Notes under the pieces: generated by a model | What the model was told of the DNA's origin: nothing | The model's input: the letters and a program-made list of their open reading frames with translations, nothing else | Database searches by the model: none | Part shown: positions 1 through 64,000 of the stretch, in pieces | How the letters are laid out: every line of letters starts with the position of its first letter | Numbering within the stretch: position 1 is the first letter of the stretch | Position numbers and translations under genes: made by a program | Origin: Anaerolineaceae bacterium | Lineage (GTDB): Bacteria; Chloroflexota; Anaerolineae; Anaerolineales; Villigracilaceae | Length of the DNA: 64,000 nucleotides | Reading direction: 5' to 3' | NCBI GenBank assembly: GCA_009772985.1 | Contig: WOUS01000008.1 | Span: 29,332 to 93,331, forward strand

Positions 1-92
1 AGTAGACAAGTCTGAGACTTGTCCCACACTGCGTGCAAAGTGTGTCAGTAGGACAAGCCTGAGACTGGTTCCACATTGCGCGCAAAATTCCG
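1..92. repeat. Two imperfect tandem copies of a palindromic repeat
   Basis: Two copies of about 46 nt each (1-46 and 47-92) share the pattern GACAAG-CTGAGACT-GT-CCACA-TGCG-GCAAA. The first copy contains a perfect inverted repeat, GACAAGTCT-G-AGACTTGTC, at 5-23. A related perfect palindrome occurs at 60138-60161, so this is a dispersed family. It lies directly upstream of the pcm promoter. Confidence 0.7.
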
Positions 93-103
93 GCAGATGG
101 GGA

Positions 104-109
104 TACAAT
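104..109 (+). promoter_or_regulatory. -10 box of a probable leaderless promoter for pcm
   Basis: TACAAT ends 6 nt before the GTG at 116, which puts the expected transcription start on or next to the start codon. There is no Shine-Dalgarno sequence. The same TANAAT-N6-start layout recurs at 13094, 14900, 15248, 20250, 28381 and 59945. Confidence 0.55.
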
Positions 110-115
110 AGCCGC

Positions 116-763
116 GTGACCGAAGACGAATATCGTGCTGAACGAAAACGGATGGTGACCGAGCAAATTGCCCGGCGCGGCATTCTGGACCCGCGCCTGC
201 TGGCCGTGATGGAAAGCGTGCCGCGCCACCGCTTCGTCCCGCCCGACGAACTGGCCCACGCCCACGCCGACGGGCCGCTGTCCATCGGTCACGGGCAGAC
301 CATCTCCCAGCCTTACATTGTCGCCTTGATGACCGAACTGCTCCAACTGACCGCCTCGGCGCGCGTGCTGGAGGTCGGCGCCGGCTCAGGCTACCAGGCC
401 GCGGTGCTGGCCGGGCTGGCCGCCGAAGTCCACACGGTGGAGGTCATCCCCGAACTGGCGCGCCGTGCGGAGGAGACGCTGGCCGCGCTCGGCTATTCCA
501 ACGTCCGCGTGCATCCCGGCGACGGGTCACTGGGATGGCCGGAAGCCGCGCCGTATGACGGCATCCTGGTCGCGGCGGCCGCGCCCGAGGTCCCGCCCCC
601 GCTGCTCGCCCAACTGGCTGAAGGCGGGCGGCTGGTCCTCCCGGTGGGGGGGCGCGGCTTCCAGCAGTTGGAAGTCTGGGAGAATAACGGCGGACAGTTT
701 GCCTGCGGGAAGAACATTGCCGTCGCGTTCGTCCCTTTGCGCGGTGTGCACGGCTGGAAGTAG
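116..763 (+). CDS. pcm: Protein-L-isoaspartate O-methyltransferase
   Basis: SAM-dependent repair enzyme that methylates isoaspartyl residues in damaged proteins in the cytoplasm. At 215 aa it has the usual PCMT length. The N-terminal helix region RRGILDPRLLAVMESVPRH is followed by the substrate-side motif GHGQTISQPYIVALM and the SAM motif VLEVGAGSGYQAAVLA around residues 80-95. The C-terminal VLPVG strand is typical of the family. The start is GTG at 116 and lacks a ribosome-binding site, but a -10 box lies 6 nt upstream, so translation is probably leaderless. It is a stand-alone gene; the next gene has its own ribosome-binding site. The family assignment is firm. Confidence 0.95.
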   Translation: MTEDEYRAERKRMVTEQIARRGILDPRLLAVMESVPRHRFVPPDELAHAHADGPLSIGHGQTISQPYIVALMTELLQLTASARVLEVGAGSGYQAAVLAGLAAEVHTVEVIPELARRAEETLAALGYSNVRVHPGDGSLGWPEAAPYDGILVAAAAPEVPPPLLAQLAEGGRLVLPVGGRGFQQLEVWENNGGQFACGKNIAVAFVPLRGVHGWK

Positions 764-876
764 GGGAGACAGCCGATTGTTTTTTTTGAGCGGGGTTCGT
801 ATAACCTAACGATTTTGAGAAGTGAAGGATGGCGCAAATCGTATATACTGGGTGTGGATTATTCAGGAGTCGTTTC

Positions 877-1719
877 ATGGATCACGCGCAAAAACTTTCC
901 CGCCCCGCGCATTCCAAACTGGATACGGCGATCATCGTTGCCGTGATCGGTTTGGTTGGCACGTTTGTCACTGCCACGCTCAAGCCGGTTGTGGATCAGT
1001 GGGCCGCTCGGGAATTTGCCTCTCATTCTCCGGCATCTGCTCCTCTGACGGGCGCTGCGGGCGGCGGTCAACCCACGGAAACCGCTGCGCCGGCCTCGCC
1101 GACGGATGTCCCGCTGACCCCGTTTCCCACCATGACGCCGGATGTGAGTTTGAATTGCATCAGCGCCGATGAGTGGACTGCGCACACGACCGACACCGAC
1201 CTCCCGGCAATCGTTTCAGACGGGTGCCTCGATTTGGCCGAGTGGGGCATTTCCAGGGCGGATGGTGTGATTTCCATCCTCCGTTACCAGACCCGGCGCG
1301 GGGAATGGTACGGGATTTCGCTCCCGATCCCCAGGGATGTGGTGATCGAGTTCAACCTGGCGGTCAAGCATGTGCAGAATGGCGAGTTGTGGTTTGGTAC
1401 CTCAGAGGGGGCCAGCCCGACCGCCAAGGGCGTCTATCTCGTACGGAAGGAAAACGGGCTGTTCGATGTCCGCTCCTGCGCCAGCGACAGCTGTCGGACG
1501 GAATTCGGCGATATTTCCATCCCGGACGATCATGGGAATTACGTGATTCGGCTGGAACTGGCCGGGAACCGCCTCGACATTAATATCAACGACGGGCTTT
1601 TTTACCGCAGGGATTTCCAGGTATCGTTTTCGAACCGCCGGTTCTACCTCGGCCTGCGGCCGTTCTCCAGCGCCTACCTGAACGCGGAGCTCTTCGGCCT
1701 GGACATCCAGGAAAAATAA
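877..1719 (+). CDS. Membrane-anchored protein with LamG/jelly-roll-like domain, unknown function
   Basis: 280 aa. ATG at 877 is preferred over an in-frame ATG at 829 because CAGGAG lies 7 nt upstream. A short cytoplasmic tail is followed by one hydrophobic segment (about residues 17-36), a Pro/Ala/Thr-rich linker, and an extracellular domain of about 190 residues starting near CISADEW. The alternating strands, FYLGLRPFS and a closing LFGLDIQ strand resemble the concanavalin-like fold of DUF1080/LamG proteins. Four Cys in that domain could form disulfides. A lipoprotein with the same layout is at 34791-35627. No catalytic residues are recognised; carbohydrate or envelope binding is inference. 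Confidence 0.7.
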   Translation: MDHAQKLSRPAHSKLDTAIIVAVIGLVGTFVTATLKPVVDQWAAREFASHSPASAPLTGAAGGGQPTETAAPASPTDVPLTPFPTMTPDVSLNCISADEWTAHTTDTDLPAIVSDGCLDLAEWGISRADGVISILRYQTRRGEWYGISLPIPRDVVIEFNLAVKHVQNGELWFGTSEGASPTAKGVYLVRKENGLFDVRSCASDSCRTEFGDISIPDDHGNYVIRLELAGNRLDININDGLFYRRDFQVSFSNRRFYLGLRPFSSAYLNAELFGLDIQEK

Positions 1720-1742
1720 CAGCCTGCATTATGGAAAGAAAT

Positions 1743-1770
1743 TGCGCCCCGCAAGGGGCGCATTTGTTTT
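1743..1770. terminator. Bidirectional rho-independent terminator
   Basis: A perfect 8-bp stem TGCGCCCC/GGGGCGCA with a 4-nt loop is flanked by a T-rich run on the plus side and an A-rich run on the left, so it can stop transcripts of both convergent genes. Confidence 0.85.
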
Positions 1771-3412
1771 ACGCTTTGGTCATTGCTACAAAGACCATCG
1801 GCCTTCTTCGCGTTTCATTGTGGATCAGCGACCGCACCGCGTCGGCGATGACTTTTTCGTCGTCCAGCCCGCCGCCGTTGACCAGGGCGGTCACTTTCTT
1901 CTGGATGGCCGGCGCGAGCGCCTCGGCATCCTCTGGGGAGATGAAGCCGCGCGTGATGACTTCGGGGTCGCGCAGCAGGCGGTTGGAATATTTGTCCAGC
2001 GCGACCGTGATGAGCACAATGCCCGAACGCGCCAACTGCTCGCGCTCGCGCATCACGTCCACGTCAATCTCGCCCACGCTTTCGCCCTCCACGAAAATGT
2101 ACCCGCCGGGGATGCGCTCGCCGAGCGACAGTTTCCCGCCGGAGAGTTCGATGGTCTGCCCGTTCTCGACCACCAGGATGTTCTCCTCCGGGATGCCCAC
2201 CTGCCGCGCCAGCCAGGCGTGGCGTTTCAACTGGTGCAATTCGCCGTGCGCCGGGACGAAGAACTTGGGCCGCACCAGGTTGAGCAGGAGTTTCTGCTCT
2301 TCCGAGGAGGCGTGGCCGGAAACATGCACCGCCGCGATCGCTTCGTAGATGACGTTCGCCCCGCGCCGGAAGAGGCGGTTGATGGTCTTGCTGATGGCTT
2401 CCTCGTTGCCGGGGATGGGATGCGAGGAGAGCACGATGGTGTCGCCGGCCTCCACGTCGAAGGCGCGGTTGGTGCCGGTGGAGAGCCGCCCGATGATGGA
2501 CGAGGGTTCGCCCTGCGAGCCGGTGCACATCAGCACCACCTGCTTGTCTTTCAGGTGGAGCGCCTCGTCCAGGCTGACCAGCGCCGTCTCGGGGATTTTC
2601 AGGTAGCCCATCGTTTGGGCGATCTTGGCGTTGTCCACCATGCTGGTGCCGACGAAAGCCATTTTGCGCCCGTGTCGCACGGTTGCATCGGCCACCTGCT
2701 GCATGCGGGCGATGAGCGAGGCGAAGGTGGCAATGATGATGCGTCCCGGCGCGGTGCGGAAGACTTCGTCGAGAGCCGGGCCGATGACCCGCTCGGAGGC
2801 GGTCCAGCCGGGGCGATCAGAGTTGGTCGAATCGGCCAGCAGCACCGCCACGCCTCGGCGCGAAAATTCCGCCAGTTTGGCAAAATCGGTCGGCCAGTTG
2901 TCCACCGGCGTCTGGTCGAATTTGTAGTCGCCGGTGTGGACAATGAGCCCCTCCGGGGTGGTGATGCCCAGCCCGACTGCGTCCGGGACCGAGTGGCAGA
3001 CGTGGAAAAACTCGACCTGGAACGGGCCGATCTGGACCATTTCGCCGGCTTGCACCGTCCGCAGGTCGGACTGGCTGGCGAGGCCGCTGCGCGCCAGTTT
3101 GACCTCGATCAGGCCGCGGGTCAGGGGCGTGGCGTAGACCGGGGCCGGGACTTCGGCCAGCAGGTGACGGACGGCCCCGATGTGGTCTTCGTGTCCGTGG
3201 GTGATGATGATCCCCCGCACCTGTTTGGCGTTGTCGCGCAGGTACTGGAAATCGGGGATGATGTAGTCCACGCCCAGCATGTCGTTGTCGGGGAACATCA
3301 GCCCGGCGTCCACGACCAGGATGTGGCCGTCGTATTCGTAGGCCATCATGTTCTTGCCGACCTCGCCGAGGCCGCCGAGCGGGATGATGCGTAGTTTGTT
3401 TTGTTTGCTCAT
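1769..3412 (-). CDS. rnj: Ribonuclease J
   Basis: Metallo-beta-lactamase/beta-CASP ribonuclease with 5'-3' exo- and endonuclease activity in mRNA decay and rRNA maturation. 547 aa, the usual length. The protein opens LRIIPLGGLGEVGKNM and carries the zinc motif HGHEDHIGAV, followed by HTGDYKFDQTP, the beta-CASP region DSTNSDRPG, the FVGTSM segment and the HVSGHASSEEQ motif, then the C-terminal domain. The start MSKQNK at 3412 is preceded by AAGGA; an upstream in-frame start would have no ribosome-binding site. It ends at the bidirectional terminator. Confidence 0.96.
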   Translation of the reverse strand: MSKQNKLRIIPLGGLGEVGKNMMAYEYDGHILVVDAGLMFPDNDMLGVDYIIPDFQYLRDNAKQVRGIIITHGHEDHIGAVRHLLAEVPAPVYATPLTRGLIEVKLARSGLASQSDLRTVQAGEMVQIGPFQVEFFHVCHSVPDAVGLGITTPEGLIVHTGDYKFDQTPVDNWPTDFAKLAEFSRRGVAVLLADSTNSDRPGWTASERVIGPALDEVFRTAPGRIIIATFASLIARMQQVADATVRHGRKMAFVGTSMVDNAKIAQTMGYLKIPETALVSLDEALHLKDKQVVLMCTGSQGEPSSIIGRLSTGTNRAFDVEAGDTIVLSSHPIPGNEEAISKTINRLFRRGANVIYEAIAAVHVSGHASSEEQKLLLNLVRPKFFVPAHGELHQLKRHAWLARQVGIPEENILVVENGQTIELSGGKLSLGERIPGGYIFVEGESVGEIDVDVMREREQLARSGIVLITVALDKYSNRLLRDPEVITRGFISPEDAEALAPAIQKKVTALVNGGGLDDEKVIADAVRSLIHNETRRRPMVFVAMTKA

Positions 3413-3690
3413 GGTTTTCCTTTTCTTGCTGTCCAGCCCAAACCGAAAACACAAAAACCCCGCCAGGGGTGGGAAGACAGGTCAATTGTAAGATTCTAAA
3501 CTGCCAGAGGCAGTGAAAGTCAATTCTGGTAGCGCGCGGTCAGTATAGCAGGGTGGAGCGGGAATGTCAACGCGGCGCCTGGGAATTCGGACAACCATTC
3601 TTCGGCAGCGGATTTCGCGGCTTCTCGCGGAGGAGGAAAAGAAAAACCCGCGTCATCCGCGCTAATCCGTTGCAGAAGTTTGTCGTCCTT

Positions 3691-3830
3691 TCTCTACCGT
3701 ACAAACCCTGTGCAGGACGCGGACGAGCGCGGAAAACGCGGACAAAACCGATTCTTTTCAAGGGTTTTCCTGAATAATCCGCGTCCATCCGCGTTTATCC
3801 GCGTCCCATTATCAAAATGTACGGTAGAGA
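3691..3830. repeat. Dispersed MITE-like palindromic element, copy 1
   Basis: 140 bp bounded by perfect 10-bp terminal inverted repeats TCTCTACCGT/ACGGTAGAGA. The interior has complementary runs of CGCGGA and TCCGCG, so the whole element can fold into a long imperfect hairpin. Related copies lie at 15014-15147 and 30411-30564. It fills most of the 428-nt gap between rnj and the GNAT gene; the rest (3413-3690) shows no other recognisable feature. Confidence 0.75.
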
Positions 3831-3840
3831 AGTCGTCCTC

Positions 3841-4275
3841 TCATTCCCGCACCTTCTCCATCACCAGCGCGTTTTCCCCGTCATCGTAGTATTTTTTCCA
3901 GGTGTCCAACGCCAGGTAGCCTTCGCGCCGGTACATTTCGACGGCCGCGGCGTTGGAGGCGCGCACACACAGGCGGACGCGCGGCTGGGGCAGTTTCGCC
4001 TCGCACGCCTGCAGGAGCGCTTGCCCAATGCCGCGCCGCTGGTACTCCGGCAGGACGCCGATGGTGGCGATCCAGGCCATGTTATCGGCGGGACGCTGGT
4101 CCCCGGCGACGAAGCCGATCATCTGCCCGTCTTCCACGGCTTTCAGGCGGACAACGTCGGGCCAGGTGAGGACGGCGATGAGGTCCAGCAGCGGCCAGGC
4201 GTCCTTCAAGAAGCAGGCCTGTTCGACGCGGCGCAGCGGAGCGAGGTCGCGCAGGGTGGCGGGGAGGATGTCCAT
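3841..4275 (-). CDS. GNAT family N-acetyltransferase, RimI-like
   Basis: 144 aa single-domain acetyl-CoA-dependent acetyltransferase. The core motif A is IATIGVLPEYQRRGIGQALLQ (acetyl-CoA pyrophosphate loop R-R-G-I-G at about residues 80-86), followed by the RimI-type signature NAAAVEMYRREGY. RimI acetylates the N-terminal Ala of ribosomal protein S18, but the short motif resemblance cannot prove that substrate. It follows the SPFH gene by 110 nt containing a hairpin, so it may have its own transcript. No clear ribosome-binding site was seen before ATG 4275. Confidence 0.8.
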   Translation of the reverse strand: MDILPATLRDLAPLRRVEQACFLKDAWPLLDLIAVLTWPDVVRLKAVEDGQMIGFVAGDQRPADNMAWIATIGVLPEYQRRGIGQALLQACEAKLPQPRVRLCVRASNAAAVEMYRREGYLALDTWKKYYDDGENALVMEKVRE

Positions 4276-4319
4276 CAGCGAGAAGAAAGAAGGCAGAAGT
4301 GAGAAGGTAGAAGCAAGAA

Positions 4320-4343
4320 GCCTCCCGCGTTTTCGCGAGAGGC
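4320..4343. terminator. Terminator-like hairpin after the SPFH gene
   Basis: A 10-bp stem GCCTCCCGCG/CGCGAGAGGC with a TTTT loop lies 43 nt past the SPFH stop. T-runs on either side are imperfect. It sits inside a larger AGAAGG/CCTTCT inverted repeat, so it may instead be part of a repeat element. Confidence 0.4.
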
Positions 4344-4385
4344 TCCTATTTTACTCTTTCCTTCTTACTTTTTCCTGCCCACTTT

Positions 4386-5285
4386 TTACTTTTCCTTCCC
4401 CTTGACGAAATTCTCGATCATGCTGGTGAATTCCATCGGGAAGATGAATTTGGTGGACGCGCCCTGGCCGAGATCCTTGAGGGTCTCGAAGTATTGCAGG
4501 GTCATCGTCTTCTGGTCAATCGTCTTGGCGGCCGCGTAAATCTTTTCCAGCGCCACCGAGAAGCCTTCGGCCTTCAGGGCCTGGGCCTGTTTCTGGCCTT
4601 CGGCCTCCAGGATGGCAGCCTGTTTCCCGCCCTCGGCCTTGAGGATGCTGGCCTGCTTCTCGCCTTCGGCCACGTTGATGGCGGCCTCGCGCGTACCGGT
4701 CGATTCCGTTACCACCGCGCGGCGGATGCGCTCGGCGGACATCTGGCGGTTCATCGCTTCCTGGATTTCGCGCGGCGGGGTGATCTCGCGGATTTCGACA
4801 GTGGTCACCTTGACGCCCCAGCGTTCGGTTACCTCATCCAATTTTGTGCGCAAAATCTGGTTGATCTGCTCGCGCTGGGAGAGGGCTTCATCCAGCATGA
4901 TTCCGCCGATGACGGCGCGCAGCGTGGTGGTCGCTATGCCCTGGGCAGCGGCTTCGAAGTTGCCTACCTTAAGCACTGACTCGGTGGGATCGAGCACCTT
5001 GAAATACCAGATGAAGTCAATCGCGATGCCGGCGTTATCCCTGGTAATGGCGGTCTGGTGCGGGATCTCGCGCACCTGCTCGCGCAGGTCCACTTTGACG
5101 GCCCGGTCAACGACCGGGATGAGCAGGATCAGGCCGGGGCCTTTCGCCCCAATGCAGCGTCCCAGCCGGAAGACCACCAGGCGCTGGTACTCGTTGACGA
5201 TGCGGATGGCGTTTGCCAGGATGATGACAAGCACCACGACGACAAAGGCGACGACACACAGCACAGTTGTAGTAATTCCAGTCAT
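4386..5285 (-). CDS. SPFH/Band 7 (stomatin-like) membrane protein
   Basis: 299 aa. An N-terminal membrane anchor (about residues 3-24) leads into the SPFH domain beginning NEYQRLVVFRLGR, with GPGLILLIPVVD and the stomatin signature around REIPHQTAITRDN. The second half is a coiled coil of Ala/Glu/Lys repeats (AEGEKQASILKAEGGKQA). The protein probably oligomerises on the membrane and organises microdomains or protease access. The start at 5285 has AAGGAGGAACAA just upstream; a longer reading would overlap the nfeD stop. It lies 34 nt after nfeD, the usual NfeD-stomatin operon. Confidence 0.93.
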   Translation of the reverse strand: MTGITTTVLCVVAFVVVVLVIILANAIRIVNEYQRLVVFRLGRCIGAKGPGLILLIPVVDRAVKVDLREQVREIPHQTAITRDNAGIAIDFIWYFKVLDPTESVLKVGNFEAAAQGIATTTLRAVIGGIMLDEALSQREQINQILRTKLDEVTERWGVKVTTVEIREITPPREIQEAMNRQMSAERIRRAVVTESTGTREAAINVAEGEKQASILKAEGGKQAAILEAEGQKQAQALKAEGFSVALEKIYAAAKTIDQKTMTLQYFETLKDLGQGASTKFIFPMEFTSMIENFVKGKEK

Positions 5286-5319
5286 TTGTTCCTCCTTAAA
5301 AGAACTGAATGTGGATGGA

Positions 5320-5925
5320 TCACTTTTTGGGCTGATCGTCAAGTGTGACAACCAGGACGAATCCTTCGCGGCCGGTCACCCGCACGCGGCTGCCGGCCGG
5401 GATGGATTTCTCGCTGCGCACGCTCCACAACTCCCCGGCCACCTGCACCGAGCCGCTCTCGTGGACCAGGGTCTTGGTCTCGCCGATCTGCCCGATCAAA
5501 CTCTCCAGGTCGTGCGCCGGGCGCAGCGTGTGGGCCTGGATCGTCTTGCGGACCACAAACCAGATCGTCCCGCCCGCCAATGCTGACGTGATGACAGCCA
5601 CAAAAGGGTTGACCACCGGCAGCCATCCGCCCGGCGGGAAGATGTACAGCGACCCAACGATCAGTCCCAGGATGCTCAAGCCAAGGAACCATTCCCGCTT
5701 TGGCTTGCGGATGGCGTAGAAAAAAGGAACGACGCTCAATAGCAGGATGATGAGCGCCCAGAAGTTCAGGCCGATTTTATAGACCCCGTACCCGGCCAGC
5801 GCCAGCAGGAAGAGCGCCCCCACCTCCAGCATCCCCGTGCCGGGGGTGACGATTGCCAGCAATGCCAGCATGAAGCCGATTACCAGCAGGACGTATGCCA
5901 CATTCGGATTGAGCAGGATTTCCAT
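5320..5925 (-). CDS. NfeD-like membrane protein
   Basis: 201 aa with four or five membrane segments in the first 130 residues and a C-terminal soluble OB-fold domain (from about LIGQIGETKTLV, with the typical GSVQVAGELWSVRS strand pattern and closing VRVTGREGFVLVV). This is the NfeD1b type without the ClpP-like protease. The ATG at 5925 is preceded by AAAGGACTCTT. NfeD is genetically and physically linked with stomatins, and here the SPFH gene follows directly. Confidence 0.92.
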   Translation of the reverse strand: MEILLNPNVAYVLLVIGFMLALLAIVTPGTGMLEVGALFLLALAGYGVYKIGLNFWALIILLLSVVPFFYAIRKPKREWFLGLSILGLIVGSLYIFPPGGWLPVVNPFVAVITSALAGGTIWFVVRKTIQAHTLRPAHDLESLIGQIGETKTLVHESGSVQVAGELWSVRSEKSIPAGSRVRVTGREGFVLVVTLDDQPKK

Positions 5926-6098
5926 AAGAGTCCTTTCGAGTTGACCAGAATCATTATACAACGAAATGCCGCCGCGCTCCAATTGGACTTACGCAGAATT
6001 CTGACTGTGGTTTTACGGGCGGGTTTTGCGGTAGAATACCCGACAGAGCGGTTTAAACACGACCGCCATCACAGGAGACTCGACTGCAAATAGTTTTT

Positions 6099-6186
6099 AC
6101 CACAAAGGACACCAAGTACACGAAGGAGAGAATCTTTCGAAGACTCACGAAGGTCTTCCTTTGTGCTCTTTGTGGCCTTTGTGGTT
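6099..6186. repeat. Inverted-repeat element upstream of wecC
   Basis: ACCACAAAGGACACCA at the left and TGGCCTTTGTGGTT at the right pair across about 88 bp; the interior pairs further (CGAAGACTCACGAAG). It lies just before the ribosome-binding site of wecC, and a spurious N-terminal extension would run into it. A TAGAAT at about 6032-6037 is a possible upstream -10. The rest of 5926-6220 holds nothing else recognisable. Confidence 0.6.
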
Positions 6187-6220
6187 GAGTGTTTTTGCCG
6201 TGGTCTCACAGGAGTTCATC

Positions 6221-7522
6221 TTGAAATTCAATAAAATCTGCGTCCTCGGCCTCGGCTACATCGGCCTGCCCACCGCCTCCACCTTTGCCGCGCACGGCAT
6301 CCCCGTCGTGGGCGTGGACGTGAACCCGCGCGTGCTCGAAACCCTGCGGCGCGGCGAGGTCCACATCCAGGAGCCGGGACTGCACGCGGCGGCCGAGGCA
6401 GCCCTCCGGTCCGGGATGCTGACGGTGGCCGAAAAGCCGGTCGAAGCCGACGCGTTCATCATCGCCGTCCCCACGCCGTTCCACGATGACAAGTTCGGCG
6501 AGCAGGACGGCAGGAAGTACAAACTGGCTGATATGCGCGCCGTGGCCTCCGCCGCCGAGGCCATCGTCCCGGTTTTGCGTAAAGGCAATCTCGTGGTGCT
6601 GGAATCCACCTCGCCGCCGCGCACCACGCTCGACCTGCTGGTTCCCATCCTCGAAAAATCCGGCCTGCGGGCGGGACGTGATTTCTTCCTGGCCTACTCG
6701 CCGGAGCGCGTCCTGCCGGGGCAGATCATGCGCGAACTGGTCGAGAATGCGCGCGTCATCGGCGGGATCACGCCCGAGTCGGCGCAGGCGGGGCGGGACC
6801 TGTACGCTGTCTTCGTCAAGGGGCAGATCATCCTGTCGGACGCGACCACCGCCGAGATGGTCAAACTGATGGAGAACACCTACCGCGACATCAACATCGC
6901 CATCGCTAACGAGTTCTCGCGGCTGGCCGAGCGCTTCGGCGTGGACGTGTGGGAGGCCGTCTCGATTGCCAACCTGCACCCGCGCGTCAAGATCCTCAGC
7001 CCCGGCCCCGGCGTGGGCGGACACTGCATCAGCGTGGACCCGTGGTTCTTCGTCGAGACCGCGCCGGACCTTGCCAACCTGATCTACGCGGCGCGCACGG
7101 TCAACGACGCCCAGCCGGGCTACGCGCTGGAACTTATCAAAAAAGCCGCCGGTTCCCTGAAAGGCAAAAAGATCGCGGCCCTCGGCCTGGCCTTCAAACC
7201 CGACGTGGACGACCTGCGCGAAAGTCCCGCCGCGGAAGTGGCGCACCTGTTGCTGAAAGAAGGCGCAATCGTCAAGGCCTTCGAGCCGTTCAAGCCGGAG
7301 GGACTGCCCGGCATCGCCTGCGTTCCGACGCTCGCGGCCGCTTTGAAAGACGCCGACGCGGTTGTGTTGCTGGTCAATCATACCGAACTGCGCGCCCTGA
7401 CCCCCGAAAAACTGGCGGCAATGACCCCTGCCCGAATTTTGGTTGATATGGTCAACGGCTGGGCCGGCAAGGATTGGGCCGGCGCGGGGTTCAAGATTTT
7501 CCGTCTCGGTGTGCGAAAGTAA
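6221..7522 (+). CDS. wecC: UDP-N-acetyl-D-mannosamine dehydrogenase
   Basis: Oxidises UDP-ManNAc to UDP-ManNAcA with two NAD+. 433 aa, a UDP-glucose/GDP-mannose dehydrogenase family member. The Rossmann motif is ICVLGLGYIGLPTA at the N-terminus, with the oxidation centre GPGVGGHCISVDPWF (catalytic Cys) and the C-terminal domain LGLAFKPDVDDLRESPA. The start is TTG at 6221, preceded by ACAGGAG with good spacing; an upstream in-frame ATG lies in the repeat. With wecB downstream it provides the two steps from UDP-GlcNAc to UDP-ManNAcA for a surface polymer or glycan, but no glycosyltransferases are adjacent. Confidence 0.93.
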   Translation: MKFNKICVLGLGYIGLPTASTFAAHGIPVVGVDVNPRVLETLRRGEVHIQEPGLHAAAEAALRSGMLTVAEKPVEADAFIIAVPTPFHDDKFGEQDGRKYKLADMRAVASAAEAIVPVLRKGNLVVLESTSPPRTTLDLLVPILEKSGLRAGRDFFLAYSPERVLPGQIMRELVENARVIGGITPESAQAGRDLYAVFVKGQIILSDATTAEMVKLMENTYRDINIAIANEFSRLAERFGVDVWEAVSIANLHPRVKILSPGPGVGGHCISVDPWFFVETAPDLANLIYAARTVNDAQPGYALELIKKAAGSLKGKKIAALGLAFKPDVDDLRESPAAEVAHLLLKEGAIVKAFEPFKPEGLPGIACVPTLAAALKDADAVVLLVNHTELRALTPEKLAAMTPARILVDMVNGWAGKDWAGAGFKIFRLGVRK

Positions 7523-7524
7523 AT

Positions 7525-7595
7525 TAACCGCGAAGAGCGCAAAGCACGCGGAGAATTAGTTTTTTCTTTGCGAGCTTCGCGTGCTTCGCAGTTCA
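7525..7595. repeat. Inverted repeat between wecC and wecB
   Basis: TTAACCGCGAAGAGCGCAAA pairs with TTTGCGAGCTTCGCG-GCTTCGCAGTT, a hairpin of the ACCGCGAAG/CTTCGCGGT family also found at 16151-16250 and flanking 27068-27496. Confidence 0.65.
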
Positions 7596-7607
7596 AAAGG
7601 TTTTCCC

Positions 7608-8723
7608 TTGAAGATTCTCTCTGTTTTTGGCACCCGTCCCGAAGCGGTCAAAATGGCCCCGGTAGTGCGCGAACTCCAGCGCACCGCCGGGATCGAGTCG
7701 CTTGTCTGCGTGACAGCCCAGCACCGCCAGATGCTCGACCAGGTGCTGGCCCTGTTCGACATCCGCCCGGACGTGGACCTCGACCTGATGCGCGACGACC
7801 AGTCGCTGGCGGAACTCAGCGCCCGCATCTTCCGGGACCTCGACCCGGTGCTCGCCGACCTCAAGCCGGACTGGGTGCTGGTGCAGGGCGACACGACCAC
7901 GGTCGCCATCGCCTCGCTGCTGGCCTATTACCGCCGCATCCGGGTCGGCCATGTGGAGGCCGGACTGCGTACGCACGACAAGTGGCAGCCGTTCCCCGAA
8001 GAGATCAACCGCCGTGTGGCGGGAGTGGCCGCGGACCTGCATTTTGCCCCCACCGAATGGGCGCGGCAGAACCTCCTGCGCGAAGGCATCCCCGACGCGG
8101 TAATCGTCGTGACCGGCAACCCGGTCATTGATGCGCTGCGCGTCGTCGCCGCGCAACCCGAACCGCCAGAAATCACCCGCCTCATCGAGCAACTAATAAC
8201 TACAAAACTAAAAACCACCAAACTAATTCTTGTAACCGCCCACCGCCGCGAGAATTTCTGGAAACCGCTCGAAAATATCTGCGCCGCGCTGAAGGAACTG
8301 GCCGCCCGCGGCGACGTGGAGATCGTCTACCCCGTGCATCTCAACCCGAACGTGCAGGAACCGGTTTACCGTTTGCTTGGCAATGTGCCGCACATCACGC
8401 TCCTGCCCCCGCTGGATTACCTCCCGCTGGTGCATCTGATGAAACGGTCAACCCTGGTGCTGACCGATTCGGGCGGCATCCAGGAAGAGGCTCCAGCCTT
8501 TGGCGTGCCGGTGCTGGTGCTGCGCGAAGTGACCGAGCGGCCCGAGGGCGTGGAAGCCGGGGTGCTGAAACTGGTCGGGACCGACACCCGGCTCATCGTC
8601 CGCGAAGCGAACCGCCTGCTGGACGACGCCTCCGCCTACGCGGCGATGGCGAAGGCCGTCAATCCGTTCGGGGATGGGCAGGCCGCCGGGCGCATCGTCC
8701 GGGCGCTGCTGAAAATGATGTAA
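7608..8723 (+). CDS. wecB: UDP-N-acetylglucosamine 2-epimerase (non-hydrolysing)
   Basis: Interconverts UDP-GlcNAc and UDP-ManNAc. 371 aa. Signatures are FGTRPEAVKMAPV at the N-terminus, VQGDTTTV, GHVEAGLRT, FPEEINRR, VTAHRREN and the nucleotide site LTDSGGIQEEAPAFGVPVLVLR. The TTG at 7608 with AAAAGG upstream is preferred to the GTG at 7581, which lies in the repeat. Oddity: at about residues 195-208 an AT-rich, Lys/Thr-rich stretch (TTKLKTTKL, 8191-8228) sits just before VTAHRREN and looks unlike the GC-rich surroundings, possibly an in-frame repeat insertion. Confidence 0.93.
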   Translation: MKILSVFGTRPEAVKMAPVVRELQRTAGIESLVCVTAQHRQMLDQVLALFDIRPDVDLDLMRDDQSLAELSARIFRDLDPVLADLKPDWVLVQGDTTTVAIASLLAYYRRIRVGHVEAGLRTHDKWQPFPEEINRRVAGVAADLHFAPTEWARQNLLREGIPDAVIVVTGNPVIDALRVVAAQPEPPEITRLIEQLITTKLKTTKLILVTAHRRENFWKPLENICAALKELAARGDVEIVYPVHLNPNVQEPVYRLLGNVPHITLLPPLDYLPLVHLMKRSTLVLTDSGGIQEEAPAFGVPVLVLREVTERPEGVEAGVLKLVGTDTRLIVREANRLLDDASAYAAMAKAVNPFGDGQAAGRIVRALLKMM

Positions 8724-8824
8724 TTCGAGGCCGAACTTCTGCTCTGGGCGGAGATTGCATTCCGCGTCTGGCAGGTATTGTGGGCGTACCGGGAATTGAG
8801 GAGGATGGGGAAATCTGCACGGCT

Positions 8825-8858
8825 CAGTAATCAGTGACCAGTTTTCAGTGTTCAGTAG
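8825..8858. repeat. Left inverted-repeat arm of the NACHT cassette
   Basis: A CAGTaatCAGTgacCAGT-type sequence whose reverse complement resembles 11044-11076 on the other side of the NACHT gene. A similar arm pair lies at 46193-46220 and 48786-48815. Confidence 0.5.
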
Positions 8859-8872
8859 ATTGGGTTGAATTT

Positions 8873-8909
8873 AAAAAAGCAACCGCCGCTCCTGATCAGG
8901 GCGGCGGTT
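8873..8909 (-). terminator. Rho-independent terminator of the NACHT gene
   Basis: On the minus strand a 9-bp stem AACCGCCGC/GCGGCGGTT is followed by GCTTTTTTAAA, 19 nt after the stop codon. Confidence 0.85.
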
Positions 8910-8927
8910 AGACCTACTATCGGTCGA

Positions 8928-10961
8928 TTACACATCCATTTCTGCAAAATGCTCCATCAACAGGCGATGGACAAAAATATACCCGCCACCCACCTTGCGT
9001 AGAAAGACCAAATCAGTGGCATGGTCAAGGAAGGGCACCAGTTTCCAGGGTAGGCAATTACTACGGGCAAGCATCCAGCGCAGTAGATAATGCTTGATTG
9101 CGGCTGCTCCGCCAAAATCCAGCCCGACAATTGGCCCGGCAATTAGCCCGACAATTAGCCCGCCAGTTAGTATAAACCAGAAATCGCCGAGCCACCAGCT
9201 AACCAACCCGCCAATTATCCCGAAAATCGGCACGGAAGAAGCAAGGCCAAATAGTGCATTCTTTATCGATAGCCTAATCCCTTGGTTTGGGAAAGTTGTT
9301 TCATAAATTTGACTCCCCCTAAGTCCCCATGTCAGTACGCCAATTGCCCCGAAAACTAGCAATATAGGCAACCCAATCCACCACATACTTATTAGGAATA
9401 TTATGACCGCTAAAAGCAGCCCGAAAATCAGCCCTACACTCAGCCTAACAATCGGACCTTTCCATTCTTTTTTCCACGACCAACTTAAAACACTAACTGT
9501 ATTAATTTCATTACCTCTCAGCCCAAAAATCAACCCAGAAATTAACCCTAAAAACAACCCGGGAATTAAACCGGAAATCAGCCCGACAACCCCAAAGAAA
9601 AGCGTTCCTGTCAACATTCCTGCAACCAGCAGCCCGGCACCTAGCCAGAAAATCGGCCCTACAACCAGCCCAATAATCAGGGCATTATATAATTTGAATT
9701 GGATTAAGAACTGCCTTTGTTTCTGCTCTTCAGTTTCCTTCCATCCCGGTTGTAGATTCTCGATCAAAAAAGGGATTTGGCTGAACTCAATCATCTTCCG
9801 CGCCAGCCAGGCTAGCCAATGCAGGACATCCTGCTGGGGATAACAATCTAGCCGTGAACGACCAGACCGCGCGAACATGCGCGCGATATAGGTATCGAAC
9901 AAACGCTTTCGTTGTATATCAATGTTGCTAGTAATCTGGATATCGCTGCTTGGTGTGTCCAGATACGCAAGCGTCATCACGCTCAACATCAGGGGGGTCT
10001 CGGTCAGTTTGCACAGGATGGTGTCTTTTTCGAGTAATTGAGTCAAACCGGCTATTCGTTTCCCGAATTGGGCAAAATAGGCATTAACTTGGGCGGGAGT
10101 CAGCGGCTGGATGGCAATGGCACCTTCAAATTCCAATTGTTTATCAAGTTCAGCATACTCTTCACTGCGGCAGCAGACTGCCAAGGAAATCATACCCTGT
10201 TCTTTTCGGAATAGGTTAATCGCTTGAATGCAAGCATTGCGTTGCTTTTTATTGACTTCATCAAGACCATCCAGCAAGAGCATTACTTGATCGGCTTTTA
10301 TCAAGGATTGCGCTATATCTTTGGGGGCCTTGTAAAAGACACCGAACTGGTCTACCAGCCATTTATCAAAACTATATTTCTCCTGCCAAGCGGAGAGATT
10401 GAAGACCACCGGGATTGGCTGGCTGTCGTCTTTCCGCGCGCGTTCGATCAGTTGCCGTGCCAGTTCTAGCAGTTCAGTGGTTTTGCCCGAACCCGGCGCG
10501 CCTAATATCAGTAGGGAACGCCCCATGCCGATTTCCTGAAAAATCTCCAGCATGCTTTTTCCCGGAGGCAGGGCCTTATCCGTCGCCTCTTGCCTGATGT
10601 TCCAAGGATATCGCACAGCTTGCATATCTTGCTGAATACCCGGTTCAATCAGAGCGGCACCGTGCAGGGATTTTTCAAGAATGCCTTTGACCCAGAAATT
10701 GTCAACGTGGTCGAGCAGCACACGCCGGTTGCGCTGCTCAAGTGTTTCGGTTTTCTTCTCGCTTACCTCGAATGCTTTGAAGATATCCACTACAATTTTC
10801 GCAAATCCTGCTACCCCCACCGCTACCATCCCAATCAATGTCAATAATCCCCCCTCGCTTTGTCTCCAGCCGGGAAATGAAAACCAGTTGATCGCAACAA
10901 TGACTGCAATCGCCAATGCAATGATTGCTATGACTGTCCAGATGGAAAGTTTTTTCCGCAT
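8928..10961 (-). CDS. NACHT-domain STAND NTPase with membrane-embedded C-terminus
   Basis: 677 aa. Two N-terminal hydrophobic segments (about 9-25 and 38-60), then a NACHT NTPase with Walker A GAPGSGKT (154-161) and Walker B LLLDGLDE (228-235). From about residue 400 to 620 there are many Gly-rich hydrophobic segments built from GLI-GL units such as GLISGLIPGLFLGLISG, ending in a short soluble tail. No WD40, TPR or LRR sensor is seen. Proteins of this layout are thought to sense stress or infection and act at the membrane; that role is inference. The gene is clearly AT-richer than its neighbours and lies between inverted repeats, which suggests acquisition. ATG 10961 was chosen over TTG 10982; the ribosome-binding site is weak. 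Confidence 0.85.
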   Translation of the reverse strand: MRKKLSIWTVIAIIALAIAVIVAINWFSFPGWRQSEGGLLTLIGMVAVGVAGFAKIVVDIFKAFEVSEKKTETLEQRNRRVLLDHVDNFWVKGILEKSLHGAALIEPGIQQDMQAVRYPWNIRQEATDKALPPGKSMLEIFQEIGMGRSLLILGAPGSGKTTELLELARQLIERARKDDSQPIPVVFNLSAWQEKYSFDKWLVDQFGVFYKAPKDIAQSLIKADQVMLLLDGLDEVNKKQRNACIQAINLFRKEQGMISLAVCCRSEEYAELDKQLEFEGAIAIQPLTPAQVNAYFAQFGKRIAGLTQLLEKDTILCKLTETPLMLSVMTLAYLDTPSSDIQITSNIDIQRKRLFDTYIARMFARSGRSRLDCYPQQDVLHWLAWLARKMIEFSQIPFLIENLQPGWKETEEQKQRQFLIQFKLYNALIIGLVVGPIFWLGAGLLVAGMLTGTLFFGVVGLISGLIPGLFLGLISGLIFGLRGNEINTVSVLSWSWKKEWKGPIVRLSVGLIFGLLLAVIIFLISMWWIGLPILLVFGAIGVLTWGLRGSQIYETTFPNQGIRLSIKNALFGLASSVPIFGIIGGLVSWWLGDFWFILTGGLIVGLIAGPIVGLDFGGAAAIKHYLLRWMLARSNCLPWKLVPFLDHATDLVFLRKVGGGYIFVHRLLMEHFAEMDV

Positions 10962-11043
10962 ATTGTTATCTCTGAAAGGCAAGATGAAGTTATTTTAGAA
11001 CATATCGTTTCCCAACGCAAGTGCCTTGGCGCTGCTTCCGCTC

Positions 11044-11076
11044 TTACTGTCCACTGTTTACTGAATACTGACTACC
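11044..11076. repeat. Right inverted-repeat arm of the NACHT cassette
   Basis: ACTGTCCACTGTTTACTGAA-type sequence. It overlaps the rsmA 3' end and supplies its last codons (VSIQ) and the TAA stop. Confidence 0.5.
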
Positions 11077-11888
11077 AACTTCCCCCATTCCTCCAAACTT
11101 AACGTCTCCGCCCGCCGCATGGGATCGATGCCCGCCGCGGCCAGCAGGGATCCCGCGCCGTCGCGGCCCAGCAGGGAGGCGAGCGAATTGCGCAGGGTCT
11201 TGCGTTTCTGGCCGAAGCCGGCCTTCGCCAGCCGGAAGAACGTCTCCAGCCGCGCGGACGAGATGACCGGCTCGAGGTAAATGTCCATCCGCACCACCGC
11301 CGAGTCCACGCTGGGCGCGGGGTAAAACGCCTCGGCCGGGATGTGCGCCGCAATGGACGGCTGTCCGTACACCTGCACGCTCAATGCCAGCAGGCTCATG
11401 CCGCCGGGAGCGGCGCAGATGCGCGCCGCCACTTCCTTTTGCACGGTCAGCACGATGCGGCGCGGGCGCGGGGAACTCTCCAGCAGGTGGCGGATGACCG
11501 CCGAGGTGATGTAGTACGGGATGTTGGCGACCACCACGTAGTCCGGCGCGTCCACCAGGTCGGCCGGGTCGAGAGCCAGGATGTCGCCCTGCACCAGCCG
11601 GACGTTTTTGTACGGGGCGAGGACTTTTTTTAGTGGGGGGAACAGGTTCCGGTCCAGTTCGACCGCGGTGACGGAACGGGCGGCGAGCGCCAGGTGACGC
11701 GTCAAACTGCCGAGGCCGGGGCCGATCTCCAGAACGGTGTCCACAGGTTCGAGGTCCGCAACGCTGACGATTTCCCGCAGGACAGATTCATCCTGCAAAA
11801 AGTTCTGTCCCAATCCTTTATGCGGGCGCAGTCCATATTGACGCAGCAGCGCCGGGACATCCAACGGCGGGAGCGGAATTTCGTTCAT
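11058..11888 (-). CDS. rsmA: 16S rRNA (adenine1518/1519-N6)-dimethyltransferase
   Basis: Dimethylates two adjacent adenines in helix 45 of 16S rRNA late in small-subunit assembly (KsgA). 276 aa. Motifs are PHKGLGQNFLQD at the N-terminus, SAM site VLEIGPGLGSLTRHL, the catalytic-type motif VVANIPYYITSAVI, and the C-terminal domain with FYPAPSVDSAVVRM and GFGQKRKTLRNSL. Its start overlaps the stop of the yabE-like gene by 4 nt, so the two are translationally coupled. The C-terminal residues come from a repeat arm, so the original end was probably slightly different. Confidence 0.96.
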   Translation of the reverse strand: MNEIPLPPLDVPALLRQYGLRPHKGLGQNFLQDESVLREIVSVADLEPVDTVLEIGPGLGSLTRHLALAARSVTAVELDRNLFPPLKKVLAPYKNVRLVQGDILALDPADLVDAPDYVVVANIPYYITSAVIRHLLESSPRPRRIVLTVQKEVAARICAAPGGMSLLALSVQVYGQPSIAAHIPAEAFYPAPSVDSAVVRMDIYLEPVISSARLETFFRLAKAGFGQKRKTLRNSLASLLGRDGAGSLLAAAGIDPMRRAETLSLEEWGKLVVSIQ

Positions 11889-13087
11889 CGGTAGGGCAGC
11901 ACGTACTGAATGGTGGGCGGGACGGGGGTCAGGAAGTAGAGCGTTACGTATTCGCCCCAGCCGACCCAGTCGTCGTCGCTGTAGGCCAGGTCAATCCAGT
12001 AGCGGTCGGGGAAGCCGCCGCCGATGTCTTCGACCGTGGCGAAGCCGTAGCCCGGCACGTAGACGCCCGTCCCGACCAGGTACGGGTACCAGCGGCTGGC
12101 GACGGCGATCACGCCTATCTGGACTTTCTTGCGGCTGGAGGTGTAGTAGTAGCACGCGCTGACCCCCGAGCGGCACGGCGAGTAGGAGGTGGCATAGACG
12201 CGCACCGCCCGCCAGTAGGTGATGCTCACCCCGTCCACCGTGGCGGTGCGGATGACGACCTTCGTCCCGAAGCCGACCACCCGATCCTGCGGAGGGCGGA
12301 TGACGACCTCGCCCTCGGTCGTGCGGGCGGTCTCCGCGCCGTCCTCGGACCGGACGCGCACGCGGCTGACGGCCAGCCCCGGCTCCCCGGCCTGCAGCAC
12401 GTCCTGCTGGTCGAGTTCCAGGTCGGCGGAGCCTTCGAAGCGCGACGTGTACGCCAGCGATTTCTGGACGAGCGCCACGCTCTCGACGACGCGCACCACG
12501 CGGATCTGTCCGTCGGCGGGAAGCGGCGACTCTTCGGACGGGACGGCGTAGTCCAGCCCGACGAGCGGGATGCCCGCCTCGGCCAGCGCCTGCCCCACGG
12601 TCGCCGCGGCGGAGCGTGTCTGGACCTGCATCCCGTCCGCTGTTATGACGAGGCCAGCGGCCGGCTGGTAGGTGATCGTCAGCCCGTCCACGAGCCGCGC
12701 TTCGACGGGCGGGTCCACCCGGTCGGCGGCGGCGAGCAGGATGCCCGCCTCGGTCAGCGCCTGCCCGACGGAGGCCGCGGAGGTATGCAGGACGCGCGTC
12801 CCCTCCGGCGTGACGAGTGTCACCGTCAGCGCGCGGCGCACGGTCAGGGTGATGGGGCCGGCGGCGTCGAGAGCCGTGTCGGGCGGCGCCGGGGAGCCGA
12901 GATAGAGGACGCGGTCATCCGCTCCGAGCGCCAGCCCCGCCTCGGCGAGCAGGTCCGCCGGGACGCGTTCCGCGCTGGTCAGCGTGAACGTCCCCCCGTC
13001 CGCGAAGATGGTGACGGGGACGGCGGAAGTTTGGCAGGAGGCCAACAGGAGCAGGAGGGACGGGGCGAGCCAGGCGATGCGTTTCAT
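11885..13087 (-). CDS. YabE-like cell-wall lipoprotein (DUF348, G5 and 3D domains)
   Basis: 400 aa. Lipoprotein signal peptide with lipobox LLASC (about residue 18), three ubiquitin-like DUF348 repeats (FTLTSAERVPADLLAEAG; GTRVLHTSAASVGQALTEAG; MQVQTRSAAATVGQALAEAG), a G5-like domain (about 190-275) and a C-terminal 3D domain starting VYATSYSPC, with the acidic residues of VEDIGGGFPDRYWIDLAY. Such proteins are peptidoglycan lytic or remodelling enzymes related to Rpf/YabE. The yabE-ksgA neighbourhood known from Firmicutes is kept here with a 4-nt overlap. Confidence 0.9.
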   Translation of the reverse strand: MKRIAWLAPSLLLLLASCQTSAVPVTIFADGGTFTLTSAERVPADLLAEAGLALGADDRVLYLGSPAPPDTALDAAGPITLTVRRALTVTLVTPEGTRVLHTSAASVGQALTEAGILLAAADRVDPPVEARLVDGLTITYQPAAGLVITADGMQVQTRSAAATVGQALAEAGIPLVGLDYAVPSEESPLPADGQIRVVRVVESVALVQKSLAYTSRFEGSADLELDQQDVLQAGEPGLAVSRVRVRSEDGAETARTTEGEVVIRPPQDRVVGFGTKVVIRTATVDGVSITYWRAVRVYATSYSPCRSGVSACYYYTSSRKKVQIGVIAVASRWYPYLVGTGVYVPGYGFATVEDIGGGFPDRYWIDLAYSDDDWVGWGEYVTLYFLTPVPPTIQYVLPYR

Positions 13088-13093
13088 GGGGTG

Positions 13094-13099
13094 ATTTTA
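13094..13099 (-). promoter_or_regulatory. -10 box of a leaderless promoter (yabE-like/rsmA operon)
   Basis: TAAAAT on the minus strand ends 6 nt before ATG 13087; no ribosome-binding site. Confidence 0.55.
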
Positions 13100-13158
13100 A
13101 CCCAAGAAGGGCAAGGTGTCACCTCGCCCTTCTGTTTGGCGGTTGCTATGATGTGGAG

Positions 13159-13494
13159 TTATTTTCGGCGCTCTGACACCTGGCGAGGTTCGGGCGTTTT
13201 GATTTTGTAGGGTTTTGAAGGGAATTGTGCCATCAGGTCAATCAGGGAACGCAAAGCCGTGTTGACCGCTTCGGAGTCGGGGAAAAACGCGCGTACATCC
13301 GGCTCCAAAACAACAACACCTTGTGCGGGCGGCATCTCTTTGACTACGGTTGTGCCATCTGCCTGGTAAATGGCAATCTTGTATCCTGCCTGCATGGCTC
13401 GATAATGCTTGCCACGCGTTCCGCCTGTAAAATCGTATTCGGGACGCATGTTACTGTTTCCTGACTGTGCGGTCTTAGTTAATGCCTTCTTCAT
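13159..13494 (-). CDS. Putative antitoxin of a BrnT-type toxin-antitoxin pair
   Basis: 111 aa. The motif MRPEYDFTGGTRGKHY resembles the N-terminus of antitoxins encoded beside BrnT toxins, and the C-terminus (VVVLEPDVRAFFPDSEAVNTALRSLI) resembles the conserved tail of related antitoxins. A ribbon-helix-helix motif like that of BrnA is not evident. It overlaps the toxin gene by 20 nt and follows it, as in brnTA operons. ATG 13494 has AGGAAG upstream; a second ATG at 13449 would give the shorter MRPEYDF form. The pairing, more than the sequence, supports the call. Confidence 0.65.
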   Translation of the reverse strand: MKKALTKTAQSGNSNMRPEYDFTGGTRGKHYRAMQAGYKIAIYQADGTTVVKEMPPAQGVVVLEPDVRAFFPDSEAVNTALRSLIDLMAQFPSKPYKIKTPEPRQVSERRK

Positions 13495-13762
13495 AGCGCT
13501 TCCTTTCCGTCCGCGTCGCCCGGCGGCAACTGATGATCCGCAGGTTCGTCCCGCGCTCTGTGTAGACTACTAAGAGTATCTGTCCTTTATCAGAGACGCC
13601 GATGTCAATGAAACGTTGTTCCTCTTTGGAATGATCAGGGTCAGAAATAGTGATCGAAAAGGGATCGCTGAAAACCGCGGCAGCCTCGTCAAAGCCGACC
13701 TTGTGTTTCCTGAGATTTGCTTTGGCTTTCGGTTTATCCCATTCGAACAGGAATTTTCCCAT
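13475..13762 (-). CDS. brnT: BrnT family toxin
   Basis: 95 aa RelE-fold ribonuclease toxin. The family signature is clear: FEWDKPKAKANLRKHKVGFDEAA, then F-DP, DHSKEEQRFIDIGVSDKGQILLVVYTERG and the closing RIISCRRATRTERKRYEEG. Active BrnT cleaves mRNA to arrest growth. The start at 13762 has GCGAGG about 7 nt upstream; an in-frame TTG upstream is less likely. The downstream gene overlaps and probably encodes the antitoxin. Confidence 0.88.
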   Translation of the reverse strand: MGKFLFEWDKPKAKANLRKHKVGFDEAAAVFSDPFSITISDPDHSKEEQRFIDIGVSDKGQILLVVYTERGTNLRIISCRRATRTERKRYEEGIN

Positions 13763-13811
13763 GAGAGCGCCTCGCAAGAATCATTATACCAAAATCACCA
13801 TCAGGGAGAGG

Positions 13812-14273
13812 TTAACCTTGTTCCCACACCTGCCGCGTCAACTGGACGTGGCCGAGGTGCAGCGCGCTGTGCTCGAGAGCGTGCAGGATGCACCATCCAG
13901 TCGTGAAGGTTTTGTCGTTGCGCGGCGATTTGCGGACGGTATCCATATCCGCAAACGAGAATCGGGCCAGCGCCTGCCGGGCATAGTCATCGGCGGCGGA
14001 CAGATGCTGTTTCAACTCGTCCGCGGTCAGCCCGCGCGCCCGGAACTCCTGCTCACGGACGCGCTCCGGCGGCTCGCCCAGCGCCAGGCCGAGCCAGTAG
14101 CGCTCCGCCCCGGCCAGGTGGACGACCAGCACGTTGATGGAATTCGTCTCCGCGCCGGGCGTCCAGTCCAGCGCCTTTGCAGGCAGGCCGTCCACGGCTT
14201 TGACGAGGTCGGTGTGGATTTCGTGGAAGCGGTCGTAGAGATCATCGAAGAGACTTATTTTTCCTCCTCGCAC
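13812..14273 (-). CDS. DinB family protein (putative metal-dependent transferase fold)
   Basis: 153 aa four-helix-bundle protein. The metal-binding His pattern of the DinB/YfiT superfamily is visible: VVHLAGAERYW near residue 52 and HALEHSALHLGHVQLTRQ near the end. Members use mycothiol, bacillithiol or unknown thiols; no substrate can be named here. The best start is GTG at 14273, overlapping the preceding transporter gene by 19 nt, so the two are probably coupled. The exact start is uncertain because the strongest purine-rich site (GAGGAGG) lies just after it. Confidence 0.8.
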   Translation of the reverse strand: MRGGKISLFDDLYDRFHEIHTDLVKAVDGLPAKALDWTPGAETNSINVLVVHLAGAERYWLGLALGEPPERVREQEFRARGLTADELKQHLSAADDYARQALARFSFADMDTVRKSPRNDKTFTTGWCILHALEHSALHLGHVQLTRQVWEQG

Positions 14274-14893
14274 TCACAGTTCATACCTCGGGCCTTCTCG
14301 AACGACTCGCGCCCTTCCCTGACCGAGAAATAGATCAACCCCAGCGCGCCGAGGCTGTCCACGAAGCCGAAGCCGGTCAGTTGGTAGATCAGGCTGGCCG
14401 CCAGCAGGACGAGCGACATGTAGATGCATACTAACGTGCAGTTGGCGTCCGCCAGGATGGGGGCGGAATCCAGGGCGCGGCCGACCTTGCGTTTCCCGGC
14501 CACCAGCGCCCACATCATGGCAATCGAGATGGTCGAAATGACTAGGCCGGGCAGGGTTGTTTCCGGTTTCCTGCCGGTAATGAGACTATAGATTGCCGTG
14601 ACGCCCAGCCCGGCGGCCAGCAGGTAGAAACTCGTCCCGGTGACGCGCAGGGCGGTGCGCTCGAACTGCGAGCGCGGCGTATCGGGGTTCCGGCGGATGC
14701 GGTAGACCATCGCCACGATGCCGATGCCGGAGAGGACTTCGATGAACGAGTCCACGCCGAAGCCGAAGAGGGTCAGGGCTTCGTCCTGCACGCCGAAGAA
14801 GATGGAGACCAGTCCTTCGAGCAGGTTGTAGAAAATGGTGAAATAGCCCAGCAGGAGGGCGTAGGTGAACAGGCGTTTGGTTTGAGGGGTCAT
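14255..14893 (-). CDS. Cation-efflux-like transporter, transmembrane domain only
   Basis: 212 aa, about six membrane segments. The pattern LFGFGVDSFIEVLSGIGI in TM2 and APILADANCTLVCIYMSLV in TM5 match the membrane core of cation diffusion facilitators, where these Asp residues bind the metal. The usual cytoplasmic C-terminal domain is missing; instead the protein ends in CECEEEK, a possible metal-binding tail. The canonical HxxxD of zinc transporters is not present, so the substrate is open. ATG 14893 lies 6 nt after a TATAAT. Confidence 0.8.
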   Translation of the reverse strand: MTPQTKRLFTYALLLGYFTIFYNLLEGLVSIFFGVQDEALTLFGFGVDSFIEVLSGIGIVAMVYRIRRNPDTPRSQFERTALRVTGTSFYLLAAGLGVTAIYSLITGRKPETTLPGLVISTISIAMMWALVAGKRKVGRALDSAPILADANCTLVCIYMSLVLLAASLIYQLTGFGFVDSLGALGLIYFSVREGRESFEKARGMNCECEEEK

Positions 14894-14899
14894 GCCGGA

Positions 14900-14905
14900 A
14901 TTATA
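14900..14905 (-). promoter_or_regulatory. -10 box of a leaderless promoter
   Basis: TATAAT on the minus strand ends 6 nt before ATG 14893 of the cation transporter; no ribosome-binding site. Confidence 0.6.
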
Positions 14906-14938
14906 GCCGATAGCGTGTTGTATTTTTACCGCGAAGGG

Positions 14939-15204
14939 GCGACCCCCAAAGAACGGGGGCAGGCGACCGCGAAGGAATCATCGTGATCGCGAAGAAACCC
15001 TTCGCGGGTTTTGCTACCGGACAAAAGAGAAATGGGACGCGGATTGACGCGGAAAACGCGGATAAAACCGAGACAAAAATCCAAAAAAAGCCCTTTTCCG
15101 CGTACATCCGCGCTCGTCCGCGTCCAGCCAGGAGATTTGTCCGGTAGAGAATCGCGGGTATAGAATTCCTTCGCGGTCGCCTGCCCCCGTTCTTTGGGGG
15201 TCGC
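14939..15204. repeat. Nested palindrome with perfect 40-bp outer arms
   Basis: Positions 14939-14978 and 15165-15204 are exact reverse complements over 40 bp (core CCCCCAAAGAACGGGGGCAG). Between them sits the complete MITE-like element 15014-15147, also palindromic. The outer arm core recurs inside the coding region of the next gene at 15719-15750. The rest of the gap up to 15247 holds only repeat flanks. Confidence 0.9.
15014..15147. repeat. Dispersed MITE-like palindromic element, copy 2
   Basis: 134 bp with perfect 12-bp terminal inverted repeats CTACCGGACAAA/TTTGTCCGGTAG. The left 80 bp are nearly identical to the copy at 30411-30564. No transposase or coding content. Confidence 0.85.
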
Positions 15205-15247
15205 GGCCTTCGCTGTTCCTCTCGGGCTTTCCCGTATCCTTTTCGGG

Positions 15248-15253
15248 TAAAAT
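15248..15253 (+). promoter_or_regulatory. -10 box of a leaderless promoter
   Basis: TAAAAT ends 6 nt before ATG 15260; no ribosome-binding site. Confidence 0.55.
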
Positions 15254-15259
15254 CAACCC

Positions 15260-16135
15260 ATGCCTGAACTCATCTCCAGCGCCAGCAACCCGCTCGTCAA
15301 GCAGATCCGCGCCCTGCGCCAGAAAAAAGGACGCGAGCAGACCGGCCTGTTCCTCGTCGAGGGCATCCACCATGTCGGCGAGGCGGCCGAGGCCGGATGG
15401 GAGATCGAGACCCTCGTCCACGCCCCCGACCTGCTGACCAGCGATTTCGGCCTGCGCCTCGTGGCGGACCTGTCCCGCCGCGGGGTGCGCGCCGCCGCGC
15501 TGACCGGGGGGCTGTTCGCCTCCGTCGCTGAAAAAGACAACCCGCAGGGATTGCTGGCCCTCGTCCGCCAGCGAACGTGCCAGCTTGACAACCTGCAACC
15601 TGCAAACTTCAAGTTTGGCGCGGCGGTCGTCTCCCCGCAGGACCCCGGCAACGTGGGGACGATCCTGCGCACGCTGGACGCGGTCGGCGGGGACGCGCTG
15701 TTCCTCCTCGACCCCCTGACGGGGGCAGGCCCCCAGAGAACGGGGGCAGGCGGCGGCGTGGACCCGTACCATCCCTCGTCCGTGCGCGCCAGCATGGGGA
15801 CGATCTTCTGGAAGCCGGTGGTGGAGACTTCGTTCGATGAGTTTGTCAAGTGGGCGAAGAAGCATGGTTTCCGGCTGGTCGGCTCCTCGGCTCATGCAAC
15901 AATGGATTACTGCAACCTGCAACCCTTCGATGACGCTCAGGGCAAGCCTGTCAACCTTCCAACGGTTTTGTTGCTCGGCAGTGAACAAAAGGGACTGACA
16001 GCGGAGCAGATCGCGGCGTGCGATGTGACCGTGTCCCTGCCGATGCGCGGGCGCGCCAGTTCGCTCAACCTGGCGGTGGCGGCGGGCATCCTGTTGTACG
16101 CGCTGGCAGACGGGTTCAAAGAAGAGCTGAATTAG
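15260..16135 (+). CDS. TrmH/SpoU family RNA 2'-O-methyltransferase
   Basis: 291 aa. The N-terminal substrate-binding domain begins ISSASNPLVKQIRALRQKKGRE. The C-terminal SPOUT domain carries motif 1 VVSPQDPGNVGTILRTLDAVGG, motif 2 LLLGSEQKGLTAEQIAACD and motif 3 VSLPMRGRASSLNLAVAAGILLY. The target is probably 23S rRNA (RlmB/TsnR group), though the exact nucleotide cannot be read. Two or three stretches look like repeats read in frame: 15584-15605 (NLQPANFK), 15711-15750 (DPLTGAGPQRTGAG, same core as the palindrome upstream) and 15908-15960 (NLQPFDDAQGKPVNLP). All keep the frame open and avoid the SAM-binding motifs. Confidence 0.92.
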   Translation: MPELISSASNPLVKQIRALRQKKGREQTGLFLVEGIHHVGEAAEAGWEIETLVHAPDLLTSDFGLRLVADLSRRGVRAAALTGGLFASVAEKDNPQGLLALVRQRTCQLDNLQPANFKFGAAVVSPQDPGNVGTILRTLDAVGGDALFLLDPLTGAGPQRTGAGGGVDPYHPSSVRASMGTIFWKPVVETSFDEFVKWAKKHGFRLVGSSAHATMDYCNLQPFDDAQGKPVNLPTVLLLGSEQKGLTAEQIAACDVTVSLPMRGRASSLNLAVAAGILLYALADGFKEELN

Positions 16136-16150
16136 GAAGAGATAAAGGTC

Positions 16151-16250
16151 AAACCGCGAAGCCGCGAAGGTCGCGAAGAAATCATGGAGGTCGCGAAGAA
16201 AACCTTCGCGCTCATGGGAATCTTCGTGTTCTTCGCTGCTTCGCGGTTAA
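16151..16250. repeat. ACCGCGAAG-family hairpin
   Basis: AAACCGCGAAGCCGCGAAGG at the left pairs with CTTCGCTGCTTCGCGGTTAA at the right over 100 bp, with further CGCGAAG units inside. It follows the SpoU gene by 15 nt. Confidence 0.7.
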
Positions 16251-16290
16251 TCTCTGGCATTGAGTTCGTGACTGCGCCGATGACGGCGGG

Positions 16291-16320
16291 AAAATAAACA
16301 GGCGGCGCAATCGCGCCGCC
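16291..16320 (-). terminator. Rho-independent terminator
   Basis: On the minus strand the stem GGCGGCGCG/TGCGCCGCC (16301-16320) is followed by TGTTTATTTT, 36 nt after the stop of the Cys-rich protein. Confidence 0.75.
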
Positions 16321-16355
16321 CGTGCAGGTTTTGGGGAAACAGGTTCGAGGTCCGA

Positions 16356-16577
16356 TTAGATTTCGTCCTCTTCGTCATCCAGCCAGGAATCCTCTTCCTC
16401 TTCTTCCTCTTCCCATTCCCCCAGTTCTTCGTCTTCCAACAATAACTCGTTGGCGGCCTCCTCGTTGGGGGCAAAGGTGGCGCAGCCGGTATCAGGGTCG
16501 AATTCGACCGCTGCGGCGCCGCAGGAACCGTCGTCGAGGAAGACGCAGTCGGTGTAGTGGCAGCGGATACGGGGCAT
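16356..16577 (-). CDS. Small Cys-containing protein with acidic tail
   Basis: 73 aa. The first half (MPRIRCHYTDCVFLDDGSCGAA, then DTGCATF) has four Cys at about 6, 11, 19 and 31, suggesting a small zinc- or iron-sulfur-binding fold. The second half is almost entirely Glu/Asp with one Trp-Leu pair. ATG 16577 has AGGAGAATCCTC upstream; 10 nt separate it from the VKOR gene, so the two are cotranscribed. The family is not recognised with certainty; a link with disulfide chemistry is only suggested by the neighbour. Confidence 0.65.
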   Translation of the reverse strand: MPRIRCHYTDCVFLDDGSCGAAAVEFDPDTGCATFAPNEEAANELLLEDEELGEWEEEEEEEDSWLDDEEDEI

Positions 16578-16587
16578 GAGGATTCTC

Positions 16588-17052
16588 CTAGGAGTAGGGT
16601 TGTCTGACCAGGCGGACGATCGCCAGGGCAAAGATGAGTGCGATCAGGACCGCCGAGCCGACGCAGAAGGGGCACACCGCAAAGATGACGAAATATTCGA
16701 TGTACGTCAGGTAGGCCGAAAACAGCACTCCGGCCAGGCTGAGACCGAAGACCGCCAGCGGGCCATGCCTGGCGGCGGACTTCGAACGCGGCTCCAGCAG
16801 CAGGATGGCGGCCAGGGCCAGGTAGGTCAGGATGCCGAACAGCGAGACCGGGATGCCGTAGATGACCGAGTAGGGGCTGTTGTTGACGGTGATGCAGCCG
16901 TGGCTGCCGATGCACATCACCTCGGCCTGGGTGTATTTCAGCACCAGCAGGTAGACCGAGTCCGCCGCGCCCAGGAGGGCGATGGCGACGGATGCCCAGC
17001 GCAGGGCGTTGCCGGTTTTGTCGTTGCGGGGGGGCTTCATTCGAGCGGCCAT
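16588..17052 (-). CDS. Vitamin K epoxide reductase (VKOR) family protein
   Basis: 154 aa integral membrane oxidoreductase with four TM helices. The loop Cys pair is CIGSHGC and the active-site motif is CPFC in TM4 (YIEYFVIFAVCPFCVGS), with the conserved Ser in VNNSPYSVIYGIPVSLFG. Bacterial VKOR reoxidises a DsbA-like partner and passes electrons to quinone. No thioredoxin-like partner is fused or adjacent. The start is uncertain: ATG 17052 has GGAG close by, while an in-frame ATG at 17082 overlaps a likely -10 box TAAAAT, which argues against it. Confidence 0.9.
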   Translation of the reverse strand: MAARMKPPRNDKTGNALRWASVAIALLGAADSVYLLVLKYTQAEVMCIGSHGCITVNNSPYSVIYGIPVSLFGILTYLALAAILLLEPRSKSAARHGPLAVFGLSLAGVLFSAYLTYIEYFVIFAVCPFCVGSAVLIALIFALAIVRLVRQPYS

Positions 17053-17163
17053 ATCTCCACGTCCGTATTTGCAGGCACGCATTTTACCCTAGAGGGCATA
17101 ATCAGTAAAGCATTTGCCTGCACAAAAGAAAAGGGTAGTGGGTCGAGTTACATGATTTCCACC

Positions 17164-17190
17164 GTAGAGCGAGATAGTATCTCGCCCTAC
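17164..17190. repeat. GTAG...CTAC-type palindrome
   Basis: GTAG-AGCGAGATA-G-TATCTCGCC-CTAC, a near-perfect 27-bp palindrome with the same GTAG/CTAC ends as the elements at 52484 and 52843. The rest of the gap 17083-17505 holds a 10-bp hairpin at 17357-17383 and short TTCCGT repeats after the relA stop. Confidence 0.6.
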
Positions 17191-17505
17191 ATCATGTACT
17201 TTGCACCATTACCAAGAAAAGATGTTGCCGGAACCCTGGCGGCTGGTGAGGCGGGCGGAAAATAGTTCGTTCTCTTTGCCAACCATGCTCCGCAGGCGCG
17301 TCCCGGCTGGCTGGAAGACTGCCAGGATGCGTTCGCGCGCTGCGGATATTAACATCATGTCGCCGCCTTGAAAGCGGCGACATTATACCACGCTCCCTTA
17401 CCGGGTTGCGGAGAATGATTTTTGGATACAGATTTGACGGAACAGACGGATCTTTTTCCGTAATCCACGGAAGGATTCCGTATCTTCCGTGCCGTCCGTG
17501 TCCGA

Positions 17506-19731
17506 TCATCCGCCCCTGACGCGCTGGGCCTCGAGCACGTTGGGCAGGTTCTCGATGCGCGCCAACATGCGGCTCAACTGGGCGATGTCGCGCACCTCGA
17601 TGACCAGGCGCAGGTCGGCCAGGTTTTTGCTGACGCCCACGTCCATGTCCACGATGTTGACGCTCTCGGCGTTGAGCAGGGTGGTGATGTCTCCCATCAA
17701 CCCCTGCCGGTCGTAGGCGCGGATGCGGATGGGCACCGGGTAGGTGCGCACGTTCTCGCCCCACGAGACCTTCACCAGCCGCTCGCGGTCGCGGATGCGC
17801 AGCATGTTCGGGCAGTCCTGGCGGTGGATGGTGGCGCCGTGTCCGCGCGTGATGTAGCCGATGATCTCGTCGCCGGGGGTCGGGTGGCAGCATTTCGCCA
17901 TGGCGGTCAGCAGGCCCTTCAGCCCGAGCACGGTCACAGCCTCGGTGGTCACAGCCTCGCTCGAAGGCGGAACGACCACCAGCACGTCGTCTGTGTCCTT
18001 CGATTCGATGAGTTTGTTGACCACGCGCCCGAGGGTGATGTCGCCGCAGCCGAGGGCCTCGAAGAATTCCTCGGCGGTGCGCCCGTACAGGAGGGCGAGC
18101 GCCTTCAGGCCGTCCTCGTCCAGTTCGGGCAGGCCGAGGCGCTTGATCTCGCGTTCCAGCAACTCCCGTCCCTGGCCGATGTTCTGCTGGCGGTCCTGTT
18201 TCTTGAACCAGGCCTTGATCTTGGAGCGGGCGCGCTGGGTGCGCACCAGCCCCAGGCTGGGGTTGAGCCAGTCGCGGCTCGGTCCGCCCTGCCTGGCGGT
18301 CAGGATCTCCACCTGCTCGCCGGTCTTGAGCGTGGTATCCAGCGGGGTGAGTTTGTTGTTCACCTTCGCGCCGCGGCAGCGGTCGCCGACGGTGGTGTGG
18401 ACGTGGTAGGCAAAATCAATCGGCGTGGACCCGGCCGGCAGGTCAATGATGTCGCCGCGCGGGGTGAAGACGTAAACGCGGTCCTTGAACACGTCGGTCT
18501 TCATGCTGTCCACGAATTCCTGGGCATCGTCCACGTCCTGCCGCCACTCCATCACCCGCCGCAGCCAGTTGATGCGCTCGTCGTAGCGGTCGCTCTTGCC
18601 GCCCTCCTTGTAGCGCCAGTGGGAGGCGATGCCGAACTCGGCGCTCTCGTCCATCTCGCCCGTACGGATCTGCACCTCCACCGGCCGCCCGTCGTCGTAG
18701 ATGACCGCCGTGTGCAGCGACTGGTAGAAATTATCCTTCGGCGCGGCGATGTAATCGTCGAACTCGCCGGGAATGGGCCGCCATTTGGTGTGGATCACGC
18801 CCAGCGCGGCGTAGCAGGCCGCCGTGTCCGGGACGATGAGCCGGATGCCGCGCACGTCGCGCACCAGGTCGAACGATTTGCCCTTCTCCATCATCTTCCG
18901 GTAGATCGAATAAATGTGCTTCGGGCGGCCGCTGGTCTCGGCCTTGATCCCGGCCTTCGCCAGCAGTTGGGCGATGGCCTCGGCGATCGTCTCGACTTCC
19001 TTCTCGCGCGTCTCGCGCCGCCCGTCCAACTGGTCGGCGATCTCCTTGTATTTCTCCGGGTTGACGTGGCGGAACGCCAGGTCTTCCAGTTCCCACTTGA
19101 TCTGCCAGATGCCCAGCCGGTTGGCCAGCGGGGCGAAAATGTCGAGCGTCTCCCGGGCGATGCGGCGGCGTTTGGCCTCCGGGAAATATCCCAGCGTGCG
19201 CATGTTGTGCAGGCGGTCGGCCAGTTTGATGAGCACCACGCGCACGTCGCTGTCCATGGCCAGGAAGGTCTTGCGCAGCGTCTCGATGGACAGTTCTTTC
19301 TTGCGGGTGCGGACATCCGCTTCCTTCTGGACCGGGGTGCGGGCCGCCGTTTTCGTGTCGTTCGGCTCCTCGGCGCGTTCCCCGCGCGAGACGCGCGGCA
19401 GCTGCGTCAGTTTGGTCACGCCCTGGACGAGGCTCGCCACCCCGTCGCCGAAGTCGCGGCGCACCTCCTCGATGGACAACTTCGTGTCTTCGACGGTATC
19501 GTGCAGGAGGCCGGCGGCGATCACCTCGGCGGGCATGGAATAGTCCGCCAGGATGGAGGCCACCGCCAGGCAGTGGTTGACGTACGGGTCGCCGCTGGCG
19601 CGGGCCTGCCCGGCGTGGGCCTTGTCGGCCACCCGGAAGGCGCGCTGAACCATCTCCCGGTCGGCGGGGGTGTAATAGTCCGGCAGTTTGGACAGCAGTT
19701 CTTTCAGGTTCAGCGGCGTGGAGGTTTTCAT
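17506..19731 (-). CDS. Bifunctional (p)ppGpp synthetase/hydrolase, RelA/SpoT family
   Basis: 741 aa, the usual length for a long RSH protein. HD hydrolase domain with HCLAVASIL and GLLHDTVEDT, synthetase domain with the region RPKHIYSIYRKM, VRDVRGIRLIV and QIRTGEMDESAEFGIASHWRYKEGG, then TGS (VYVFTPRGDIIDLPAGSTPIDFAYHVHT), a zinc-finger/helical region (AKCCHPTPGDEIIGYITRGHGATIH) and a C-terminal ACT domain. Intact HD and synthetase motifs suggest both activities. ATG 19731 (MKTSTPLNLKEL) is the likely start; a longer frame runs through palindromic repeats and is not credible. The ribosome-binding site is weak. Confidence 0.95.
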   Translation of the reverse strand: MKTSTPLNLKELLSKLPDYYTPADREMVQRAFRVADKAHAGQARASGDPYVNHCLAVASILADYSMPAEVIAAGLLHDTVEDTKLSIEEVRRDFGDGVASLVQGVTKLTQLPRVSRGERAEEPNDTKTAARTPVQKEADVRTRKKELSIETLRKTFLAMDSDVRVVLIKLADRLHNMRTLGYFPEAKRRRIARETLDIFAPLANRLGIWQIKWELEDLAFRHVNPEKYKEIADQLDGRRETREKEVETIAEAIAQLLAKAGIKAETSGRPKHIYSIYRKMMEKGKSFDLVRDVRGIRLIVPDTAACYAALGVIHTKWRPIPGEFDDYIAAPKDNFYQSLHTAVIYDDGRPVEVQIRTGEMDESAEFGIASHWRYKEGGKSDRYDERINWLRRVMEWRQDVDDAQEFVDSMKTDVFKDRVYVFTPRGDIIDLPAGSTPIDFAYHVHTTVGDRCRGAKVNNKLTPLDTTLKTGEQVEILTARQGGPSRDWLNPSLGLVRTQRARSKIKAWFKKQDRQQNIGQGRELLEREIKRLGLPELDEDGLKALALLYGRTAEEFFEALGCGDITLGRVVNKLIESKDTDDVLVVVPPSSEAVTTEAVTVLGLKGLLTAMAKCCHPTPGDEIIGYITRGHGATIHRQDCPNMLRIRDRERLVKVSWGENVRTYPVPIRIRAYDRQGLMGDITTLLNAESVNIVDMDVGVSKNLADLRLVIEVRDIAQLSRMLARIENLPNVLEAQRVRGG

Positions 19732-19783
19732 CAGGCGGGGATTCTTTTTGAATGCCGTTTTGGTGTTCAGTCCGCTTCCCTGG

Positions 19784-19852
19784 CCTGTCCGGCCAGGACA
19801 GGCAGCGGACTTCGCATCCCAGCCGTGGATTTCAATCCACGGCCTACCACGG
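19784..19852. repeat. Short palindromes upstream of the RSH gene
   Basis: TGGCCTGTCCGGCCAGGACA and CCGTGGATTTCAATCCACGG are two small hairpin units in the 122-nt gap before the RSH start. Confidence 0.55.
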
Positions 19853-19853
19853 C

Positions 19854-20210
19854 TTACCGCAAATTCTCCTTGATGTCGTCGCGCGAATCGGCGGCGCGGC
19901 CGATTGCAAGGCCGATGATGAGAAAAAACAGCAGCACGAATGCCGAAGCGACCCAGGCCCAGATCGAATCCCACAGGCTGGTGATGGCGTACGTGGTCGC
20001 CAGGCCGAGCACGAGGCTGTAAAACATCCCTTTCCAGATGTGCGGGATGTCGGCCCACGCCTCCTTCAGCGTGAGCGGACGGTAAGCGCGGCGTTCGCGC
20101 TCCACGCTCTGGCGCTGGAACTCGCGCTTCTTGACGGTCGGGTCGCGGTCCGCGATCTGGCGTTCACGCAGGCGTTTAAGCCGTTCCTGTTCCGGGTTGT
20201 GATTAGACAT
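19854..20210 (-). CDS. Small two-TM membrane protein, unknown
   Basis: 118 aa. A charged, Arg/Gln-rich N-terminal half (RLKRLRERQIADRD...) is followed by two hydrophobic segments (about residues 60-77 and 83-104) and a short polar tail. ATG 20210 has GAGGTGAACC upstream. Codirectional with the RSH gene 122 nt downstream. I do not recognise the family; the two hydrophobic segments suggest a helical hairpin in the membrane with both ends on the same side. Confidence 0.7.
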   Translation of the reverse strand: MSNHNPEQERLKRLRERQIADRDPTVKKREFQRQSVERERRAYRPLTLKEAWADIPHIWKGMFYSLVLGLATTYAITSLWDSIWAWVASAFVLLFFLIIGLAIGRAADSRDDIKENLR

Positions 20211-20249
20211 GGTTCACCTCGTTTGTCTCATCAAATTTTCTTTCCCTAT

Positions 20250-20255
20250 TATAAT
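20250..20255 (+). promoter_or_regulatory. -10 box of a leaderless promoter
   Basis: TATAAT ends 6 nt before ATG 20262; no ribosome-binding site. Confidence 0.6.
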
Positions 20256-20261
20256 TGCGAT

Positions 20262-20750
20262 ATGCCTTTGGTAAACAACACAACCCGCCTGCTGGATGCG
20301 AAGAAAATCCCTTACCGGACCTTTGACCTGCCTGCCGAAAAACTCGGCGCGGACGAGACCGCCCGCCTGCTCGGCGTGGACCCGCTGCTGGTCTACAAGA
20401 CCATCGTCGTTACGCGCGAAAAAGGCAAGCCGGTCCTGGCGGTCATCCCCGGCCCGCACCGCGTGGACCTGAAACTGCTGGCCGCCGCGCTGGGCGAGAA
20501 GAAACTGTCCCTGCCCAGCGAGCGCGAGGCCGAACGGTTGACCGGCCTGCAGGCCGGAGGCATCTCGCCGCTGGCGCTGGTCAACAAAGGCTTCCAGGTG
20601 GTGATCGCTTCGGAAGCGGAGGGCAGGATCGAGGTCCACGTGAGCGGCGGGCAGCGCGGGCTGAACATCCGGCTCCCGGTGCGCGCCCTGGCCGACTTGT
20701 GCCGCGCCCGGTTCGCGGTCATCAGCGTTCCGGAGGCGGGAAAGTCCTGA
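20262..20750 (+). CDS. ybaK: Cys-tRNA(Pro)/aminoacyl-tRNA deacylase, YbaK/EbsC family
   Basis: 162 aa trans-editing domain protein that hydrolyses mischarged Cys-tRNA(Pro). Family motifs: LLGVDPLLVYKTIVV with the conserved Lys, AVIPGPHRVDLKLLAAALGEKKLSL, and GGISPLALVNKGFQVVIASEA; the VSGGQRGLNIRLPVRAL end is typical. ATG 20262 is placed by MPLVNNTTRLL homology and by a -10 box 6 nt upstream. A longer in-frame reading from 19752 runs antisense to the neighbouring gene and is rejected. Confidence 0.93.
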   Translation: MPLVNNTTRLLDAKKIPYRTFDLPAEKLGADETARLLGVDPLLVYKTIVVTREKGKPVLAVIPGPHRVDLKLLAAALGEKKLSLPSEREAERLTGLQAGGISPLALVNKGFQVVIASEAEGRIEVHVSGGQRGLNIRLPVRALADLCRARFAVISVPEAGKS

Positions 20751-20760
20751 GCGTTTGCCG

Positions 20761-20788
20761 TTGCGGATTGCCCGTTTTCGCCTATAAT
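20761..20788 (+). promoter_or_regulatory. Promoter of the ABC ATPase gene
   Basis: TTGCGG, 16-nt spacer, TATAAT (20783-20788), 29 nt before the start codon. Confidence 0.55.
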
Positions 20789-20817
20789 TGGCGCATCCCA
20801 TCGTCCCGGAGAATGTG

Positions 20818-21573
<756 letters not shown>

Positions 21574-21603
21574 AGCTGGTACAGAGGCGTCAAGGGCACA
21601 AAG

Positions 21604-21628
21604 GAGCCAGAGGTTTTGCCTCTGGCTC
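21604..21628. terminator. Hairpin between convergent genes, probable terminator
   Basis: A 10-bp stem GAGCCAGAGG/CCTCTGGCTC with TTTTG loop, nested in a weaker outer repeat (CAGAGGCG...CTGTGCCTCTG). T-runs are modest on both sides. Confidence 0.55.
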
Positions 21629-21660
21629 TTCTGACTCCTCTGTGCCTCTGCAACTGCTCT

Positions 21661-22134
21661 TCACACGTCGAACTCGCCGATCTTTTCGCCGTTCACCCAG
21701 ACCGTGTAATGCCCGGCGGCCAGCCCGCTGACCGGGAGCGGCACGCTGACGGTGAACGGCTGGAGCATCTGGATGCAGACCGCCGACGGGTCGGCCACCG
21801 AATACACATCCACCAGGATGCGATTTTCCGCGTCCGGCTCGGCCACCTGGACGCGCAACTGGTGGCACGGATCGGGCAGGTTGCCGGCCAGCGCCAGCCG
21901 GACCTGCGGCGGGTAACTTTCCAGCACCAGCAGTTGGGCCGAGTCGAGATAGACGTTTCCGCGCAGCAGTTGCGCGTCCCCCGGCTGCGGGGCGTACAGG
22001 TCATCATCGGGCGGGGCAGTGGGGTTCACGGGACCTCCAGGCGTGGCGGAAATCGGCTCATCCGGTCCGGCCACAGACGGCGCGCAGGCGGCCAGCGCAG
22101 CAGCCAGGAAAAGGGAGAATAAAACTCGTTTCAT
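21661..22134 (-). CDS. Lipoprotein, unknown function
   Basis: 157 aa. Signal peptide MKRVLFSLFLAAALAAC with lipobox LAAC, a Pro-rich linker (to about residue 50) and a C-terminal beta-rich domain of about 105 residues that looks Ig-like (SYPPQVRLALAGNLPDPCHQLRVQV... LPVSGLAAGHYTVWVNG). Two Cys (CHQL and VCIQ) may pair. GGAGGTCCCAA precedes the ATG. Likely exported and lipid-anchored; no catalytic motif is seen. Confidence 0.8.
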   Translation of the reverse strand: MKRVLFSLFLAAALAACAPSVAGPDEPISATPGGPVNPTAPPDDDLYAPQPGDAQLLRGNVYLDSAQLLVLESYPPQVRLALAGNLPDPCHQLRVQVAEPDAENRILVDVYSVADPSAVCIQMLQPFTVSVPLPVSGLAAGHYTVWVNGEKIGEFDV

Positions 22135-22222
22135 TTGGGACCTCCAGTCTGTTTCTTTCCAGACGCCTTTCCCTTTCCGATTGTTCCGCGCGGGGCGGGG
22201 TATATGCCTCGCCCCGGCAATC

Positions 22223-23680
22223 TCATCCCTTCACCACCGCCAGCGGACGCAGGCGCGCCACCTTGCGCGCGATCCCGGCCGCGCAGACGGTCTCTACGAC
22301 CGCGTCCACGTCCTTGTAGGCACGCGGCGCTTCCTCCGCCAGCCCGGACATGCTCCCGGCGCGCACGCGGATGCCGCGGCCCTCCAACTCACGCCGCAAA
22401 TCCTCGCCGCGCACGTCGTGCTTGGCTTTGGCGCGGCTCATCGTCCGCCCGGCGCCGTGACAGGACGAACCGAACGAGCGCAGCATGGACTCTTTCGTCC
22501 CGGCCAGCACCCACGAGGCGGTGCCCATCGAACCGGGCACCAGGACGGGCTGCCCGGTCTGCTGGTACTCCGGCGGCAGGCTGGGGCTTCCGGGACCGAA
22601 GGCGCGCGTGGCTCCCTTGCGGTGGACGCACACTTTGATTCGTTCCCCGTCCACTTCGTGGGTTTCGAGTTTGCCCATGTTGTGGCAGATGTCGTAAACC
22701 TGATGCAGGGGCACGGTATACCGTGCCCCTACGCGGGCAAAGGTTTCCTCGAAGGCGCGCCGGATGGAGTGCGCCAAAATCTGCCGGTTGGCGAAGGCGA
22801 AGTTGGCCGCGGCGCGCATCGCGCCGAGATAGGCCTGTCCCTCCGGGCTGTCCATCGGCGCACAGACCAGTTCCCGGTCGGGAAGTTCGATGCCGTAGCG
22901 TTTCACCGCGCCCTGGAATTCCTGCACGTAGTCGGTGCAGACCTGGTGGCCGAGTCCGCGCGAGCCGCAGTGGATCTGGGCCACGAGACAGCCCTCGCGC
23001 AGGCCGAACGCGCGGGCGGTTTCCGGGTCAAAGATTGCCTCGACCACGTCCACCTCGACAAAATGGTTGCCCGCGCCCACCGAGCCGATCTGCGCCCGTC
23101 CGCGCTCCTTGGCGCGGTCGCTGACTTTGGCCGGGTTTGCTCCCTCGACACAGCCGCCTTCCTCGGTGTGCGCCAGGTCGGTCTCGCTGGCGTAACCATT
23201 CTTGAATGCCCAGCGCGCGCCCTCGCGCAGCACCCGTTCCAGTTCCGGCACGCCGACGCGCACCACGCCGTCCTTGCCGACCCCCGACGGGCAGTACTGG
23301 TTCAGCAGGGTGGCGAGCGTGTCCATGTGCGGGGCGGCGGCCTCCGCCTCGATGGACGAGGCCAGCAGGCGCACACCGCAGTTGATATCGTAGCCGATCC
23401 CGCCCGGCGAAACGACGCCCTGCGGGAATTCTGTCGCCGCCACCGCCCCGATGGGGAAACCGTAGCCCTGGTGCATGTCGGGCATGACCACCACGCGGCC
23501 GACCAGTCCCGGCAGGGTGGCGGCGTTGACGGCCTGCTCCAGCGATTTGTCGCCGGCAATCTGATCGAGCAGTTCGCGCGTGGCGAAGATCCGCACCGGC
23601 ACGCGCATGTCGGGGCGAAAGTTCTGCGGGATTTCCCATTCATGGTCGGAGATTCTGGTTAAATCATGGATGCTGATCAT
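22223..23680 (-). CDS. rtcB: RNA-splicing ligase RtcB
   Basis: GTP- and Mn-dependent ligase joining 2',3'-cyclic phosphate and 5'-OH RNA ends. 485 aa. Motifs: [28 protein letters not shown] (metal-binding Cys), [34 protein letters not shown] and the guanylated-His motif [14 protein letters not shown] 23680 has GGAGGAACC upstream. Oddity: VGARYTVPL just before HQVYDICHN is encoded by a perfect 24-bp palindrome (22707-22730) of a dispersed family, an in-frame insertion between catalytic blocks. The archease gene lies immediately upstream. Confidence 0.96.
22707..22730. repeat. Perfect 24-bp palindrome inside rtcB
   Basis: AGGGGCACGGTA and its exact reverse complement, flanked by near GTAG/CTAC ends. 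It is read in frame within rtcB. Confidence 0.8.
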
Positions 23681-23694
23681 GGTTCCTCCGGAAA

Positions 23695-23759
23695 GGAGAA
23701 CAGAGAGCAGAGATTCGAGAGCAGTCACTGTTCTCTATTCTCTGTTCTCTTCTCTCTCT
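23695..23759. repeat. AGAACAGAGA-type inverted repeat
   Basis: GAGAACAGAGAGCAGAGA at the left pairs with TCTCTATTCTCTGTTCTC at the right, filling the gap between archease and rtcB. A related half lies at about 60330-60366. Confidence 0.6.
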
Positions 23760-24185
23760 CTAAACATCGAACACAATCTCCACTTCGTATCCTTTCGGCG
23801 TCTGCCGGATTTGCAGGTTGTGATACGTGACGGCCTTGATGGACTTGTTCAAGGAAAGGATCGGCGCGCCGTCCATCTCGACCTTCAATTTCCATTCCTC
23901 CGAATCTTCAAACATGTCAACGTGAAAACGTGCAAACGTGATACGTTCCTGCTCGGCAGCGTAGACCAGTTCCGACAGGAAGGCGACCAGCAGCGACTCG
24001 GCGTCCGGCGCGGACAGGTTCACGGTCCGGTGCGTGGCTGGACCGGGAGCCGGGCGCGCCCCGGTCAGCGCGTTCATCCCGCGCGCCGCCTCGGCGAACA
24101 GCCCGGCCAGGTCCGGCGCGGTGACGCGCATCGCCCAGTCGGCGGTGTGGGGCAGTTCCTCGAACCGCGGCCCGTTAATGCCCAA
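23760..24185 (-). CDS. Archease, activator of RtcB
   Basis: 141 aa. Family motifs: FEELPHTADWAMRVTAPDLAGLFAEAARGM at the N-terminus (metal-binding D/H) and the C-terminal GYEVEIVFDV. Archease promotes RtcB guanylylation and multiple turnover; the gene lies directly upstream of rtcB, the common arrangement. The start is most likely TTG 24185, overlapping the thioesterase gene by 11 nt, which suggests translational coupling. Confidence 0.92.
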   Translation of the reverse strand: MGINGPRFEELPHTADWAMRVTAPDLAGLFAEAARGMNALTGARPAPGPATHRTVNLSAPDAESLLVAFLSELVYAAEQERITFARFHVDMFEDSEEWKLKVEMDGAPILSLNKSIKAVTYHNLQIRQTPKGYEVEIVFDV

Positions 24186-24606
24186 AGAACGCCTCCCCGA
24201 ACAGGTGCGGCGCCTCCACGTAGACGCCGCGCCCGGAGGCCGCCATCGTTCCGTCGGCCAGCGTCACCTCGCCGCCGGTGAGTATCTTGCGCTTCCCGTG
24301 TTCCGTGATACGCCCGCGCACCGTGACTTTTTCGCCGAGCGGAACCGTGCGGCGGTAGTCCACCTCGAGATGGACGGCGGCCACGCTGTGGCCGGCGCGC
24401 CAGACTGCCGCGCCCATGGCCTCGTCGAGCAGCGCGGCCAGCGCGCCGCCGTGCGCGCATCCCGGCGGGCCTTGCTGGGCGAGGGTGAAGACAAACTCGG
24501 TGAAAACAGAGCCGTCTTCTTCGTCCAGGAACCAGGTAACGCCGATGCTGTGCGGATTGTCGTTGCCGCAGACGAAACACGAACCGTGATAGGGAAGTGA
24601 CTTCAT
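24175..24606 (-). CDS. Hotdog-fold thioesterase, PaaI family
   Basis: 143 aa. The hotdog signature GGALAALLDEAMGAAVWR carries the catalytic acidic residue, preceded by GCAHGG. N-terminal CFVCGNDNPHSIGV is typical of a PaaI/YiiD-like subgroup. Probable acyl-CoA thioesterase; the acyl group is unknown. AAAGGA lies 7 nt before the ATG. It overlaps archease by 11 nt, although no functional link to RNA repair is known. Confidence 0.85.
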   Translation of the reverse strand: MKSLPYHGSCFVCGNDNPHSIGVTWFLDEEDGSVFTEFVFTLAQQGPPGCAHGGALAALLDEAMGAAVWRAGHSVAAVHLEVDYRRTVPLGEKVTVRGRITEHGKRKILTGGEVTLADGTMAASGRGVYVEAPHLFGEAFFGH

Positions 24607-24725
24607 CGAGTTTCCTTTGGGTTTTGCGGAAAAACAAGTTCCTGATTTTGGATGCTGTGGGACAAATTGCCAATTTGTCCTACCTGTGCTGGTCTGTCAC
24701 GGCGATTCCCGGAGCCCCGCTCTTT

Positions 24726-27011
24726 TTATGGGAGCAGGGAGTCTTTTTCGGCGCGGGCGAAATGGGCGCGGTAGGCGGCCGTCTCGGCCAGCAGGGATTG
24801 CACCTCCACGAACAGCCGCGCCGCGCCGATCGGGTCGTGGGCCTGGCCTTCGGCCGCGAGCGTCAGCCGGTCGCCTTCCTGCCGCTTGAGCGTGACATCC
24901 CCGCGCGAGACCAGCCAATTCAGCCCGGCCTGTACGGTTGCCAGGCGCTGGGCGGTGGCGGCGGCCAGGCTGGTATAGGCGGCCTTGCCGTCGCGATGGC
25001 TGATGGCGTATTTGATCAGCCCGGCCAGGCGCGCCAGGAAATTTTCGGTATTTTCGAGCGGAGGGTCGGCCGCGAACAGGTAGACGGTCTGCGGGTGGAC
25101 GGTCTCGAGCGCCAGGCGCAGTTCCTCCGGCGAGGGCGGGACGGTCCAGATGGCGAGCGCCGGGGCGGGGGCGAGCGCGAAGCGGTCCACGCCCTGTACC
25201 CTTTCCTTCTCCGTGCCCTCGGCCCAGACCAGCGTCCCGGCGGGCAGGGAGCGCAGGCGGTTGGCCCGGTCGGCGGCGTGACGATAGTCCACCACCTCGA
25301 TCCTGCGGGCCTGGACCTCGGCCGGTTTCCCCTCCACGTTGTGGAAGTCCACCAGCACGATCTGGACCTGGAGGCTACCGCGCCAGTCGCTGGCGCGGAC
25401 GGTGTAGGCCAGGTCGAAGCGGCCTTCCGGGAGCGCCTCGCCGCCGCCGTTCCACCACAGCACGGAGCGCACATTCCCGGCCTCGTCGGCGACGGTCAGT
25501 TTGACGTGTTCCTTGTTGCGGCCAACCGGTTCGCTTTTCTGGAGGCCCAGCCCGCGGCTGGCAAAGAGCAGTTTGGGGTTGCCGGGGCCGAAGGGCGCCA
25601 GCGGCTCGGTGGCGGCGGCCAGGTCGAGGGTCACCTCGGGCAGGCTGAGCCAGGCGTCAATTTCGAGGGACGGCTCCTCTGCGTGCCGCGCCTCCGTCAT
25701 CCGCCCGGCGGTTTTCTGCATCCGCCGCTGGAAGGCGGGCAGGTTTTCGGGCAGGATGGCGAGGCCGGCGGCCATGGGATGCCCGCCGTAACTGACGAGC
25801 AGGTCCTTCTGGGCGGCGATGGCGTCGGTGATGTGCAGGCCTTCCACCGAGCGGGCCGAGCCGCGCGCCGGTTCGCCCGGCGGCGCGGAGAAGACGATGG
25901 CGGGCTTGCCGTAGCGTTCCACCAGCCGCGCCGCGGCGATGCCGATCACGCCGGCCGGCCAGTGCGGGTTGCTGGCGATCAGCACCGGCGCGGCCAGCAG
26001 GGCCGGGTCGGCGCGCAGTTGCGCTTCGGCGGCGCGCGTCACCTACTCGGTCAGCCGGCGGCGCTGGGCGTTGTAGTTTTCCAGTTGGGCGGCCAGCAGG
26101 CGCGCCCGCGCCGGGTCGGACGTGGTGAGCAGTTCCACGGCCGGGTTGGCGTCGCCCAGGCGGCCGAGGGCATTGAGCCGCGGCCCGAGCGTGAATCCCA
26201 CGTGTTCCTCGGTCAGGTGCGCCGGGTCGAGTTCGGCCAGTTTCATCATTGCCTGCAGGCCGGCGCGCTGGGTGCGGCGCAGCGCTTCCAGCCCTTTTTG
26301 CGCCAGGTAACGGCAGTCGCCGGTCAGCGCGGCCAGGTCGGCGATCAGGCCGAGCGCAACCAGGTCGAGCAGGTCGTCCGGCTGGAGGCCCGCGGCTGAC
26401 TGTTCGTAGAGCGCCTCGGCCAGTTTGTAAGCCACCCCGACCCCCGCCAGCGTAGCCAGCGGATGGGAGGCCGGTAACATGCGCGGCGTGACGATGACGG
26501 CGGCCTGCGGCAGTTGCGGCGGCAGGTCGTGGTGGTCGGTGAGGATCGTGTCCACCTCGCGCCTGTGGGCGTAGGTGATCGCCTCGTGGGAGCCGATGCC
26601 GGTGTCGCACGTGACGAGCAGCTGCGCGCCGTTATCGAGGATCGTCTTCAGCGCCGGGAGGCTGACCCCGTGACTCTCCCGCGAGCGGACGGGGAGGTAG
26701 TACACCGGGTCCGCTCCCAGGCTGCGCAGCGCCGAGACCAGCACCGCAGTGGCGGTCTGCCCGTCCACGTCGAAGTCGCCCCACACGCAGATGCGCTGCC
26801 CGAGGCGGACGGCGTCCATCAGGCGGCTGACGGCCTGTTCCATGCCCGGCAGGTCGGAGGCCGGCGCGGGCCGGTAATGCGACGGGTCGAGGAAGGCCAG
26901 CGCCGCGTCGGGCGTGAGGATGCCGCGCCGGGCCAGCGCCTGCGCCACGAGCGGATGCAGGTCGGGGAGAGGAGCGGGGGTGGGGGAGGCGGGAAGTTCA
27001 GTCCAGCGCAT
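24726..27011 (-). pseudogene. recJ: recJ, single-strand DNA exonuclease, interrupted by an in-frame TAG
   Basis: Two pieces in the same frame: 26043-27011 (322 aa) and 24726-26042 (438 aa), separated only by a TAG at 26043-26045. The first holds the DHH domain (VWGDFDVDGQTAT, TCDTGIGSH, DHHDLPP), ending NAQRRRLTE. The second continues with the DHHA1 part (PHWPAGVIGIAAARLVERYGKPAIVFS, SYGGHPMAAGLAI) and an OB-like domain. A single substitution (for example GAG or CAG to TAG) restores a 761-aa RecJ. TAG serves as an ordinary stop elsewhere here (pcm, E1 beta), so this is a nonsense mutation, a sequencing error or read-through. The second half could restart at GTG 26042 but would lack the catalytic motifs. 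Confidence 0.85.
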
Positions 27012-27017
27012 GTGAGT

Positions 27018-27049
27018 TTAACCGCTAAGGCCGCCAAGAACGCGAAGGG
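27018..27049. repeat. Left inverted-repeat arm of the GxxExxY cassette
   Basis: TTAACCGC-AAG-CCG-CAAGA-CGCGAAGG; pairs with 27505-27539. Confidence 0.6.
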
Positions 27050-27067
27050 AAAAGACAGGGGTTGGTC

Positions 27068-27496
27068 TCAAGGAGTTGGGAATCTTTTATAGACTGGACG
27101 GGCAGGAGAATCGGGCAGGCCGTTGACGATGCGTCGAATCCCATACTTCATCAGTTTTACGTTCCAGTTCAACAGGAACCCCAGTTTACAGTTCTTGAGT
27201 TTCAAATAAGTGAGCAGTTGCGCCTCGTGGATCGGCAGGAGTGAGTCTACGGTTTTGTTTTCGATGATGACCTGATTGTCAATAAACAAATCCAGGCGGT
27301 ACCCCGCATCGATTTTTTCGCCGTCGTACACGATCGGCACAATAACTTCTGTCGCAACGCACCGGCCGCGTTTTCGGAGTTCGTGGGCAAGGCACTGCTG
27401 GTAAGCAGACTCGAGCAGGCCAGGCCCAAGCGCTTTGTGTACCTTGATCGCAGCGTCAACAATGTCTGAAGCAATCGACTCGATGTTGTCGTTCAT
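27068..27496 (-). CDS. GxxExxY protein (PD-(D/E)XK-like fold)
   Basis: 142 aa. The name-giving motif is GLLESAY after HKALGPG. A likely nuclease-type core follows: YRLDLFIDNQVIIENKTVD, with Asp, Glu and Lys in PD-(D/E)XK spacing, then EAQLLTYLKL and the conserved GFLLNWNVKLMKYGIRRIV. Function is unknown for the family. The gene is enclosed by inverted repeats 27018-27049 and 27505-27539. ATG 27496 has AAAGG upstream. The composition is a little AT-richer than the neighbours. Confidence 0.88.
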   Translation of the reverse strand: MNDNIESIASDIVDAAIKVHKALGPGLLESAYQQCLAHELRKRGRCVATEVIVPIVYDGEKIDAGYRLDLFIDNQVIIENKTVDSLLPIHEAQLLTYLKLKNCKLGFLLNWNVKLMKYGIRRIVNGLPDSPARPVYKRFPTP

Positions 27497-27504
27497 ACAC
27501 AAAG

Positions 27505-27539
27505 CCTTTCTTGGCGCTCTTCGCGGTCTTCGCGGTTAA
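27505..27539. repeat. Right inverted-repeat arm of the GxxExxY cassette
   Basis: CCTTTCTTGGCGCTCTTCGC...CTTCGCGGTTAA, the approximate reverse complement of 27018-27049. Confidence 0.6.
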
Positions 27540-27555
27540 CTCACTGCCCTTATGA

Positions 27556-28374
27556 CTAAAACTCGATCTCGGCGATCTGCTCGAAGTTGATCTGCGCTTC
27601 GGCGGATTCGGTTTCGAGTTCTTCGCCTGTCCCGGCTGCCACGCCGCGGTTGCAGTACGAGCGATACGGGCAGTACGCGCATTTCTTTTCGTCCTCGGTC
27701 AGCGGGAAGACGCGGTGGTTGGCGATCTCGTTGACGATGCCGGTCAGTCCGTCCCAGTCGCGCTTGTGCTGGGCGGCGTTGTACGGGAAGCGCGCCGGCT
27801 CGGACGGGAAGTCGGCATACCAGTAGACCATCTCCACCTGCTCCGGCTCGAACGGTTTGCCGCCGTTCAGGTGCGTGCCGGCCTGCACCAGCAGCGCCCG
27901 GTAGACGCGCGTCTGCATCCGGGCGGCCATCCACTCGTCGCGCGGACGTTTGTGGGAGGTCTTCCAGTCGAAGATGACGGCCCGCCCGTCGCGGACGGCG
28001 ACCAGGTCGTATTTGGCGAGCAGGCGGCAGGTCCCGACCGGGGCGGACAGGGTGACTTCGACATACTGCGCGTAGCCAGAAACATCATCAATGGGGTGAG
28101 TCAGGTAGTTTTCCCACCAGCGGCGCAAATCGAGGGTCGAGGCGAGCGGCGTGAGTTTGTCGGCGGGCAGTCCGATGAGGCGCTGTTGGACCAGGCGGTG
28201 GAACAGTTGTCCCTCCTGCTGGCGGCGTTCGTTTTCCAGCGCCGGTTCGCTTTCCACCGCGGGCCATTTCAACTGCTCGATGTAGCGCAGTTGGAAGCGG
28301 CGCGGGCAGTCGCTGTAATCCTGGAGCGAGGACTGGCTGAAGGTGAAGCCGGCGGGGAGGGTCTGTTCGGGCAT
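27556..28374 (-). CDS. RecB-like PD-(D/E)XK nuclease with Fe-S-type Cys cluster
   Basis: 272 aa. N-terminal SQSSLQDYSDCPRRFQLRYIEQL with the first Cys, helix GQLFHRLVQQ with the conserved His, catalytic core KYDLVAVRDG...VIFDWKTS, QTRVYRALL, and a C-terminal CAYCPYRSYC giving the 1+3 Cys pattern that holds an iron-sulfur cluster in AddB/Cas4-like nucleases. Stand-alone; no cas genes are near. Probably DNA repair or defence. ATG 28374 is 6 nt after a TAAAAT -10 box. Confidence 0.88.
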   Translation of the reverse strand: MPEQTLPAGFTFSQSSLQDYSDCPRRFQLRYIEQLKWPAVESEPALENERRQQEGQLFHRLVQQRLIGLPADKLTPLASTLDLRRWWENYLTHPIDDVSGYAQYVEVTLSAPVGTCRLLAKYDLVAVRDGRAVIFDWKTSHKRPRDEWMAARMQTRVYRALLVQAGTHLNGGKPFEPEQVEMVYWYADFPSEPARFPYNAAQHKRDWDGLTGIVNEIANHRVFPLTEDEKKCAYCPYRSYCNRGVAAGTGEELETESAEAQINFEQIAEIEF

Positions 28375-28380
28375 GGCTCT

Positions 28381-28386
28381 ATTTTA
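28381..28386 (-). promoter_or_regulatory. -10 box of a leaderless promoter
   Basis: TAAAAT on the minus strand ends 6 nt before ATG 28374. It overlaps the end of the upstream transporter gene. Confidence 0.5.
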
Positions 28387-29283
28387 CATGCTCTTGCGCC
28401 GTTTGAGTTGCACGATTATTGTTCCCACTCCTACCAGCGCCAGCCCGGCGATGGCTTTCCCGGTGAGCGTCTCGCCGAGGAAGACCCAGGCCAGGATGGC
28501 GATCTGCGGCATCATCAGGCTGTTCAGGATGCTCGACTCGACCGCTGTCAATGTTTGGAGCGACTTGTTCCACAGCGTGAACGCCAGCGCGGTGTTGGCG
28601 GCTGCCATCCAAGCGATGATCGCCCAATCCGTCCACGCCAGCCTCCCGGACCCCTGGACTGCCAGCCCGATGACGAGCATCAGCGCCGACCCGACGCCCA
28701 TGCTGACGAAGGTCACGATGAGCGGCGGCAGGCTCCCGGTCCGGTTGGCCTCGCGGCTGAACAGCGCCGAGGCCACGTTCATCACCATGCAGAAGAGGCC
28801 GATGATGATGCCGATGGACTGTCCCGGCGGGAGGCTGATGGGGAAGAAGTACACGCCCACGCCGAGCGTGGCCAGCCCGATCCCGGTCCATTGCAGCCAG
28901 GATGGGAATTCCCTGAGAAGGAAAATCCCCGCCAGCCCAACGAAGACCGAGGTCAGGTTGAGCAACAGGCTGACCGTGTTGGCGGGCAGGTAGGCGAGCG
29001 CCAGGAACATCGCGCCTTGCGTGAGGGTGATGTAAACCACGCCCAGCAGGGACAGCTTGCCCCATTCTTTGCGGGTCAGGGCTTTCAGCGCGAGGCGCTG
29101 TTTTGGGTTGAAAAACACGAATGGGATGAGACAGAGGAACGCCAGCGTGTAGCGCAGTCCCGCAAACGTGATGGGGGGCAGGCTGTTGCGCAGGCCGATC
29201 TTGATCAGCACCCACGAGGTGGACCAGAGCAACGTGACGAAGATCGCCAGCAGGATGGCGGTCAGGCGGCGGGACGGTTTCAT
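28384..29283 (-). CDS. EamA/DMT family transporter
   Basis: 299 aa with ten predicted membrane helices in two EamA halves (first half starting LTAILLAIFVTLLWSTSWVLIKIGLR, second starting about SLPPLIVTFVSMGVGSALML). The typical end is IAILAWVFLGETLTGKAIAGLALVGVGTII. It exports or imports small metabolites; substrate unknown. It overlaps the kinase gene by 4 nt and is probably cotranscribed with it. Confidence 0.9.
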   Translation of the reverse strand: MKPSRRLTAILLAIFVTLLWSTSWVLIKIGLRNSLPPITFAGLRYTLAFLCLIPFVFFNPKQRLALKALTRKEWGKLSLLGVVYITLTQGAMFLALAYLPANTVSLLLNLTSVFVGLAGIFLLREFPSWLQWTGIGLATLGVGVYFFPISLPPGQSIGIIIGLFCMVMNVASALFSREANRTGSLPPLIVTFVSMGVGSALMLVIGLAVQGSGRLAWTDWAIIAWMAAANTALAFTLWNKSLQTLTAVESSILNSLMMPQIAILAWVFLGETLTGKAIAGLALVGVGTIIVQLKRRKSM

Positions 29284-29834
29284 GCCTTCGGTTCTATCCC
29301 CTCCAGCCAGTCATCCGCCTCGCGCTGGGACTTGAGATGGAAAACTTTCAGGCGGGAATATTCCGGCGAGGCGAGCAGGGCCGGGTACTGGCGCTTGCGC
29401 CGCCAGTAGGTTTTGAACAGCCATTTGATGAGCGAATCGTCCGACCAGAGTTTGAAGTGCACCCACAGCGGCTCGCGGTTGTTGCCCCACAACAGTTCCC
29501 GGGTCCACCAGCGCCGCCAGATGCGGTTCCAGAGACGCCAGAAGACCGTCCAGAACGGGTAGTCCAGCCAGACGACGGCCTCGGCGCGGCTCCAGACGAT
29601 GTCACGGCAGACGCTGTAGTTCCCGTCCACCACCCAGGCGGGGGCGGAGGCAGCCGCATCCGCGCGGGCGCGGAATTCCTCGTCCGTGGCGTGCGTCCAG
29701 TTCGGCTCCCAGTGCAGCGCGTCCAGTTCCACGTGCGGGACGCCGAGACGCGCCGCGAGCCTTCCGGCCAGGGTGGTTTTTCCGGAGCCGGTGGCCCCGA
29801 CGACAACGATGCGGCGGTGGGGGAAGTCGGTCAT
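29280..29834 (-). CDS. P-loop kinase, adenylate kinase-like (FlaR/topology-modulation type)
   Basis: 184 aa. Walker A VVVGATGSGKTT at the N-terminus, VELDALHWEPNW (typical of the FlaR-like group), VVDGNYSVCRDIVWSRAEAVVWLDYP (Walker B-like), and a Trp/Arg-rich middle (RLWNRIWRRWWTRELLWG). Proteins of this group are annotated as topology modulation proteins, but are more probably small-molecule kinases. ATG 29834 with AGGAT upstream gives the P-loop near residue 10, as usual. Coupled to the transporter. Confidence 0.82.
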   Translation of the reverse strand: MTDFPHRRIVVVGATGSGKTTLAGRLAARLGVPHVELDALHWEPNWTHATDEEFRARADAAASAPAWVVDGNYSVCRDIVWSRAEAVVWLDYPFWTVFWRLWNRIWRRWWTRELLWGNNREPLWVHFKLWSDDSLIKWLFKTYWRRKRQYPALLASPEYSRLKVFHLKSQREADDWLEGIEPKA

Positions 29835-29850
29835 GGGGTGCGATCCTGAT

Positions 29851-29884
29851 AAGCGAAACTCCCGCAAGTTCAACCTGCGGGAGT
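29851..29884 (-). terminator. Terminator hairpin of the RRM gene
   Basis: Stem ACTCCCGCA/TGCGGGAGT (29858-29884), followed on the minus strand by TTCGCTT. Confidence 0.6.
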
Positions 29885-29892
29885 CCTGGATT

Positions 29893-30223
29893 TTAGTATC
29901 TGCGCTGGCCGCCGCCGGATCCGCGCCGGTCGCGACCGCCGCCGGGACCGCCGCGGCCGTAGCCGCCGCCGGGACCGCCGCGTCCGTAACCGCCGCCGGG
30001 ACCGCGTTCTTCCTTCGGACGCGCCGTCGTTGAAGGTCTGGATGGCCTTCTCGGCTTCCGCCTGCGAACTCATCTCGATGAACGCGAAGCCCTTGGATTG
30101 CCCCGTGTCACGGTCTTTGATCAGAGCCACCGAGGTGACCGTTCCCGCCTGGGTGAAGAGGGTGCGCAGGTCATCTTCGGAGGTGTTGTAGGACAGGTTG
30201 CCTACATAAATCTTGGTTTGCAT
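29893..30223 (-). pseudogene. RNA-binding protein with RRM domain, frameshifted near the end of the RRM
   Basis: From ATG 30223 the RRM reads MQTKIYVGNLSYNTSEDDLRTLF (RNP2), DTGQSKGFAFIEM (RNP1) and EAEKAIQTFND. After that the frame becomes Arg/Ser-rich and runs on to 29870. In the other frame the same DNA encodes RPKEERGPGGGYGRGGPGGG and ends GGGQRRY at 29893, the normal Gly-rich tail of bacterial RRM proteins. The fourth beta strand of the RRM (usually ending LTVNEA) is absent, so a short non-triplet deletion seems to have joined FND to the tail. Either a true mutation or an assembly collapse. The ribosome-binding site is a weak purine-rich stretch. Confidence 0.75.
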
Positions 30224-30410
30224 CTTACGTTTCTCCTTGTTCGAATGGGGGCAGCGGGCTTGTGAAAAACCGCCTGCCTGTGTCAGGTCTGGCGGCGAAA
30301 GCACACACACAAAGCCTCTGCAAGTGAGCCTATTTTATCACATCGCACTCTGCTTGCGTGAATCAATTTTCGCCATTTCCCCTCACGATGCCCGCCGGGC
30401 GGTGGGTTTG

Positions 30411-30564
30411 CTACCGGACAAAAGAGAAATGGGACGCGGATTGACGCGGAAAACGCGGATAAAACCGAGACAAAAATCCAAAAAAGCCTGATTCCGCGTA
30501 CATCCGCGCTCACCTGCGCCCGTTTTTTGGGTGTCCGCGTCCAACCAGGATGTTTGTCCGGTAG
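30411..30564. repeat. Dispersed MITE-like palindromic element, copy 3
   Basis: 154 bp, terminal inverted repeats CTACCGGACAAA/TTTGTCCGGTAG, nearly identical to copy 2 in the left half. It ends 14 nt before the -10 box of the aminotransferase gene, so it could affect that promoter. Confidence 0.85.
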
Positions 30565-30578
30565 AGAAGGCGGTGGGT

Positions 30579-30584
30579 TATAAT
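30579..30584 (+). promoter_or_regulatory. -10 box of the aminotransferase promoter
   Basis: TATAAT about 57 nt before ATG 30642; the region where a -35 would lie is inside the MITE-like element. Confidence 0.5.
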
Positions 30585-30641
30585 TTGCGAGGCGTCAATC
30601 CTCAATCGCCAATCGTAAATCGTAAATCGAAAGAGGCTCCC

Positions 30642-31991
30642 ATGTTCGACCTTCCCGACGACGAAATCCTTCCCCTCTCGAAGCAGCACGTTTTCTGGAC
30701 CTGGTCGGCGCAGGCCAAAGTAAACCCCATCCCGGTGGTGCGCGCCGAAGGCGTCTATTTCTGGGACACGGACGGCAAGCGCTACCTGGACTTCAACTCG
30801 ATGACCATGTGCGTCAACATCGGCCACGGCAACCGGACCGTCATCCGGGCCATGCAGGAGCAGGCCGCCGCGCTGCCCTACGCCGCGCCCGGCATGGCGA
30901 CCAAAATCCGGGCTTTAGCCAGCAAGGCCGTGGCGGATGTGACGCCGGGCGGGAAGTTGTCCAAAATCCTGTTCACCCTCGGCGGGGCGGACGCCAACGA
31001 GAACGCCGTCAAACTGGCGCGCGGCTATACGGGCAAATTCAAAATTCTCACCCGCTACCGCTCCTATCACGGCGCGACCGCCGGGGCGATGGCTCTCACC
31101 GGCGACCCGCGCCGCCAGATGTGGGAGCCGGGACTCATGCCGGGCGTGGTCCACTTCCTCGACCCGTACCGTTACCGCTCCACCTTCCACCGCGCCAACC
31201 CCGACATCTCCGCAGCGGACTTCTGCCAGGATTACCTGAACCACCTCGAGGAGATCATCCGCTACGAAGGGCCGGATACGATTGCGGCGATCCTCATCGA
31301 ATCCGTCACCGGGACGAACGGCATCCTCATCCCGCCCGACGGCTATTTGCAGGGCGTGCGCGCCCTGTGCGACAAGTATGGCATCGTGCTGATCGCGGAC
31401 GAGGTGATGAGCGGCTTTGGCCGCACCGGGAAATGGTTCGCCGTGGACCACTGGAACGTCGTCCCCGACATCATCACGATGGCGAAAGGACTCACGTCCG
31501 CGTATGCGCCGCTCGGGGCGGTGGCGATGAAGCCGGAGATTGCCGCGGCGTTCGACGAGCGCGTCTTCGAGAGCGGGCTGACGTACACAGCGCATCCGAT
31601 CTCGCTGGCGGCGGCGGTGGCGAACATCCAGGTCATGCGGGAGGAAAAGATCGTCGAGCACGCGGCCGGCATGGGGTCCGTGTTGAACCGGATGCTGAAA
31701 GACCTGGGTGAGTCGCACCCGTCGGTAGGGGAGGTGCGCAGCATCGGCCTGTTCGGTATCATCGAAATCGTCCGGGACCGGAAAACGAAGGAGCCGATGG
31801 CCCCGTGGAACGGGTCCAGCCCGGAGATGGCCGCCTTCCGCAAATACTGCGTGGAGCATGGACTGTTCCTGTACACGCACTGGCACACGGCGCTCATCAT
31901 CCCGCCGCTCATCGTCACCGAGGCGCAGTTGCAGGAGGGGATGGACGTGCTGGACAGGGCGCTGGAGATCACGGACAAGGCAGCGCGATGA
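30642..31991 (+). CDS. Class III (PLP-dependent) aminotransferase
   Basis: 449 aa. Cofactor site: GGADANENAVKLARGYTG, YHGATAGAMALTGDPRR (Schiff-base environment), ILIESVTGTNGILIPPDGYL, LIADEVMSGFGRTGKWFA and the PLP Lys in ITMAKGLTSAYAPLGAV; C-terminal LFLYTHWHTALIIPPLIVTE. The closest-looking group is taurine/beta-alanine-pyruvate-type transaminases with an N-terminal LSKQHVFWTWSAQ motif; the substrate cannot be fixed. AAAGAGG precedes ATG 30642. Single-gene transcript. Confidence 0.9.
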   Translation: MFDLPDDEILPLSKQHVFWTWSAQAKVNPIPVVRAEGVYFWDTDGKRYLDFNSMTMCVNIGHGNRTVIRAMQEQAAALPYAAPGMATKIRALASKAVADVTPGGKLSKILFTLGGADANENAVKLARGYTGKFKILTRYRSYHGATAGAMALTGDPRRQMWEPGLMPGVVHFLDPYRYRSTFHRANPDISAADFCQDYLNHLEEIIRYEGPDTIAAILIESVTGTNGILIPPDGYLQGVRALCDKYGIVLIADEVMSGFGRTGKWFAVDHWNVVPDIITMAKGLTSAYAPLGAVAMKPEIAAAFDERVFESGLTYTAHPISLAAAVANIQVMREEKIVEHAAGMGSVLNRMLKDLGESHPSVGEVRSIGLFGIIEIVRDRKTKEPMAPWNGSSPEMAAFRKYCVEHGLFLYTHWHTALIIPPLIVTEAQLQEGMDVLDRALEITDKAAR

Positions 31992-32099
31992 ATCCGGGAG
32001 GCGGCGTGCGCCGGTAACCGTTTGGATTGTGTTATCATTTGACCGATGGGGAGACGCCTCCCCGCCTGTAATCGGCCATTCACACGAGAGGAGAATTCC

Positions 32100-32786
32100 A
32101 TGGCGATCAAGTTGATTGTTCCGGTCAGTGGGCCAATCACCCAGATGTTTGGCGAGAACCCTGCCCTGTACAAGCAGTGGGGCTATGCCGGCCACAACGG
32201 CATTGACTATGGCGTTCCGAACGGCACGCCGGTGAAAGCCGCCGCCGACGGGACGGTGGCGTCAGTTTCGTTCGAGAGCGGGGGCTACGGGAATTTCGTC
32301 AAGATTTCCCACCTGGACGGCAGCACCACCTACTTCACCTACTATGCCCACTTGGCCAGCACGGCGGTGACCGCCGGGCAGAAGGTCAAGGCGGGCGCGG
32401 TGGTCGGCGCGAGCGACAACACCGGCGCTAGCACCGGTCCGCACTTGCATTTCGGCTTGAAGATCGAGGGACAGAACCCGTCCTTCAAGGGTTATCTCGA
32501 CCCGATGCCCTATTTCAAGTCGGCTCCTTCGCCGGACGTGCCCGTCCCGGCCTCCACACCGGGAACGGTGGAGATCCCGGAGACGCAGTTCGAGGTGGCC
32601 ATTGACAGCCTCAACGTGCGCAACGGTCCGGGCGTGGAGTATTCCCTGGTCGGCAAGTTGACCAAGGGGACGAAGGTTTCCAGCAAGATGCTGAACTCCC
32701 GCAGCGCCTGGGTCGAGATCGAGCCGGGCAAATGGTGCGCAGTGGTCTTCGAAGGGACGCAGTATTTGAAGGTCGTCAAGAAATAG
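32100..32786 (+). CDS. M23 family peptidase with SH3b domain, no signal peptide
   Basis: 228 aa. LytM-type domain: FGENPALYKQWGYAGHNGIDYGV (first zinc His and Asp), GNFVKISHLDG, TYYAHL and HLHFGL (second zinc motif). The C-terminal bacterial SH3 domain has SLNVRNGPGVEYSLVGKL. It should cut peptide cross-links in peptidoglycan. AGGAGAATTCC precedes ATG 32100 and the first residues MAIKLIVPVSG go straight into the catalytic fold, so no signal peptide is visible. It may be released by lysis, use a holin-like route, or act in the cytoplasm. Confidence 0.88.
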   Translation: MAIKLIVPVSGPITQMFGENPALYKQWGYAGHNGIDYGVPNGTPVKAAADGTVASVSFESGGYGNFVKISHLDGSTTYFTYYAHLASTAVTAGQKVKAGAVVGASDNTGASTGPHLHFGLKIEGQNPSFKGYLDPMPYFKSAPSPDVPVPASTPGTVEIPETQFEVAIDSLNVRNGPGVEYSLVGKLTKGTKVSSKMLNSRSAWVEIEPGKWCAVVFEGTQYLKVVKK

Positions 32787-32801
32787 CCCCCGAATCATCA
32801 T

Positions 32802-32828
32802 CCCTCCCCCGAATTTCGGAGGAGGGAT
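32802..32828 (+). terminator. Terminator hairpin after the M23 peptidase gene
   Basis: Stem TCCCTCC/GGAGGGA followed by TTTGATTCCTT. Confidence 0.6.
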
Positions 32829-32874
32829 TTGATTCCTTGAAAAAAACGTCTTGCCCTGCGGCAGGCTGACGGTT

Positions 32875-33360
32875 TTAGTTCACTTTTGGCGCCAGCAACC
32901 GGTGCAGTTCCACCTCGGCATCCTGCGGGGTGATGGAAAGGATGAAACTCCACTCCCCGATCAGCGCTTTTTGCATGCGTTTCATCAGGGCGTTGTCGTA
33001 TTCGTTCCACGAACGGTCGCGGCGATAGGCAGACAGGTCGCGGATCACCTTGCAGAGCGTATCGGCCTGCCCGTCTTTCAGCATTCCCATCAACAGGAGA
33101 CTGCGCTGGCGGTGGTCGGCCGGGAGTTCGTCTGCGGGGCTGGACAGGATGGAGAGCAATTGCCGAAAGCGGGGCTTGCTGGTGGGAGAACGCAGGCGGT
33201 TCTTGAGGTTCTCGTCGGCAGGCACCCAAACGGTCAGGTCTGCCACTTCGATCATATAGTAAAGGGAGGTGCGATTGTTGAACGTCCGCTTTTCAATGGC
33301 AAGCACCTTTCCCAGCCCATGGGTGCAGTGCACAACCCTGTCGCCGGTCTGGAAATCCAT
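32875..33360 (-). CDS. CarD/CdnL family transcriptional regulator
   Basis: 161 aa. The N-terminal RNA polymerase-interacting Tudor-like domain begins FQTGDRVVHCTHGLGKVLAIEKRT and has YYMIEVADLTVWVPAD; the C-terminal helical DNA-binding domain includes RLRSPTSKPRFRQLL and RDLSAYRRDRSWNEYDNALMKRMQKAL. CarD proteins stabilise open promoter complexes, especially at rRNA promoters. AAGGAGGCACAGT before the ATG is a strong ribosome-binding site. Confidence 0.92.
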   Translation of the reverse strand: MDFQTGDRVVHCTHGLGKVLAIEKRTFNNRTSLYYMIEVADLTVWVPADENLKNRLRSPTSKPRFRQLLSILSSPADELPADHRQRSLLLMGMLKDGQADTLCKVIRDLSAYRRDRSWNEYDNALMKRMQKALIGEWSFILSITPQDAEVELHRLLAPKVN

Positions 33361-33455
33361 ACTGTGCCTCCTTGGTTGCTTTGTGGGAGAAAGAAAAATG
33401 CCAGCCTTGCAAAAGGACTGGCAGTCGAACCCTTTTCTAGGACAGGATGATTATA

Positions 33456-33611
33456 TCATCGAATTCCGGTGCGCCCCGGACCGATAGCGGGGGACGCGGA
33501 GGCCGGCGCGGCCGCGACGGCGGGCCGCGGCAGGGGGATCGTCTCCAGCGTGCAGCCGAACGCCAGCGCGGACAACGCAATGACGATGAAAATTCTTTTC
33601 GTCGTTTTCAT
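33456..33611 (-). CDS. Tiny putative lipoprotein (51 aa)
   Basis: Read from ATG 33611: MKTTKRIFIVIALSALAFGC forms a complete lipoprotein signal with lipobox LAFGC, followed by a 31-residue Pro/Ala-rich tail ending GRTGIR. A GGAAGAACGAA stretch precedes the start. It could be a real short lipoprotein or the stub of a longer one. Family not recognised. Confidence 0.4.
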   Translation of the reverse strand: MKTTKRIFIVIALSALAFGCTLETIPLPRPAVAAAPASASPAIGPGRTGIR

Positions 33612-33666
33612 TTCGTTCTTCCGAATGTACGGCGCGGGAATCGGCCTGCCGCCTGCCCGGGTTGCG

Positions 33667-33792
33667 TCAAATGACTGGGAATTTGCCCTTCTGCTTCTTT
33701 TCGTTTTTTAGTTTTCGCTTCTCCTTCAAGTTATGCGTGGGTTTTTTCTTCTGTTCTTTTTTTCCTTTATCGCTTTTTCCGCTGCCACTCAT
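33667..33792 (-). CDS. Small Lys-rich protein (41 aa)
   Basis: From ATG 33792 (AAAGGAGAAGCAACC upstream): MSGSGKSDKGKKEQKKKP followed by further Lys runs and KGKFPVI at the end. About 45 percent Lys, no hydrophobic segment. Probably a nucleic-acid-binding or ribosome-associated small protein, but this rests only on charge. The good ribosome-binding site supports real translation. Confidence 0.5.
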   Translation of the reverse strand: MSGSGKSDKGKKEQKKKPTHNLKEKRKLKNEKKQKGKFPVI

Positions 33793-33851
33793 GGTTGCTT
33801 CTCCTTTTTTTGCATCGAATAGGACGGGAACTGCGTTAATCATACCACGAC

Positions 33852-33908
33852 CTCCCCCGCAGTGGACGGTGGGGGTCACGCGCCGCGCGCCTCATCACGC
33901 CCGTTGAA
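33852..33908. repeat. CACGCCC-ending dispersed repeat, copy 1
   Basis: Contains GTGGGGGTCACGCGCC and GCGCCTCATCACGCCCG. Similar units are at 34690-34778 and 35720-35782, all lying between the genes of this 2-kb stretch. Confidence 0.6.
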
Positions 33909-33936
33909 GATCCCCGACAGGGGGCAAACTCTGGCA

Positions 33937-34590
33937 TCATTTAATCCATAACACTATCGTTGACATTAGGAAGAACACCAGCAAAACGAAATTATCATAC
34001 GAATCGCGGACAAGTTCATGCGCCCTGCCGCGCAGAATTTTCAGAACAGGTACGCGAAGCAGGTAGGGGACAATCGGCAGGAAGACAACCATCCAAATTG
34101 GGTAGGCGGACCGTCCTGAAACTATGCCGTATAACATAAGCAGCATGGCTATCGCTACAGGGGCATACGTGATCAGGACAAGTTTGGAAAAGAGCGCTTC
34201 CCCCGTCTTCCCGGCAGATTCAATATCCAATTGATTTTCGCGCGCGACCTTTGCGCTGCTCCCGATTGCGTAATAGGATGCATGGCCCACACCATAGCAG
34301 ATTGCTACCAGGGCAAACGAGAGAGAAACCGCCAATGCGAAATTATTTCCAAGGGGCAAAAAGGCGTAGTAGAGGTGAAATGCGCCAAAGAAATAAAGCC
34401 AACTGCCGATCAATCCCAATATCCCCGCAGTGACCAGCCGCTTTTGCGGCAGGCTGGACATTCGTTCGGCCAGGGTTTGTTTGGAGCCAGGAATGTGATG
34501 GTACAACAGATCGCCCATTCCGGTGATGAGCGCACCGAGGATGCCTGCGATTCCACAAAGCCTGATGATGGTAATGGATTCCAGTGACAT
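33937..34590 (-). CDS. Six-TM membrane protein, unknown (DUF6796-like)
   Basis: 217 aa with six hydrophobic segments (first IIRLCGIAGILGALITGMGDLLYHH). The order of motifs GMGDLLYHH-PGS-, LGLIGSWLYFFGAFHLYYAF and YGVGHASYYAIGS resembles a family of uncharacterised membrane proteins; the His residues near membrane faces could bind a cofactor or metal. AAAGGAGAAACC precedes the ATG. AT-richer than average, possibly acquired. Confidence 0.7.
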   Translation of the reverse strand: MSLESITIIRLCGIAGILGALITGMGDLLYHHIPGSKQTLAERMSSLPQKRLVTAGILGLIGSWLYFFGAFHLYYAFLPLGNNFALAVSLSFALVAICYGVGHASYYAIGSSAKVARENQLDIESAGKTGEALFSKLVLITYAPVAIAMLLMLYGIVSGRSAYPIWMVVFLPIVPYLLRVPVLKILRGRAHELVRDSYDNFVLLVFFLMSTIVLWIK

Positions 34591-34689
34591 GGTTTCTCCT
34601 TTCGCTTCTAAACCTGAAACGATTGACTCAATAACGATTCAAATAACCCCTCCGTGCCTGCCCCGTTGTTCCTTGACGGGGCGCCTCCC

Positions 34690-34778
34690 TGCCACATGCA
34701 ACCCCCTCCCGATGGCGGGATGTGCCCCGCGCAGCGAGGTGGGGTTACGCCGCCCGCCTCATCACGCCCGACGATTGA
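34690..34778. repeat. CACGCCC-ending dispersed repeat, copy 2
   Basis: CCCTCCCGATGGCGGGATGT..., GGTGGGGTTACGCCGCCCGC and CTCATCACGCCCGACG; see copy 1. Confidence 0.65.
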
Positions 34779-34790
34779 ACGACATTGGCA

Positions 34791-35627
34791 TTATGGCAAG
34801 TCCGATAGATCCCATAATTTGAAGTTATCCCAGCCGGTTTCCAGGGGGCCTGGCCCCAGGTTGCAGACGCCGACGAAGCCGACCCCTTTTTTATACACCG
34901 GGGTGTCATTTTCGTCTTCCCCGTAAAGAACGGGAGTTCCATTAACGTAGGCGGCCATCCGTGGACCGCGGACGATGAGCTGAATGTGGTTCCACTGCTC
35001 GCCAGGATTGATCGGACTGCCTTCGGTGCTTACCAGCTCTGAACAGCCGTCGGGATTGGGACCGCATTTTGAAAAAAGAAGTTGACCATTTCGTCTCAAA
35101 CCTAAAGAATGAAGTTCGCTGCCTTTTTGGTGGAACGCGATTTGCCAGTCTCCCTCACCGCCCGAGACAAACCGGACGTCGAATTCGGCGACAAAGTCTG
35201 CATGGCCGTCGAGGTTTGGAACACCGCTCGTGCTGCATGTCACCGGCACAGCGCTCGTTGTGCCGTCCGCAATGATCCAATACTCCCCCTGTTCGTAGCG
35301 CCTTCCCCCCGCGATCTTGGGATCCAATGGATCGTGACTCGTGCCGGTATCCCAGGCGCTGGCCGGATCGCTGAAGTCGTCCTGATAGGTCGGTGGACGA
35401 TTGGCAATGGTTTCCAGGATGGGTTCGGCGAAGTCGGAAACCCAGGCAGGGGGCGGAGTGGCCGTCAACGTGGGAGAAGGCCTTGCAGTGGAAGTTTCGG
35501 TCACGGGGACCGGCGTTTGCGTTGGCCGGGGCACAAGCGTAACACACGTGATGCTGAACACGGTCATTAACCCCAGGCACATTAACGGCAAAACGTGTCG
35601 TATGGATTTTGGATTGTGACTGATCAT
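34791..35627 (-). CDS. Lipoprotein with LamG/DUF1080-like domain
   Basis: 278 aa. Signal peptide with Cys after SIT (VFSITC), a Pro/Thr-rich linker (TQTPVPVTETSTARPSPTLTA region), and a C-terminal concanavalin-like domain of about 200 residues: YQDDFSDPASAWDTG at its start, EYWIIADG, FVAEFDVRFVSGGEGDWQIAF, LGLRRNGQLLFSKCG, WNHIQLIVRGPRMAAYVNGTP and WDNFKLW. This is the pattern of the DUF1080/3-keto-disaccharide hydrolase-like fold, used mostly for carbohydrate binding. Same overall plan as the protein at 877-1719. GGAGGAACAAA precedes the ATG. Confidence 0.8.
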   Translation of the reverse strand: MISHNPKSIRHVLPLMCLGLMTVFSITCVTLVPRPTQTPVPVTETSTARPSPTLTATPPPAWVSDFAEPILETIANRPPTYQDDFSDPASAWDTGTSHDPLDPKIAGGRRYEQGEYWIIADGTTSAVPVTCSTSGVPNLDGHADFVAEFDVRFVSGGEGDWQIAFHQKGSELHSLGLRRNGQLLFSKCGPNPDGCSELVSTEGSPINPGEQWNHIQLIVRGPRMAAYVNGTPVLYGEDENDTPVYKKGVGFVGVCNLGPGPLETGWDNFKLWDLSDLP

Positions 35628-35719
35628 TTTGTTCCTCCTCCAAACGCCTTACTCAGCCCTTCAACTTCGTTCCTCCTGCCGGGACTTCGCAGGGCAAGCG
35701 AACTCTGAAACAATCTCTC

Positions 35720-35782
35720 TCTCCCGATGGCGGGAGGTGCCCGACAGGGCGGAGGGGGTGGGGTCGCGCTGCCCGCCGCACA
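35720..35782. repeat. CACGCCC-ending dispersed repeat, copy 3 (diverged)
   Basis: CTCCCGATGGCGGGAGGTGC and GGGTGGGGTCGCGCTGCCCG match copy 2 with changes. Confidence 0.5.
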
Positions 35783-35806
35783 AGTGCCGCGAATTTCGTA
35801 GGGGCG

Positions 35807-38395
35807 CTAAAGCATCATTCCTTGCGCGAACACGCTTAAATCCATAAACTCGTTTGGCTCCAACTTTTCGTATTCTTTCTGTGGCACTTTGACGTATTGC
35901 CAATTTGTTCCCGTTAATCGCGTAGCGTTTTCGCACCATAGAATCGCGGCGCGGTCTTTGTTGGCGACATCTACATCCTCACGGCCTTTGGTTTCGACCA
36001 GGTAATGCGTGCCTTCGATGGTGACTGCGACAAAGTCGGGTTCGTAGTAACGCAGATTATTGTTCGAGTCGGTGTATTCGATGGCGAAGCCGAATAGGTC
36101 GGGGAGTTTGGCGAAGCGGTCAACGTCAGGGGCTTTTTCGAGGAACTTGGCGAAGTTGAGTTCGAATTCATTGCCAACCGCCACCATGTTGAAAATGGTG
36201 TTACGCGCGGGCAGGGTTTGACGTGAATGCGGGAAAGGCGGAGTCTCTGAAAGCCTGCGACCTTCGCTGAGCAGTTGCGGTTCCATTTCTTCCACAACCA
36301 GCGGACGTAGGGCTTTGACAAAGGTCTGAACAGTTACATACTGCGCGATATTGCTGTTGATGGCTTTGATGACCGTGGGATTATCCAGATCCACGAGTTT
36401 GCCAAAGGCGCGTTGACTGAGAAATTCCTGCACCTTTGGGACAAGCGCAGCGAATTGTGAAGGGAGTTTGACTTCCTGCGCGATACGTTTGGCATAATAC
36501 GAAACCGCTTCCTGTGAGGTTGAAATCTCAGGCAGGGTATAGGTGCGCTCGACCATCTTTTGCAGGGTGAGCAGGTCATAGCCTTCATATTGGAATGTCT
36601 TGGCGGCTTCGTCGCTGGATTTGTAGGGCAGGGTCGGCGCATCGAATGACGTGACATCGAGCGATTCGATTTCTTCTGCCAGTGTTTTCTTACGCGCCAG
36701 AACGGGACTAAGCGAGGGAAGAAGGATATCCTTATCCAGTTTTTCGGGATCGGGCATGACGGTGTTGATGACCAGCTTGTCTTTGCCGACTTCGAAAGTA
36801 CCGAAAGCAATCTCCTCTTCGCGTTCCAAATCTTCCACAAATTCGATAAAGGCTTTGTTGCCGATGACATCCACGCGCTCGGTGTAATCGCTGGAAAGTT
36901 CGCGGAACATGAGACGCAAGCCGCGTCCGATAGTCTGCTCTGGCAGAATGTTGGCTTTGGATGTGTAAGGACGCAAACCGACGACCACCGTCACGTTTTG
37001 CACATCCCAGCCCTCACGCAGCATGAGCACGCTGACGATGGCATTGACAGGACTTGCCAAATCATCCACTTCGCGGGCGGCTTTGCGGGCTTTATCCAAA
37101 TCCTTTTTGGTGATCTCGCCTTTGGTATCGGTGTGGATTACCAGCAACTTGTTGCCGCCGAACTCAGACGGATATTTCTTTTGTAGATAATCGCCCACAT
37201 CATCGGCTTCGTTGGTGTCATTCATCATGACAAACAGGATGGGCTTTTTCTTGAGCGGCTTGAGTTGCTCGAAGTATTCCTTCCAGCGTTCAACGCCTGC
37301 CGTAAGATAAGCCTTGTAACGCGTGCTTGTAATTGTGGACTTTGCTTCCAGCGTGCCGCGTGTAATGCCTTTGATGGGGCGCTTGACAATGCCGTCTTCG
37401 ATGGCTTGTTTGAGGGGATAATCGAAAACCGTCCAGGTGAAGAGCGCGCCTTTGGAATAGCGCGGGGTAGCAGTGAAATCCAGTTGAGCGCAGAGCTGGC
37501 CCTCGCTTCTGGAATCGTTGAGTTTGCGAATTACTTTGTTCCACTCGCTTTCTTCATCGTGCGTGTGATGCGCTTCGTCATTGATCACCATCGCCGCGCC
37601 GCCGCGTGAAATAATTCGTTTGTCGAAGTCTTCGATCTCAAGTTTCTGCGCAGGCGGTTTACTTCCCAGCACAGCCGTCATAACATCGGGTTCATCGTCA
37701 TTGCTTCTGTCGGCGCGCTCATAGAATTGCTGGATGTTGGTGAGATACAGCGCGCCGAGCGATTGCGCGCGTTCGGCGTCGCCGCGCATGTAGCAATCGA
37801 AATCCCAATAGGTTTTCAGTTCTTCGGGGATGATGGGGTCGGTGCGAAAAATACGCCCGCTGGCAAAATCATGCCGCAGGCGTTCGAAGACGATCACGTT
37901 TGGAGCGAAGAGCAGAAAGGTGCGGGCGAAATCTTCGCGGGCTTCCGCCACGGAATTGAAGTATTGCCAGGCGATTGCCAGCGCCATGACCTTGGTCTTG
38001 CCGCTGCCCGTCGCCATTTTGATGCAATAGCGGGCGAAGTCATCATATTGGAGCAGGCGCAGGTCTTTGTTCGAACCAGCATAATTCTCAACCAGCATTT
38101 TGTGGCGGCGCACGCCAGCCACTTCGTACAAATATATGAGCGTTTCGATGGCTTCCTGTTGTGACTTGTGATACGCAAACTTATGCCCATTGGACAGGCG
38201 ATGGTCGGTCTTGAACCAGAAGTTCAACAGGATGCGTGTGGTATCGCTGACGCCTGCATAATCCTTGACTCGCCACTCATCCACCACGCGCCGGATGGCC
38301 GGGACGCACGGCGCGGTCTTTGCGGCTGGTTCCAGGAAGGTGGTTTGGGCGGGCGAGGTGGATTTCTTCCCCTTCGGGGACGGGTTGCGCGGCAT
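35807..38395 (-). CDS. res: Type III restriction enzyme, Res subunit
   Basis: 862 aa. Superfamily 2 helicase: Walker A ATGSGKT (128-134), DEAH (273-276), TATP (308-311), motif V/VI SVLMLREGWDVQNVTVVVGLRPY and QTIGRGLRLM. The C-terminal PD-(D/E)XK endonuclease has EPDFVAV and VETK (D787, E801, K803). It cuts DNA with inversely oriented unmethylated sites together with Mod. AAGGAAAACCT precedes the ATG. It is the last gene of the mod-ATPase-TOPRIM-res block, 114 nt after the TOPRIM gene. AT-richer than the core genome. Confidence 0.93.
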   Translation of the reverse strand: MPRNPSPKGKKSTSPAQTTFLEPAAKTAPCVPAIRRVVDEWRVKDYAGVSDTTRILLNFWFKTDHRLSNGHKFAYHKSQQEAIETLIYLYEVAGVRRHKMLVENYAGSNKDLRLLQYDDFARYCIKMATGSGKTKVMALAIAWQYFNSVAEAREDFARTFLLFAPNVIVFERLRHDFASGRIFRTDPIIPEELKTYWDFDCYMRGDAERAQSLGALYLTNIQQFYERADRSNDDEPDVMTAVLGSKPPAQKLEIEDFDKRIISRGGAAMVINDEAHHTHDEESEWNKVIRKLNDSRSEGQLCAQLDFTATPRYSKGALFTWTVFDYPLKQAIEDGIVKRPIKGITRGTLEAKSTITSTRYKAYLTAGVERWKEYFEQLKPLKKKPILFVMMNDTNEADDVGDYLQKKYPSEFGGNKLLVIHTDTKGEITKKDLDKARKAAREVDDLASPVNAIVSVLMLREGWDVQNVTVVVGLRPYTSKANILPEQTIGRGLRLMFRELSSDYTERVDVIGNKAFIEFVEDLEREEEIAFGTFEVGKDKLVINTVMPDPEKLDKDILLPSLSPVLARKKTLAEEIESLDVTSFDAPTLPYKSSDEAAKTFQYEGYDLLTLQKMVERTYTLPEISTSQEAVSYYAKRIAQEVKLPSQFAALVPKVQEFLSQRAFGKLVDLDNPTVIKAINSNIAQYVTVQTFVKALRPLVVEEMEPQLLSEGRRLSETPPFPHSRQTLPARNTIFNMVAVGNEFELNFAKFLEKAPDVDRFAKLPDLFGFAIEYTDSNNNLRYYEPDFVAVTIEGTHYLVETKGREDVDVANKDRAAILWCENATRLTGTNWQYVKVPQKEYEKLEPNEFMDLSVFAQGMML

Positions 38396-38509
38396 AGGTT
38401 TTCCTTACAAAAAGCGTGGACAAAAAAGCGTCGTGTGCTACAATATTGTTGAAAGTCAGTCGCCTGAAGGTGAATGCCGGCTCCACGCCGTGCGCTTGGG
38501 AACCCAAGC

Positions 38510-39148
38510 CTAGCCTGCAGGAGGCTGATTTTGTATACGTTCCAGATGTCGGAAACAATTGGTCACATTCCGAGCAAAATCATCGAAATGGGGGCATCGC
38601 TGACGGAGTATTTGAAGTCTTATATTTTCCACCAAGTCAGCAGCAAAAGGTACAAAAGATACCTCTTGTCCATGAGTCAATTCTTGAACAATGCGGTTTA
38701 TGGCGGCTTTGGGAGAAAGTTCCAGTTCTACAGAAGGGAACTGCACGGCTTGCCGATCACCATCGAATACATTGAATAAAGCAAGTTCGTCTGCCAGTAG
38801 CCAGGCTTCCAGAGCATGAACGGCCAATCCAGCCGCTATGCATGTAGCTATACCATTACTCATGCATCTTTGTTGGGCTTCTTGAATTAATCGCCCCCTT
38901 TCATTTACCCTTGTATTGTCTGTATCCACAACAGCAACTATCATATCCACCTTATCGTCTTGTAATTGGCGCGCAAAGGTGTGCAGTTCTTGTACAAACC
39001 CATGCCCTCTTTTCCGAGGACGCAAGGTTGATTCGGGTAAAAACACTGTATCTGGGGCGTATGATTGGATTACGCGCCGGGTCAGATTGGGAATCACCGG
39101 GTAATCACTATTTCCCTCTAGGGCGAACCCGAGTTTAATTGTTAGCAT
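38510..39148 (-). CDS. DUF4276-like TOPRIM protein, partner of the adjacent ATPase
   Basis: 212 aa. TOPRIM-type acidic residues are visible: ALEGNSDYP (E11) near the N-terminus and AVVDTDN (D75, D77); the motif HALEAWLLAD is characteristic of DUF4276/RloB-like proteins. The start overlaps the ATPase gene by 14 nt. ATPase/TOPRIM pairs of this kind (RloAB, and PARIS with AriA/AriB) are phage-defence modules in which the TOPRIM protein acts as nuclease. Here it is encoded inside a type III RM operon. The exact family assignment is from motif pattern only. Confidence 0.75.
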   Translation of the reverse strand: MLTIKLGFALEGNSDYPVIPNLTRRVIQSYAPDTVFLPESTLRPRKRGHGFVQELHTFARQLQDDKVDMIVAVVDTDNTRVNERGRLIQEAQQRCMSNGIATCIAAGLAVHALEAWLLADELALFNVFDGDRQAVQFPSVELELSPKAAINRIVQELTHGQEVSFVPFAADLVENIRLQILRQRCPHFDDFARNVTNCFRHLERIQNQPPAG

Positions 39149-40370
39149 CGAGGCTTCCTTGTGACCATAATTCGCCGAGAGTTTGTTCGCCGGATTCCAG
39201 AATATTTTTTAGAGTGGAACGATTTGAGAATAAATCTTCTCCAGCCGGAGTAAACCTTGTCCGGTTTTTATCTAACCGGGCAATTAGCATCTCATCTGGG
39301 CTGAGCAAATCCACTAAATAAGGAGAATGGGAGTTAATTAGTACTTGAGGATGCCTTGAGCTTTTTATCCCGCGCTCACTTATGCTCCTCAGTGTATCTA
39401 CTACGAATGGCAATCTTCCAGGGTGAACGCCGTTCTCTGGCTCTTCAAAACACACTAATCCCGGTGGTTGTGGAGCATAAGCAAGCGCCAAAAATGCCAA
39501 GAAACGCAATGTCCCATCTGAAAGAACCCTAGCAGTAAATTCTCGGCCATCATCACGAACAATAGCTAACATGCGTCGTCGATCTCCAGTGTCAAGCACT
39601 CGTATGCCTCGTGCTTCTGGGATTCCTCTTTGTAATGCGCGTTCTGCATTTTTATACCGTACAGGATCACGATTCGATAAAGTATCATAAAATCCCGATA
39701 AGCCTCTTCCGTTGCTATCCAACTCCAAAATATCCATTGCAGGCGATGGCTCGCGCAAGGCATCCGGCTCGAAATGAAAAAACTGCCACGAATGAAGTTC
39801 TTGAGTCAACGCGACTACATGGGGATAGAGTTCAGCATCATCAATAACCGTCAGCACTGAGCGAACAGATGGTGTAGGGAAATGCCTAGATTTTCCGGAT
39901 TTTGCTGTATCGCGGTTTACTGAAACACGCAATTTACCTCTATCATCCTTGCCCATAGAAATATACGGACGAGGTTTGATACCAGACGCAGTTCGTCCCT
40001 TAAGTTTTTCGGAAGCAACTTCTAGAATGCCATCATTAAACTCCACATCCACCTCATAATTTAGACGAGGATTGGAGAGTTGTTTGTCAGGATTAAAGGG
40101 ATGTGGTACTCCGGTCAAGTCAAAGTCACACATAATTTTTACTGAGGGCTTTTCTTCGGTAAAAAAAGATTCAACAGGATCTCCACGATGTCTTTCCGGT
40201 TTGAAAGCACTAGCAACGGGCATTTGCGCAATGTTGGAAAGAAGGCGCAACGCATCGAACAAATTACTTTTCCCAGTATTATTCTGACCAACAATTACAG
40301 TAAATGGTCTGAAGATGGCTTTTGCATCCTGAAGACTTTTATACCCGGAGATTGTAATTTGCGTAAGCAT
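39135..40370 (-). CDS. AAA/ABC-type ATPase (RloA/OLD-like) of an embedded defence module
   Basis: 411 aa. MLTQITISGYKSLQDAKAIF leads to Walker A GQNNTGKSN (28-36). Walker B is LVCFEEPENGVHPG and the D-loop/His switch is INSHSPYLVDL, with the SDGTLRFLAFLAL signature-like helix. Architecture is that of AAA_21 ATPases from abortive infection systems. The ATG overlaps the mod stop by one base (TAATG) and has GAGGTGA upstream; it overlaps the TOPRIM gene downstream. This tight coupling argues for coordinated expression with Mod. Confidence 0.85.
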   Translation of the reverse strand: MLTQITISGYKSLQDAKAIFRPFTVIVGQNNTGKSNLFDALRLLSNIAQMPVASAFKPERHRGDPVESFFTEEKPSVKIMCDFDLTGVPHPFNPDKQLSNPRLNYEVDVEFNDGILEVASEKLKGRTASGIKPRPYISMGKDDRGKLRVSVNRDTAKSGKSRHFPTPSVRSVLTVIDDAELYPHVVALTQELHSWQFFHFEPDALREPSPAMDILELDSNGRGLSGFYDTLSNRDPVRYKNAERALQRGIPEARGIRVLDTGDRRRMLAIVRDDGREFTARVLSDGTLRFLAFLALAYAPQPPGLVCFEEPENGVHPGRLPFVVDTLRSISERGIKSSRHPQVLINSHSPYLVDLLSPDEMLIARLDKNRTRFTPAGEDLFSNRSTLKNILESGEQTLGELWSQGSLDANN

Positions 40371-42349
40371 TATTTCACCTCTACTTTCAATGCTTTGGTT
40401 GTGTCATTTCCAAGTATATCAATAACCTTGACCACCACCGTATATTCCCCCGCCGCCTCATAGACATGAGTCGCTGATTTCTGTAGATCGGGATTTTTGC
40501 GCGTGCGGTAGGTTTGCCACTGGTTGTGGAAGGTGTCGCCTTTGTAATCCCAATCCACGGCCCAGTAATCCACCCACTGTGACCAATGTTTGATGGCTTT
40601 CTGCACATCCTGGGGCACGTCATCGGGCGGGATGACGAAGTCGGCCAGCGTGAGGATGACTTCATTCTTCTTGCCCGTTTTCGTTTCAACTTTCAGCGCG
40701 GCCAGTTCGAAGAATTTGATATCGCCCTGCTCGACAGCGCGTTTATCCATCACATCGCGCGGGACGCGATAAAAGCGTACGTCCAGATTGGCTTGCGCGG
40801 CTTGCTGCTTGGCGACTTCATTGAGTTCGAAGGCGAAGTCCCAGCCGAGAATATCCACGCCATTGGACTTGGGCGCGTCCTTGCCTGTGCCGACCGCTTG
40901 CTTGAATTCGGCGGCGATGTTGGCAAGGTCGCCCGCGGTGACAGGAGCATCCACCGAGCCGACATGTACCATGCGCCCGCCTTTGACGCCATGCAGCCAG
41001 GTATGTTGATTCAACGGACGGGCATGATACAGATCGAGAATGAACTCGCGATATTTTTGGTGCGCTTCCTTTTGTGTGAACTGTGTTTCAAGCCATGCCT
41101 GCCGTTCATACTTGCCGAGATTTTGAACCACAAACGGCTTGATGCCTTCGATGCCGAGCAGACGCTTGCGCGCCGTGTGAATAGAAAAGCGACCCAAGTC
41201 GCAAGTGATCCAGCGGCGGTTAAGTTTTTCGGCAACGGCGGCGGTTGTGCCTGAGCCACAGAAGCAATCTAACACCAAATCGTTTTCGTTGGAGGATGTT
41301 TTGATAATGCGCTCCAACAGGGCTTCAGGTTTTTGTGTAGCATAATCTACCCTCTCAAATGATTGTGCCTGAACTGGGCCAATATCTAGCCAGAGATCCT
41401 GTAATGGCACTCCTGGCATATCATCCAAATAACGCTTTTGAGCTGGAACTGTTCCGGGAGTTGTTTGTACGATCCTCCCTTGTTTATAAAGTTCCTGCAT
41501 TTTTTCTTGCGAAAATCGCCAATAACGAGTTACACCGAGAAATTCATAATGCGGATTACCTTTTGCCGCCTCCCCTCCGCCTGGCGCTGTAATATCACTA
41601 AGTCTGTAACGGCGCCCATCTGGGTCTTTGTGGCGATAAAAAGCGTCGGTGTAACTTTGGTCATATGGGGTATATAGTAGATTCCATGTGTAGTTATCAG
41701 ATTTTGTGTATAAAAACAATGATTCATGAATACGCCCCATGTGTCGTGCGCCCTGTGTTACATCACCCTTTGCAGTTTGACGTTTCCAAATAATCTCATT
41801 TACAAAACTTGCTTCCCCAAATACTTCATCGAGGATGGCTTTTGCGTAATGTGCTGCATGATAATCCAGATGCACATAAATGCATCCATTCTCTGTAAGT
41901 AATTCTCTCAACATTGTGATTGTTTCATAAAACCATTGTAGGTAAGAGTCTAATCCACGTCCCCATGTATCACGATATGCTTTCTGTTCGATCAAACTCG
42001 GTTGTTTTGTAAATTCTGCTGTCTCATCTTCATCCGTGTCTGGATGGTCAGCGATTGTTGCTGTGAACGAAAAATCTGCCCCCACGTTGAAGGGCGGGTC
42101 AATGTAAATCAGATTCACTTTGCCCGCAAACTCATCCAGCAGGGAAGGTAGCACATACTTTTTGTCTCCCCAAATTAAGCGGTTGCGCCAGTCCGAGTCA
42201 CGGCCTGCGCTGAACAAATCCAACATGCGCTGGCGTTCCATGCTCGACTCGTTGATGGTCTCCACCGTTTGGAATGGGAGCGAGACGCGCAGAGGCGCTG
42301 TCCGCTTGCCGTTTTCGTCGTATTTGCCTTGCCAGATGAGTTCGGTCAT
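40370..42349 (-). CDS. mod: Type III DNA methyltransferase, Mod subunit
   Basis: 659 aa. Motif IV DPPF (84-87) precedes the SAM motif FCGSG (363-367), the beta-class order of type III Mod enzymes, which make N6-methyladenine. Between them are the catalytic and recognition regions; the variable target recognition domain is in the middle (about 185-340). The C-terminal region (FYRVPRDVMDKRAV, FFELAALKVETK) ends in a PKD/Ig-like strand set. ATG 42349 with AGGAT upstream is preferred to an earlier in-frame codon. First gene of the mod-ATPase-TOPRIM-res block. Confidence 0.93.
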   Translation of the reverse strand: MTELIWQGKYDENGKRTAPLRVSLPFQTVETINESSMERQRMLDLFSAGRDSDWRNRLIWGDKKYVLPSLLDEFAGKVNLIYIDPPFNVGADFSFTATIADHPDTDEDETAEFTKQPSLIEQKAYRDTWGRGLDSYLQWFYETITMLRELLTENGCIYVHLDYHAAHYAKAILDEVFGEASFVNEIIWKRQTAKGDVTQGARHMGRIHESLFLYTKSDNYTWNLLYTPYDQSYTDAFYRHKDPDGRRYRLSDITAPGGGEAAKGNPHYEFLGVTRYWRFSQEKMQELYKQGRIVQTTPGTVPAQKRYLDDMPGVPLQDLWLDIGPVQAQSFERVDYATQKPEALLERIIKTSSNENDLVLDCFCGSGTTAAVAEKLNRRWITCDLGRFSIHTARKRLLGIEGIKPFVVQNLGKYERQAWLETQFTQKEAHQKYREFILDLYHARPLNQHTWLHGVKGGRMVHVGSVDAPVTAGDLANIAAEFKQAVGTGKDAPKSNGVDILGWDFAFELNEVAKQQAAQANLDVRFYRVPRDVMDKRAVEQGDIKFFELAALKVETKTGKKNEVILTLADFVIPPDDVPQDVQKAIKHWSQWVDYWAVDWDYKGDTFHNQWQTYRTRKNPDLQKSATHVYEAAGEYTVVVKVIDILGNDTTKALKVEVK

Positions 42350-42458
42350 GGTGGCTGATCCCTGTTTATCCTGTGAGAGTTCCAACACGAAAAGTATACA
42401 ACAAAATCCACGAATCGGCGCACGATTTCGCCGCCGCCCACGGTTTTCACAAAGTCGC

Positions 42459-42552
42459 GTGTCGCTGCGAGGAGGGCGTTCCTTGCCCGACGAAGCAGTC
42501 TCCTCGCAGGCTGGGAGATTGCTTCACCGCCTTCGGCGGTTCGCAACGACAC
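42459..42552. repeat. Dispersed GTCGTTGCGA-type inverted-repeat element
   Basis: About 94 bp with ends GTGTCGCTGCGA and TCGCAACGACAC (11 of 12 paired), and internal GAGGAGGGCG / AGGCTGGGAGATTGCTTC. I know this type of GTCATTGCGA-GAAGCAATC element from many bacterial genomes. It lies upstream of mod and occupies most of the gap 42389-42630. Confidence 0.75.
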
Positions 42553-42701
42553 AATAGTCTTGTTTTGTCAATGGACTTTGTGAAAGCCCTGCCGCTGCCC
42601 CTGCAACTTTCCGCCCCTGCCTGCATCTGATACAATGCAACCGACAACCACCACTCACCATTCACCATTCACCATCCCCCATTCACCATCCCCGAGGCCT
42701 T

Positions 42702-43661
42702 ATGTTCAACCTTTCCTCCCTCCCCACCACTCCCTCCGAACCCCGGCACGTCAAAGTGCTCATCCTCGGCGCAGGCCCGGCAGGCCTCTCGGCCGCCCTC
42801 TACGCCGCGCGCGCCGACCTCCAGCCGGTGGTGCTCACCGGCCTGCAGATCGGCGGGCAGGCCGCCCTCACCAACACCATCGAAAACTATCCCGGCTTCC
42901 CCGAAGGCGTGGGCGGCTCGGAACTGGGCGAACTGTTCCAGAAACAGGCCGAACGTTTCGGGGCGCAGGTGGAACTCGATTCCGCCCGGACCGTGGACCT
43001 GTCCGCGCGCCCGTTCCGGGTCGTCACCGATAACGGCGAGTACACCGCCGACAGTCTCATCGTCAGCACCGGAGCCAGCCCGAACCATCTCGACATCCCC
43101 GGCGAAGCCGACCTGACCGGGCGCGGCGTCTCCTATTGCGGCACCTGCGACGGCTGGTTCTTCAAGGAAAAGAAAGTGGTCGTGGCCGGGGGCGGCGACT
43201 CGGCGCTCGAAGAGGCGCTGTTCCTGACGCGCTTTGCTGCGTCCGTCACCATCGTCCACCGGCGTGACGCCCTGCGCGCCGGGGCCATCCTCCAGAAGCG
43301 GGCGCAGGAAAATCCGAAGATCAAATTCATCTGGAACACGGTCATCACCGCCGCGTCCGGGACCGAGAAACTGACCGCCGTCAAACTGAAGAATGTGCAG
43401 ACCGGCGCGGAGTCCGATTTCGAGACCGACGGCCTGTTCATCTTCATCGGGCACACTCCCAATACGCAATTGTTCGAGGGGCAGTTGGAAATGCAGAACG
43501 GCTACATCAAAGTGGACGACCGGATGCACACCAGCGTCGCGGGCGTCTATGCCGCAGGCGAGTCGGCCGACGCGCACTTCAAGCAGGTCGTCACCTCCGC
43601 GGGGATGGGCGCGGCGGCGGCCATCGAAGCCACCCTCTTCCTCGAACACGCGGCAGCCTGA
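42702..43661 (+). CDS. trxB: Thioredoxin reductase
   Basis: 319 aa FAD-dependent pyridine nucleotide-disulfide oxidoreductase. FAD site VLILGAGPAGLSAALYAAR, active-site motif YCGTCDG (redox Cys pair), NAD(P)H site VVAGGGDSALEEALFL with HRRD, and the FAD tail GVYAAGESAD...GMGAAAAIEA. GAGGC precedes the ATG. A TACAAT at 42631-42636 may be its -10, giving a leader that carries ACCATTCACCATTC repeats. Confidence 0.95.
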   Translation: MFNLSSLPTTPSEPRHVKVLILGAGPAGLSAALYAARADLQPVVLTGLQIGGQAALTNTIENYPGFPEGVGGSELGELFQKQAERFGAQVELDSARTVDLSARPFRVVTDNGEYTADSLIVSTGASPNHLDIPGEADLTGRGVSYCGTCDGWFFKEKKVVVAGGGDSALEEALFLTRFAASVTIVHRRDALRAGAILQKRAQENPKIKFIWNTVITAASGTEKLTAVKLKNVQTGAESDFETDGLFIFIGHTPNTQLFEGQLEMQNGYIKVDDRMHTSVAGVYAAGESADAHFKQVVTSAGMGAAAAIEATLFLEHAAA

Positions 43662-43675
43662 CGTTTACCGCTTTT

Positions 43676-43734
43676 TGCATCGAATTTTCACGAATTTCTC
43701 GAAGAAATTCGTTCCATTCGGGTAATTCGATGCA
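43676..43734. repeat. Palindromic element after trxB
   Basis: TGCATCGAATT and AATTCGATGCA are perfect 11-bp inverted ends over 59 bp, with CGAATTTCTCGAAGAAATTCG paired inside. The rest of the 194-nt gap is not otherwise structured. Confidence 0.7.
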
Positions 43735-43822
43735 GAAATCTTATTGTGACCAATTTGTGTCTTTGTGCCTTCGTGGTTCAAACATTTATAGTCCAAGCCT
43801 ACTAATCTGACAAAAATTGTAG

Positions 43823-44791
<969 letters not shown>

Positions 44792-44793
44792 CG

Positions 44794-44878
44794 TTACACG
44801 TTATCACGTTGTCATGTTGCACGTTCGAACCTGTCAACCTGTCAACGTGCCAACGTGCCAACGTGCAAACCTGTAAAC
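44794..44878. repeat. Short tandem repeats between mdh and gltA
   Basis: Units AACCTGTC and AACGTGCC follow each other five or six times, after ACGTTAT-ACGTTGTC. Similar AACCTGCAACC units occur inside the SpoU gene (15595, 15910). No gene. Confidence 0.65.
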
Positions 44879-44888
44879 GGAGACTCTT

Positions 44889-46190
44889 ATGATCCTGCAC
44901 GACAAAATTTCCGCCCAACTGCCCGACTGGCGGGCGCGCGTAACGAAACTGGTCAAGGAACACGGCGAGGCCGTCATTGACCAGGTCACCATCGGCCAGG
45001 TCTACGGCGGGATGCGCGACGTCAAGTCGCTGGTCAGCGACATCTCCTACGTCGACCCGGCGGAGGGCATCCGCCTGCGCGGCTATTCCATCCCCGAAGT
45101 GTTGAAACTGCTTCCGAAGCCGCAAGGCGCGCAGATGCCCTACGTGGGCGGCCTGTACTATCTCCTGCTGGTGGGCGAAATCCCGACCGCGGCGCAGGCG
45201 CTGGCCGTGGAGGATGAGTGGAAGGCGCGCAGTCTCATCCCGCAGAACATCCTCGGCTGCCTGGCCTCGAACGCCGCGCAGATGCACCCGATGACCCTGC
45301 TCTCGCAGGCGGTGCTGGGACTCCAGCCCGGCTCGCAGTTCACCCGCCGCTATCACGCGGGCATGAAGAAGGACGAGTACTGGCTGCCGATGCTGGAAGA
45401 CAGCCTCGACCTGACTGCGAAATTGCCGGTGCTGGCCGCTTATATTTACAACCTGAAATACCGCAACGGCGAAGTCCCGCAGACCGACCCGAACCTGGAC
45501 ATGGGCGCCAACTTCGCCCGCATGATCGGCGTCGAAGGGGCGGAATACGAGGACGTCGCGCGCCTGTACTTCATCCTGCACTCCGACCACGAACTGGGCA
45601 ACGTCAGCGCGCATGTGACGCATCTCGTGGCCTCCTCGCTCTCCGACATTTACTTCGCCTTCTCCGCCGGGCTGAACGGTCTCGCGGGACCGTTGCACGG
45701 CCTCGCCAACCAGGAATGTCTCGGCTGGCTGCTCGACGTGCATCGCAAGTTCGGCGGCGTGCCGACGAACGAGCAACTCCGCCAGTATGCCTGGGACTGG
45801 CTGAACAGCGGACGCGTCATCCCCGGCTACGGTCACGCCGTCCTGCGCGTCCCGGACCCGCGCTTCACCGCGCAGTTCGAGTTCGCCCAGAAGCATTTCC
45901 CCGACGATGAAATCCTGCGTCTGGCGGCGATGGTCTACGAGATCGTGCCGCAGGTCTTGAAGGAACAGGGCAAAGCCAAGAACCCGGCCCCCAACGTGGA
46001 CGCCATCTCCGGCACCCTGCAATACCACTACGGCGTGCGCGAGTTCGACTTCTACACCGTCCTGTTCGGCGTTGGCCGCGCCCTGGGCGTGACCGCCAAC
46101 GCGGTCTGGGCGCGCGCTCTCGGTCAGCCCCTCGAACGTCCCAAGTCCCTGACGACGGCCATGCTGGAGGCAGCGGCAAAGGGCAAGTAG
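44889..46190 (+). CDS. gltA: Citrate synthase
   Basis: 433 aa. Catalytic residues: His in HSDHELGNVSAH, His in LAGPLHGLANQECL, GYGHAVLR and the catalytic Asp in PAPNVDAISG. The N-terminal region and length resemble the type I eukaryote-like citrate synthases rather than the common 370-390 aa bacterial form. CGGAGACTCTT precedes the ATG. It shares the block with mdh and ends in a strong terminator. Confidence 0.94.
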   Translation: MILHDKISAQLPDWRARVTKLVKEHGEAVIDQVTIGQVYGGMRDVKSLVSDISYVDPAEGIRLRGYSIPEVLKLLPKPQGAQMPYVGGLYYLLLVGEIPTAAQALAVEDEWKARSLIPQNILGCLASNAAQMHPMTLLSQAVLGLQPGSQFTRRYHAGMKKDEYWLPMLEDSLDLTAKLPVLAAYIYNLKYRNGEVPQTDPNLDMGANFARMIGVEGAEYEDVARLYFILHSDHELGNVSAHVTHLVASSLSDIYFAFSAGLNGLAGPLHGLANQECLGWLLDVHRKFGGVPTNEQLRQYAWDWLNSGRVIPGYGHAVLRVPDPRFTAQFEFAQKHFPDDEILRLAAMVYEIVPQVLKEQGKAKNPAPNVDAISGTLQYHYGVREFDFYTVLFGVGRALGVTANAVWARALGQPLERPKSLTTAMLEAAAKGK

Positions 46191-46192
46191 TC

Positions 46193-46220
46193 AGTGTTCA
46201 GTGAACAGTAAGCAGTGAGC
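46193..46220. repeat. CAGTGTTCAGT-type repeat arm
   Basis: AGTGTTCAGTGAACAGTAAG directly after the gltA stop. An inverted counterpart is at 48786-48815, enclosing the split ATPase and the methyltransferase. Confidence 0.45.
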
Positions 46221-46221
46221 A

Positions 46222-46254
46222 ATCTCCCGGCGTTTGATGCGCCGGGAGATTTTT
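46222..46254 (+). terminator. Rho-independent terminator of gltA
   Basis: 10-bp stem ATCTCCCGGC/GCCGGGAGAT followed by TTTTGATT. Confidence 0.88.
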
Positions 46255-46287
46255 GATTGATCGGGAACTGCACAGTAACGCCGACTT

Positions 46288-47825
46288 TCAGCGGATGCGG
46301 TTGTAATCTTCGTGGTCGGGGAAAGGATAAACGATGTAATGATCATCCCGTTTGACCTGCAGCTTCGTGTAAAACATCGGGTGGATGACACACTCGTCCG
46401 TGTCGCTCAAGACCAGCCTGTCATCCATATTGTATTCAAAGTCCGCCTCGACAATGCCCGTTTCCTGGTCTTTTTCTCGGACCCTGCCCACGATCCCGAG
46501 TTCGGTCACCAGGCGATGGAATTTGTTGGCAGTGTAGGTCCCTGCGGGCCAGGAGCGTGAAGTTTTTTTTGCGACTTGGTCAATATAGTTTCCCGGGAAT
46601 ATGGCCGGCGCTTTTGTCAAGGCAGTGATGATCTCTGCCACTCCGGGATAGATCAGGCCGTAAGAATTCAGGACCTCATCTGCCAGTATTCTTTCGTTTT
46701 CTGAAATGACCTGAGCAATGTTGATGTTTTTGAAGCAGGGGAATTTCCCGCTTTTACTGGCCGTGCGGGCGATGCGGTTGCACAGGATCACCAGTTGGCG
46801 CGGCCGCATTTGGGTGTGGCGGAGGATGTATGGCAGGCTTTGCTCTTCCTTGCTGCGCAGGTTGCAGATTCTGTCTCCGAAGAACGGAGTCCAGAGTTTG
46901 GACCGCACTTCGTCGAAATCTTCCCAATCTATGGTTTTGAATGGGAAAGGATACTTCTGGTTTTGCAGGTGCTTGTGGAATCGCCACGAAACGAGCCGAA
47001 TCAAATCCCTGGGCTTCCACAGGAGATAAAGAGGGTCCCGAATGAATTTTGTTGTATTCGGGATGTTCCCTTCCTGGATGTACGGAAATATCTCCGCCGA
47101 TACAAAGGCTTTAACGTGTATGCCCTTGCGGGCATATGCAATATTGAATTTGCTGGCGCACTGGATCAGGGCTGCCGAGACAGCCATCATTGCCAGATTA
47201 TCGCGGTCATATCGTTCGAAGGTATCAACCGCAATGATCACGGGTTCTTTGCGGGTAATTTCCAGGGCTTTTTCCTTTGCCCGCGCAAATACCGGATCGG
47301 CGAGCATTTCTGTCAGCGCGTCTGCAAAAGCCCCGGTTTCGTCCAGGTATTTGCTCAACACCTGTTTGAGCAGTTCCCGGACAAAAACAGAAGCCCTTCC
47401 TTTTTGGCAGTGAATATCCCGGCATTTTTCAATGCCGGATCGTAATCGCGGTATTCGTTGAATATCATGGACCAGATGAGGTATTCCCAGATTTTGAACA
47501 CATCGTTCACTGCCGCGTCGGGGGAGGTGTAGACTTTGTGCGAAATCCGGTTGATGATGCTGTCGTAGATGGTCGGCTCATCCACATCAATGTTGTGGGA
47601 CTTCTTGATGCGTTCCTGGAATCCAAAATACTTTGTCAGGGTTGTCTTGCCAGAGCCTCGCCGCCCGACAATCAAATAGACTTCCGAGTCGGTTGCCTCC
47701 TCGTTGAAACGGCTCAGGTCGTAGAAGAACTCGGAATAGTGATCCTGCAAGACATCAATCTCGTCCTCGCACGATACCTCCCCGAAAGGATATGGAAAAC
47801 CAAATTCAGATTGTGGGTCCACCAT
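46288..47825 (-). pseudogene. P-loop ATPase (Sll1717-like), split by a frameshift
   Basis: The 5' part, 47355-47825 (from MVDPQSEFGFPYPFGE; AGGAG upstream), has Walker A VGRRGSGKTTLT and ends in a stop at 47355-47357. The 3' part (46288-47361) is in another frame and continues the same protein (LSKYLDETGAFADALTEML, IIAVDTFERYDRDN as Walker B, DDRLVLSDTDECVIHPMF near the end). The frames meet at a run of five A on the coding strand (about 47400-47404): a sixth A gives AKKGRASVFVRELLKQVLSK continuously. So there is a 1-nt deletion, an indel error, or a -1 shift at C-AAA-AAG. If repaired, about 512 aa. Function unknown; STAND-like signalling is possible. Confidence 0.75.
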
Positions 47826-47929
47826 GATCTCCTGGTCGGCAATGTTCGTTGTCTGGCGTTGTGACTTTGCGCATAAGTATATATCAGAACCGCTCCCGGC
47901 ACAATACGGAGCACCAGTCGGAAAAACTG

Positions 47930-48721
47930 CTACAACTTGACCGCCCGCGTGGCAATGTAGGACGGGTGGTATTTGCTGATGGGCGAGTCCGGGCAGACGT
48001 CCTCGTAAAAGCCGGTGATGGCGAAGCCGGCGTCGGTCTGGCCGCCGATCTGGTCGGTGAGCGTGTGGCCGAACTCGAGCGGCGTGCCGTCGGCCATGTA
48101 GGCTTGCAGTTCCTCCGCGTCGAAGGTTTCGAGGTCCGAGTAGGGGATGGTGTAGCGGACGGTGAGCGCTTTCTGGTCTTCGAGCGTGGTGCCGAACAGA
48201 TAGTAGACCGGGTTGGCGATGCCTGCCAGGAGCAGGCCGCCGCGCCGCAAGACACGCTGCGCCTCCCGCCACACGGGCCGGATTTCGGGACAGAACACGT
48301 TCGAGACCGGGTGGAAGACCAGGTCGAACGATCCGTCGGCGAATGCCGACAGGTCGCGCATGTCGCCCTCCACCGTGCGGATGGCCAGCCCCTCGCGTTC
48401 CGCCACCTGCCGGTCGCGCTCCAGTTGCGCCGGGGAGTTGTCGAAGATGGTCACGTTCGCGCCGAGCGCGGCGAAGACCGGCCCCTGCTGCCCGCCCCCG
48501 CACGCCAGCCCGAGCAAGTCCAGCCCCCGGAAGGAGGCCGGGAACCAGTCACGCGGCACGGGTTTGGTCTCGGTCAGCAGAACGGAAAACTTTCCCTGCC
48601 GGGCGTCGGCGATCTCCTCCGGCCCGACCGGGACCGTGAACTTGTTGCCCTGCGCCGCCTGCTGATCCCAGGCGTAGCGGTTGTATGCGGGCACGTTGAG
48701 TTTGCTTGTTCCTTTGCGCAT
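47930..48721 (-). CDS. Class I SAM-dependent methyltransferase
   Basis: 263 aa. SAM motif [30 protein letters not shown], motif [29 protein letters not shown] and post-motif [19 protein letters not shown]-terminal YNRYAWDQQ is typical of a group of small-molecule methyltransferases. Substrate unknown. ATG 48721 has AGGAGAAATC upstream and its own TATAAT at 48738-48743. Confidence 0.88.
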
Positions 48722-48737
48722 GATTTCTCCTGCGGGC

Positions 48738-48743
48738 ATTATA
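48738..48743 (-). promoter_or_regulatory. -10 box of the methyltransferase promoter
   Basis: TATAAT on the minus strand, 16 nt before ATG 48721, immediately after the LysM terminator. Confidence 0.5.
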
Positions 48744-48750
48744 CACTCAC

Positions 48751-48783
48751 AAAAATCTCCCCGCGAACTTCCTCGCGGGGAGA
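48751..48783 (-). terminator. Rho-independent terminator of the LysM gene
   Basis: 10-bp stem TCTCCCCGCG/CGCGGGGAGA followed on the minus strand by TTTTTGTG. Confidence 0.88.
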
Positions 48784-48816
48784 CTGTACACTGTTCACTG
48801 TCTACTGGACACTGCC

Positions 48817-49959
48817 TCACGGAGTCGGCGTTACAGCCGGAGCCGAGCCGCTCCACGAGAAGGCGCGCCGTTCGCTGGATGTGCCGGCCAGGCTCCAGAT
48901 TGGGTTGCCCTGGTCGTCGGTGCCGGTCTGGCGGACGACCACCACCCACCAGCGGATGACGTGCGCGGCGTTGTCCTGCGGGCGGAACGTGACCGGGACG
49001 ATGTACTTGGTGTCGGTCACGTAGGCGAGCAGCGGGCGTCCGGTCCCGGCGGTCACGTCCAGCACGGTGACCATGTAGCGCTCGTTCTCGCGCAGGGTGC
49101 CGACCGAAGCCCATTGCAGCGTGATGGTGTTGTGCGCCAGCGTGAACGGCGATCCGTCCGCGGGCAGGAGCAGGTTGGGGGCCGGGTAGGGCGGAGGCGT
49201 GGTGGGCGTCGGGCTGGGGCCGGGAGTGGCGGCGCGCATGCACAGCGGGATGCTGATGGTGGCGCCCAGGTAGACGTTGTCGGTGGTCAGGCCGTTCCAC
49301 TCCTTGATGGCGTCCATGGATACGTTGTAGTTCAGCGAGATGGTGCTCAACGTGTCGTTCGCCTGGACGGTGTAAGCCACGGTCTGGCAGGCGGCGCGGG
49401 TGGCGGCAGCCGGTTCCAGCGTCATGGTGGCTGCTGCCGGCGGGGTCGGTGTGGGCTGTGGCACTTTAAGCACCTGGCCGATGCGCAGGTCCGTGCATGT
49501 GACGGACAGGTTGTTCAGCAGGATGATGCTCTGCACCGAGACGTTGAAGGCGTAGGCGATCGTCCCGCAGTTGTCGTTGGCCTTGACGATGTACTCGATG
49601 GGCGGGAGCGGCGAAGGCGTCGGCGTGTCGGTCGGGATGGGCGTCTCAGTCGGTGTCTGGCTTGGGGGCAGCGTGTTCGTAGCCGACGGGATCGGGGTCG
49701 GGACGACGACGCGGCCGGTCGTTTGCAGGCCGATGAAGACCAGCGTCGCGCCGATGGCGAGGAACAACGCCAGCAGTCCCAGCGCCAGCGGCAGGCTCAT
49801 CCGGATCTCGGGCATCCGCGATCCCTGCACAGCCTTCTGCGATTTCGGCTGGGGCTTCGGGCTGAATTCGCTGCCGCAGACCACGCAGCGGGTGGCGTTT
49901 TCAGCCAGGCGTGTGCCGCAGGTCGGGCAGAGTTTGGTTGGGGCAGTTTCTGGGCTCAT
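48817..49959 (-). CDS. Zinc-ribbon, single-TM, double LysM protein
   Basis: 380 aa. Cytoplasmic zinc ribbon [19 protein letters not shown] (residues 11-29), one TM helix (about 55-80), a Pro/Thr linker, two LysM domains ([19 protein letters not shown]...IGQVLKVP and [19 protein letters not shown]...LGATISIP) and a C-terminal beta-rich domain of about 130 residues. It binds peptidoglycan outside while the zinc ribbon stays inside. ATG 49959 lies 10 nt after TATAAT and has no ribosome-binding site, so its mRNA is nearly leaderless. Confidence 0.88.
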
Positions 49960-49969
49960 ACGAAGGCGG

Positions 49970-49975
49970 ATTATA
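49970..49975 (-). promoter_or_regulatory. -10 box of the LysM gene
   Basis: TATAAT on the minus strand, 10 nt before ATG 49959; predicted leader of about 3 nt. Confidence 0.5.
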
Positions 49976-50060
49976 CCATGAGGCGCAGGGAGGGGAGAAA
50001 AAATGTCTGCGCAATTCCCGGCGCATAACCAATCGTTTTGCGTCGAATGTGTGCGTCGAA

Positions 50061-50511
50061 ATGGAATTCGACGGCTGGGACGTCAAGCCTGCCGAGGCAG
50101 GCTGAACGCGCTTCAGCGTGTTTCCGGTTCCAGGATGCGAATTCCATTCGCACCGGTTCCATTCGCGCGTGTTTCATTTCGCGCCGGCGCCGAATCCCCA
50201 TTCCTCTCCCATCGAATGGAATTCGACGGCTGGGATGTCAAGCCTGCCGAGGCAGGCCGAACGCGCTTCAGCGTGTTTCCGATTTCAGGATGCGAATTCC
50301 ATTCGCACCGATTCCATTGCGCGTGTTTCATTTCGCGCCGGCGCCGAATCCCCATTCCTCTTCCGTCGAATGGAATTCGACGGCTGGGACGTCAAGCCTG
50401 CCGAGGCAGGCTGAACGCGCTTCAGCGCGTTTCCGGTTCCAGGATGCGAATTCCATTCGCACCGATTCCATTCGCGCCGGTTCCTTCCCTGCCTGCTGCC
50501 AATCCGTCTTT
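50061..50511. repeat. Three tandem copies of a 155-bp repeat
   Basis: Copies start at 50061, 50216 and 50370 (periods 155 and 154; the third is shortened). Each contains TGGAATTCGACGGCTGGGA, TCAAGCCTGCCGAGGCAGG (a palindrome around CCTGCCGAGGCAGG), CGCTTCAGCG-GTTTCCG and CGAATTCCATTCGCACC. GGAATTCGACGG/CGAATTCCATTC give inverted pairing inside each copy. A relative lies at 59951-60064. It ends just before the E1 alpha promoter. No CRISPR-type spacing. Confidence 0.9.
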
Positions 50512-50520
50512 CGCCTCGGT

Positions 50521-50526
50521 TATAAT
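50521..50526 (+). promoter_or_regulatory. -10 box of the E1 alpha operon
   Basis: TATAAT, 9 nt before ATG 50536; near-leaderless mRNA. The -35 region is in the third tandem repeat. Confidence 0.55.
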
Positions 50527-50535
50527 GTCCCCGTT

Positions 50536-51426
50536 ATGACCGAAAACTACGATCTCTACAAAACCATGCTCCTCATCCGCCGCTTCGAGGAACGCCTGCT
50601 GGCGGAATTTTCGACCGGCAGCCTGGTCGGCACCACCCACGCCTACATCGGGCAGGAGGCCGGCGCGGCCGGCATTTTCTCCGTGGCCGGTGCGGACGAC
50701 GTGGTCTTCAGCAACCACCGCTGTCACGGCCATTTCCTCGCTTACGGGGGCGACCCCTATCGCCTCGCTGCCGAACTGATGGGCAGGGCCACCGGCCTGG
50801 TCGGCGGACGCGGCGGCTCCCAGCACATCCAGTGGCGCAACTTTTATTCGAACGGAATCCAGGGCGGCATCGTCCCGGTGGCAACCGGCATGGCGCTGGC
50901 CGAAAAAACGAAACAGACCGGCAACCTCGCCCTCGTTTTCATCGGCGACGGGACGCTCGGCGAGGGCGTCCTCTACGAGAGCCTCAACATCGCCGCCCTC
51001 TGGACCCTGCCCTTGCTCATCGTCCTCGAGGACAACCGCTACGCCCAGACGACGCCCACCGAAAAGGGCGTGGCCGGTTCGATGGCCGGACGTTTCGCCG
51101 CCTTCGGCATCCCGGTCTGGGAACGCGAGACAGCCGACGTGCTGGACGTCCGCGCCGCGGCGGGGGAGGCGCTCCGGCATGTCCGCTCCGGGGCGGGACC
51201 GGGCTGCCTGCTCCTGCACACCCATCGTTTCTCCGCCCACAGCAAGGGCGACGACCCGCGCTCGCCCGAAGAACTGGCGCGCATCCGCCAGTTCGACCCG
51301 CTGACGGTCCACGCCGCGCGCCTGTCGTCCGCCGAAACCGGACAGGCCGAGGCCGAAATCGCCGCCGTCATCAACGACGCCTTCACCCGCGCCGCCGCCG
51401 ATCCGTTCCCAGAGTTGGAACGTTAA
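50536..51426 (+). CDS. pdhA: 2-oxoacid (pyruvate-type) dehydrogenase E1, alpha subunit
   Basis: 296 aa. ThDP-binding: FIGDGTLGEGVLYESLNIAALW...EDNRYAQTTP, with RCHGHFLAYGG, GRGGSQHIQ (active-site His) and GIVPVATGMALA. C-terminal HRFSAHSKGDDPR is the phosphorylation-loop region. Shorter than classical PdhA, like the E1 pairs in acetoin dehydrogenases and surface-glycan loci. With E1 beta it decarboxylates a 2-oxoacid and reductively acylates a lipoyl domain. Downstream genes supply E1 beta and a lipoyl protein. Confidence 0.88.
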   Translation: MTENYDLYKTMLLIRRFEERLLAEFSTGSLVGTTHAYIGQEAGAAGIFSVAGADDVVFSNHRCHGHFLAYGGDPYRLAAELMGRATGLVGGRGGSQHIQWRNFYSNGIQGGIVPVATGMALAEKTKQTGNLALVFIGDGTLGEGVLYESLNIAALWTLPLLIVLEDNRYAQTTPTEKGVAGSMAGRFAAFGIPVWERETADVLDVRAAAGEALRHVRSGAGPGCLLLHTHRFSAHSKGDDPRSPEELARIRQFDPLTVHAARLSSAETGQAEAEIAAVINDAFTRAAADPFPELER

Positions 51427-51458
51427 CTTTCCAGCCTGCCAACTTGCCAACCGTAAAA

Positions 51459-52487
51459 ATGACAACAGTTCTGGAATCTCTCAATCGCGCTCTTCATACC
51501 GCCATGGAAACCGACCCGCGCGTCTACGTGCTCGGCGAGGACATCCTCGACCCCTACGGCGGCGCGTTCAAGGTCACGCGCGGACTGTCCACCAAATTTC
51601 CCGACCGCGTCCTGACCACGCCCATCTCCGAAGCGGGCATCGTCGGCGTCTCCAGCGGGATGGCCCTGCGCGGCCTGCGCCCGGTGGCCGAGATCATGTT
51701 CGGCGACTTCGTCACGCTCATCGCCGATCAGGTGGTGAACCACGCCGCCAAGTTCCGCTGGATGTATAACGACAGCGTGCGCGTGCCGCTCGTCGTGCGC
51801 GCCCCGATGGGCGGGCGGCGCGGCTACGGCCCGACGCACTCGCAGTCGCTCGAAAAAATGTTCCTCGGCGTGCCCGGGCTGAAGGTCCTCGCCCCCAACA
51901 CCCTCGGTGACCCCGGCGGCCTGCTCGAAGCCGCCATCGCCGACGATGACCCGGTTCTGTTCGTGGAGCACAAATTGCTCTACACCCGTCCGCTGCTCGC
52001 GGCCGGTCAGGGCGATCTGGCGGACTTTGCGCTGGAGACGGGCGGCGGGCCGGTTCCGTATTTCGTGCTGCGGCCTGCCTACCCGGCCAGCCTGACGATT
52101 GCGACCTACGGCTACAATTTCGAACTGGCGCGCCAGGCCGCACTGGAACTGATGATGGAACACGAGATCTTTGCGGAACTGGTGGTTTTCTCGCAACTCA
52201 GCCCGTTCGACCTCGAACCGCTGTTCGCCTCCCTTGCCCGGACCCTGCGACACGGCTCAGGGCAAGCCCGCCGCCTGCTCACCGTTGAAGAAGGCGGCCT
52301 GACCCTCGGCTGGGGCGCGGAGGTGGCTGCTCGTGCCGCGGAGCGTAGTGACGATTTAAGTCGCTGCTCTGTCCGGCGCGTGGCGGCGCGCGACCTGCCC
52401 ATCGCCAATTCCCCACGGCTCGAAGATGCCATCCTGCCGTCGGTGCAGGATATCGTCAACGCGGCGCTGGAATTATCGAACGCGTAG
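51459..52487 (+). CDS. pdhB: 2-oxoacid (pyruvate-type) dehydrogenase E1, beta subunit
   Basis: 342 aa. LNRALHTAMETDPRVYVLGEDI, FPDRVLTTPISEAGIVGVSSGMA, EIMFGDFVTLIADQVVNHAAKFRWMY, GRRGYGPTHSQSLEKMF and PNTLGDPGGLLEAAIADDDPVLFVEHK are all E1 beta signatures. The start ATG 51459 has no obvious Shine-Dalgarno sequence; 32 nt after pdhA. Residues around RTLRHGSGQARR (52236-52270) and AERSDDLSRCSV (52340-52375) look like in-frame repeat-derived stretches. Its TAG stop is part of the GTAGGGGC end of the palindromic element that follows. Confidence 0.88.
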   Translation: MTTVLESLNRALHTAMETDPRVYVLGEDILDPYGGAFKVTRGLSTKFPDRVLTTPISEAGIVGVSSGMALRGLRPVAEIMFGDFVTLIADQVVNHAAKFRWMYNDSVRVPLVVRAPMGGRRGYGPTHSQSLEKMFLGVPGLKVLAPNTLGDPGGLLEAAIADDDPVLFVEHKLLYTRPLLAAGQGDLADFALETGGGPVPYFVLRPAYPASLTIATYGYNFELARQAALELMMEHEIFAELVVFSQLSPFDLEPLFASLARTLRHGSGQARRLLTVEEGGLTLGWGAEVAARAAERSDDLSRCSVRRVAARDLPIANSPRLEDAILPSVQDIVNAALELSNA

Positions 52488-52571
52488 GGGCGGACCTATG
52501 TGTCCGCCCTGGGCCGACACGCAGGTCGGCCCCTGCGTGTCCACCGGGCGACCACATAGGGTCGCCCCTAC
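52484..52571. repeat. GTAGGGGC...GCCCCTAC palindromic element, intergenic
   Basis: 88 bp with perfect GTAGGGGC/GCCCCTAC ends and internal hairpins (GGCGGAC-GTCCGCC, GGCCGAC-GTCGGCC, GGGCGACC-GGTCGCCC). It supplies the pdhB stop codon and ends 9 nt before the next start. Confidence 0.85.
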
Positions 52572-52580
52572 AGGTGAACC

Positions 52581-53693
52581 ATGATCAAATCCGAAATCCT
52601 CGTCCCCCTGCTGAACGCCAACGAACCCGAAGCACGGCTGGCCGCCGTCCACGTGAAGGACGGGCAGGCCGTGGAAAAAGGCGCGCTCCTGTTCACCATC
52701 GAGACGACCAAGGCCGCCTCGGACATCGAGTCGCCGGAGGCCGGTTTTGCGCGCTTGCTGGCGAAGGAGGGTGACACGCTGGCGGTCGGCGACCGGCTGG
52801 CGGTTATCACCGAAAAGGCTGATGAACCGGTGGAAATTGCGGGTAGGGGCGACCTTTATGGTCGCCCTGGGGCAGGGACAAGCCCTGCCCCTACAGACAT
52901 GCGCATCACCAAACCGGCGCGGACGCTGGCCGAATCCCTCGGCGTGGACCTGGCCGCGCTGCCCACCGACCGCCTCGTGACCGAGGATGTGGTCCGGCAG
53001 TACGCCGGGGCCGCGCCGGAGATTTCCCTCCCGCCCGCGGACCAGCCGTACATCCTGATCTACGGCGGCGGCGGGCACGCCAAGTCCATCATGGAGATGG
53101 TCAAGCAGTTGGGCGGGTACGCCATCGCCGGCATCGTGGACGACAGCCTCCCCGCCGGGACGCGCGTGCTCGGCATCCCGGTGCTGGGGACGCGCGCGGC
53201 CCTGTCCGCGCTGACCGGGCTGGGGGTCCGGCTGGCGGCGAACGGAGTGGGCGGCATCCTCGATATCAACGTCCGCGTCAAGGTGTTCGAACTGCTCGAG
53301 GCGGCGGGATTCGCCTTCCCGGCGCTGGTGCATCCGCGCGCGACGGTCGAGCCGAGCGCGCAGGTGGGGGAGGGGGTGCAGGTGTTTGCCAATGCCTACG
53401 TCGGCGCGGAGGCGGAACTCCAGCCGCGCTGCATGGTCAACACGAACGCGGTCGTTTCGCACGACTGCGTGGTTGGCGCGTACACGCACATCGCCCCCGG
53501 CGCGCTGCTGGCGGGGCACGTCCACGTCGGCGGGCGGACGCTGGTGGGCATGGGCGTCACGACTGCCATCGGCGTGCGCATCGGGTCCGGGGTCCGGATC
53601 GGGAACGGGGCGATTGTGCTGGCCGATGTGCCGGACAGGATGGTCATCCAGGCGGGGAGATACTGGGTTGGGAAAGCGGAGACGCCCAAGTAG
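52581..53693 (+). CDS. Fusion: lipoyl domain, E3-binding domain and NeuD/PglD-type sugar acetyltransferase
   Basis: 370 aa. Residues 1-80 form a lipoyl domain with ETTKAA placing the lipoyl Lys at K44. Residues 108-142 are a peripheral subunit-binding domain (RITKPARTLAESLGVDLAALP, RLVTEDV). From 156 on it is a NeuD/PglD acetyltransferase: nucleotide-sugar-binding ILIYGGGGHAKSIMEMV, then a left-handed beta helix with the catalytic-type His in VVSHDCVVGAYTHIAPGALLAG and the end GNGAIVLADVPD. The E2 catalytic domain of a normal complex is replaced by a sugar acetyltransferase. Residues 88-105 come from an in-frame palindrome in the linker. AGGTGAACC precedes the ATG. Last gene of the E1 alpha-E1 beta operon. 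Direct acetyl transfer from lipoyl to sugar is inference. Confidence 0.85.
   Translation: MIKSEILVPLLNANEPEARLAAVHVKDGQAVEKGALLFTIETTKAASDIESPEAGFARLLAKEGDTLAVGDRLAVITEKADEPVEIAGRGDLYGRPGAGTSPAPTDMRITKPARTLAESLGVDLAALPTDRLVTEDVVRQYAGAAPEISLPPADQPYILIYGGGGHAKSIMEMVKQLGGYAIAGIVDDSLPAGTRVLGIPVLGTRAALSALTGLGVRLAANGVGGILDINVRVKVFELLEAAGFAFPALVHPRATVEPSAQVGEGVQVFANAYVGAEAELQPRCMVNTNAVVSHDCVVGAYTHIAPGALLAGHVHVGGRTLVGMGVTTAIGVRIGSGVRIGNGAIVLADVPDRMVIQAGRYWVGKAETPK
52843..52894. repeat. GTAGGGGC...GCCCCTAC palindromic element inside a coding region
   Basis: 52 bp, ends GTAGGGGC and GCCCCTAC, two internal hairpins (GGCGACC-GGTCGCC and GGGGCAGGG-CCCTGCCCC). Read in frame as a Gly/Pro-rich linker of the lipoyl fusion protein. 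Confidence 0.85.
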
Positions 53694-53731
53694 GGCGTCT
53701 CTTTATTTCTGGGCAAACCGGCGGGAGCAGG

Positions 53732-55507
53732 TCAGACCTGGTGCACCACCTTCCCGCCGACCATGGTCAGGTCAACGGTCAGGTTGAAAAGGTCCTCCGT
53801 GGCAGCCGCGTACGGATTGTCGTGCCACACGATCAGGTCGGCGAATTTGCCAGGCTCCAGGGAGCCTTTTTTGTTTTCTGCAAAGTCTGCGTACGCACTG
53901 CCCATGGTATGGGCGTACATCGCCTCATCCAAAGTCATGGCCTGTTCCGGGCTGACGGGTATTCCGGAGGCTGAGTACCGGGCAATGCTGGCCAGCAGCG
54001 TCGCCTGCGGCTCCCACCAGGGCATCGAGGGCGCATCCGAACTGAGCGCCAGCGGCACGCCCATGTCCAGCCAGGTGCGGGTCGGGATCATGCGCTGGGT
54101 GCGTTCCTCGCCCCAGATCCTGAACATCGCGTCCGCGAAGGCGCGGATGAGCGTGGGCTGGGTGGAGATCACAACGCCGAGGTCCTTCTGGCGTTGCAGG
54201 GCATCGTTCGTATTCAACACGGAGTGTTCGATGCGGTGCCGCGGATCAGGGCGCGGATTCTTGTTCATGGCGTTCTCGATGGCATCCAGTGCCAGATCCA
54301 CTGCCGCGTCGCCGCCGGTGTGCAGGGCCACCTGGTAGCCGGCGTCGTGGAAGGCGCGCACAGCTTCTTTCAGGTCATTCGGTTTCCAAATGGGGATGTT
54401 CCAGGCGATGCCGTTGTGCGGCTCATGCGTGTACGAAGCCTCCGCCGCGCCGTCGACCTGGAACTTGGCTCCGGCAAGGTGCATGTAATCATCTTCGTAG
54501 CGCATGGCCTCGAGCGCATCTATGCGCCCGTCCAACTCCTGGATGTACTCGAGGACGTTCATTACCTGCCCGCGGATGGTCATCTCGCGGCGGCGGCCAA
54601 TATTGAAGTAGGCCTGCATGCGCTCCATCCCGCGCGCATAGTTATCCTGGAAACTGGTGACGCCCATCGAGGCGAATCTGGCCTGCGGGTTCAGGATGCT
54701 GGTCTCCATCACTTTCACGTCCAGCAGGTCTGGCGGCCACAGACGGCGGAAATAATCCATTGCCGGGTGATTCATAACCGTGCCGCTCGGTTCGCCATTG
54801 GCCTCACGCAGGAAGCGTCCGTTGCCCGGATCGGGGGTGCTGGCGGTCACGCCTGCCATCTCCAGGGCCAGGCTGTTGACCACTGCCATATGCCCTCCCT
54901 GGTTGATGAGCATGACGGGATGGTTTGGCGAGACCGGGTCAATATCGTGCTTGGTCGGGTAACGCCCCCCGTCAAACATCACCCATCCGGAGCCAACCAC
55001 CCACTCGCCTTGCGGTGTGCTGGCGATCTTCTCTGCCACCTTTGCCTGCAACTGTTCGACAGTGTTCACGGCCGGCCAACTGACATCCACGTATGCGGTG
55101 CCAAGCAGACCGCATGCGCTCAGGTGGCAGTGGGCGTCGTTCAGACCGGGAGTCACTGTGCGCCCCGCCAGGTCAATGACCGTTGTGCCGGCGCCGGCCA
55201 GGGCGCGCACCGCCGCGTCGCTGCCGACCAGCAGGATGATCCCGGCCTTGACCACCAGCGCCTGCGCCGTGGTGCGCAGCGCATTGATCGTGACGATGTT
55301 GCCGTTGACCAGGATGGTATCGGCATATTCGCCCGGTCCAAGCGTGGGGACATTTTGCGCTGCGCTCGTGGTCGGGACCGCGGTCAGTTCGATCAGCCCG
55401 TTCCGGCGCGTGCAGGCCGCCAGCGCGGCCCCGCCCAGCGCCACCCCGCCCAGTTTGATGAAATCGCGGCGGCTCAATCCGTGATGATGGTGGTGATTGT
55501 GGCTCAT
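53732..55507 (-). CDS. Tat-exported amidohydrolase (YtcJ/LAF3 type)
   Basis: 591 aa. Twin-arginine signal LSRRDFIKLGGVALGGAALAAC, which also has a Cys suitable for lipidation; preceded by MSHNHHHHHG, a natural run of five His. Amidohydrolase metal sites: PGLNDAHCHLSACG, HLAGAKFQVDG (metal-bridging region), ALHTGGDAAVDLAL, RIEHSVL and ALSSDAPSMPWWEP, then the C-terminal beta-sandwich (GSLEPGKFADLIVW). Hydrolyses an amide or ester; substrate unknown. ATG 55507 has GAGGAGACATC upstream; an in-frame upstream codon lacks a ribosome-binding site. Confidence 0.9.
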   Translation of the reverse strand: MSHNHHHHHGLSRRDFIKLGGVALGGAALAACTRRNGLIELTAVPTTSAAQNVPTLGPGEYADTILVNGNIVTINALRTTAQALVVKAGIILLVGSDAAVRALAGAGTTVIDLAGRTVTPGLNDAHCHLSACGLLGTAYVDVSWPAVNTVEQLQAKVAEKIASTPQGEWVVGSGWVMFDGGRYPTKHDIDPVSPNHPVMLINQGGHMAVVNSLALEMAGVTASTPDPGNGRFLREANGEPSGTVMNHPAMDYFRRLWPPDLLDVKVMETSILNPQARFASMGVTSFQDNYARGMERMQAYFNIGRRREMTIRGQVMNVLEYIQELDGRIDALEAMRYEDDYMHLAGAKFQVDGAAEASYTHEPHNGIAWNIPIWKPNDLKEAVRAFHDAGYQVALHTGGDAAVDLALDAIENAMNKNPRPDPRHRIEHSVLNTNDALQRQKDLGVVISTQPTLIRAFADAMFRIWGEERTQRMIPTRTWLDMGVPLALSSDAPSMPWWEPQATLLASIARYSASGIPVSPEQAMTLDEAMYAHTMGSAYADFAENKKGSLEPGKFADLIVWHDNPYAAATEDLFNLTVDLTMVGGKVVHQV

Positions 55508-55612
55508 GATGTCTCCTCTCTTTGCCCGAAGCGGGCAACACATCCGGCAATGGCAACGCCCCGCTCACTGTTGATGCGGCGACAAGTGGATTGCAGTCTG
55601 TGCGCCAGAATT

Positions 55613-55641
55613 ACTATACAACAAAATTATCTTAAAAACAA
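55613..55641 (-). promoter_or_regulatory. Promoter of the amidohydrolase gene
   Basis: On the minus strand TTGTTT, 17-nt spacer, TATAGT, about 105 nt before the start codon. The rest of the gap up to 55802 holds two hairpins (CCGCCCGA...TCGGGCGG at 55645-55672 and TTTCCCT/AGGGAAA near 55733-55752), no gene. Confidence 0.6.
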
Positions 55642-55802
55642 CCACCGCCCGAAAATTTTAAATCGGGCGGGGAATCTCCGGCCGCGCTGCATGGTCAGCC
55701 CGAACTGCGACCGCCTGGATAAGGAAAAAACCTTTCCCTGAAAGGGAAAACCCCCGTTGCGATTTTCAGCAGCCGGGGGCAGTGGGGGTTAAGCCAGGAA
55801 TG

Positions 55803-55838
55803 AAAAAAATGGCTGCGGGAGCATGGCTCTCCGCAGCC
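55803..55838 (-). terminator. Rho-independent terminator of the HEAT-repeat gene
   Basis: On the minus strand stem GGCTGCGGAGAGCC/GGGCT..CCGCAGCC with T7 run ATTTTTTTC. Confidence 0.85.
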
Positions 55839-55937
55839 GTTTCTACAAGATCGGGCTATTTTGGCTCAGTTTCCTCCTCGACCCTTGACACTGAGGTTAA
55901 TCGGTGGGCGGTGGGTTTCATGGTTTGTATGGCACTA

Positions 55938-57752
55938 TCAACGGGTTCCTTTTTCTCCATCAGGGCCATCATCAAAGACCTGGTACCACGGTTTTCTTGG
56001 CCAGCCTTCCTGGTTATGCTCCATATACCCCTTGGAAAGCCAGAACCTTACTTTGGTATTCGCTTTCCAACCTCCACAGGTATTATCGAAACTGACCACC
56101 CCTTTATTCGATACATTGAAGTTTGAACATTCACCCACACCTTTGGGGTACTGCGGATCCCGCAGATTCGGCTCCTGGAGATGCTCGCAGTAAACGCAGA
56201 ATTTTTCCGTCTTTACTTCCAGGTTTAGCGGGTTGCCAAGGTTTGTCTTTATCAGGATATAACTTGCCAGTTGACCACCTTTCTGATCATCCTTGTCATT
56301 TGCCGCCAGGGCGACCTTCGCCCGCGGATCGTTGATCCTGCCCAACGCCTCGGCAGCACAGTGGCGTACATTCCCGTCATCATCCTGGAGGGCCGCAATG
56401 AGCGGCTCCACCGCAGGTTCACCGATGAACCGCATTACATCGGTGGCTTTCCTCCGTACAATCTCGTTATTATCCTTGAATGCAGCGATAAGCGGCGCAA
56501 CTGTCTGCTGGCCGCCGATCGATCCCAACAGCCCGGCAGCTTTCTCGCGCACTTCCCCATCCTGGTCATTTTTGAGGGTCGCGATAAGCGGTTCCAGGGC
56601 CAGGTCCTTGCTGATCGTCGAAATCGTAACGATGGATCCCATCCGCACGTACGGATCTGGATCATTTTTGAGCATGGAAATGAGTGGCTCCAGAGCCCGG
56701 GCGTCACCGATCTTGGCAAGCGCCTCAACCGCTCCTATGCGGGCTTTATGGTCCTCGTCATGAAGAGAGGCAATGAGCGGGGCTAGCGCTGGTTTTCCGA
56801 TCTCTCCCAATGACCTGGTGGCTCTGTACCGCACATGATAGTTTTCGTCCTTGAGAGCGCCGATGAGTATATCCACCGCTGGTCCACCGATTTTAGCCAT
56901 TGCCTCTCCGGCCGGATCAATCACCAGGTCGTCCAGTTCTTTGATGGCACCCATAAGAGCGGTGAAGAGTGGCTCAGTCGCGCTGGGGTCTCTAATCTCC
57001 CCCAATGCCAGGGCGGCATCCCTGCGTACTTCCTTGTCCTCATCCTTCAGTGCATGGATGAGCGGCTGCACCCCGCGCGGGTCTCGAAGCTGCCCCAATG
57101 CCAGGGCCGCCTTGCAGCGCACGTACTTTTTTCCGCCCTTGAGCGCAGCGATGAGCGGTTCCACCGCTTGGGTAGCACCCAGCTTACCCAACTCTTCTGC
57201 GGCAGTCCCACCCGTATACTCATATGGATCCTTGAGGGAGGCGATAAGGGGTTCGATCGCCCGGGAGCCGCCCATCCTGCCCAATGCCTTGGCAGCCTGG
57301 GCGCGCACAGATTCGTTTTCGTCCTTGAGAGATTCGATCAGTGGCTCCACCGCGCGCAGGTCGCCCATCATGCCCAAAGTTTCGACGGCTTCGGCGTGCT
57401 TCATATCATGATCCATAACCTTAAGGGCGGCAATAAGTGGCTTTACAGCCGCGGAACCGATCGATCCCGCCTTCTTTGGTTCACGGAGGGCGATCCAATA
57501 CCATGCACCTGATTCACCCTGTGGTTCCCAGCCCAGGTCTCTCAACGCAAAAGCCGCATCAAAGTGAATAACCTTGTCTTTAAGGACCGCAACGAGTGCT
57601 TTTACTGCGCGATGGCCCCCGATCTGTCCCAAAGCTTTTGCGGCAGCCTTCCTTATAGCCGTGTCCTTATCATAGTCCAATGCCTTGATCAAGCCATTGA
57701 CATCTCTTTTTGCCTTCATCTTCTCTACATCGGGTGGTCCAAACTGTGGCAT
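55938..57752 (-). CDS. HEAT-repeat protein with C-terminal Cys-rich domain
   Basis: 604 aa. From about residue 15 to 490, some 15 tandem 31-residue HEAT/PBS-lyase-type repeats of the form AVEPLIAALKD-VR-AAEALG-IGD-R. The C-terminal 90 residues are different: FCVYCEHLQEPN...GVGECSNF...DNTCGGWKANTKV, with four Cys that could bind Zn or Fe-S, and an aromatic-rich tail. A scaffold for protein binding is likely; partner unknown. ATG 57752 has AAAGGAGAATAAAA upstream, better than the ATG at 57848. Many near-identical repeats suggest recent internal duplication. Confidence 0.88.
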   Translation of the reverse strand: MPQFGPPDVEKMKAKRDVNGLIKALDYDKDTAIRKAAAKALGQIGGHRAVKALVAVLKDKVIHFDAAFALRDLGWEPQGESGAWYWIALREPKKAGSIGSAAVKPLIAALKVMDHDMKHAEAVETLGMMGDLRAVEPLIESLKDENESVRAQAAKALGRMGGSRAIEPLIASLKDPYEYTGGTAAEELGKLGATQAVEPLIAALKGGKKYVRCKAALALGQLRDPRGVQPLIHALKDEDKEVRRDAALALGEIRDPSATEPLFTALMGAIKELDDLVIDPAGEAMAKIGGPAVDILIGALKDENYHVRYRATRSLGEIGKPALAPLIASLHDEDHKARIGAVEALAKIGDARALEPLISMLKNDPDPYVRMGSIVTISTISKDLALEPLIATLKNDQDGEVREKAAGLLGSIGGQQTVAPLIAAFKDNNEIVRRKATDVMRFIGEPAVEPLIAALQDDDGNVRHCAAEALGRINDPRAKVALAANDKDDQKGGQLASYILIKTNLGNPLNLEVKTEKFCVYCEHLQEPNLRDPQYPKGVGECSNFNVSNKGVVSFDNTCGGWKANTKVRFWLSKGYMEHNQEGWPRKPWYQVFDDGPDGEKGTR

Positions 57753-57858
57753 TTTTATTCTCCTTTCGTTTCGGAAAACTTGCATAATTTCCGGATCCTT
57801 TAGATTGTGTAAAGCCGCCCAACTATGTATTCCACGGAAATTTTCCATGGAACCTCCC

Positions 57859-57960
57859 TGTGCGGCATCTTATGTGGAAACTTTCTGTATAAGACGCCGA
57901 TTTGGGGTCTTACGCGTCATGTTTCGGTATAATCTGCCTGTGTGGGATGTTACGCGTTGA
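57859..57960. repeat. Tandem 40-bp repeats upstream of the HEAT gene
   Basis: Two and a half units with exact 40-bp period: TGCGGCATCTTATGTGG, TTGGGGTCTTACGCGTC and TGGGATGTTACGCGT have their TTA cores at 57870, 57910 and 57950; CTTTCTGTATAAGACGCC and GTTTCGGTATAATCTGCC are also 40 bp apart. Four helical turns between sites would suit a cooperative regulator. The rest of 57753-58117 shows no gene. Confidence 0.7.
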
Positions 57961-58117
57961 TTTCCCACATTTTTTCAACTATACAACTGTTCGGAGTATT
58001 TGGCAATAGCAACCAAAAGCGCGGCGGGATGGCAGTAAAAAGCCCGCTGGACGGCTGAGCACGGAATCTCTCATGCTGTCCATTCACTGCGGGCTGGTTT
58101 CGCCCGGGGTGAAGAAT

Positions 58118-58612
58118 CTATCGTATCACCGTGAAATAAAACAGCGAACAAAAGAGCACAAAGAGCAGGAGCCAGGTCCTGAGGCTCGCCATGAAATTCT
58201 TCCACTCCTCCTTGTTGAGCAGCAGGATCTTGACGACGGATTTCCAGTTGTTGATCACGATCGTCAGGTACAGGCTCAGGAGCGCAAAGACAATCACGAC
58301 GCTCCAGGCCATGAAGAGCCGGAGGTCCGCCAGCGGCGGGTCCATCAGGGGGCCTAAACCTGCACAAAGGATTGGCAATCCCAACTTTGTGCCGACCAGA
58401 TAGGTGCAATTCAAGTATCGTTCGAGTGTATGTTTAATGACCAGGTTGAAAAGGATGATGGCCAGGACCAGCAGGACTCCGCTGATGATGATGGGGCGTT
58501 TCCAGACGAAAACCATTCCTTCCCATATTTTACGGAACAGAAGCCCGATCGCTTTGAATGCTTTGGCGGCCGGTTTGCGATTGCTTTTTGATGTCTTTTT
58601 ATTCTTGGTCAT
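58118..58612 (-). CDS. Three-TM membrane protein with basic N-terminus, unknown
   Basis: 164 aa. Lys-rich N-terminus (MTKNKKTSKSNRK), then hydrophobic segments at about 40-62, 95-118 and 141-160. Two Cys in NCTYLVGTKLGLPILCAGLG lie between TM1 and TM2. AGGAGGAGCAAGCC precedes ATG 58612. Family not recognised. Lies between the HEAT gene and the alcohol dehydrogenase gene, codirectional with both. Confidence 0.7.
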   Translation of the reverse strand: MTKNKKTSKSNRKPAAKAFKAIGLLFRKIWEGMVFVWKRPIIISGVLLVLAIILFNLVIKHTLERYLNCTYLVGTKLGLPILCAGLGPLMDPPLADLRLFMAWSVVIVFALLSLYLTIVINNWKSVVKILLLNKEEWKNFMASLRTWLLLFVLFCSLFYFTVIR

Positions 58613-58661
58613 GGCTTGCTCCTCCTGAAGGGTTGATGCAGGGTTCTGGTATGTTCGCCAA

Positions 58662-59684
58662 TCACTTTTCAAGTTCTGATTCTATCACCACCACCGCCGC
58701 GCCGGTCAACTGTCCGCTGCGCAGGCGGTCGAGGGCGGTGTTGACTTCCGCCAGCGCGAAGGTCGTGACCTCGGTCCGCACCGGGACGCGCGGCGCGAGC
58801 GCCAGGAACTCCCCGCCGTCGCGCCGCGTCAGGTTGGCCACCGAGCGCACGAGGCGCTCCTCCCACAGCAGAGAATAAGGGAACGACGGGATGTCGCTCA
58901 TATGGATGCCGCCGCACACCACCGCGCCGCCCTTGCGCACGGCCTTCAACGCTTCCACCACCAGCGCGCCCACCGGCGCGAAGATGAGCGCCGCGTCGAG
59001 CAACTGCGGCGGCGGAGCAGTCGAGTCGCCGGCCCAGTCCGCGCCGTGGCGCAGGGCGAACGCCTGCGCCTCCCGGTCGCCGGGACGGGTGAAGGCGTAG
59101 ACTTTCTTCCCCTCGAATTTGGCAATCTGGGCGACGATGTGCGCCGCCGCGCCGAACCCGTAGATGCCCAACTTTTCCACGCCCTCCCCGGCCATGCGGT
59201 AGGTCCGGTAGCCGATGAGACCGGCGCACAGCAGGGGCGCGGCCTCGGCGTCGGAATACGTCTCCGGCAGCGGGAAGCAGAAGCGCTCGTCGGCGACGGC
59301 ATATTCGGCGAACCCGCCGTCCACGTGGTAGCCGGTGAATATTGGATGGTCGCACAGGTTCTCCTGGCCGCGGACGCAGGCCGGGCACGTCCCGTCCGTG
59401 GACCCCAGCCAGGGGACGCCGACCCGCTCCCCGGTCCGGAACCGCCCGGACCCTTCGCCTGCCGCGGCAACCGTCCCGACGATCTGGTGTCCCAGCACGA
59501 GCGGCAGTTTCGGCTCCGTCAGTTCGCCGTCCACGATGTGCAGGTCGGTGTGACAGACCCCGCAGGCGCGCACTTTGAGCAGCGCCTGCCTCGGCCCCGG
59601 CGTCGGCACGGGGATTTCGGCGGGGCGCAGGGGGGTGCGCGGCGTGTCGAGCAGCATGGCTTTCATGGTTTTTGGGAGGGTCAT
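58662..59684 (-). CDS. Zinc-dependent alcohol dehydrogenase family protein (MDR)
   Basis: 340 aa. Catalytic zinc: CGVCHTD (Cys 41) and GHQIVGTV (His); structural zinc: GTCPACVRGQENLC. NAD(P) site is LGIYGFGAAAHIVAQIA. The combination VPWLGSTDGTCPAC and PETYSDAEAAPLLCAGLIGYRTYR is typical of the AdhP-like/Zn-binding dehydrogenase subgroup. The ATG at 59684 overlaps the preceding stop (ATGA), so translation is coupled; an ATG 6 codons later (MKAMLLDTP) is possible. Confidence 0.9.
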   Translation of the reverse strand: MTLPKTMKAMLLDTPRTPLRPAEIPVPTPGPRQALLKVRACGVCHTDLHIVDGELTEPKLPLVLGHQIVGTVAAAGEGSGRFRTGERVGVPWLGSTDGTCPACVRGQENLCDHPIFTGYHVDGGFAEYAVADERFCFPLPETYSDAEAAPLLCAGLIGYRTYRMAGEGVEKLGIYGFGAAAHIVAQIAKFEGKKVYAFTRPGDREAQAFALRHGADWAGDSTAPPPQLLDAALIFAPVGALVVEALKAVRKGGAVVCGGIHMSDIPSFPYSLLWEERLVRSVANLTRRDGGEFLALAPRVPVRTEVTTFALAEVNTALDRLRSGQLTGAAVVVIESELEK

Positions 59685-59938
59685 ATCCGGGGATACTTTT
59701 TCAGCAGGCTCTCGATGTCCGGGATCTCGCGGGCGGCCGCGCGCAGAATCTCGAAACTGCGGTTGGTGAGCAGGGTGATGCGCTCCAGGGCTACGTCCCC
59801 GCTCCCGGCTTCTTCCAGCGCCTTGACGATGCTGCCGCGCAGTCCCGAGGCGCGCCGCGCCCAGCGGGAATCCGCGGACAGGCGTTCGAGGCGGGCGGCG
59901 AGCAGGCGCAGGAGTTCGAGCGGGTCGGCGTTGCTCAT
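59681..59938 (-). CDS. Small helical protein, unknown (85 aa)
   Basis: 85 aa, mostly helical: LELLRLLAARLERLSADS...ASGLRGSIVKALEEAG...ALERITLLTNRSFEILRAAARE. No Cys or membrane segment. ATG 59938 is placed by a TATAAT 6 nt upstream; a longer frame would enter the repeat at 59951. It overlaps the alcohol dehydrogenase start by 4 nt, so the two form an operon. Family not recognised. Confidence 0.65.
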   Translation of the reverse strand: MSNADPLELLRLLAARLERLSADSRWARRASGLRGSIVKALEEAGSGDVALERITLLTNRSFEILRAAAREIPDIESLLKKYPRI

Positions 59939-59944
59939 GCGGCG

Positions 59945-59950
59945 ATTATA
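59945..59950 (-). promoter_or_regulatory. -10 box of a leaderless promoter
   Basis: TATAAT on the minus strand ends 6 nt before ATG 59938; no ribosome-binding site. Confidence 0.6.
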
Positions 59951-60064
59951 CAGCCGAATGAATTCGGCGGCTGGAAGAGGAAACCTGTTGAAACAGGTTT
60001 CGGATTGTACTTTCAACATGCTTCAGCATGTTTTTGGTCCCAGCCGATGAATTCATTCATCGGA
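59951..60064. repeat. GAATTCGGCGGCTGG-type palindromic element
   Basis: CAGCCGAATGAATTCGGC and CCAGCCGATGAATTCATTC at the ends; AAACCTGTT-GAAACAGGTTT and CATGCTTCAGCATG hairpins inside. Related to the tandem repeat at 50061-50511. Confidence 0.65.
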
Positions 60065-60137
60065 GAGGGGAACATCGTAGAGGCGGGATATTGGAGAAAC
60101 GGAAGTATGCACGCAAAGGTTGTTATCTGGAGAGCGC

Positions 60138-60161
60138 GGGACAAGTCTATAGACTTGTCCC
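60138..60161. repeat. Perfect 24-bp palindrome
   Basis: GGGACAAGTCTA and its exact reverse complement; same family as 5-23. Confidence 0.75.
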
Positions 60162-60221
60162 ACGACATGGTTCGCGTGCACACAAACGGAAACCGCTTTT
60201 CCGCTCTCCGCAAATCTGCTG

Positions 60222-60227
60222 TATAAT
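60222..60227 (+). promoter_or_regulatory. -10 box of the tyrS leader
   Basis: TATAAT, 8 nt before the leader-peptide ATG at 60236; the expected start of transcription is about 60234. The -35 is weak (TTTTCC region). Confidence 0.6.
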
Positions 60228-60235
60228 TGCCCTCG

Positions 60236-60274
60236 ATGAACGCCCTCGTTTACTCCTATTATCCCCTTCCATAA
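60236..60274 (+). CDS. Tyrosine-rich leader peptide of tyrS (12 aa)
   Basis: ATG AAC GCC CTC GTT TAC TCC TAT TAT CCC CTT CCA TAA encodes MNALVYSYYPLP, with three Tyr codons in a stretch of four. It begins next to the predicted transcription start and stops 5 nt before the antiterminator stem. Three Tyr in 12 residues, exactly in front of tyrosyl-tRNA synthetase, points to a ribosome-stalling sensor of charged tRNA(Tyr). Confidence 0.7.
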   Translation: MNALVYSYYPLP

Positions 60275-60279
60275 CCCAC

Positions 60280-60326
60280 GCTGCGGTCCGCATCCACGCG
60301 CCTGCCGCAGCGGGCGCGTTTTCATT
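60280..60326 (+). promoter_or_regulatory. Attenuator: antiterminator and terminator hairpins of tyrS
   Basis: Terminator: CGCGCC (60297-60302) pairs with GGCGCG (60313-60318), extended by TG/CG, followed by TTTTCATTT. Competing antiterminator: GCTGCGG (60280-60286) pairs with CCGCAGC (60305-60311), which takes up the terminator loop and part of its stem. A ribosome stalled at the Tyr codons leaves 60280-60286 free; one that reaches the stop covers it and lets the terminator form. Confidence 0.7.
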
Positions 60327-60433
60327 TGTCAGAGCAGAGAATAGAGAGAAGAGAATAGTCAGAACCCAGTCCCTAATCCCTGATCCCTACTCACCATTCA
60401 CCATTCACCATTCACCATCTTCCGGAGTCTCCC

Positions 60434-61657
60434 ATGCCCACCCTCACCATAGACGAACAAGTCGCCCTGCTCATGCAAGGCGCCGAATACGGCGACGAAG
60501 AACTCAAACAGAATATGACCCGCGAACTGCGCGAACGGCTCGCCGAAGCGCAGAAGGAAGGCCGCCCGCTGCGCGTCTATTGCGGCTTCGACCCGCGCAC
60601 CAGCGACCTGCACCTCGGTCACACCGTGCCGATGCGCAAACAGCGCCAGTTCCAGGAACTCGGCCACGAGGTCACGTTCGTGGTCGGCGACTACACCTCC
60701 CTCATCGGCGACCCGTCCGACAAGGACAAACTCCGCCCGCGCCTGACGCACGCGGAAGTCCAGCACAACGCCGCCACGTACGCCGAGCAGGCCTACAAAA
60801 TCCTCGACCGCAAGCGGACGATGATCCGCTTCAATTCCGAGTGGCTGTCCGAACTGACCTTCGCCGAACTCATCGGCCTGGCTGCCAATTTCACCCTCCA
60901 GCAGTTCGTGCGCGAGCGCGAAAACTTCCGCCTGCGCTGGGAAAACAGCGACCCCATCTACCTGCATGAAACCTTCTACGCCATCATGCAGGGTTACGAC
61001 GCCTACATGCTCAAAGCCGACGTGCAGATCGGTGGCACCGACCAGATGTTCAACATCATGACCGCCGCCCGCAAGATCATGACCTCCCTCGGCGCGCGCC
61101 CCAACGTCGCCATCATCCTTGGCATCCTGCCCGGCACCGACGGCGAGATCAAGATGAGCAAATCGCTCGGCAACCACATCCCGCTGCTGGCGACGCCGGA
61201 GGACATGTACGGCAAGGTCATGTCCGTGCCAGACAAGGCGATGGGCCAGTTCATGCGCCTCGTCACGCGCTGGACTCCCGACCGGGTCGCCCAAACCGAG
61301 GCCGCGCTCAAGGCCGGAACATTGCACCCGCGCGACGCCAAGATGGCGATTGCGCGCGAGATCGTGTCCATCTTCCACGACGAGCAGTCCGCTGCCCGCG
61401 GCGAGGAAGTCTTCAAGAAAGTTTTCCAGCAGAAGGACATTCCCGACGAAATGCCCGAGTACGCCCTCCAGTCCGGGCAGACGGTGCTGGATGTGCTGGC
61501 CGCCGCGCAACTCGTGACCAGCAAATCCGAGGGGCGGAGGCTGTTCGAGCAGAAAGGCGTCAAGCTGGATGGCGAAACGCTGGAGAAATTCGACGCCCCC
61601 TTCCCGCATCCCGGCGTGCTGCAAGTGGGCAAGCGGAAGTTCGTGCGGGTGAAGTGA
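60434..61657 (+). CDS. tyrS: Tyrosyl-tRNA synthetase
   Basis: 407 aa class I synthetase. CGFDPRTSDLHLGHTVPM contains the HIGH-type motif (HLGH); GDYTSLIGDPSDKDKLRP, the tyrosine-binding QIGGTDQMFNI and the KMSKS loop (EIKMSKSLGNHI) follow; the S4 RNA-binding domain is at the C-terminus (SKSEGRRLFEQKGVKLDGE). The sequence is of the TyrZ-like branch. CGGAG precedes the ATG. The leader between 60327 and 60433 has AGAGAATAG and CACCATTCAC repeats. Its stop codon lies at the edge of an inverted-repeat arm. Confidence 0.96.
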   Translation: MPTLTIDEQVALLMQGAEYGDEELKQNMTRELRERLAEAQKEGRPLRVYCGFDPRTSDLHLGHTVPMRKQRQFQELGHEVTFVVGDYTSLIGDPSDKDKLRPRLTHAEVQHNAATYAEQAYKILDRKRTMIRFNSEWLSELTFAELIGLAANFTLQQFVRERENFRLRWENSDPIYLHETFYAIMQGYDAYMLKADVQIGGTDQMFNIMTAARKIMTSLGARPNVAIILGILPGTDGEIKMSKSLGNHIPLLATPEDMYGKVMSVPDKAMGQFMRLVTRWTPDRVAQTEAALKAGTLHPRDAKMAIAREIVSIFHDEQSAARGEEVFKKVFQQKDIPDEMPEYALQSGQTVLDVLAAAQLVTSKSEGRRLFEQKGVKLDGETLEKFDAPFPHPGVLQVGKRKFVRVK

Positions 61658-61690
61658 AGCGTGGAGCGTCGGGCGTGGAGGGTGGAGCGG
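61654..61690. repeat. Left inverted-repeat arm of the four-helix-bundle cassette
   Basis: GTGAAGCGTGGAGCG...GTGGAGGGTGGAGCGG; begins in the last codons of tyrS and pairs with 62131-62160. Confidence 0.65.
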
Positions 61691-61725
61691 AGAGCGTGCA
61701 GCGATTTGGATGGAAAGGAGGCCAG

Positions 61726-62118
61726 ATGGCGGCAAAAGATTTTCGAGAATTACGAGTTTATCAGCTGGCGTTCGAGACGGCCGTCCGGATTTACGAGTTG
61801 AGCAAGTTGTTTCCCGCAGAGGAACGCTATAGTTTGACCGACCAAATCCGGCGTTCGTCGCGCTCTGTATGTACGAATATTGCCGAAGCGTGGCGGAAGC
61901 GACGGTATCCCAACCACTTTGTCAGCAAGTTGAGCGACGCGGACGCAGAAGCGGCTGAGACCATCGTCTGGCTGGACTTTGCTCTACGATTTGGGTATAT
62001 CTCAGCTTCTGTCCATACTGAACTGACCGATCACTACGATCATCTTTGCAGCCAATTGACCCTGATGATGAATGATCCCAAACAATGGATGCCGCGCAAC
62101 CCGCCGGATCATTCCTAA
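61726..62118 (+). CDS. Four-helix-bundle protein (23S rRNA intervening-sequence/bAvd family)
   Basis: 130 aa. FRELRVYQLAFETAVRIYELSKLFPAEERYSLTDQIRRSSRSVCTNIAEAWRKRRY is the family signature, followed by DADAEAAETIVWLDFALRFGYIS. The family occurs in intervening sequences of 23S rRNA genes and, as Avd, with diversity-generating retroelements; there it forms a positively charged pentamer. No reverse transcriptase or rRNA is near. AAAGGAGG precedes ATG 61726. Enclosed by inverted repeats 61654-61690 and 62131-62160. Confidence 0.9.
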   Translation: MAAKDFRELRVYQLAFETAVRIYELSKLFPAEERYSLTDQIRRSSRSVCTNIAEAWRKRRYPNHFVSKLSDADAEAAETIVWLDFALRFGYISASVHTELTDHYDHLCSQLTLMMNDPKQWMPRNPPDHS

Positions 62119-62130
62119 CGCCGATCTGTC

Positions 62131-62160
62131 GTTCCACCCTCCACGCTTCACCCTTCACGT
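62131..62160. repeat. Right inverted-repeat arm of the four-helix-bundle cassette
   Basis: TTCCACCCTCCACGCTTCAC...TTCACGT; reverse complement of the left arm core. Confidence 0.65.
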
Positions 62161-62170
62161 CCCGCCTTTT

Positions 62171-64000
62171 TTACGGCTGCACGGTCAGTTTCAGCAGCGC
62201 CCTGCCAATGGATTGCGCCAGCAGCGAGCTGTCCTCCTCCAGCAGGACGACCACGGCCAGCGGCGTTCCCTGCCAGTCGGGCAGCGTCCCGCCCAGATAC
62301 CAGGCGAACGCGCCGTCGGCCGTGCGCACCAGCGCGACCCATTCCCAGAACGGCTGCCCGTTGACCATCAACGCATCGGCGGTCTGGTTCGCGCCCTCCG
62401 CCGGGAATGCCTGGACCGGGTCGCTGAGCGCCGGCAGGACCACCCATCCCTGCGCGGGGGTGTCCACCGCCATTGCCAGCCGCGGCGCGGGGCGGACGCC
62501 GTCGTTGCTGAGGGCCGCGGCGGCCAGCGCCATCTGCAGCGGGCTGACGCGCAACTCGTCCGCCGGGGAGACGGATTCGGCCACCGGCAGGCGCAGGTCG
62601 GGGGCGGTGTAGAAGCCAAGGGCGGCGTACAGGGCCGTCAGGTCTGCGGCGGCCGTCTCGTCCGGGACCAGCCCGGAGGCCTGGAGAAAGGCTGACAACG
62701 CGCCGCCGGGCGGATACATGCCCTGCGCGGCGCGGTCGAGCAGGGGTGTGGCCGGGTCCTGGTTCAATTGCGGGGCGTCGGCATCCAGCGTGGACGGGTC
62801 AAAGGTTGGGTGGGAGGCCATCGCTAAAATTTCGCCGGTCTGCGCGTCGAGCAGGACGATTACCCCGGCGTGGTTCCCGAGCAGGGAATCGGCGCGCCGT
62901 TGGAGGTCGAGATCCAGGCTGAGGCGCACGTCCAGTCCCGGCGGCGGCTGGCCGTAGAACAGATGGTCGAACCAGATGAGGCTGGCGGGATTCCCCTGCA
63001 GGCCGCGCAGGTACGGGTCGAGGCTGGCTTCGAGGCCGGCCTGGCCGTAGGCCGGGCTGGTGTAGCCGGCGACCGGCGCGAGGTCCGGATAGGCGTAGAC
63101 GCGCACGAAGTCGCCCGCCGTGCCGGTGGTGGCGTTGACCGGTTCCCCGTTCCGGTCGAGCAGGCTGCCGCGCTGCACGTAGCGGTCGGCGATGGCGCGG
63201 CGGGCGTTGTCGGTGCGGGTCAGCAGGTCGGGGCCGCGCACGACCGCCCACCAGCCGTTGGCCAGGGCGGCGGCGAGCAGGCCGAGGCCGAGCAGTCCGC
63301 CCAGCAGCAGGTACGGACGCGGGTTCGGCAGGGGGGCCGGTTCCTCATCCCGGGCGGAAATGAGCAGGAGCAGGAGCAGCGCGGCGAGCGATGTCAGCAG
63401 GGACGAGCCGCCGTACGAAACGAACGGCAGGGTCACGCCGGTGAGGGGCAGGACGCGCAGGTTGCCGCCGATGATGAGGATGGACTGCGCGCCGAGGTAG
63501 GCCGTCAGCCCGGCGGCCAGGATGCGGCGGAAACGGTCGGGGGCGCGCAGGGCGGTGATGATGCCGCGGGCGGCGAAAATGCCGATCAGCAGGAGCAGGC
63601 CCAGGGTCCCGGCCAGCCCCGTTTCTTCCGCAATGGCAGAGAAGACGAAGTCCGAGATTGCCACCGGGACGAGGCCGGGGCTGCCCATCCCAGGGCCGCG
63701 CCCCAGCAGGCCGCCGTTGGCAACCGCCAGCAGGGCCTGCACGATCTGGTAGGAGCGCCCGCTGGGGTCGAGCCAGGGGTTCAGCCAGGCGTCCACGCGG
63801 ATGCGCACCACGTCGAAGAGGAAGTAGGCGGCCACGCCCGCGAGGGCCAGCCCGGCCAGGCTGGCGAGCAGGACGCGCTTTTTCCCCGAGGCGAGGAAGA
63901 GGATGGCGGTGTAGAGGAAAATGAAAATCGAGGCGGCGCCGAGGTCGCGCTGGACGAACAGGAGCAGGAGCGCCAGCCCGGTGACGGCGGCGGTGGGGAC
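62171..64000 (-). CDS. FtsW/RodA-type glycosyltransferase fused to a degenerate transpeptidase domain (partial, runs off the window)
   Basis: At least 609 aa; the N-terminus lies beyond 64000. The first part has SEDS motifs: VQRDLGAASIFIFLYTA, SYQIVQALLAVANGGLLGRGPGMGSPGLVPVAISDFVFSAIAEETGL and GVTLPFVSYGGSSLL. After two TM segments and a linker comes a penicillin-binding-protein-like domain: RGSLLDRNGEPV, LDPYLRG, LSLDLDLQRRADSLL, VLLDAQTGEILAMASHPTFDP. The catalytic SxxK position reads GGALS (in MYPPGGALSAFL), and a KTG motif is not found, so the transpeptidase domain is probably inactive. Such a fusion would join a peptidoglycan polymerase to its class B PBP-like partner in one chain. Confidence 0.88.
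   Translation of the reverse strand, partial: VPTAAVTGLALLLLFVQRDLGAASIFIFLYTAILFLASGKKRVLLASLAGLALAGVAAYFLFDVVRIRVDAWLNPWLDPSGRSYQIVQALLAVANGGLLGRGPGMGSPGLVPVAISDFVFSAIAEETGLAGTLGLLLLIGIFAARGIITALRAPDRFRRILAAGLTAYLGAQSILIIGGNLRVLPLTGVTLPFVSYGGSSLLTSLAALLLLLLISARDEEPAPLPNPRPYLLLGGLLGLGLLAAALANGWWAVVRGPDLLTRTDNARRAIADRYVQRGSLLDRNGEPVNATTGTAGDFVRVYAYPDLAPVAGYTSPAYGQAGLEASLDPYLRGLQGNPASLIWFDHLFYGQPPPGLDVRLSLDLDLQRRADSLLGNHAGVIVLLDAQTGEILAMASHPTFDPSTLDADAPQLNQDPATPLLDRAAQGMYPPGGALSAFLQASGLVPDETAAADLTALYAALGFYTAPDLRLPVAESVSPADELRVSPLQMALAAAALSNDGVRPAPRLAMAVDTPAQGWVVLPALSDPVQAFPAEGANQTADALMVNGQPFWEWVALVRTADGAFAWYLGGTLPDWQGTPLAVVVLLEEDSSLLAQSIGRALLKLTVQP

Follow-up and report, generated by a model that had tools for sequence, protein, structure and literature searches.

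In an Anaerolineaceae bacterium, the block that separates a cation-efflux-like gene from a divergent trmH-like gene consists of small non-coding elements nested in three layers within the divergent promoter region. Its outermost layer is a palindrome of CGCGAAG heptads, both arms of which carry a 21-bp hairpin beginning with CCTG, and a MITE lies beside the palindrome apex. Probably, the palindrome came first and the hairpin second, arm-to-arm copying followed, and the MITE was the last to arrive. The nested-insertion view, proposed earlier in a sequence-only reading, is supported. The features are listed in Table 1, with coordinates of the window, i.e. the whole analyzed stretch of 64,000 nt (contig WOUS01000008.1).

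Table 1. Features of the composite insert and of its surroundings (positions in the window)
Feature	Position	Strand	Details
Cation-efflux-like gene	14255..14893	-	upstream of the block, divergent; PF01545 43.3 bits (cut-off 26.6)
Whole composite insert	14912..15242	.	about 331 bp; interrupts a conserved box located between the two divergent genes (cation-efflux-like, trmH-like)
Outer heptad palindrome (CGCGAAG units)	14928..15215	+	interrupted at 15010-15159 by the MITE and a duplication
Left 40-bp exact arm	14939..14978	+	pairs with 15165..15204
21-bp CCTG hairpin, left arm	14943..14963	-	
Apex hairpin of the outer palindrome	14989..15005	+	GCGAAGAAACCCTTCGC
Left target duplication	15002..15009	+	TCGCGGGT, 8 bp
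Inner MITE	15010..15151	+	142 bp; ends CTACCGGACAAA / TTTGTCCGGTAG
Right target duplication	15152..15159	+	TCGCGGGT, 8 bp
Right 40-bp exact arm	15165..15204	-	pairs with 14939..14978
21-bp CCTG hairpin, right arm	15180..15200	+	
SpoU/TrmH-type RNA methyltransferase (trmH-like) gene	15260..16135	+	downstream of the block; PF00588 108.3 bits (cut-off 29.7)
In-frame insertion in the trmH-like gene	15712..15750	-	39 bp; tandem 18-nt and 21-nt hairpin copies

The halves of the conserved box are found in the window at 14899-14911 (left) and from 15243 onwards (right), with 331 bp extra between them. In six of seven same-genus relatives (loci L074, L075, L077-L080) the uninterrupted box AATTATAGCCGATTCGGGTAAAATC, or a close variant of it, stands directly 5' of the start codon of the trmH-like gene. 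This comparison covered seven genomes of the genus, besides the window's own, with a close methyltransferase match (61-72% identical), G006, G007 and G009 being set aside due to distant matches (best identity 34-36%). Neither the box nor such repeats were seen in the 120 bp before the trmH-like gene at locus L090 (G005, 61%), and the box was not seen at locus L076, which comes from another genus. A scan of positions 14800-15350 yielded one promoter-like site at the right end of the MITE (15137-15166; shuffle mean 0.1) and, at the apex hairpin, one terminator-like site (shuffle mean 1.0). The window contains no match to known RNA families at gathering thresholds, and no tRNA or tmRNA was found in it.

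A search of the genome with a 351-bp region gave 73 matches, and the apex pattern GCGAAG-n5-CTTCGC defines 24 palindromes (24 forward and 24 reverse matches, as the pattern is symmetrical; 3 + 3 matches in the reversed control). The MITE is absent from 23 of these, the window copy alone holding it, so that the outer element does occur elsewhere without the inner one, a check suggested along with the sequence-only reading. According to inspection by eye, the hairpin is present in one arm of 13 palindromes and in both arms of three (the window copy, L026 and L027), seven have none, and one (L039) retains a remnant; in L034, L040 and the left arm of L026 the hairpin is nested. The first event at the window locus would have been the entry of the heptad palindrome, and the second the insertion of the 21-bp hairpin into one arm, at its second heptad; 13 other palindromes likewise carry the hairpin in a single arm. 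The window contains one more CGCGAAG palindrome, at 16146-16250, downstream of the methyltransferase gene, with both arms hairpin-free.

The inner element has terminal inverted repeats at both ends and belongs to a group of dispersed copies without a transposase gene. Its position beside the outer apex, with an 8-bp duplication of its own, agrees with the proposal that one family had inserted into another. The interior of the window copy is a palindrome of the ATCCGCG type, with no hairpin in it. With one mismatch allowed, the end pattern is not selective (33 matches vs 42 in the reversed control), and its exact matches pair up around MITE copies. At other loci of the genome, seven of them with 99-82% identity over most of its length, the MITE is found without the arms, the very observation that had been named in advance as distinguishing two elements from one. 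Among 11 copies in this genome with both ends recognised, seven have exact duplications of 8-12 bp, one has a 6-bp duplication, and three have no exact one (one of the three, L003, matches at 9 of 10 positions); since the scan let the ends shift by a few bases, leaving some lengths ambiguous, the actual length of the duplication probably lies between 8 and 10 bp. Three copies in the relative G431 (L146, L152, L156) also show 8-bp duplications. The idea that arms and inner element move together as a single composite has one point in its favor, their nesting at this locus; the armless MITE copies, the MITE-free palindromes and the MITE's own duplication refute it in this genome, and we consider it barely conceivable.

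The exact 15-bp MITE end occurs in 12 of 152 family genomes, the window's own included, and one genome matched only the reversed control. In the relative G035 (locus L155) two ends of the MITE type, 1169 bp apart, surround a gene for a DDE transposase of 382 amino acids, which scores 37.5 bits against PF01609 (cut-off 23) and 150.8 bits against NCBIfam transpos_IS4_2, just under the cut-off of 152; no target duplication was found at this full-length IS4-like element of 1.2 kb. A search of the window's genome (93% complete), run without a positive control, gave no match to a transposase of the L155 type. The inverted ends, the duplications of about 8 bp or longer, the non-coding interior and the full-length element in a relative liken the MITE to those of the IS4 family. 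It differs from them in that no parent was found in its own genome and that its interior, similar to a free-standing ATCCGCG palindrome, gives the impression of a captured sequence. The arrival of the MITE resembles ordinary in-trans transposition: an IS4-type transposase would have put the element beside the apex, duplicating 8 bp of target, after the hairpin was already in place.

Two further elements of the MITE group have been noticed in the window. The one at 3690-3831 has ends of the CTACCGTACA type, and the one at 30404-30568 carries a hairpin with the stem CGCCC/GGGTG. At locus L064 (G000:C22:162679-162842) MITE-like ends surround a CACAAAG-heptad repeat with a hairpin; these ends may have captured more than one kind of palindrome.

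The third layer, additional to the two families of the sequence-only reading, is the hairpin unit CCTG-CCCCCG-n5-TGGGGG, typically of 21 nt, which consists of the 5'-CCTG, a 6-bp stem (counting a G-T pair) and a 5-nt loop, and folds as a hairpin. Its core pattern gives 34 matches in the genome and none for the reversed control, and a covariance model built from members of this genome finds 56 places at E <=0.05, these members included. CCTG is present in all 42 aligned members, but it was required when picking them, and therefore the variants CCAG, CCGG and CTTG, all of which were seen, are under-counted; some members deviate from CCTG or from the length of 21 nt. Covariation, which supports the hairpin weakly, was assessed in members chosen partly by pairing: in the first set 44 of 500 shuffles scored as high; in the second, with 99.5% of cells paired and both sides altered in two cells of one pair, such shuffles numbered 2 of 500 by four measures and 73 of 500 by the remaining one. 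Two shift-aligned 20-nt members were kept in the model alignment A2, and members of 20, 22 and 23 nt were left out of set A3.

The hairpin is found in several kinds of host: CGCGAAG palindromes, repeats of the CACAAAG and TTGCGAGG types, a CTCTCCC-type context (L214, and L112 and L179 in relatives), ATCCGCG repeats, MITE copies, and its own loop (L018, L034, L040, L218, L219, L220). The ATCCGCG repeats, with sites distinct by their flanks, provide ten filled and ten empty ones. The gain in size is exactly 21 nt in five of the ten filled sites, at TC(G/A)^TCC, and 22 nt in one; three gain 44 nt, that is 21 plus a nested 23-nt variant, and in one (L018, reverse) the hairpin is at a different position. 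The insert in heptad hosts mostly follows a G, where unfilled arms have T, and thus one base may be replaced on insertion.

All this makes the hairpin look like an extremely small mobile sequence, which would move as a unit. Alternatively, it could be a fixed part of the heptad palindrome that spread together with it; most hairpins of heptad palindromes do occupy one position. Nevertheless, the hairpin is missing from seven of the 24 palindromes and confined to one arm in 13, and neither the filled and empty ATCCGCG sites nor the copies in other repeats, in the hairpin's own loop and in reading frames fit this explanation, making it very unlikely.

The arms of the outer palindrome, claimed to be exact over 40 bp and to flank the inner element, are indeed complementary at 40 of 40 positions in the one assembly from which they are known, and the MITE lies in the 186 nt between them. 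This pair is the longest perfect inverted repeat of the window at a spacing of at most 400 bp, the next one being 14 nt long, and when the entire window was shuffled 30 times with dinucleotides preserved, the longest perfect arm reached 15 nt. Folded as single-stranded DNA, the segment 14925-15222 has an energy of -112.5 kcal/mol vs the shuffled mean of -53.95 (z -14.64). The hairpin makes up approximately half of each arm. We compared 23 hairpin-bearing 40-mers, each adjoining a TTCGC or TTAGC unit (nested and 20-nt hairpin copies were left out, and two gene copies, L213 and L072 reverse, were included). The window arms are the sole identical pair among 253; the other 252 pairs differ at no fewer than three of 40 positions, the overall mean being 8.1 mismatches. 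The suggestion that perfect arms mean recent origin or homogenisation is thereby supported as a local effect.

Identity of the arms suggests copying from one to the other by template switching. In the third step of the proposed history, intramolecular template switching or arm-to-arm conversion would have transferred the hairpin together with neighboring bases, leaving 40 bp exact. The competing possibility is that the same hairpin variant inserted twice, independently, into the same preferred site of arms that were already alike. Insertions into the heptad unit nearly always use one site, two other palindromes (L026 and L027) bear a hairpin in each arm, and two insertions of one young variant could yield similar arms. 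However, the identity in the window runs through flanking bases that vary between copies, and the 252 non-identical pairs show how far copies usually diverge, so we regard two insertions as rather unlikely. Arm-to-arm copying at the window locus is favored, though not proved, because the window pair alone is identical, while the arms of L027 mismatch each other at 13 of 40 positions (vs 0 of 40 in the window) and those of L026 are unlike each other, the hairpin being nested in one and plain in the other. Template-switch mutation at quasipalindromes is described as making the two arms of an imperfect inverted repeat identical (PMC7202029, PMC8604942); at the window locus the copying appears, as judged by comparison, to have included an entire 21-bp insert.

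Regarding the enzyme that could move the hairpin, the Y1 (RAYT) transposases of REP-type sequences were considered. REPs tagged with GTAG or CGTC, which form REPtrons with RAYT genes, are short tagged palindromes with many copies, some of them in genes (PMC3733652, PMC8266576), and the hairpin with its tetranucleotide resembles them in all these features; moreover, a RAYT is encoded in the window's genome. Still, the hairpin bears CCTG rather than GTAG or CGTC, and no Y1 gene flanked by CCTG hairpins was seen: among 30 loci with Y1 transposases there was one CCTG-CCCCCG hairpin, which does not flank the gene but lies near the end of the examined stretch; at two loci GTAG hairpins are present instead. 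Numbers of Y1 matches and hairpins are also out of step, with six and none in G008 and two and 31 in G000. The genome's two Y1 matches show no link to the CCTG hairpin: the first is a protein with a response-regulator-like domain that falls under the cut-off of that family, and the second is the RAYT, adjoined by a GTAG hairpin. RAYTs of REPs cleave at CT or CA (PMC8266576). With its different tag, and with no enzyme linked to it among the 30 loci or the own-genome matches, the hairpin is unlikely to be a REP-type sequence moved by a RAYT, and the RAYT was rejected as the mover. Candidate routes for the hairpin are single-strand mobility, passage through RNA and errors of replication.

A RAYT-type transposase gene with adjoining hairpins of the GTAGTAACGACTT type was observed at L104 (approximately 1100-1930), forming a separate REP-like family, with a similar arrangement in L254. 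Locus L103 (1459-3024, reverse) encodes a protein of 521 amino acids whose N-terminus weakly resembles a response regulator and whose C-terminal domain is Y1-transposase-like. In many relatives Y1 matches fall in frames of the same size; the L103 protein is perhaps a domesticated one.

The 21-nt hairpin pattern was found in 12 of 400 genomes of the order, the reversed control matching once. The numbers of matches per genome are very uneven: 31 in G000, 22 in G003, seven in G401, four in G024, three each in G009 and G002, two in G016, and one in each of five genomes. Three of the seven genomes sampled from the genus, counting the window's own, lack the pattern, hairpin-free congeners being G005, G007 and G008. 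In a collection of species genomes, 18 contigs contain a somewhat narrower form of the pattern, a list from which records of the window's own genome may be missing; 17 of these contigs are titled Chloroflexi, Anaerolineales, Anaerolineae or Dehalococcoidia, and in the one from Streptomyces the match is part of a longer palindrome. Among the matches listed for openly licensed literature, titles and abstract openings held no report of the hairpin in Chloroflexota. Loci L044 (G000) and L114 (G009) share the same hairpin variant with very similar flanks, probably an insertion common to two species of the genus. In locus L134 (G002:C200:3000-4100), at approximately 480-575, three starts of the form CCTGCCCC(C)G are followed by four TTCTTTGGGGG-like ends, as if hairpin copies had entered each other's loops.

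The hairpin is also present in genes. Recurrence of the arm core in the adjacent gene, noted in the sequence-only reading, was confirmed, but what recurs there is the 21-bp hairpin alone and not the outer element. The insertion in the trmH-like gene adds 13 residues that are absent from all seven aligned relatives. Likely in-frame hairpins are also present in an iron-sulfur-type protein, whose best solved relative has an 8-residue gap at this place, in a trigger-factor-like protein, within a C-terminal tail that extends past the region aligned with solved structures, and, in relatives, in polynucleotide phosphorylase and a macro domain protein, for which solved relatives place the insertions imprecisely. 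For a fifth in-gene candidate (L132) no solved relative was found. The methyltransferase gene has a second stretch, encoding the eight residues FDDAQGKP (window 15929-15955), that is absent from the seven aligned relatives.

Among known repeats, the closest kind would be the small dispersed repeats (SDR) of Nostoc, reportedly described by Elhai and colleagues in 2008. Their units are reported to be 21-27 nt long and to contain a hairpin; they lie within tandem heptamers and minitransposons and nest in their own copies. The CCTG hairpin falls in the same size class and similarly folds; it likewise has both filled and empty host sites (the ATCCGCG repeats) and is nested in itself (at six loci, besides the nested-looking run in G002). 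The likeness to the SDR is one of description; phylum and sequence are different, and the CG^T-like target and the in-frame gene copies are further differences. We tentatively suggest that the CCTG hairpin might be among the smallest mobile DNA units known, independent of the cyanobacterial SDR. Such a unit would enter CG^T-like sites without target duplication and with a net gain of 21 bp, therefore keeping reading frames; its own loop would contain a target, hence the nests, and palindromic hosts would pass copies of it between their arms through template switching.

The locus provides a readable record of layered insertion, with relatives free of the block, copies in genes, and palindromes in which neither arm, a single arm or each arm bears a hairpin. 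It raises two testable questions, namely, what moves hairpins as small as 21 bp, and whether palindromes serve as copying platforms that double small inserts. The analysis also suggests that some short in-frame protein insertions in this group are repeat insertions.

Follow-up and report, generated by a model that had tools for sequence, protein, structure and literature searches.

The window, by which we mean the whole 64,000-nucleotide stretch of DNA analysed here, is part of a 3.0-Mb genome (G000:C23) and carries tyrS, preceded on the same strand by a set of elements that very probably control its transcription. The nearest relatives are Anaerolineales/Anaerolineae MAGs of the Chloroflexota, and tyrS has relatives in Anaerolineae. 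Judged by these relatives, the host is a Chloroflexota (Anaerolineae) MAG, and the comparison with Firmicutes made in the first-pass annotation is therefore inapplicable. The elements of the locus are the following.

60222..60227, plus strand: -10 promoter hexamer TATAAT, read from the sequence
60237..60275, plus strand: leader-peptide ORF MNALVYSYYPLP of 12 codons (ATG at 60237, TAA at 60273-60275), read from the sequence and probably leaderless
60279..60286, plus strand: 5' strand of the antiterminator, CGCTGCGG, pairing with 60305-60312; covariation in 38 sequences
60305..60312, plus strand: 3' strand of the antiterminator, CCGCAGCG, which is the terminator loop plus the tops of both terminator arms
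60296..60319, plus strand: intrinsic terminator hairpin of 10 bp with a CGCA loop, found by terminator scan and kept in homologues
60320..60328, plus strand: U-tract of the terminator (UUUCAUUUG), read from the sequence; U-tracts also lie 3' of the hairpin in homologues
60434..61657, plus strand: tyrS, tyrosyl-tRNA synthetase, 407 aa (Pfam tRNA-synt_1b, E = 2.7e-64; weak SYY C-terminal match)

The leader ORF holds Tyr codons at 60252, 60258 and 60261, and its 12-codon frame beside a TATAAT was confirmed as previously annotated. The antiterminator pairing proposed earlier (60280-60286:60305-60311) was also correct, its real extent being longer (60279-60286:60305-60312, 8-9 bp), while the terminator core 60297-60302:60313-60318 with its U-run had been understated: the stem comprises 10 bp (60296-60305:60310-60319) closed by the CGCA loop and followed by TTTCATTTG, with the UUUUCAUUU tract directly 3' of the stem. 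This hairpin was the sole match in a consensus scan for plus-strand terminators between 59900 and 60700, and the interval between leader ORF and gene thus holds an intrinsic terminator, as in attenuators. The -35 box before the TATAAT is weak, no convincing one being present, and the promoter scan called no sigma-70 pair, so that the predicted start site near 60234 rests on the conserved -10 hexamer and its spacing. No Rfam family, T-box included, was detected in the window at gathering score, which bears out the earlier statement that tyrS lacks a T-box here; a T-box or other Rfam element was accordingly rejected as the regulator. Three further features lie near these elements. A perfect 24-nt palindrome, GGGACAAGTCTATAGACTTGTCCC, present as a single copy in the window, is located 5' of the promoter (60138-60161). 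The heptamer CACCATT is repeated at 60393-60416, just 5' of tyrS, and at 42650-42687 (chance expectation about 0.01). Directly 3' of tyrS, positions 61726-62118 encode a 23S rRNA-intervening-sequence-type protein (PF05635, E = 1.1e-30).

The upstream regions of 80 fetched tyrS loci were read and further genomes were added later. From 161 upstream regions, which are redundant between collections, 89 distinct attenuators were obtained, with a Tyr-rich ORF tail, a stop codon about 24 nt 5' of the terminator arm, and then a U-tract. If the first-pass interpretation was right, orthologous leaders were expected to share the Tyr codons and hairpins, and the close orthologues indeed keep Tyr codons, TATAAT, antiterminator and terminator. 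In six of these close relatives the TATAAT, short ORF and hairpins are all retained, with the ORF endings YYPLP (L003 and L006), YYYPCR (L004), YYYLP (L005), YYYSHP (L008) and YYYSCP (L010). The choice of amino acid was examined by counting each XX dipeptide among the ten codons that lead up to a stop located 12-45 nt 5' of the terminator. YY occurred in 45 of 56 loci, against 7 for the next-best residue (L), and YYY was counted 25 times, against at most 2 for any other residue. These loci thus present short ORFs in which codons for Tyr, the cognate amino acid of tyrS, stand in tandem. Measured to the beginning of the antiterminator helix, the median distance is 19 nt for the last Tyr codon (taken at its start) and 7 nt for the stop codon (taken at its first base; 89 loci). 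This spacing fits the earlier claim that the antiterminator strand would be hidden by a ribosome at the stop codon and left free by one at the Tyr codons. The distance from Tyr codon to antiterminator proved no more constant than that from stop codon to antiterminator (SD 2.8 vs 2.3), and the idea that it would be was dropped.

A perfect TATAAT lies 6-12 nt (mostly 6-9) 5' of the start codon in 56/56 dedicated leaders, a count carrying some bias as the best match per locus was taken. Such 6/6 identity in every dedicated-leader locus is excluded as a chance result. Because of this position of the hexamer, the dedicated leaders are probably leaderless, and the RNA is expected to begin on the leader start codon or no more than a few bases from it. 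In six loci without attenuator (L064, L068, L070, L075, L080 and L081), tyrS itself is apparently leaderless, with a TATAAT 7-8 nt before its ATG.

Covariation was tested on the six central antiterminator pairs of 38 aligned leaders, the window being one row. Standard pairs were found in 75% of the cells, compared with 23-52% after sliding and 60.7% after shuffling, and 45 cells were changed on both sides of the helix against 19 expected from shuffles; shared ancestry is removed by the slid control and not by the shuffle controls. Among lineages the antiterminator takes about a dozen unrelated yet complementary sequences. The helix of the window clade, GCTGCGG:CCGCAGC, is replaced elsewhere by CTCTGTGGTGAG:CTCACCGCAGAG, GCGATGGTG:CATCATCGC, GTTTTACGAC:GTCGTAAAAC, CTGTGGAG:CTCCACAG, CCTGTCATT:AATGACAGG and ACGTTTTGCGT:ACGCAAAACGT. 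The covariation that the first-pass annotation suggested looking for in relatives is thus present in the antiterminator, with the sequence replaced between lineages and complementarity retained. In clear cases the 3' strand of the antiterminator sits at the terminator apex, as loop plus arm tops; at 35 of the 89 loci the automatically chosen helix was no better than in shuffled sequence at p 0.05. The terminator itself is 95.5% paired in the 38 homologues. In the window the calculated energies are -20.5 kcal/mol for the antiterminator (60279-60312) and -18.9 kcal/mol for the terminator. Folding of the RNA 3' of a ribosome placed at the stop codon gave the terminator only, while a ribosome placed at the Tyr codons gave the antiterminator. 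The antiterminator is therefore both conserved and exclusive with the terminator, whose apex is overlapped by 60305-60312. Since zero bases separate the antiterminator 3' strand from the remaining terminator 3' arm, the geometry suggests that the two should not coexist as a pseudoknot. A variant was observed 5' of tyrS in L014, L022, L027, L028, L055, L056 and L076, where a long hairpin extends from the stop codon (e.g. GTAGGG...CCCTAC) and a separate terminator lies directly 3' of it, with no obvious antiterminator overlapping the terminator.

A covariance model (R1) was built from the leaders of relatives (38 rows, window included). In the 3.0-Mb genome of the window its sole match was the window leader (E = 2e-8). 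Among 100 genomes of the family, 57 had a match, one per genome except for one genome with two tyrS copies, and 58/58 matches lie 15-176 nt 5' of tyrS on the same strand. The other 43 genomes had no R1 match, part of them carrying diverged versions missed by the model. In a phylum sample of 301 genomes, all matches fell in two families of the same order. A chance origin of the leader was ruled out by the covariation, the specificity of the model and the amino-acid control. A strict pattern search detected no second leader in the window's own genome, with a pattern that misses the window leader as well. Outside the order, 40 tyrS leaders sampled at class level gave four loose finder matches and no YY leader with a terminator. 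Two class-level relatives, L201 and L204, may have a distant Tyr leader: a similar ORF tail with Tyr codons (YSYS...YAP) is followed there by a terminator of the GCGTGGC or GCATGGC type. No T-box precedes tyrS among 20 related loci; the single match there is an ileS T-box (RF00230, 98 bits) in a Thermanaerothrix locus (L019:1593-1856, minus strand), located 5' of ileS.

Taken together, these features make it very likely that tyrS is controlled by a transcription attenuator in which the translating ribosome serves to sense charged tRNA-Tyr, and the original reading, attenuation of tyrS by a Tyr-rich leader, is well supported. From the arrangement of the parts we infer the start site, the stalling, the termination and the physiological response as follows. 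Transcription would start on the leader ATG or just 5' of it, and the ribosome would therefore load on the 5' end of the RNA. When Tyr-tRNA is plentiful, the ribosome would reach the stop codon and cover 60279-60286; with the antiterminator prevented, the 60296-60319 hairpin would form and most transcripts would end near 60325. With the ribosome held at the Tyr codons, 60279-60286 would be left uncovered and would pair with 60305-60312 as the latter emerges. The antiterminator would thereby take the loop and the tops of the terminator arms, and since the remaining arms would have no connecting loop, the terminator would be blocked and tyrS transcribed. The attenuator would thus probably turn tyrS up when charged tyrosine is short.

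The window has a dedicated 12-codon leader. In about 30 related loci without a small ORF, it is instead a full-length upstream gene that ends in the Tyr codons (YYSRx, YYARx, YYYSRx). Its product, of about 170 aa, seems from the sequence to have two membrane stretches and gives a weak to significant match to bPH_6 (PF10756; E = 2.8e-6 for one member and 0.02 for another). It occurs in 32 genomes of the family sample, nearly always just 5' of tyrS. All 30 bPH_6-like tails that adjoin the attenuator contain YY, compared with 2 of 15 that do not adjoin it (Fisher p 1.4e-9, from rows that are related). The 15 include cases with a separate Tyr leader between the gene and tyrS (G025, G097, G072, G055, G033), cases with the gene elsewhere (G011, G016) and loci without attenuator; in one of them, L038, the terminator is present and the tail has a single Tyr. 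On the tree the label of the rows changes at least six times, with only three independent pairs on well-supported branches, too few for the sign test, of which one agrees and two show no difference. As the rows are related and independent pairs few, the contrast between tails should be read with the phylogeny, as strong but not independent evidence that the bPH_6-like tail may act as the Tyr sensor.

In these loci, about 20-30 nt separate the end of a full-length gene from the terminator, as in E. coli rph-pyrE, where termination ahead of the downstream gene depends on where the ribosome finishing the upstream one stands (PMC2784333). The end of a full-length upstream gene is the leader in both systems, and this anatomy is found in the roughly 30 relatives and not in the window. 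It could be argued from this likeness that what is sensed is the general pace of translation or of RNA polymerase, and not Tyr-tRNA. Such sensing is very unlikely, as Tyr is the amino acid whose codons stand out, 58/58 matches have the gene of the cognate synthetase as their target, and the second Tyr is nearly absent from the bPH_6-like tail when it is not a leader. In rph-pyrE, pyrE responds to pyrimidine nucleotides, whereas the presumed sensor here is the tandem Tyr codons at the tail. The gene-tail variant constitutes a natural experiment in which the same protein carries one or several C-terminal Tyr according to whether its stop codon adjoins an attenuator. It also lets the origin of regulatory codons and leader peptides be studied.

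The bPH_6-like genes that serve as leader mostly share with the dedicated leaders a TATAAT 6-9 nt before the ATG, in many cases with TTG or CTG on its 5' side, while those not serving as leader are mostly without a TATAAT-type promoter. The ending YY[SAC][RH]x is found in 28/30 bPH_6-like genes and in 20/59 dedicated leaders. On the tyrS tree the two forms interchange at least six times, in a direction not fixed by the tree; one group, for instance, joins L014 and L028, which have the gene-tail form, to L022 and L027, which have a dedicated leader. These observations would fit a bPH_6-like gene that was repeatedly shortened to a leader by internal deletion. The ancestral form would have been a bPH_6-like gene with its own leaderless promoter, whose tandem Tyr end was the tyrS leader, and the gene would have been reduced to a remnant of 10-20 codons keeping promoter, start and YY[SA][RH]x tail, as in the window. 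Where both a dedicated leader and the bPH_6-like gene are present, the gene tail has a single Tyr. That the sensor codons are modular, and that the ancestral tail was repeatedly reduced to a dedicated leader, or the reverse, is proposed tentatively, at a little under an even chance; if true, it would offer a visible route for the origin of leader peptides.

The YY[SA][RH]x ending common to several dedicated leaders and the gene tail, together with the conservation of YY near the C-terminus, might also be expected of a nascent-chain arrest peptide, i.e. a Tyr-rich peptide that, in response to free tyrosine or another small molecule, halts the ribosome and so sets the RNA fold. However, Tyr apart, the leader residues show no general conservation (PLP, SHP, VKQ, ANN and G endings), some leaders end one residue past the Tyr run, and with this antiterminator an arrest caused by excess free Tyr would regulate in the wrong direction, which makes an arrest peptide extremely unlikely. 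A constitutive terminator with an unrelated strong promoter, switch-like in looks and exerting no regulation, would leave both the antiterminator covariation and the keeping of the Tyr codons without reason, and its probability is close to negligible.

Leader-peptide attenuation is a known mechanism. A survey of Actinobacteria predicted leader-peptide attenuators for trpS and leuS and cited pheST; it reported no RNA structures for tyrosine operons there, and named T-boxes for tyrosine elsewhere (PMC1262725). Like those synthetase attenuators, the present one has a short ORF with cognate codons, antiterminator/terminator alternatives and a synthetase gene as target; unlike them, it combines Tyr with tyrS, belongs to another phylum and has a probably leaderless leader. 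A survey of RNA regulons listed attenuator specificities for His, Leu, Thr, Trp, Ile/Val and Phe, and T-boxes in Chloroflexi (PMC3766115). One compilation enters aroF as an attenuator sensing Tyr-tRNA, after Camakaris 1980 (PMC2659441), so that, going by this entry, Tyr sensing as such is not new. The attenuation proposed there for E. coli aroF-tyrA has the same presumed signal, but its target is a biosynthetic operon and not tyrS. In mycobacteria, a Cys-rich uORF lies 5' of cysA2 (PMC4633059), and in the ilvB1 uORF attenuator the antiterminator is masked by a ribosome at the stop codon (PMC13236596), as proposed for the tyrS leader. The regulatory codons of both are in an upstream ORF, as here, and leaderless transcripts, predicted for the tyrS leaders, are common in mycobacteria; the amino acids, targets and phylum differ. 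The T-box (RF00230) has the same purpose and is used in the class Anaerolineae for ileS, but it has no translated leader and is absent before the window tyrS. One class thus uses a T-box for ileS and a peptide leader for tyrS. The literature searched, which covered few subscription papers, contained no account of leader-peptide attenuation of tyrS. The tyrS target, the spread in Chloroflexota and the interchange between gene tail and dedicated leader appear to be new, adding tyrS and the phylum Chloroflexota to the leader-peptide attenuation surveyed in PMC3766115.

A separate observation concerns another locus of the same genome, 5' of a trpS-like gene (L002:863-1102). An ORF with an in-frame TGA in the context YCAA-TGA-H resembles a SelW-like selenoprotein there; the read-through protein has no Pfam match, and SelA and a tRNA-Sec match were found in the genome.
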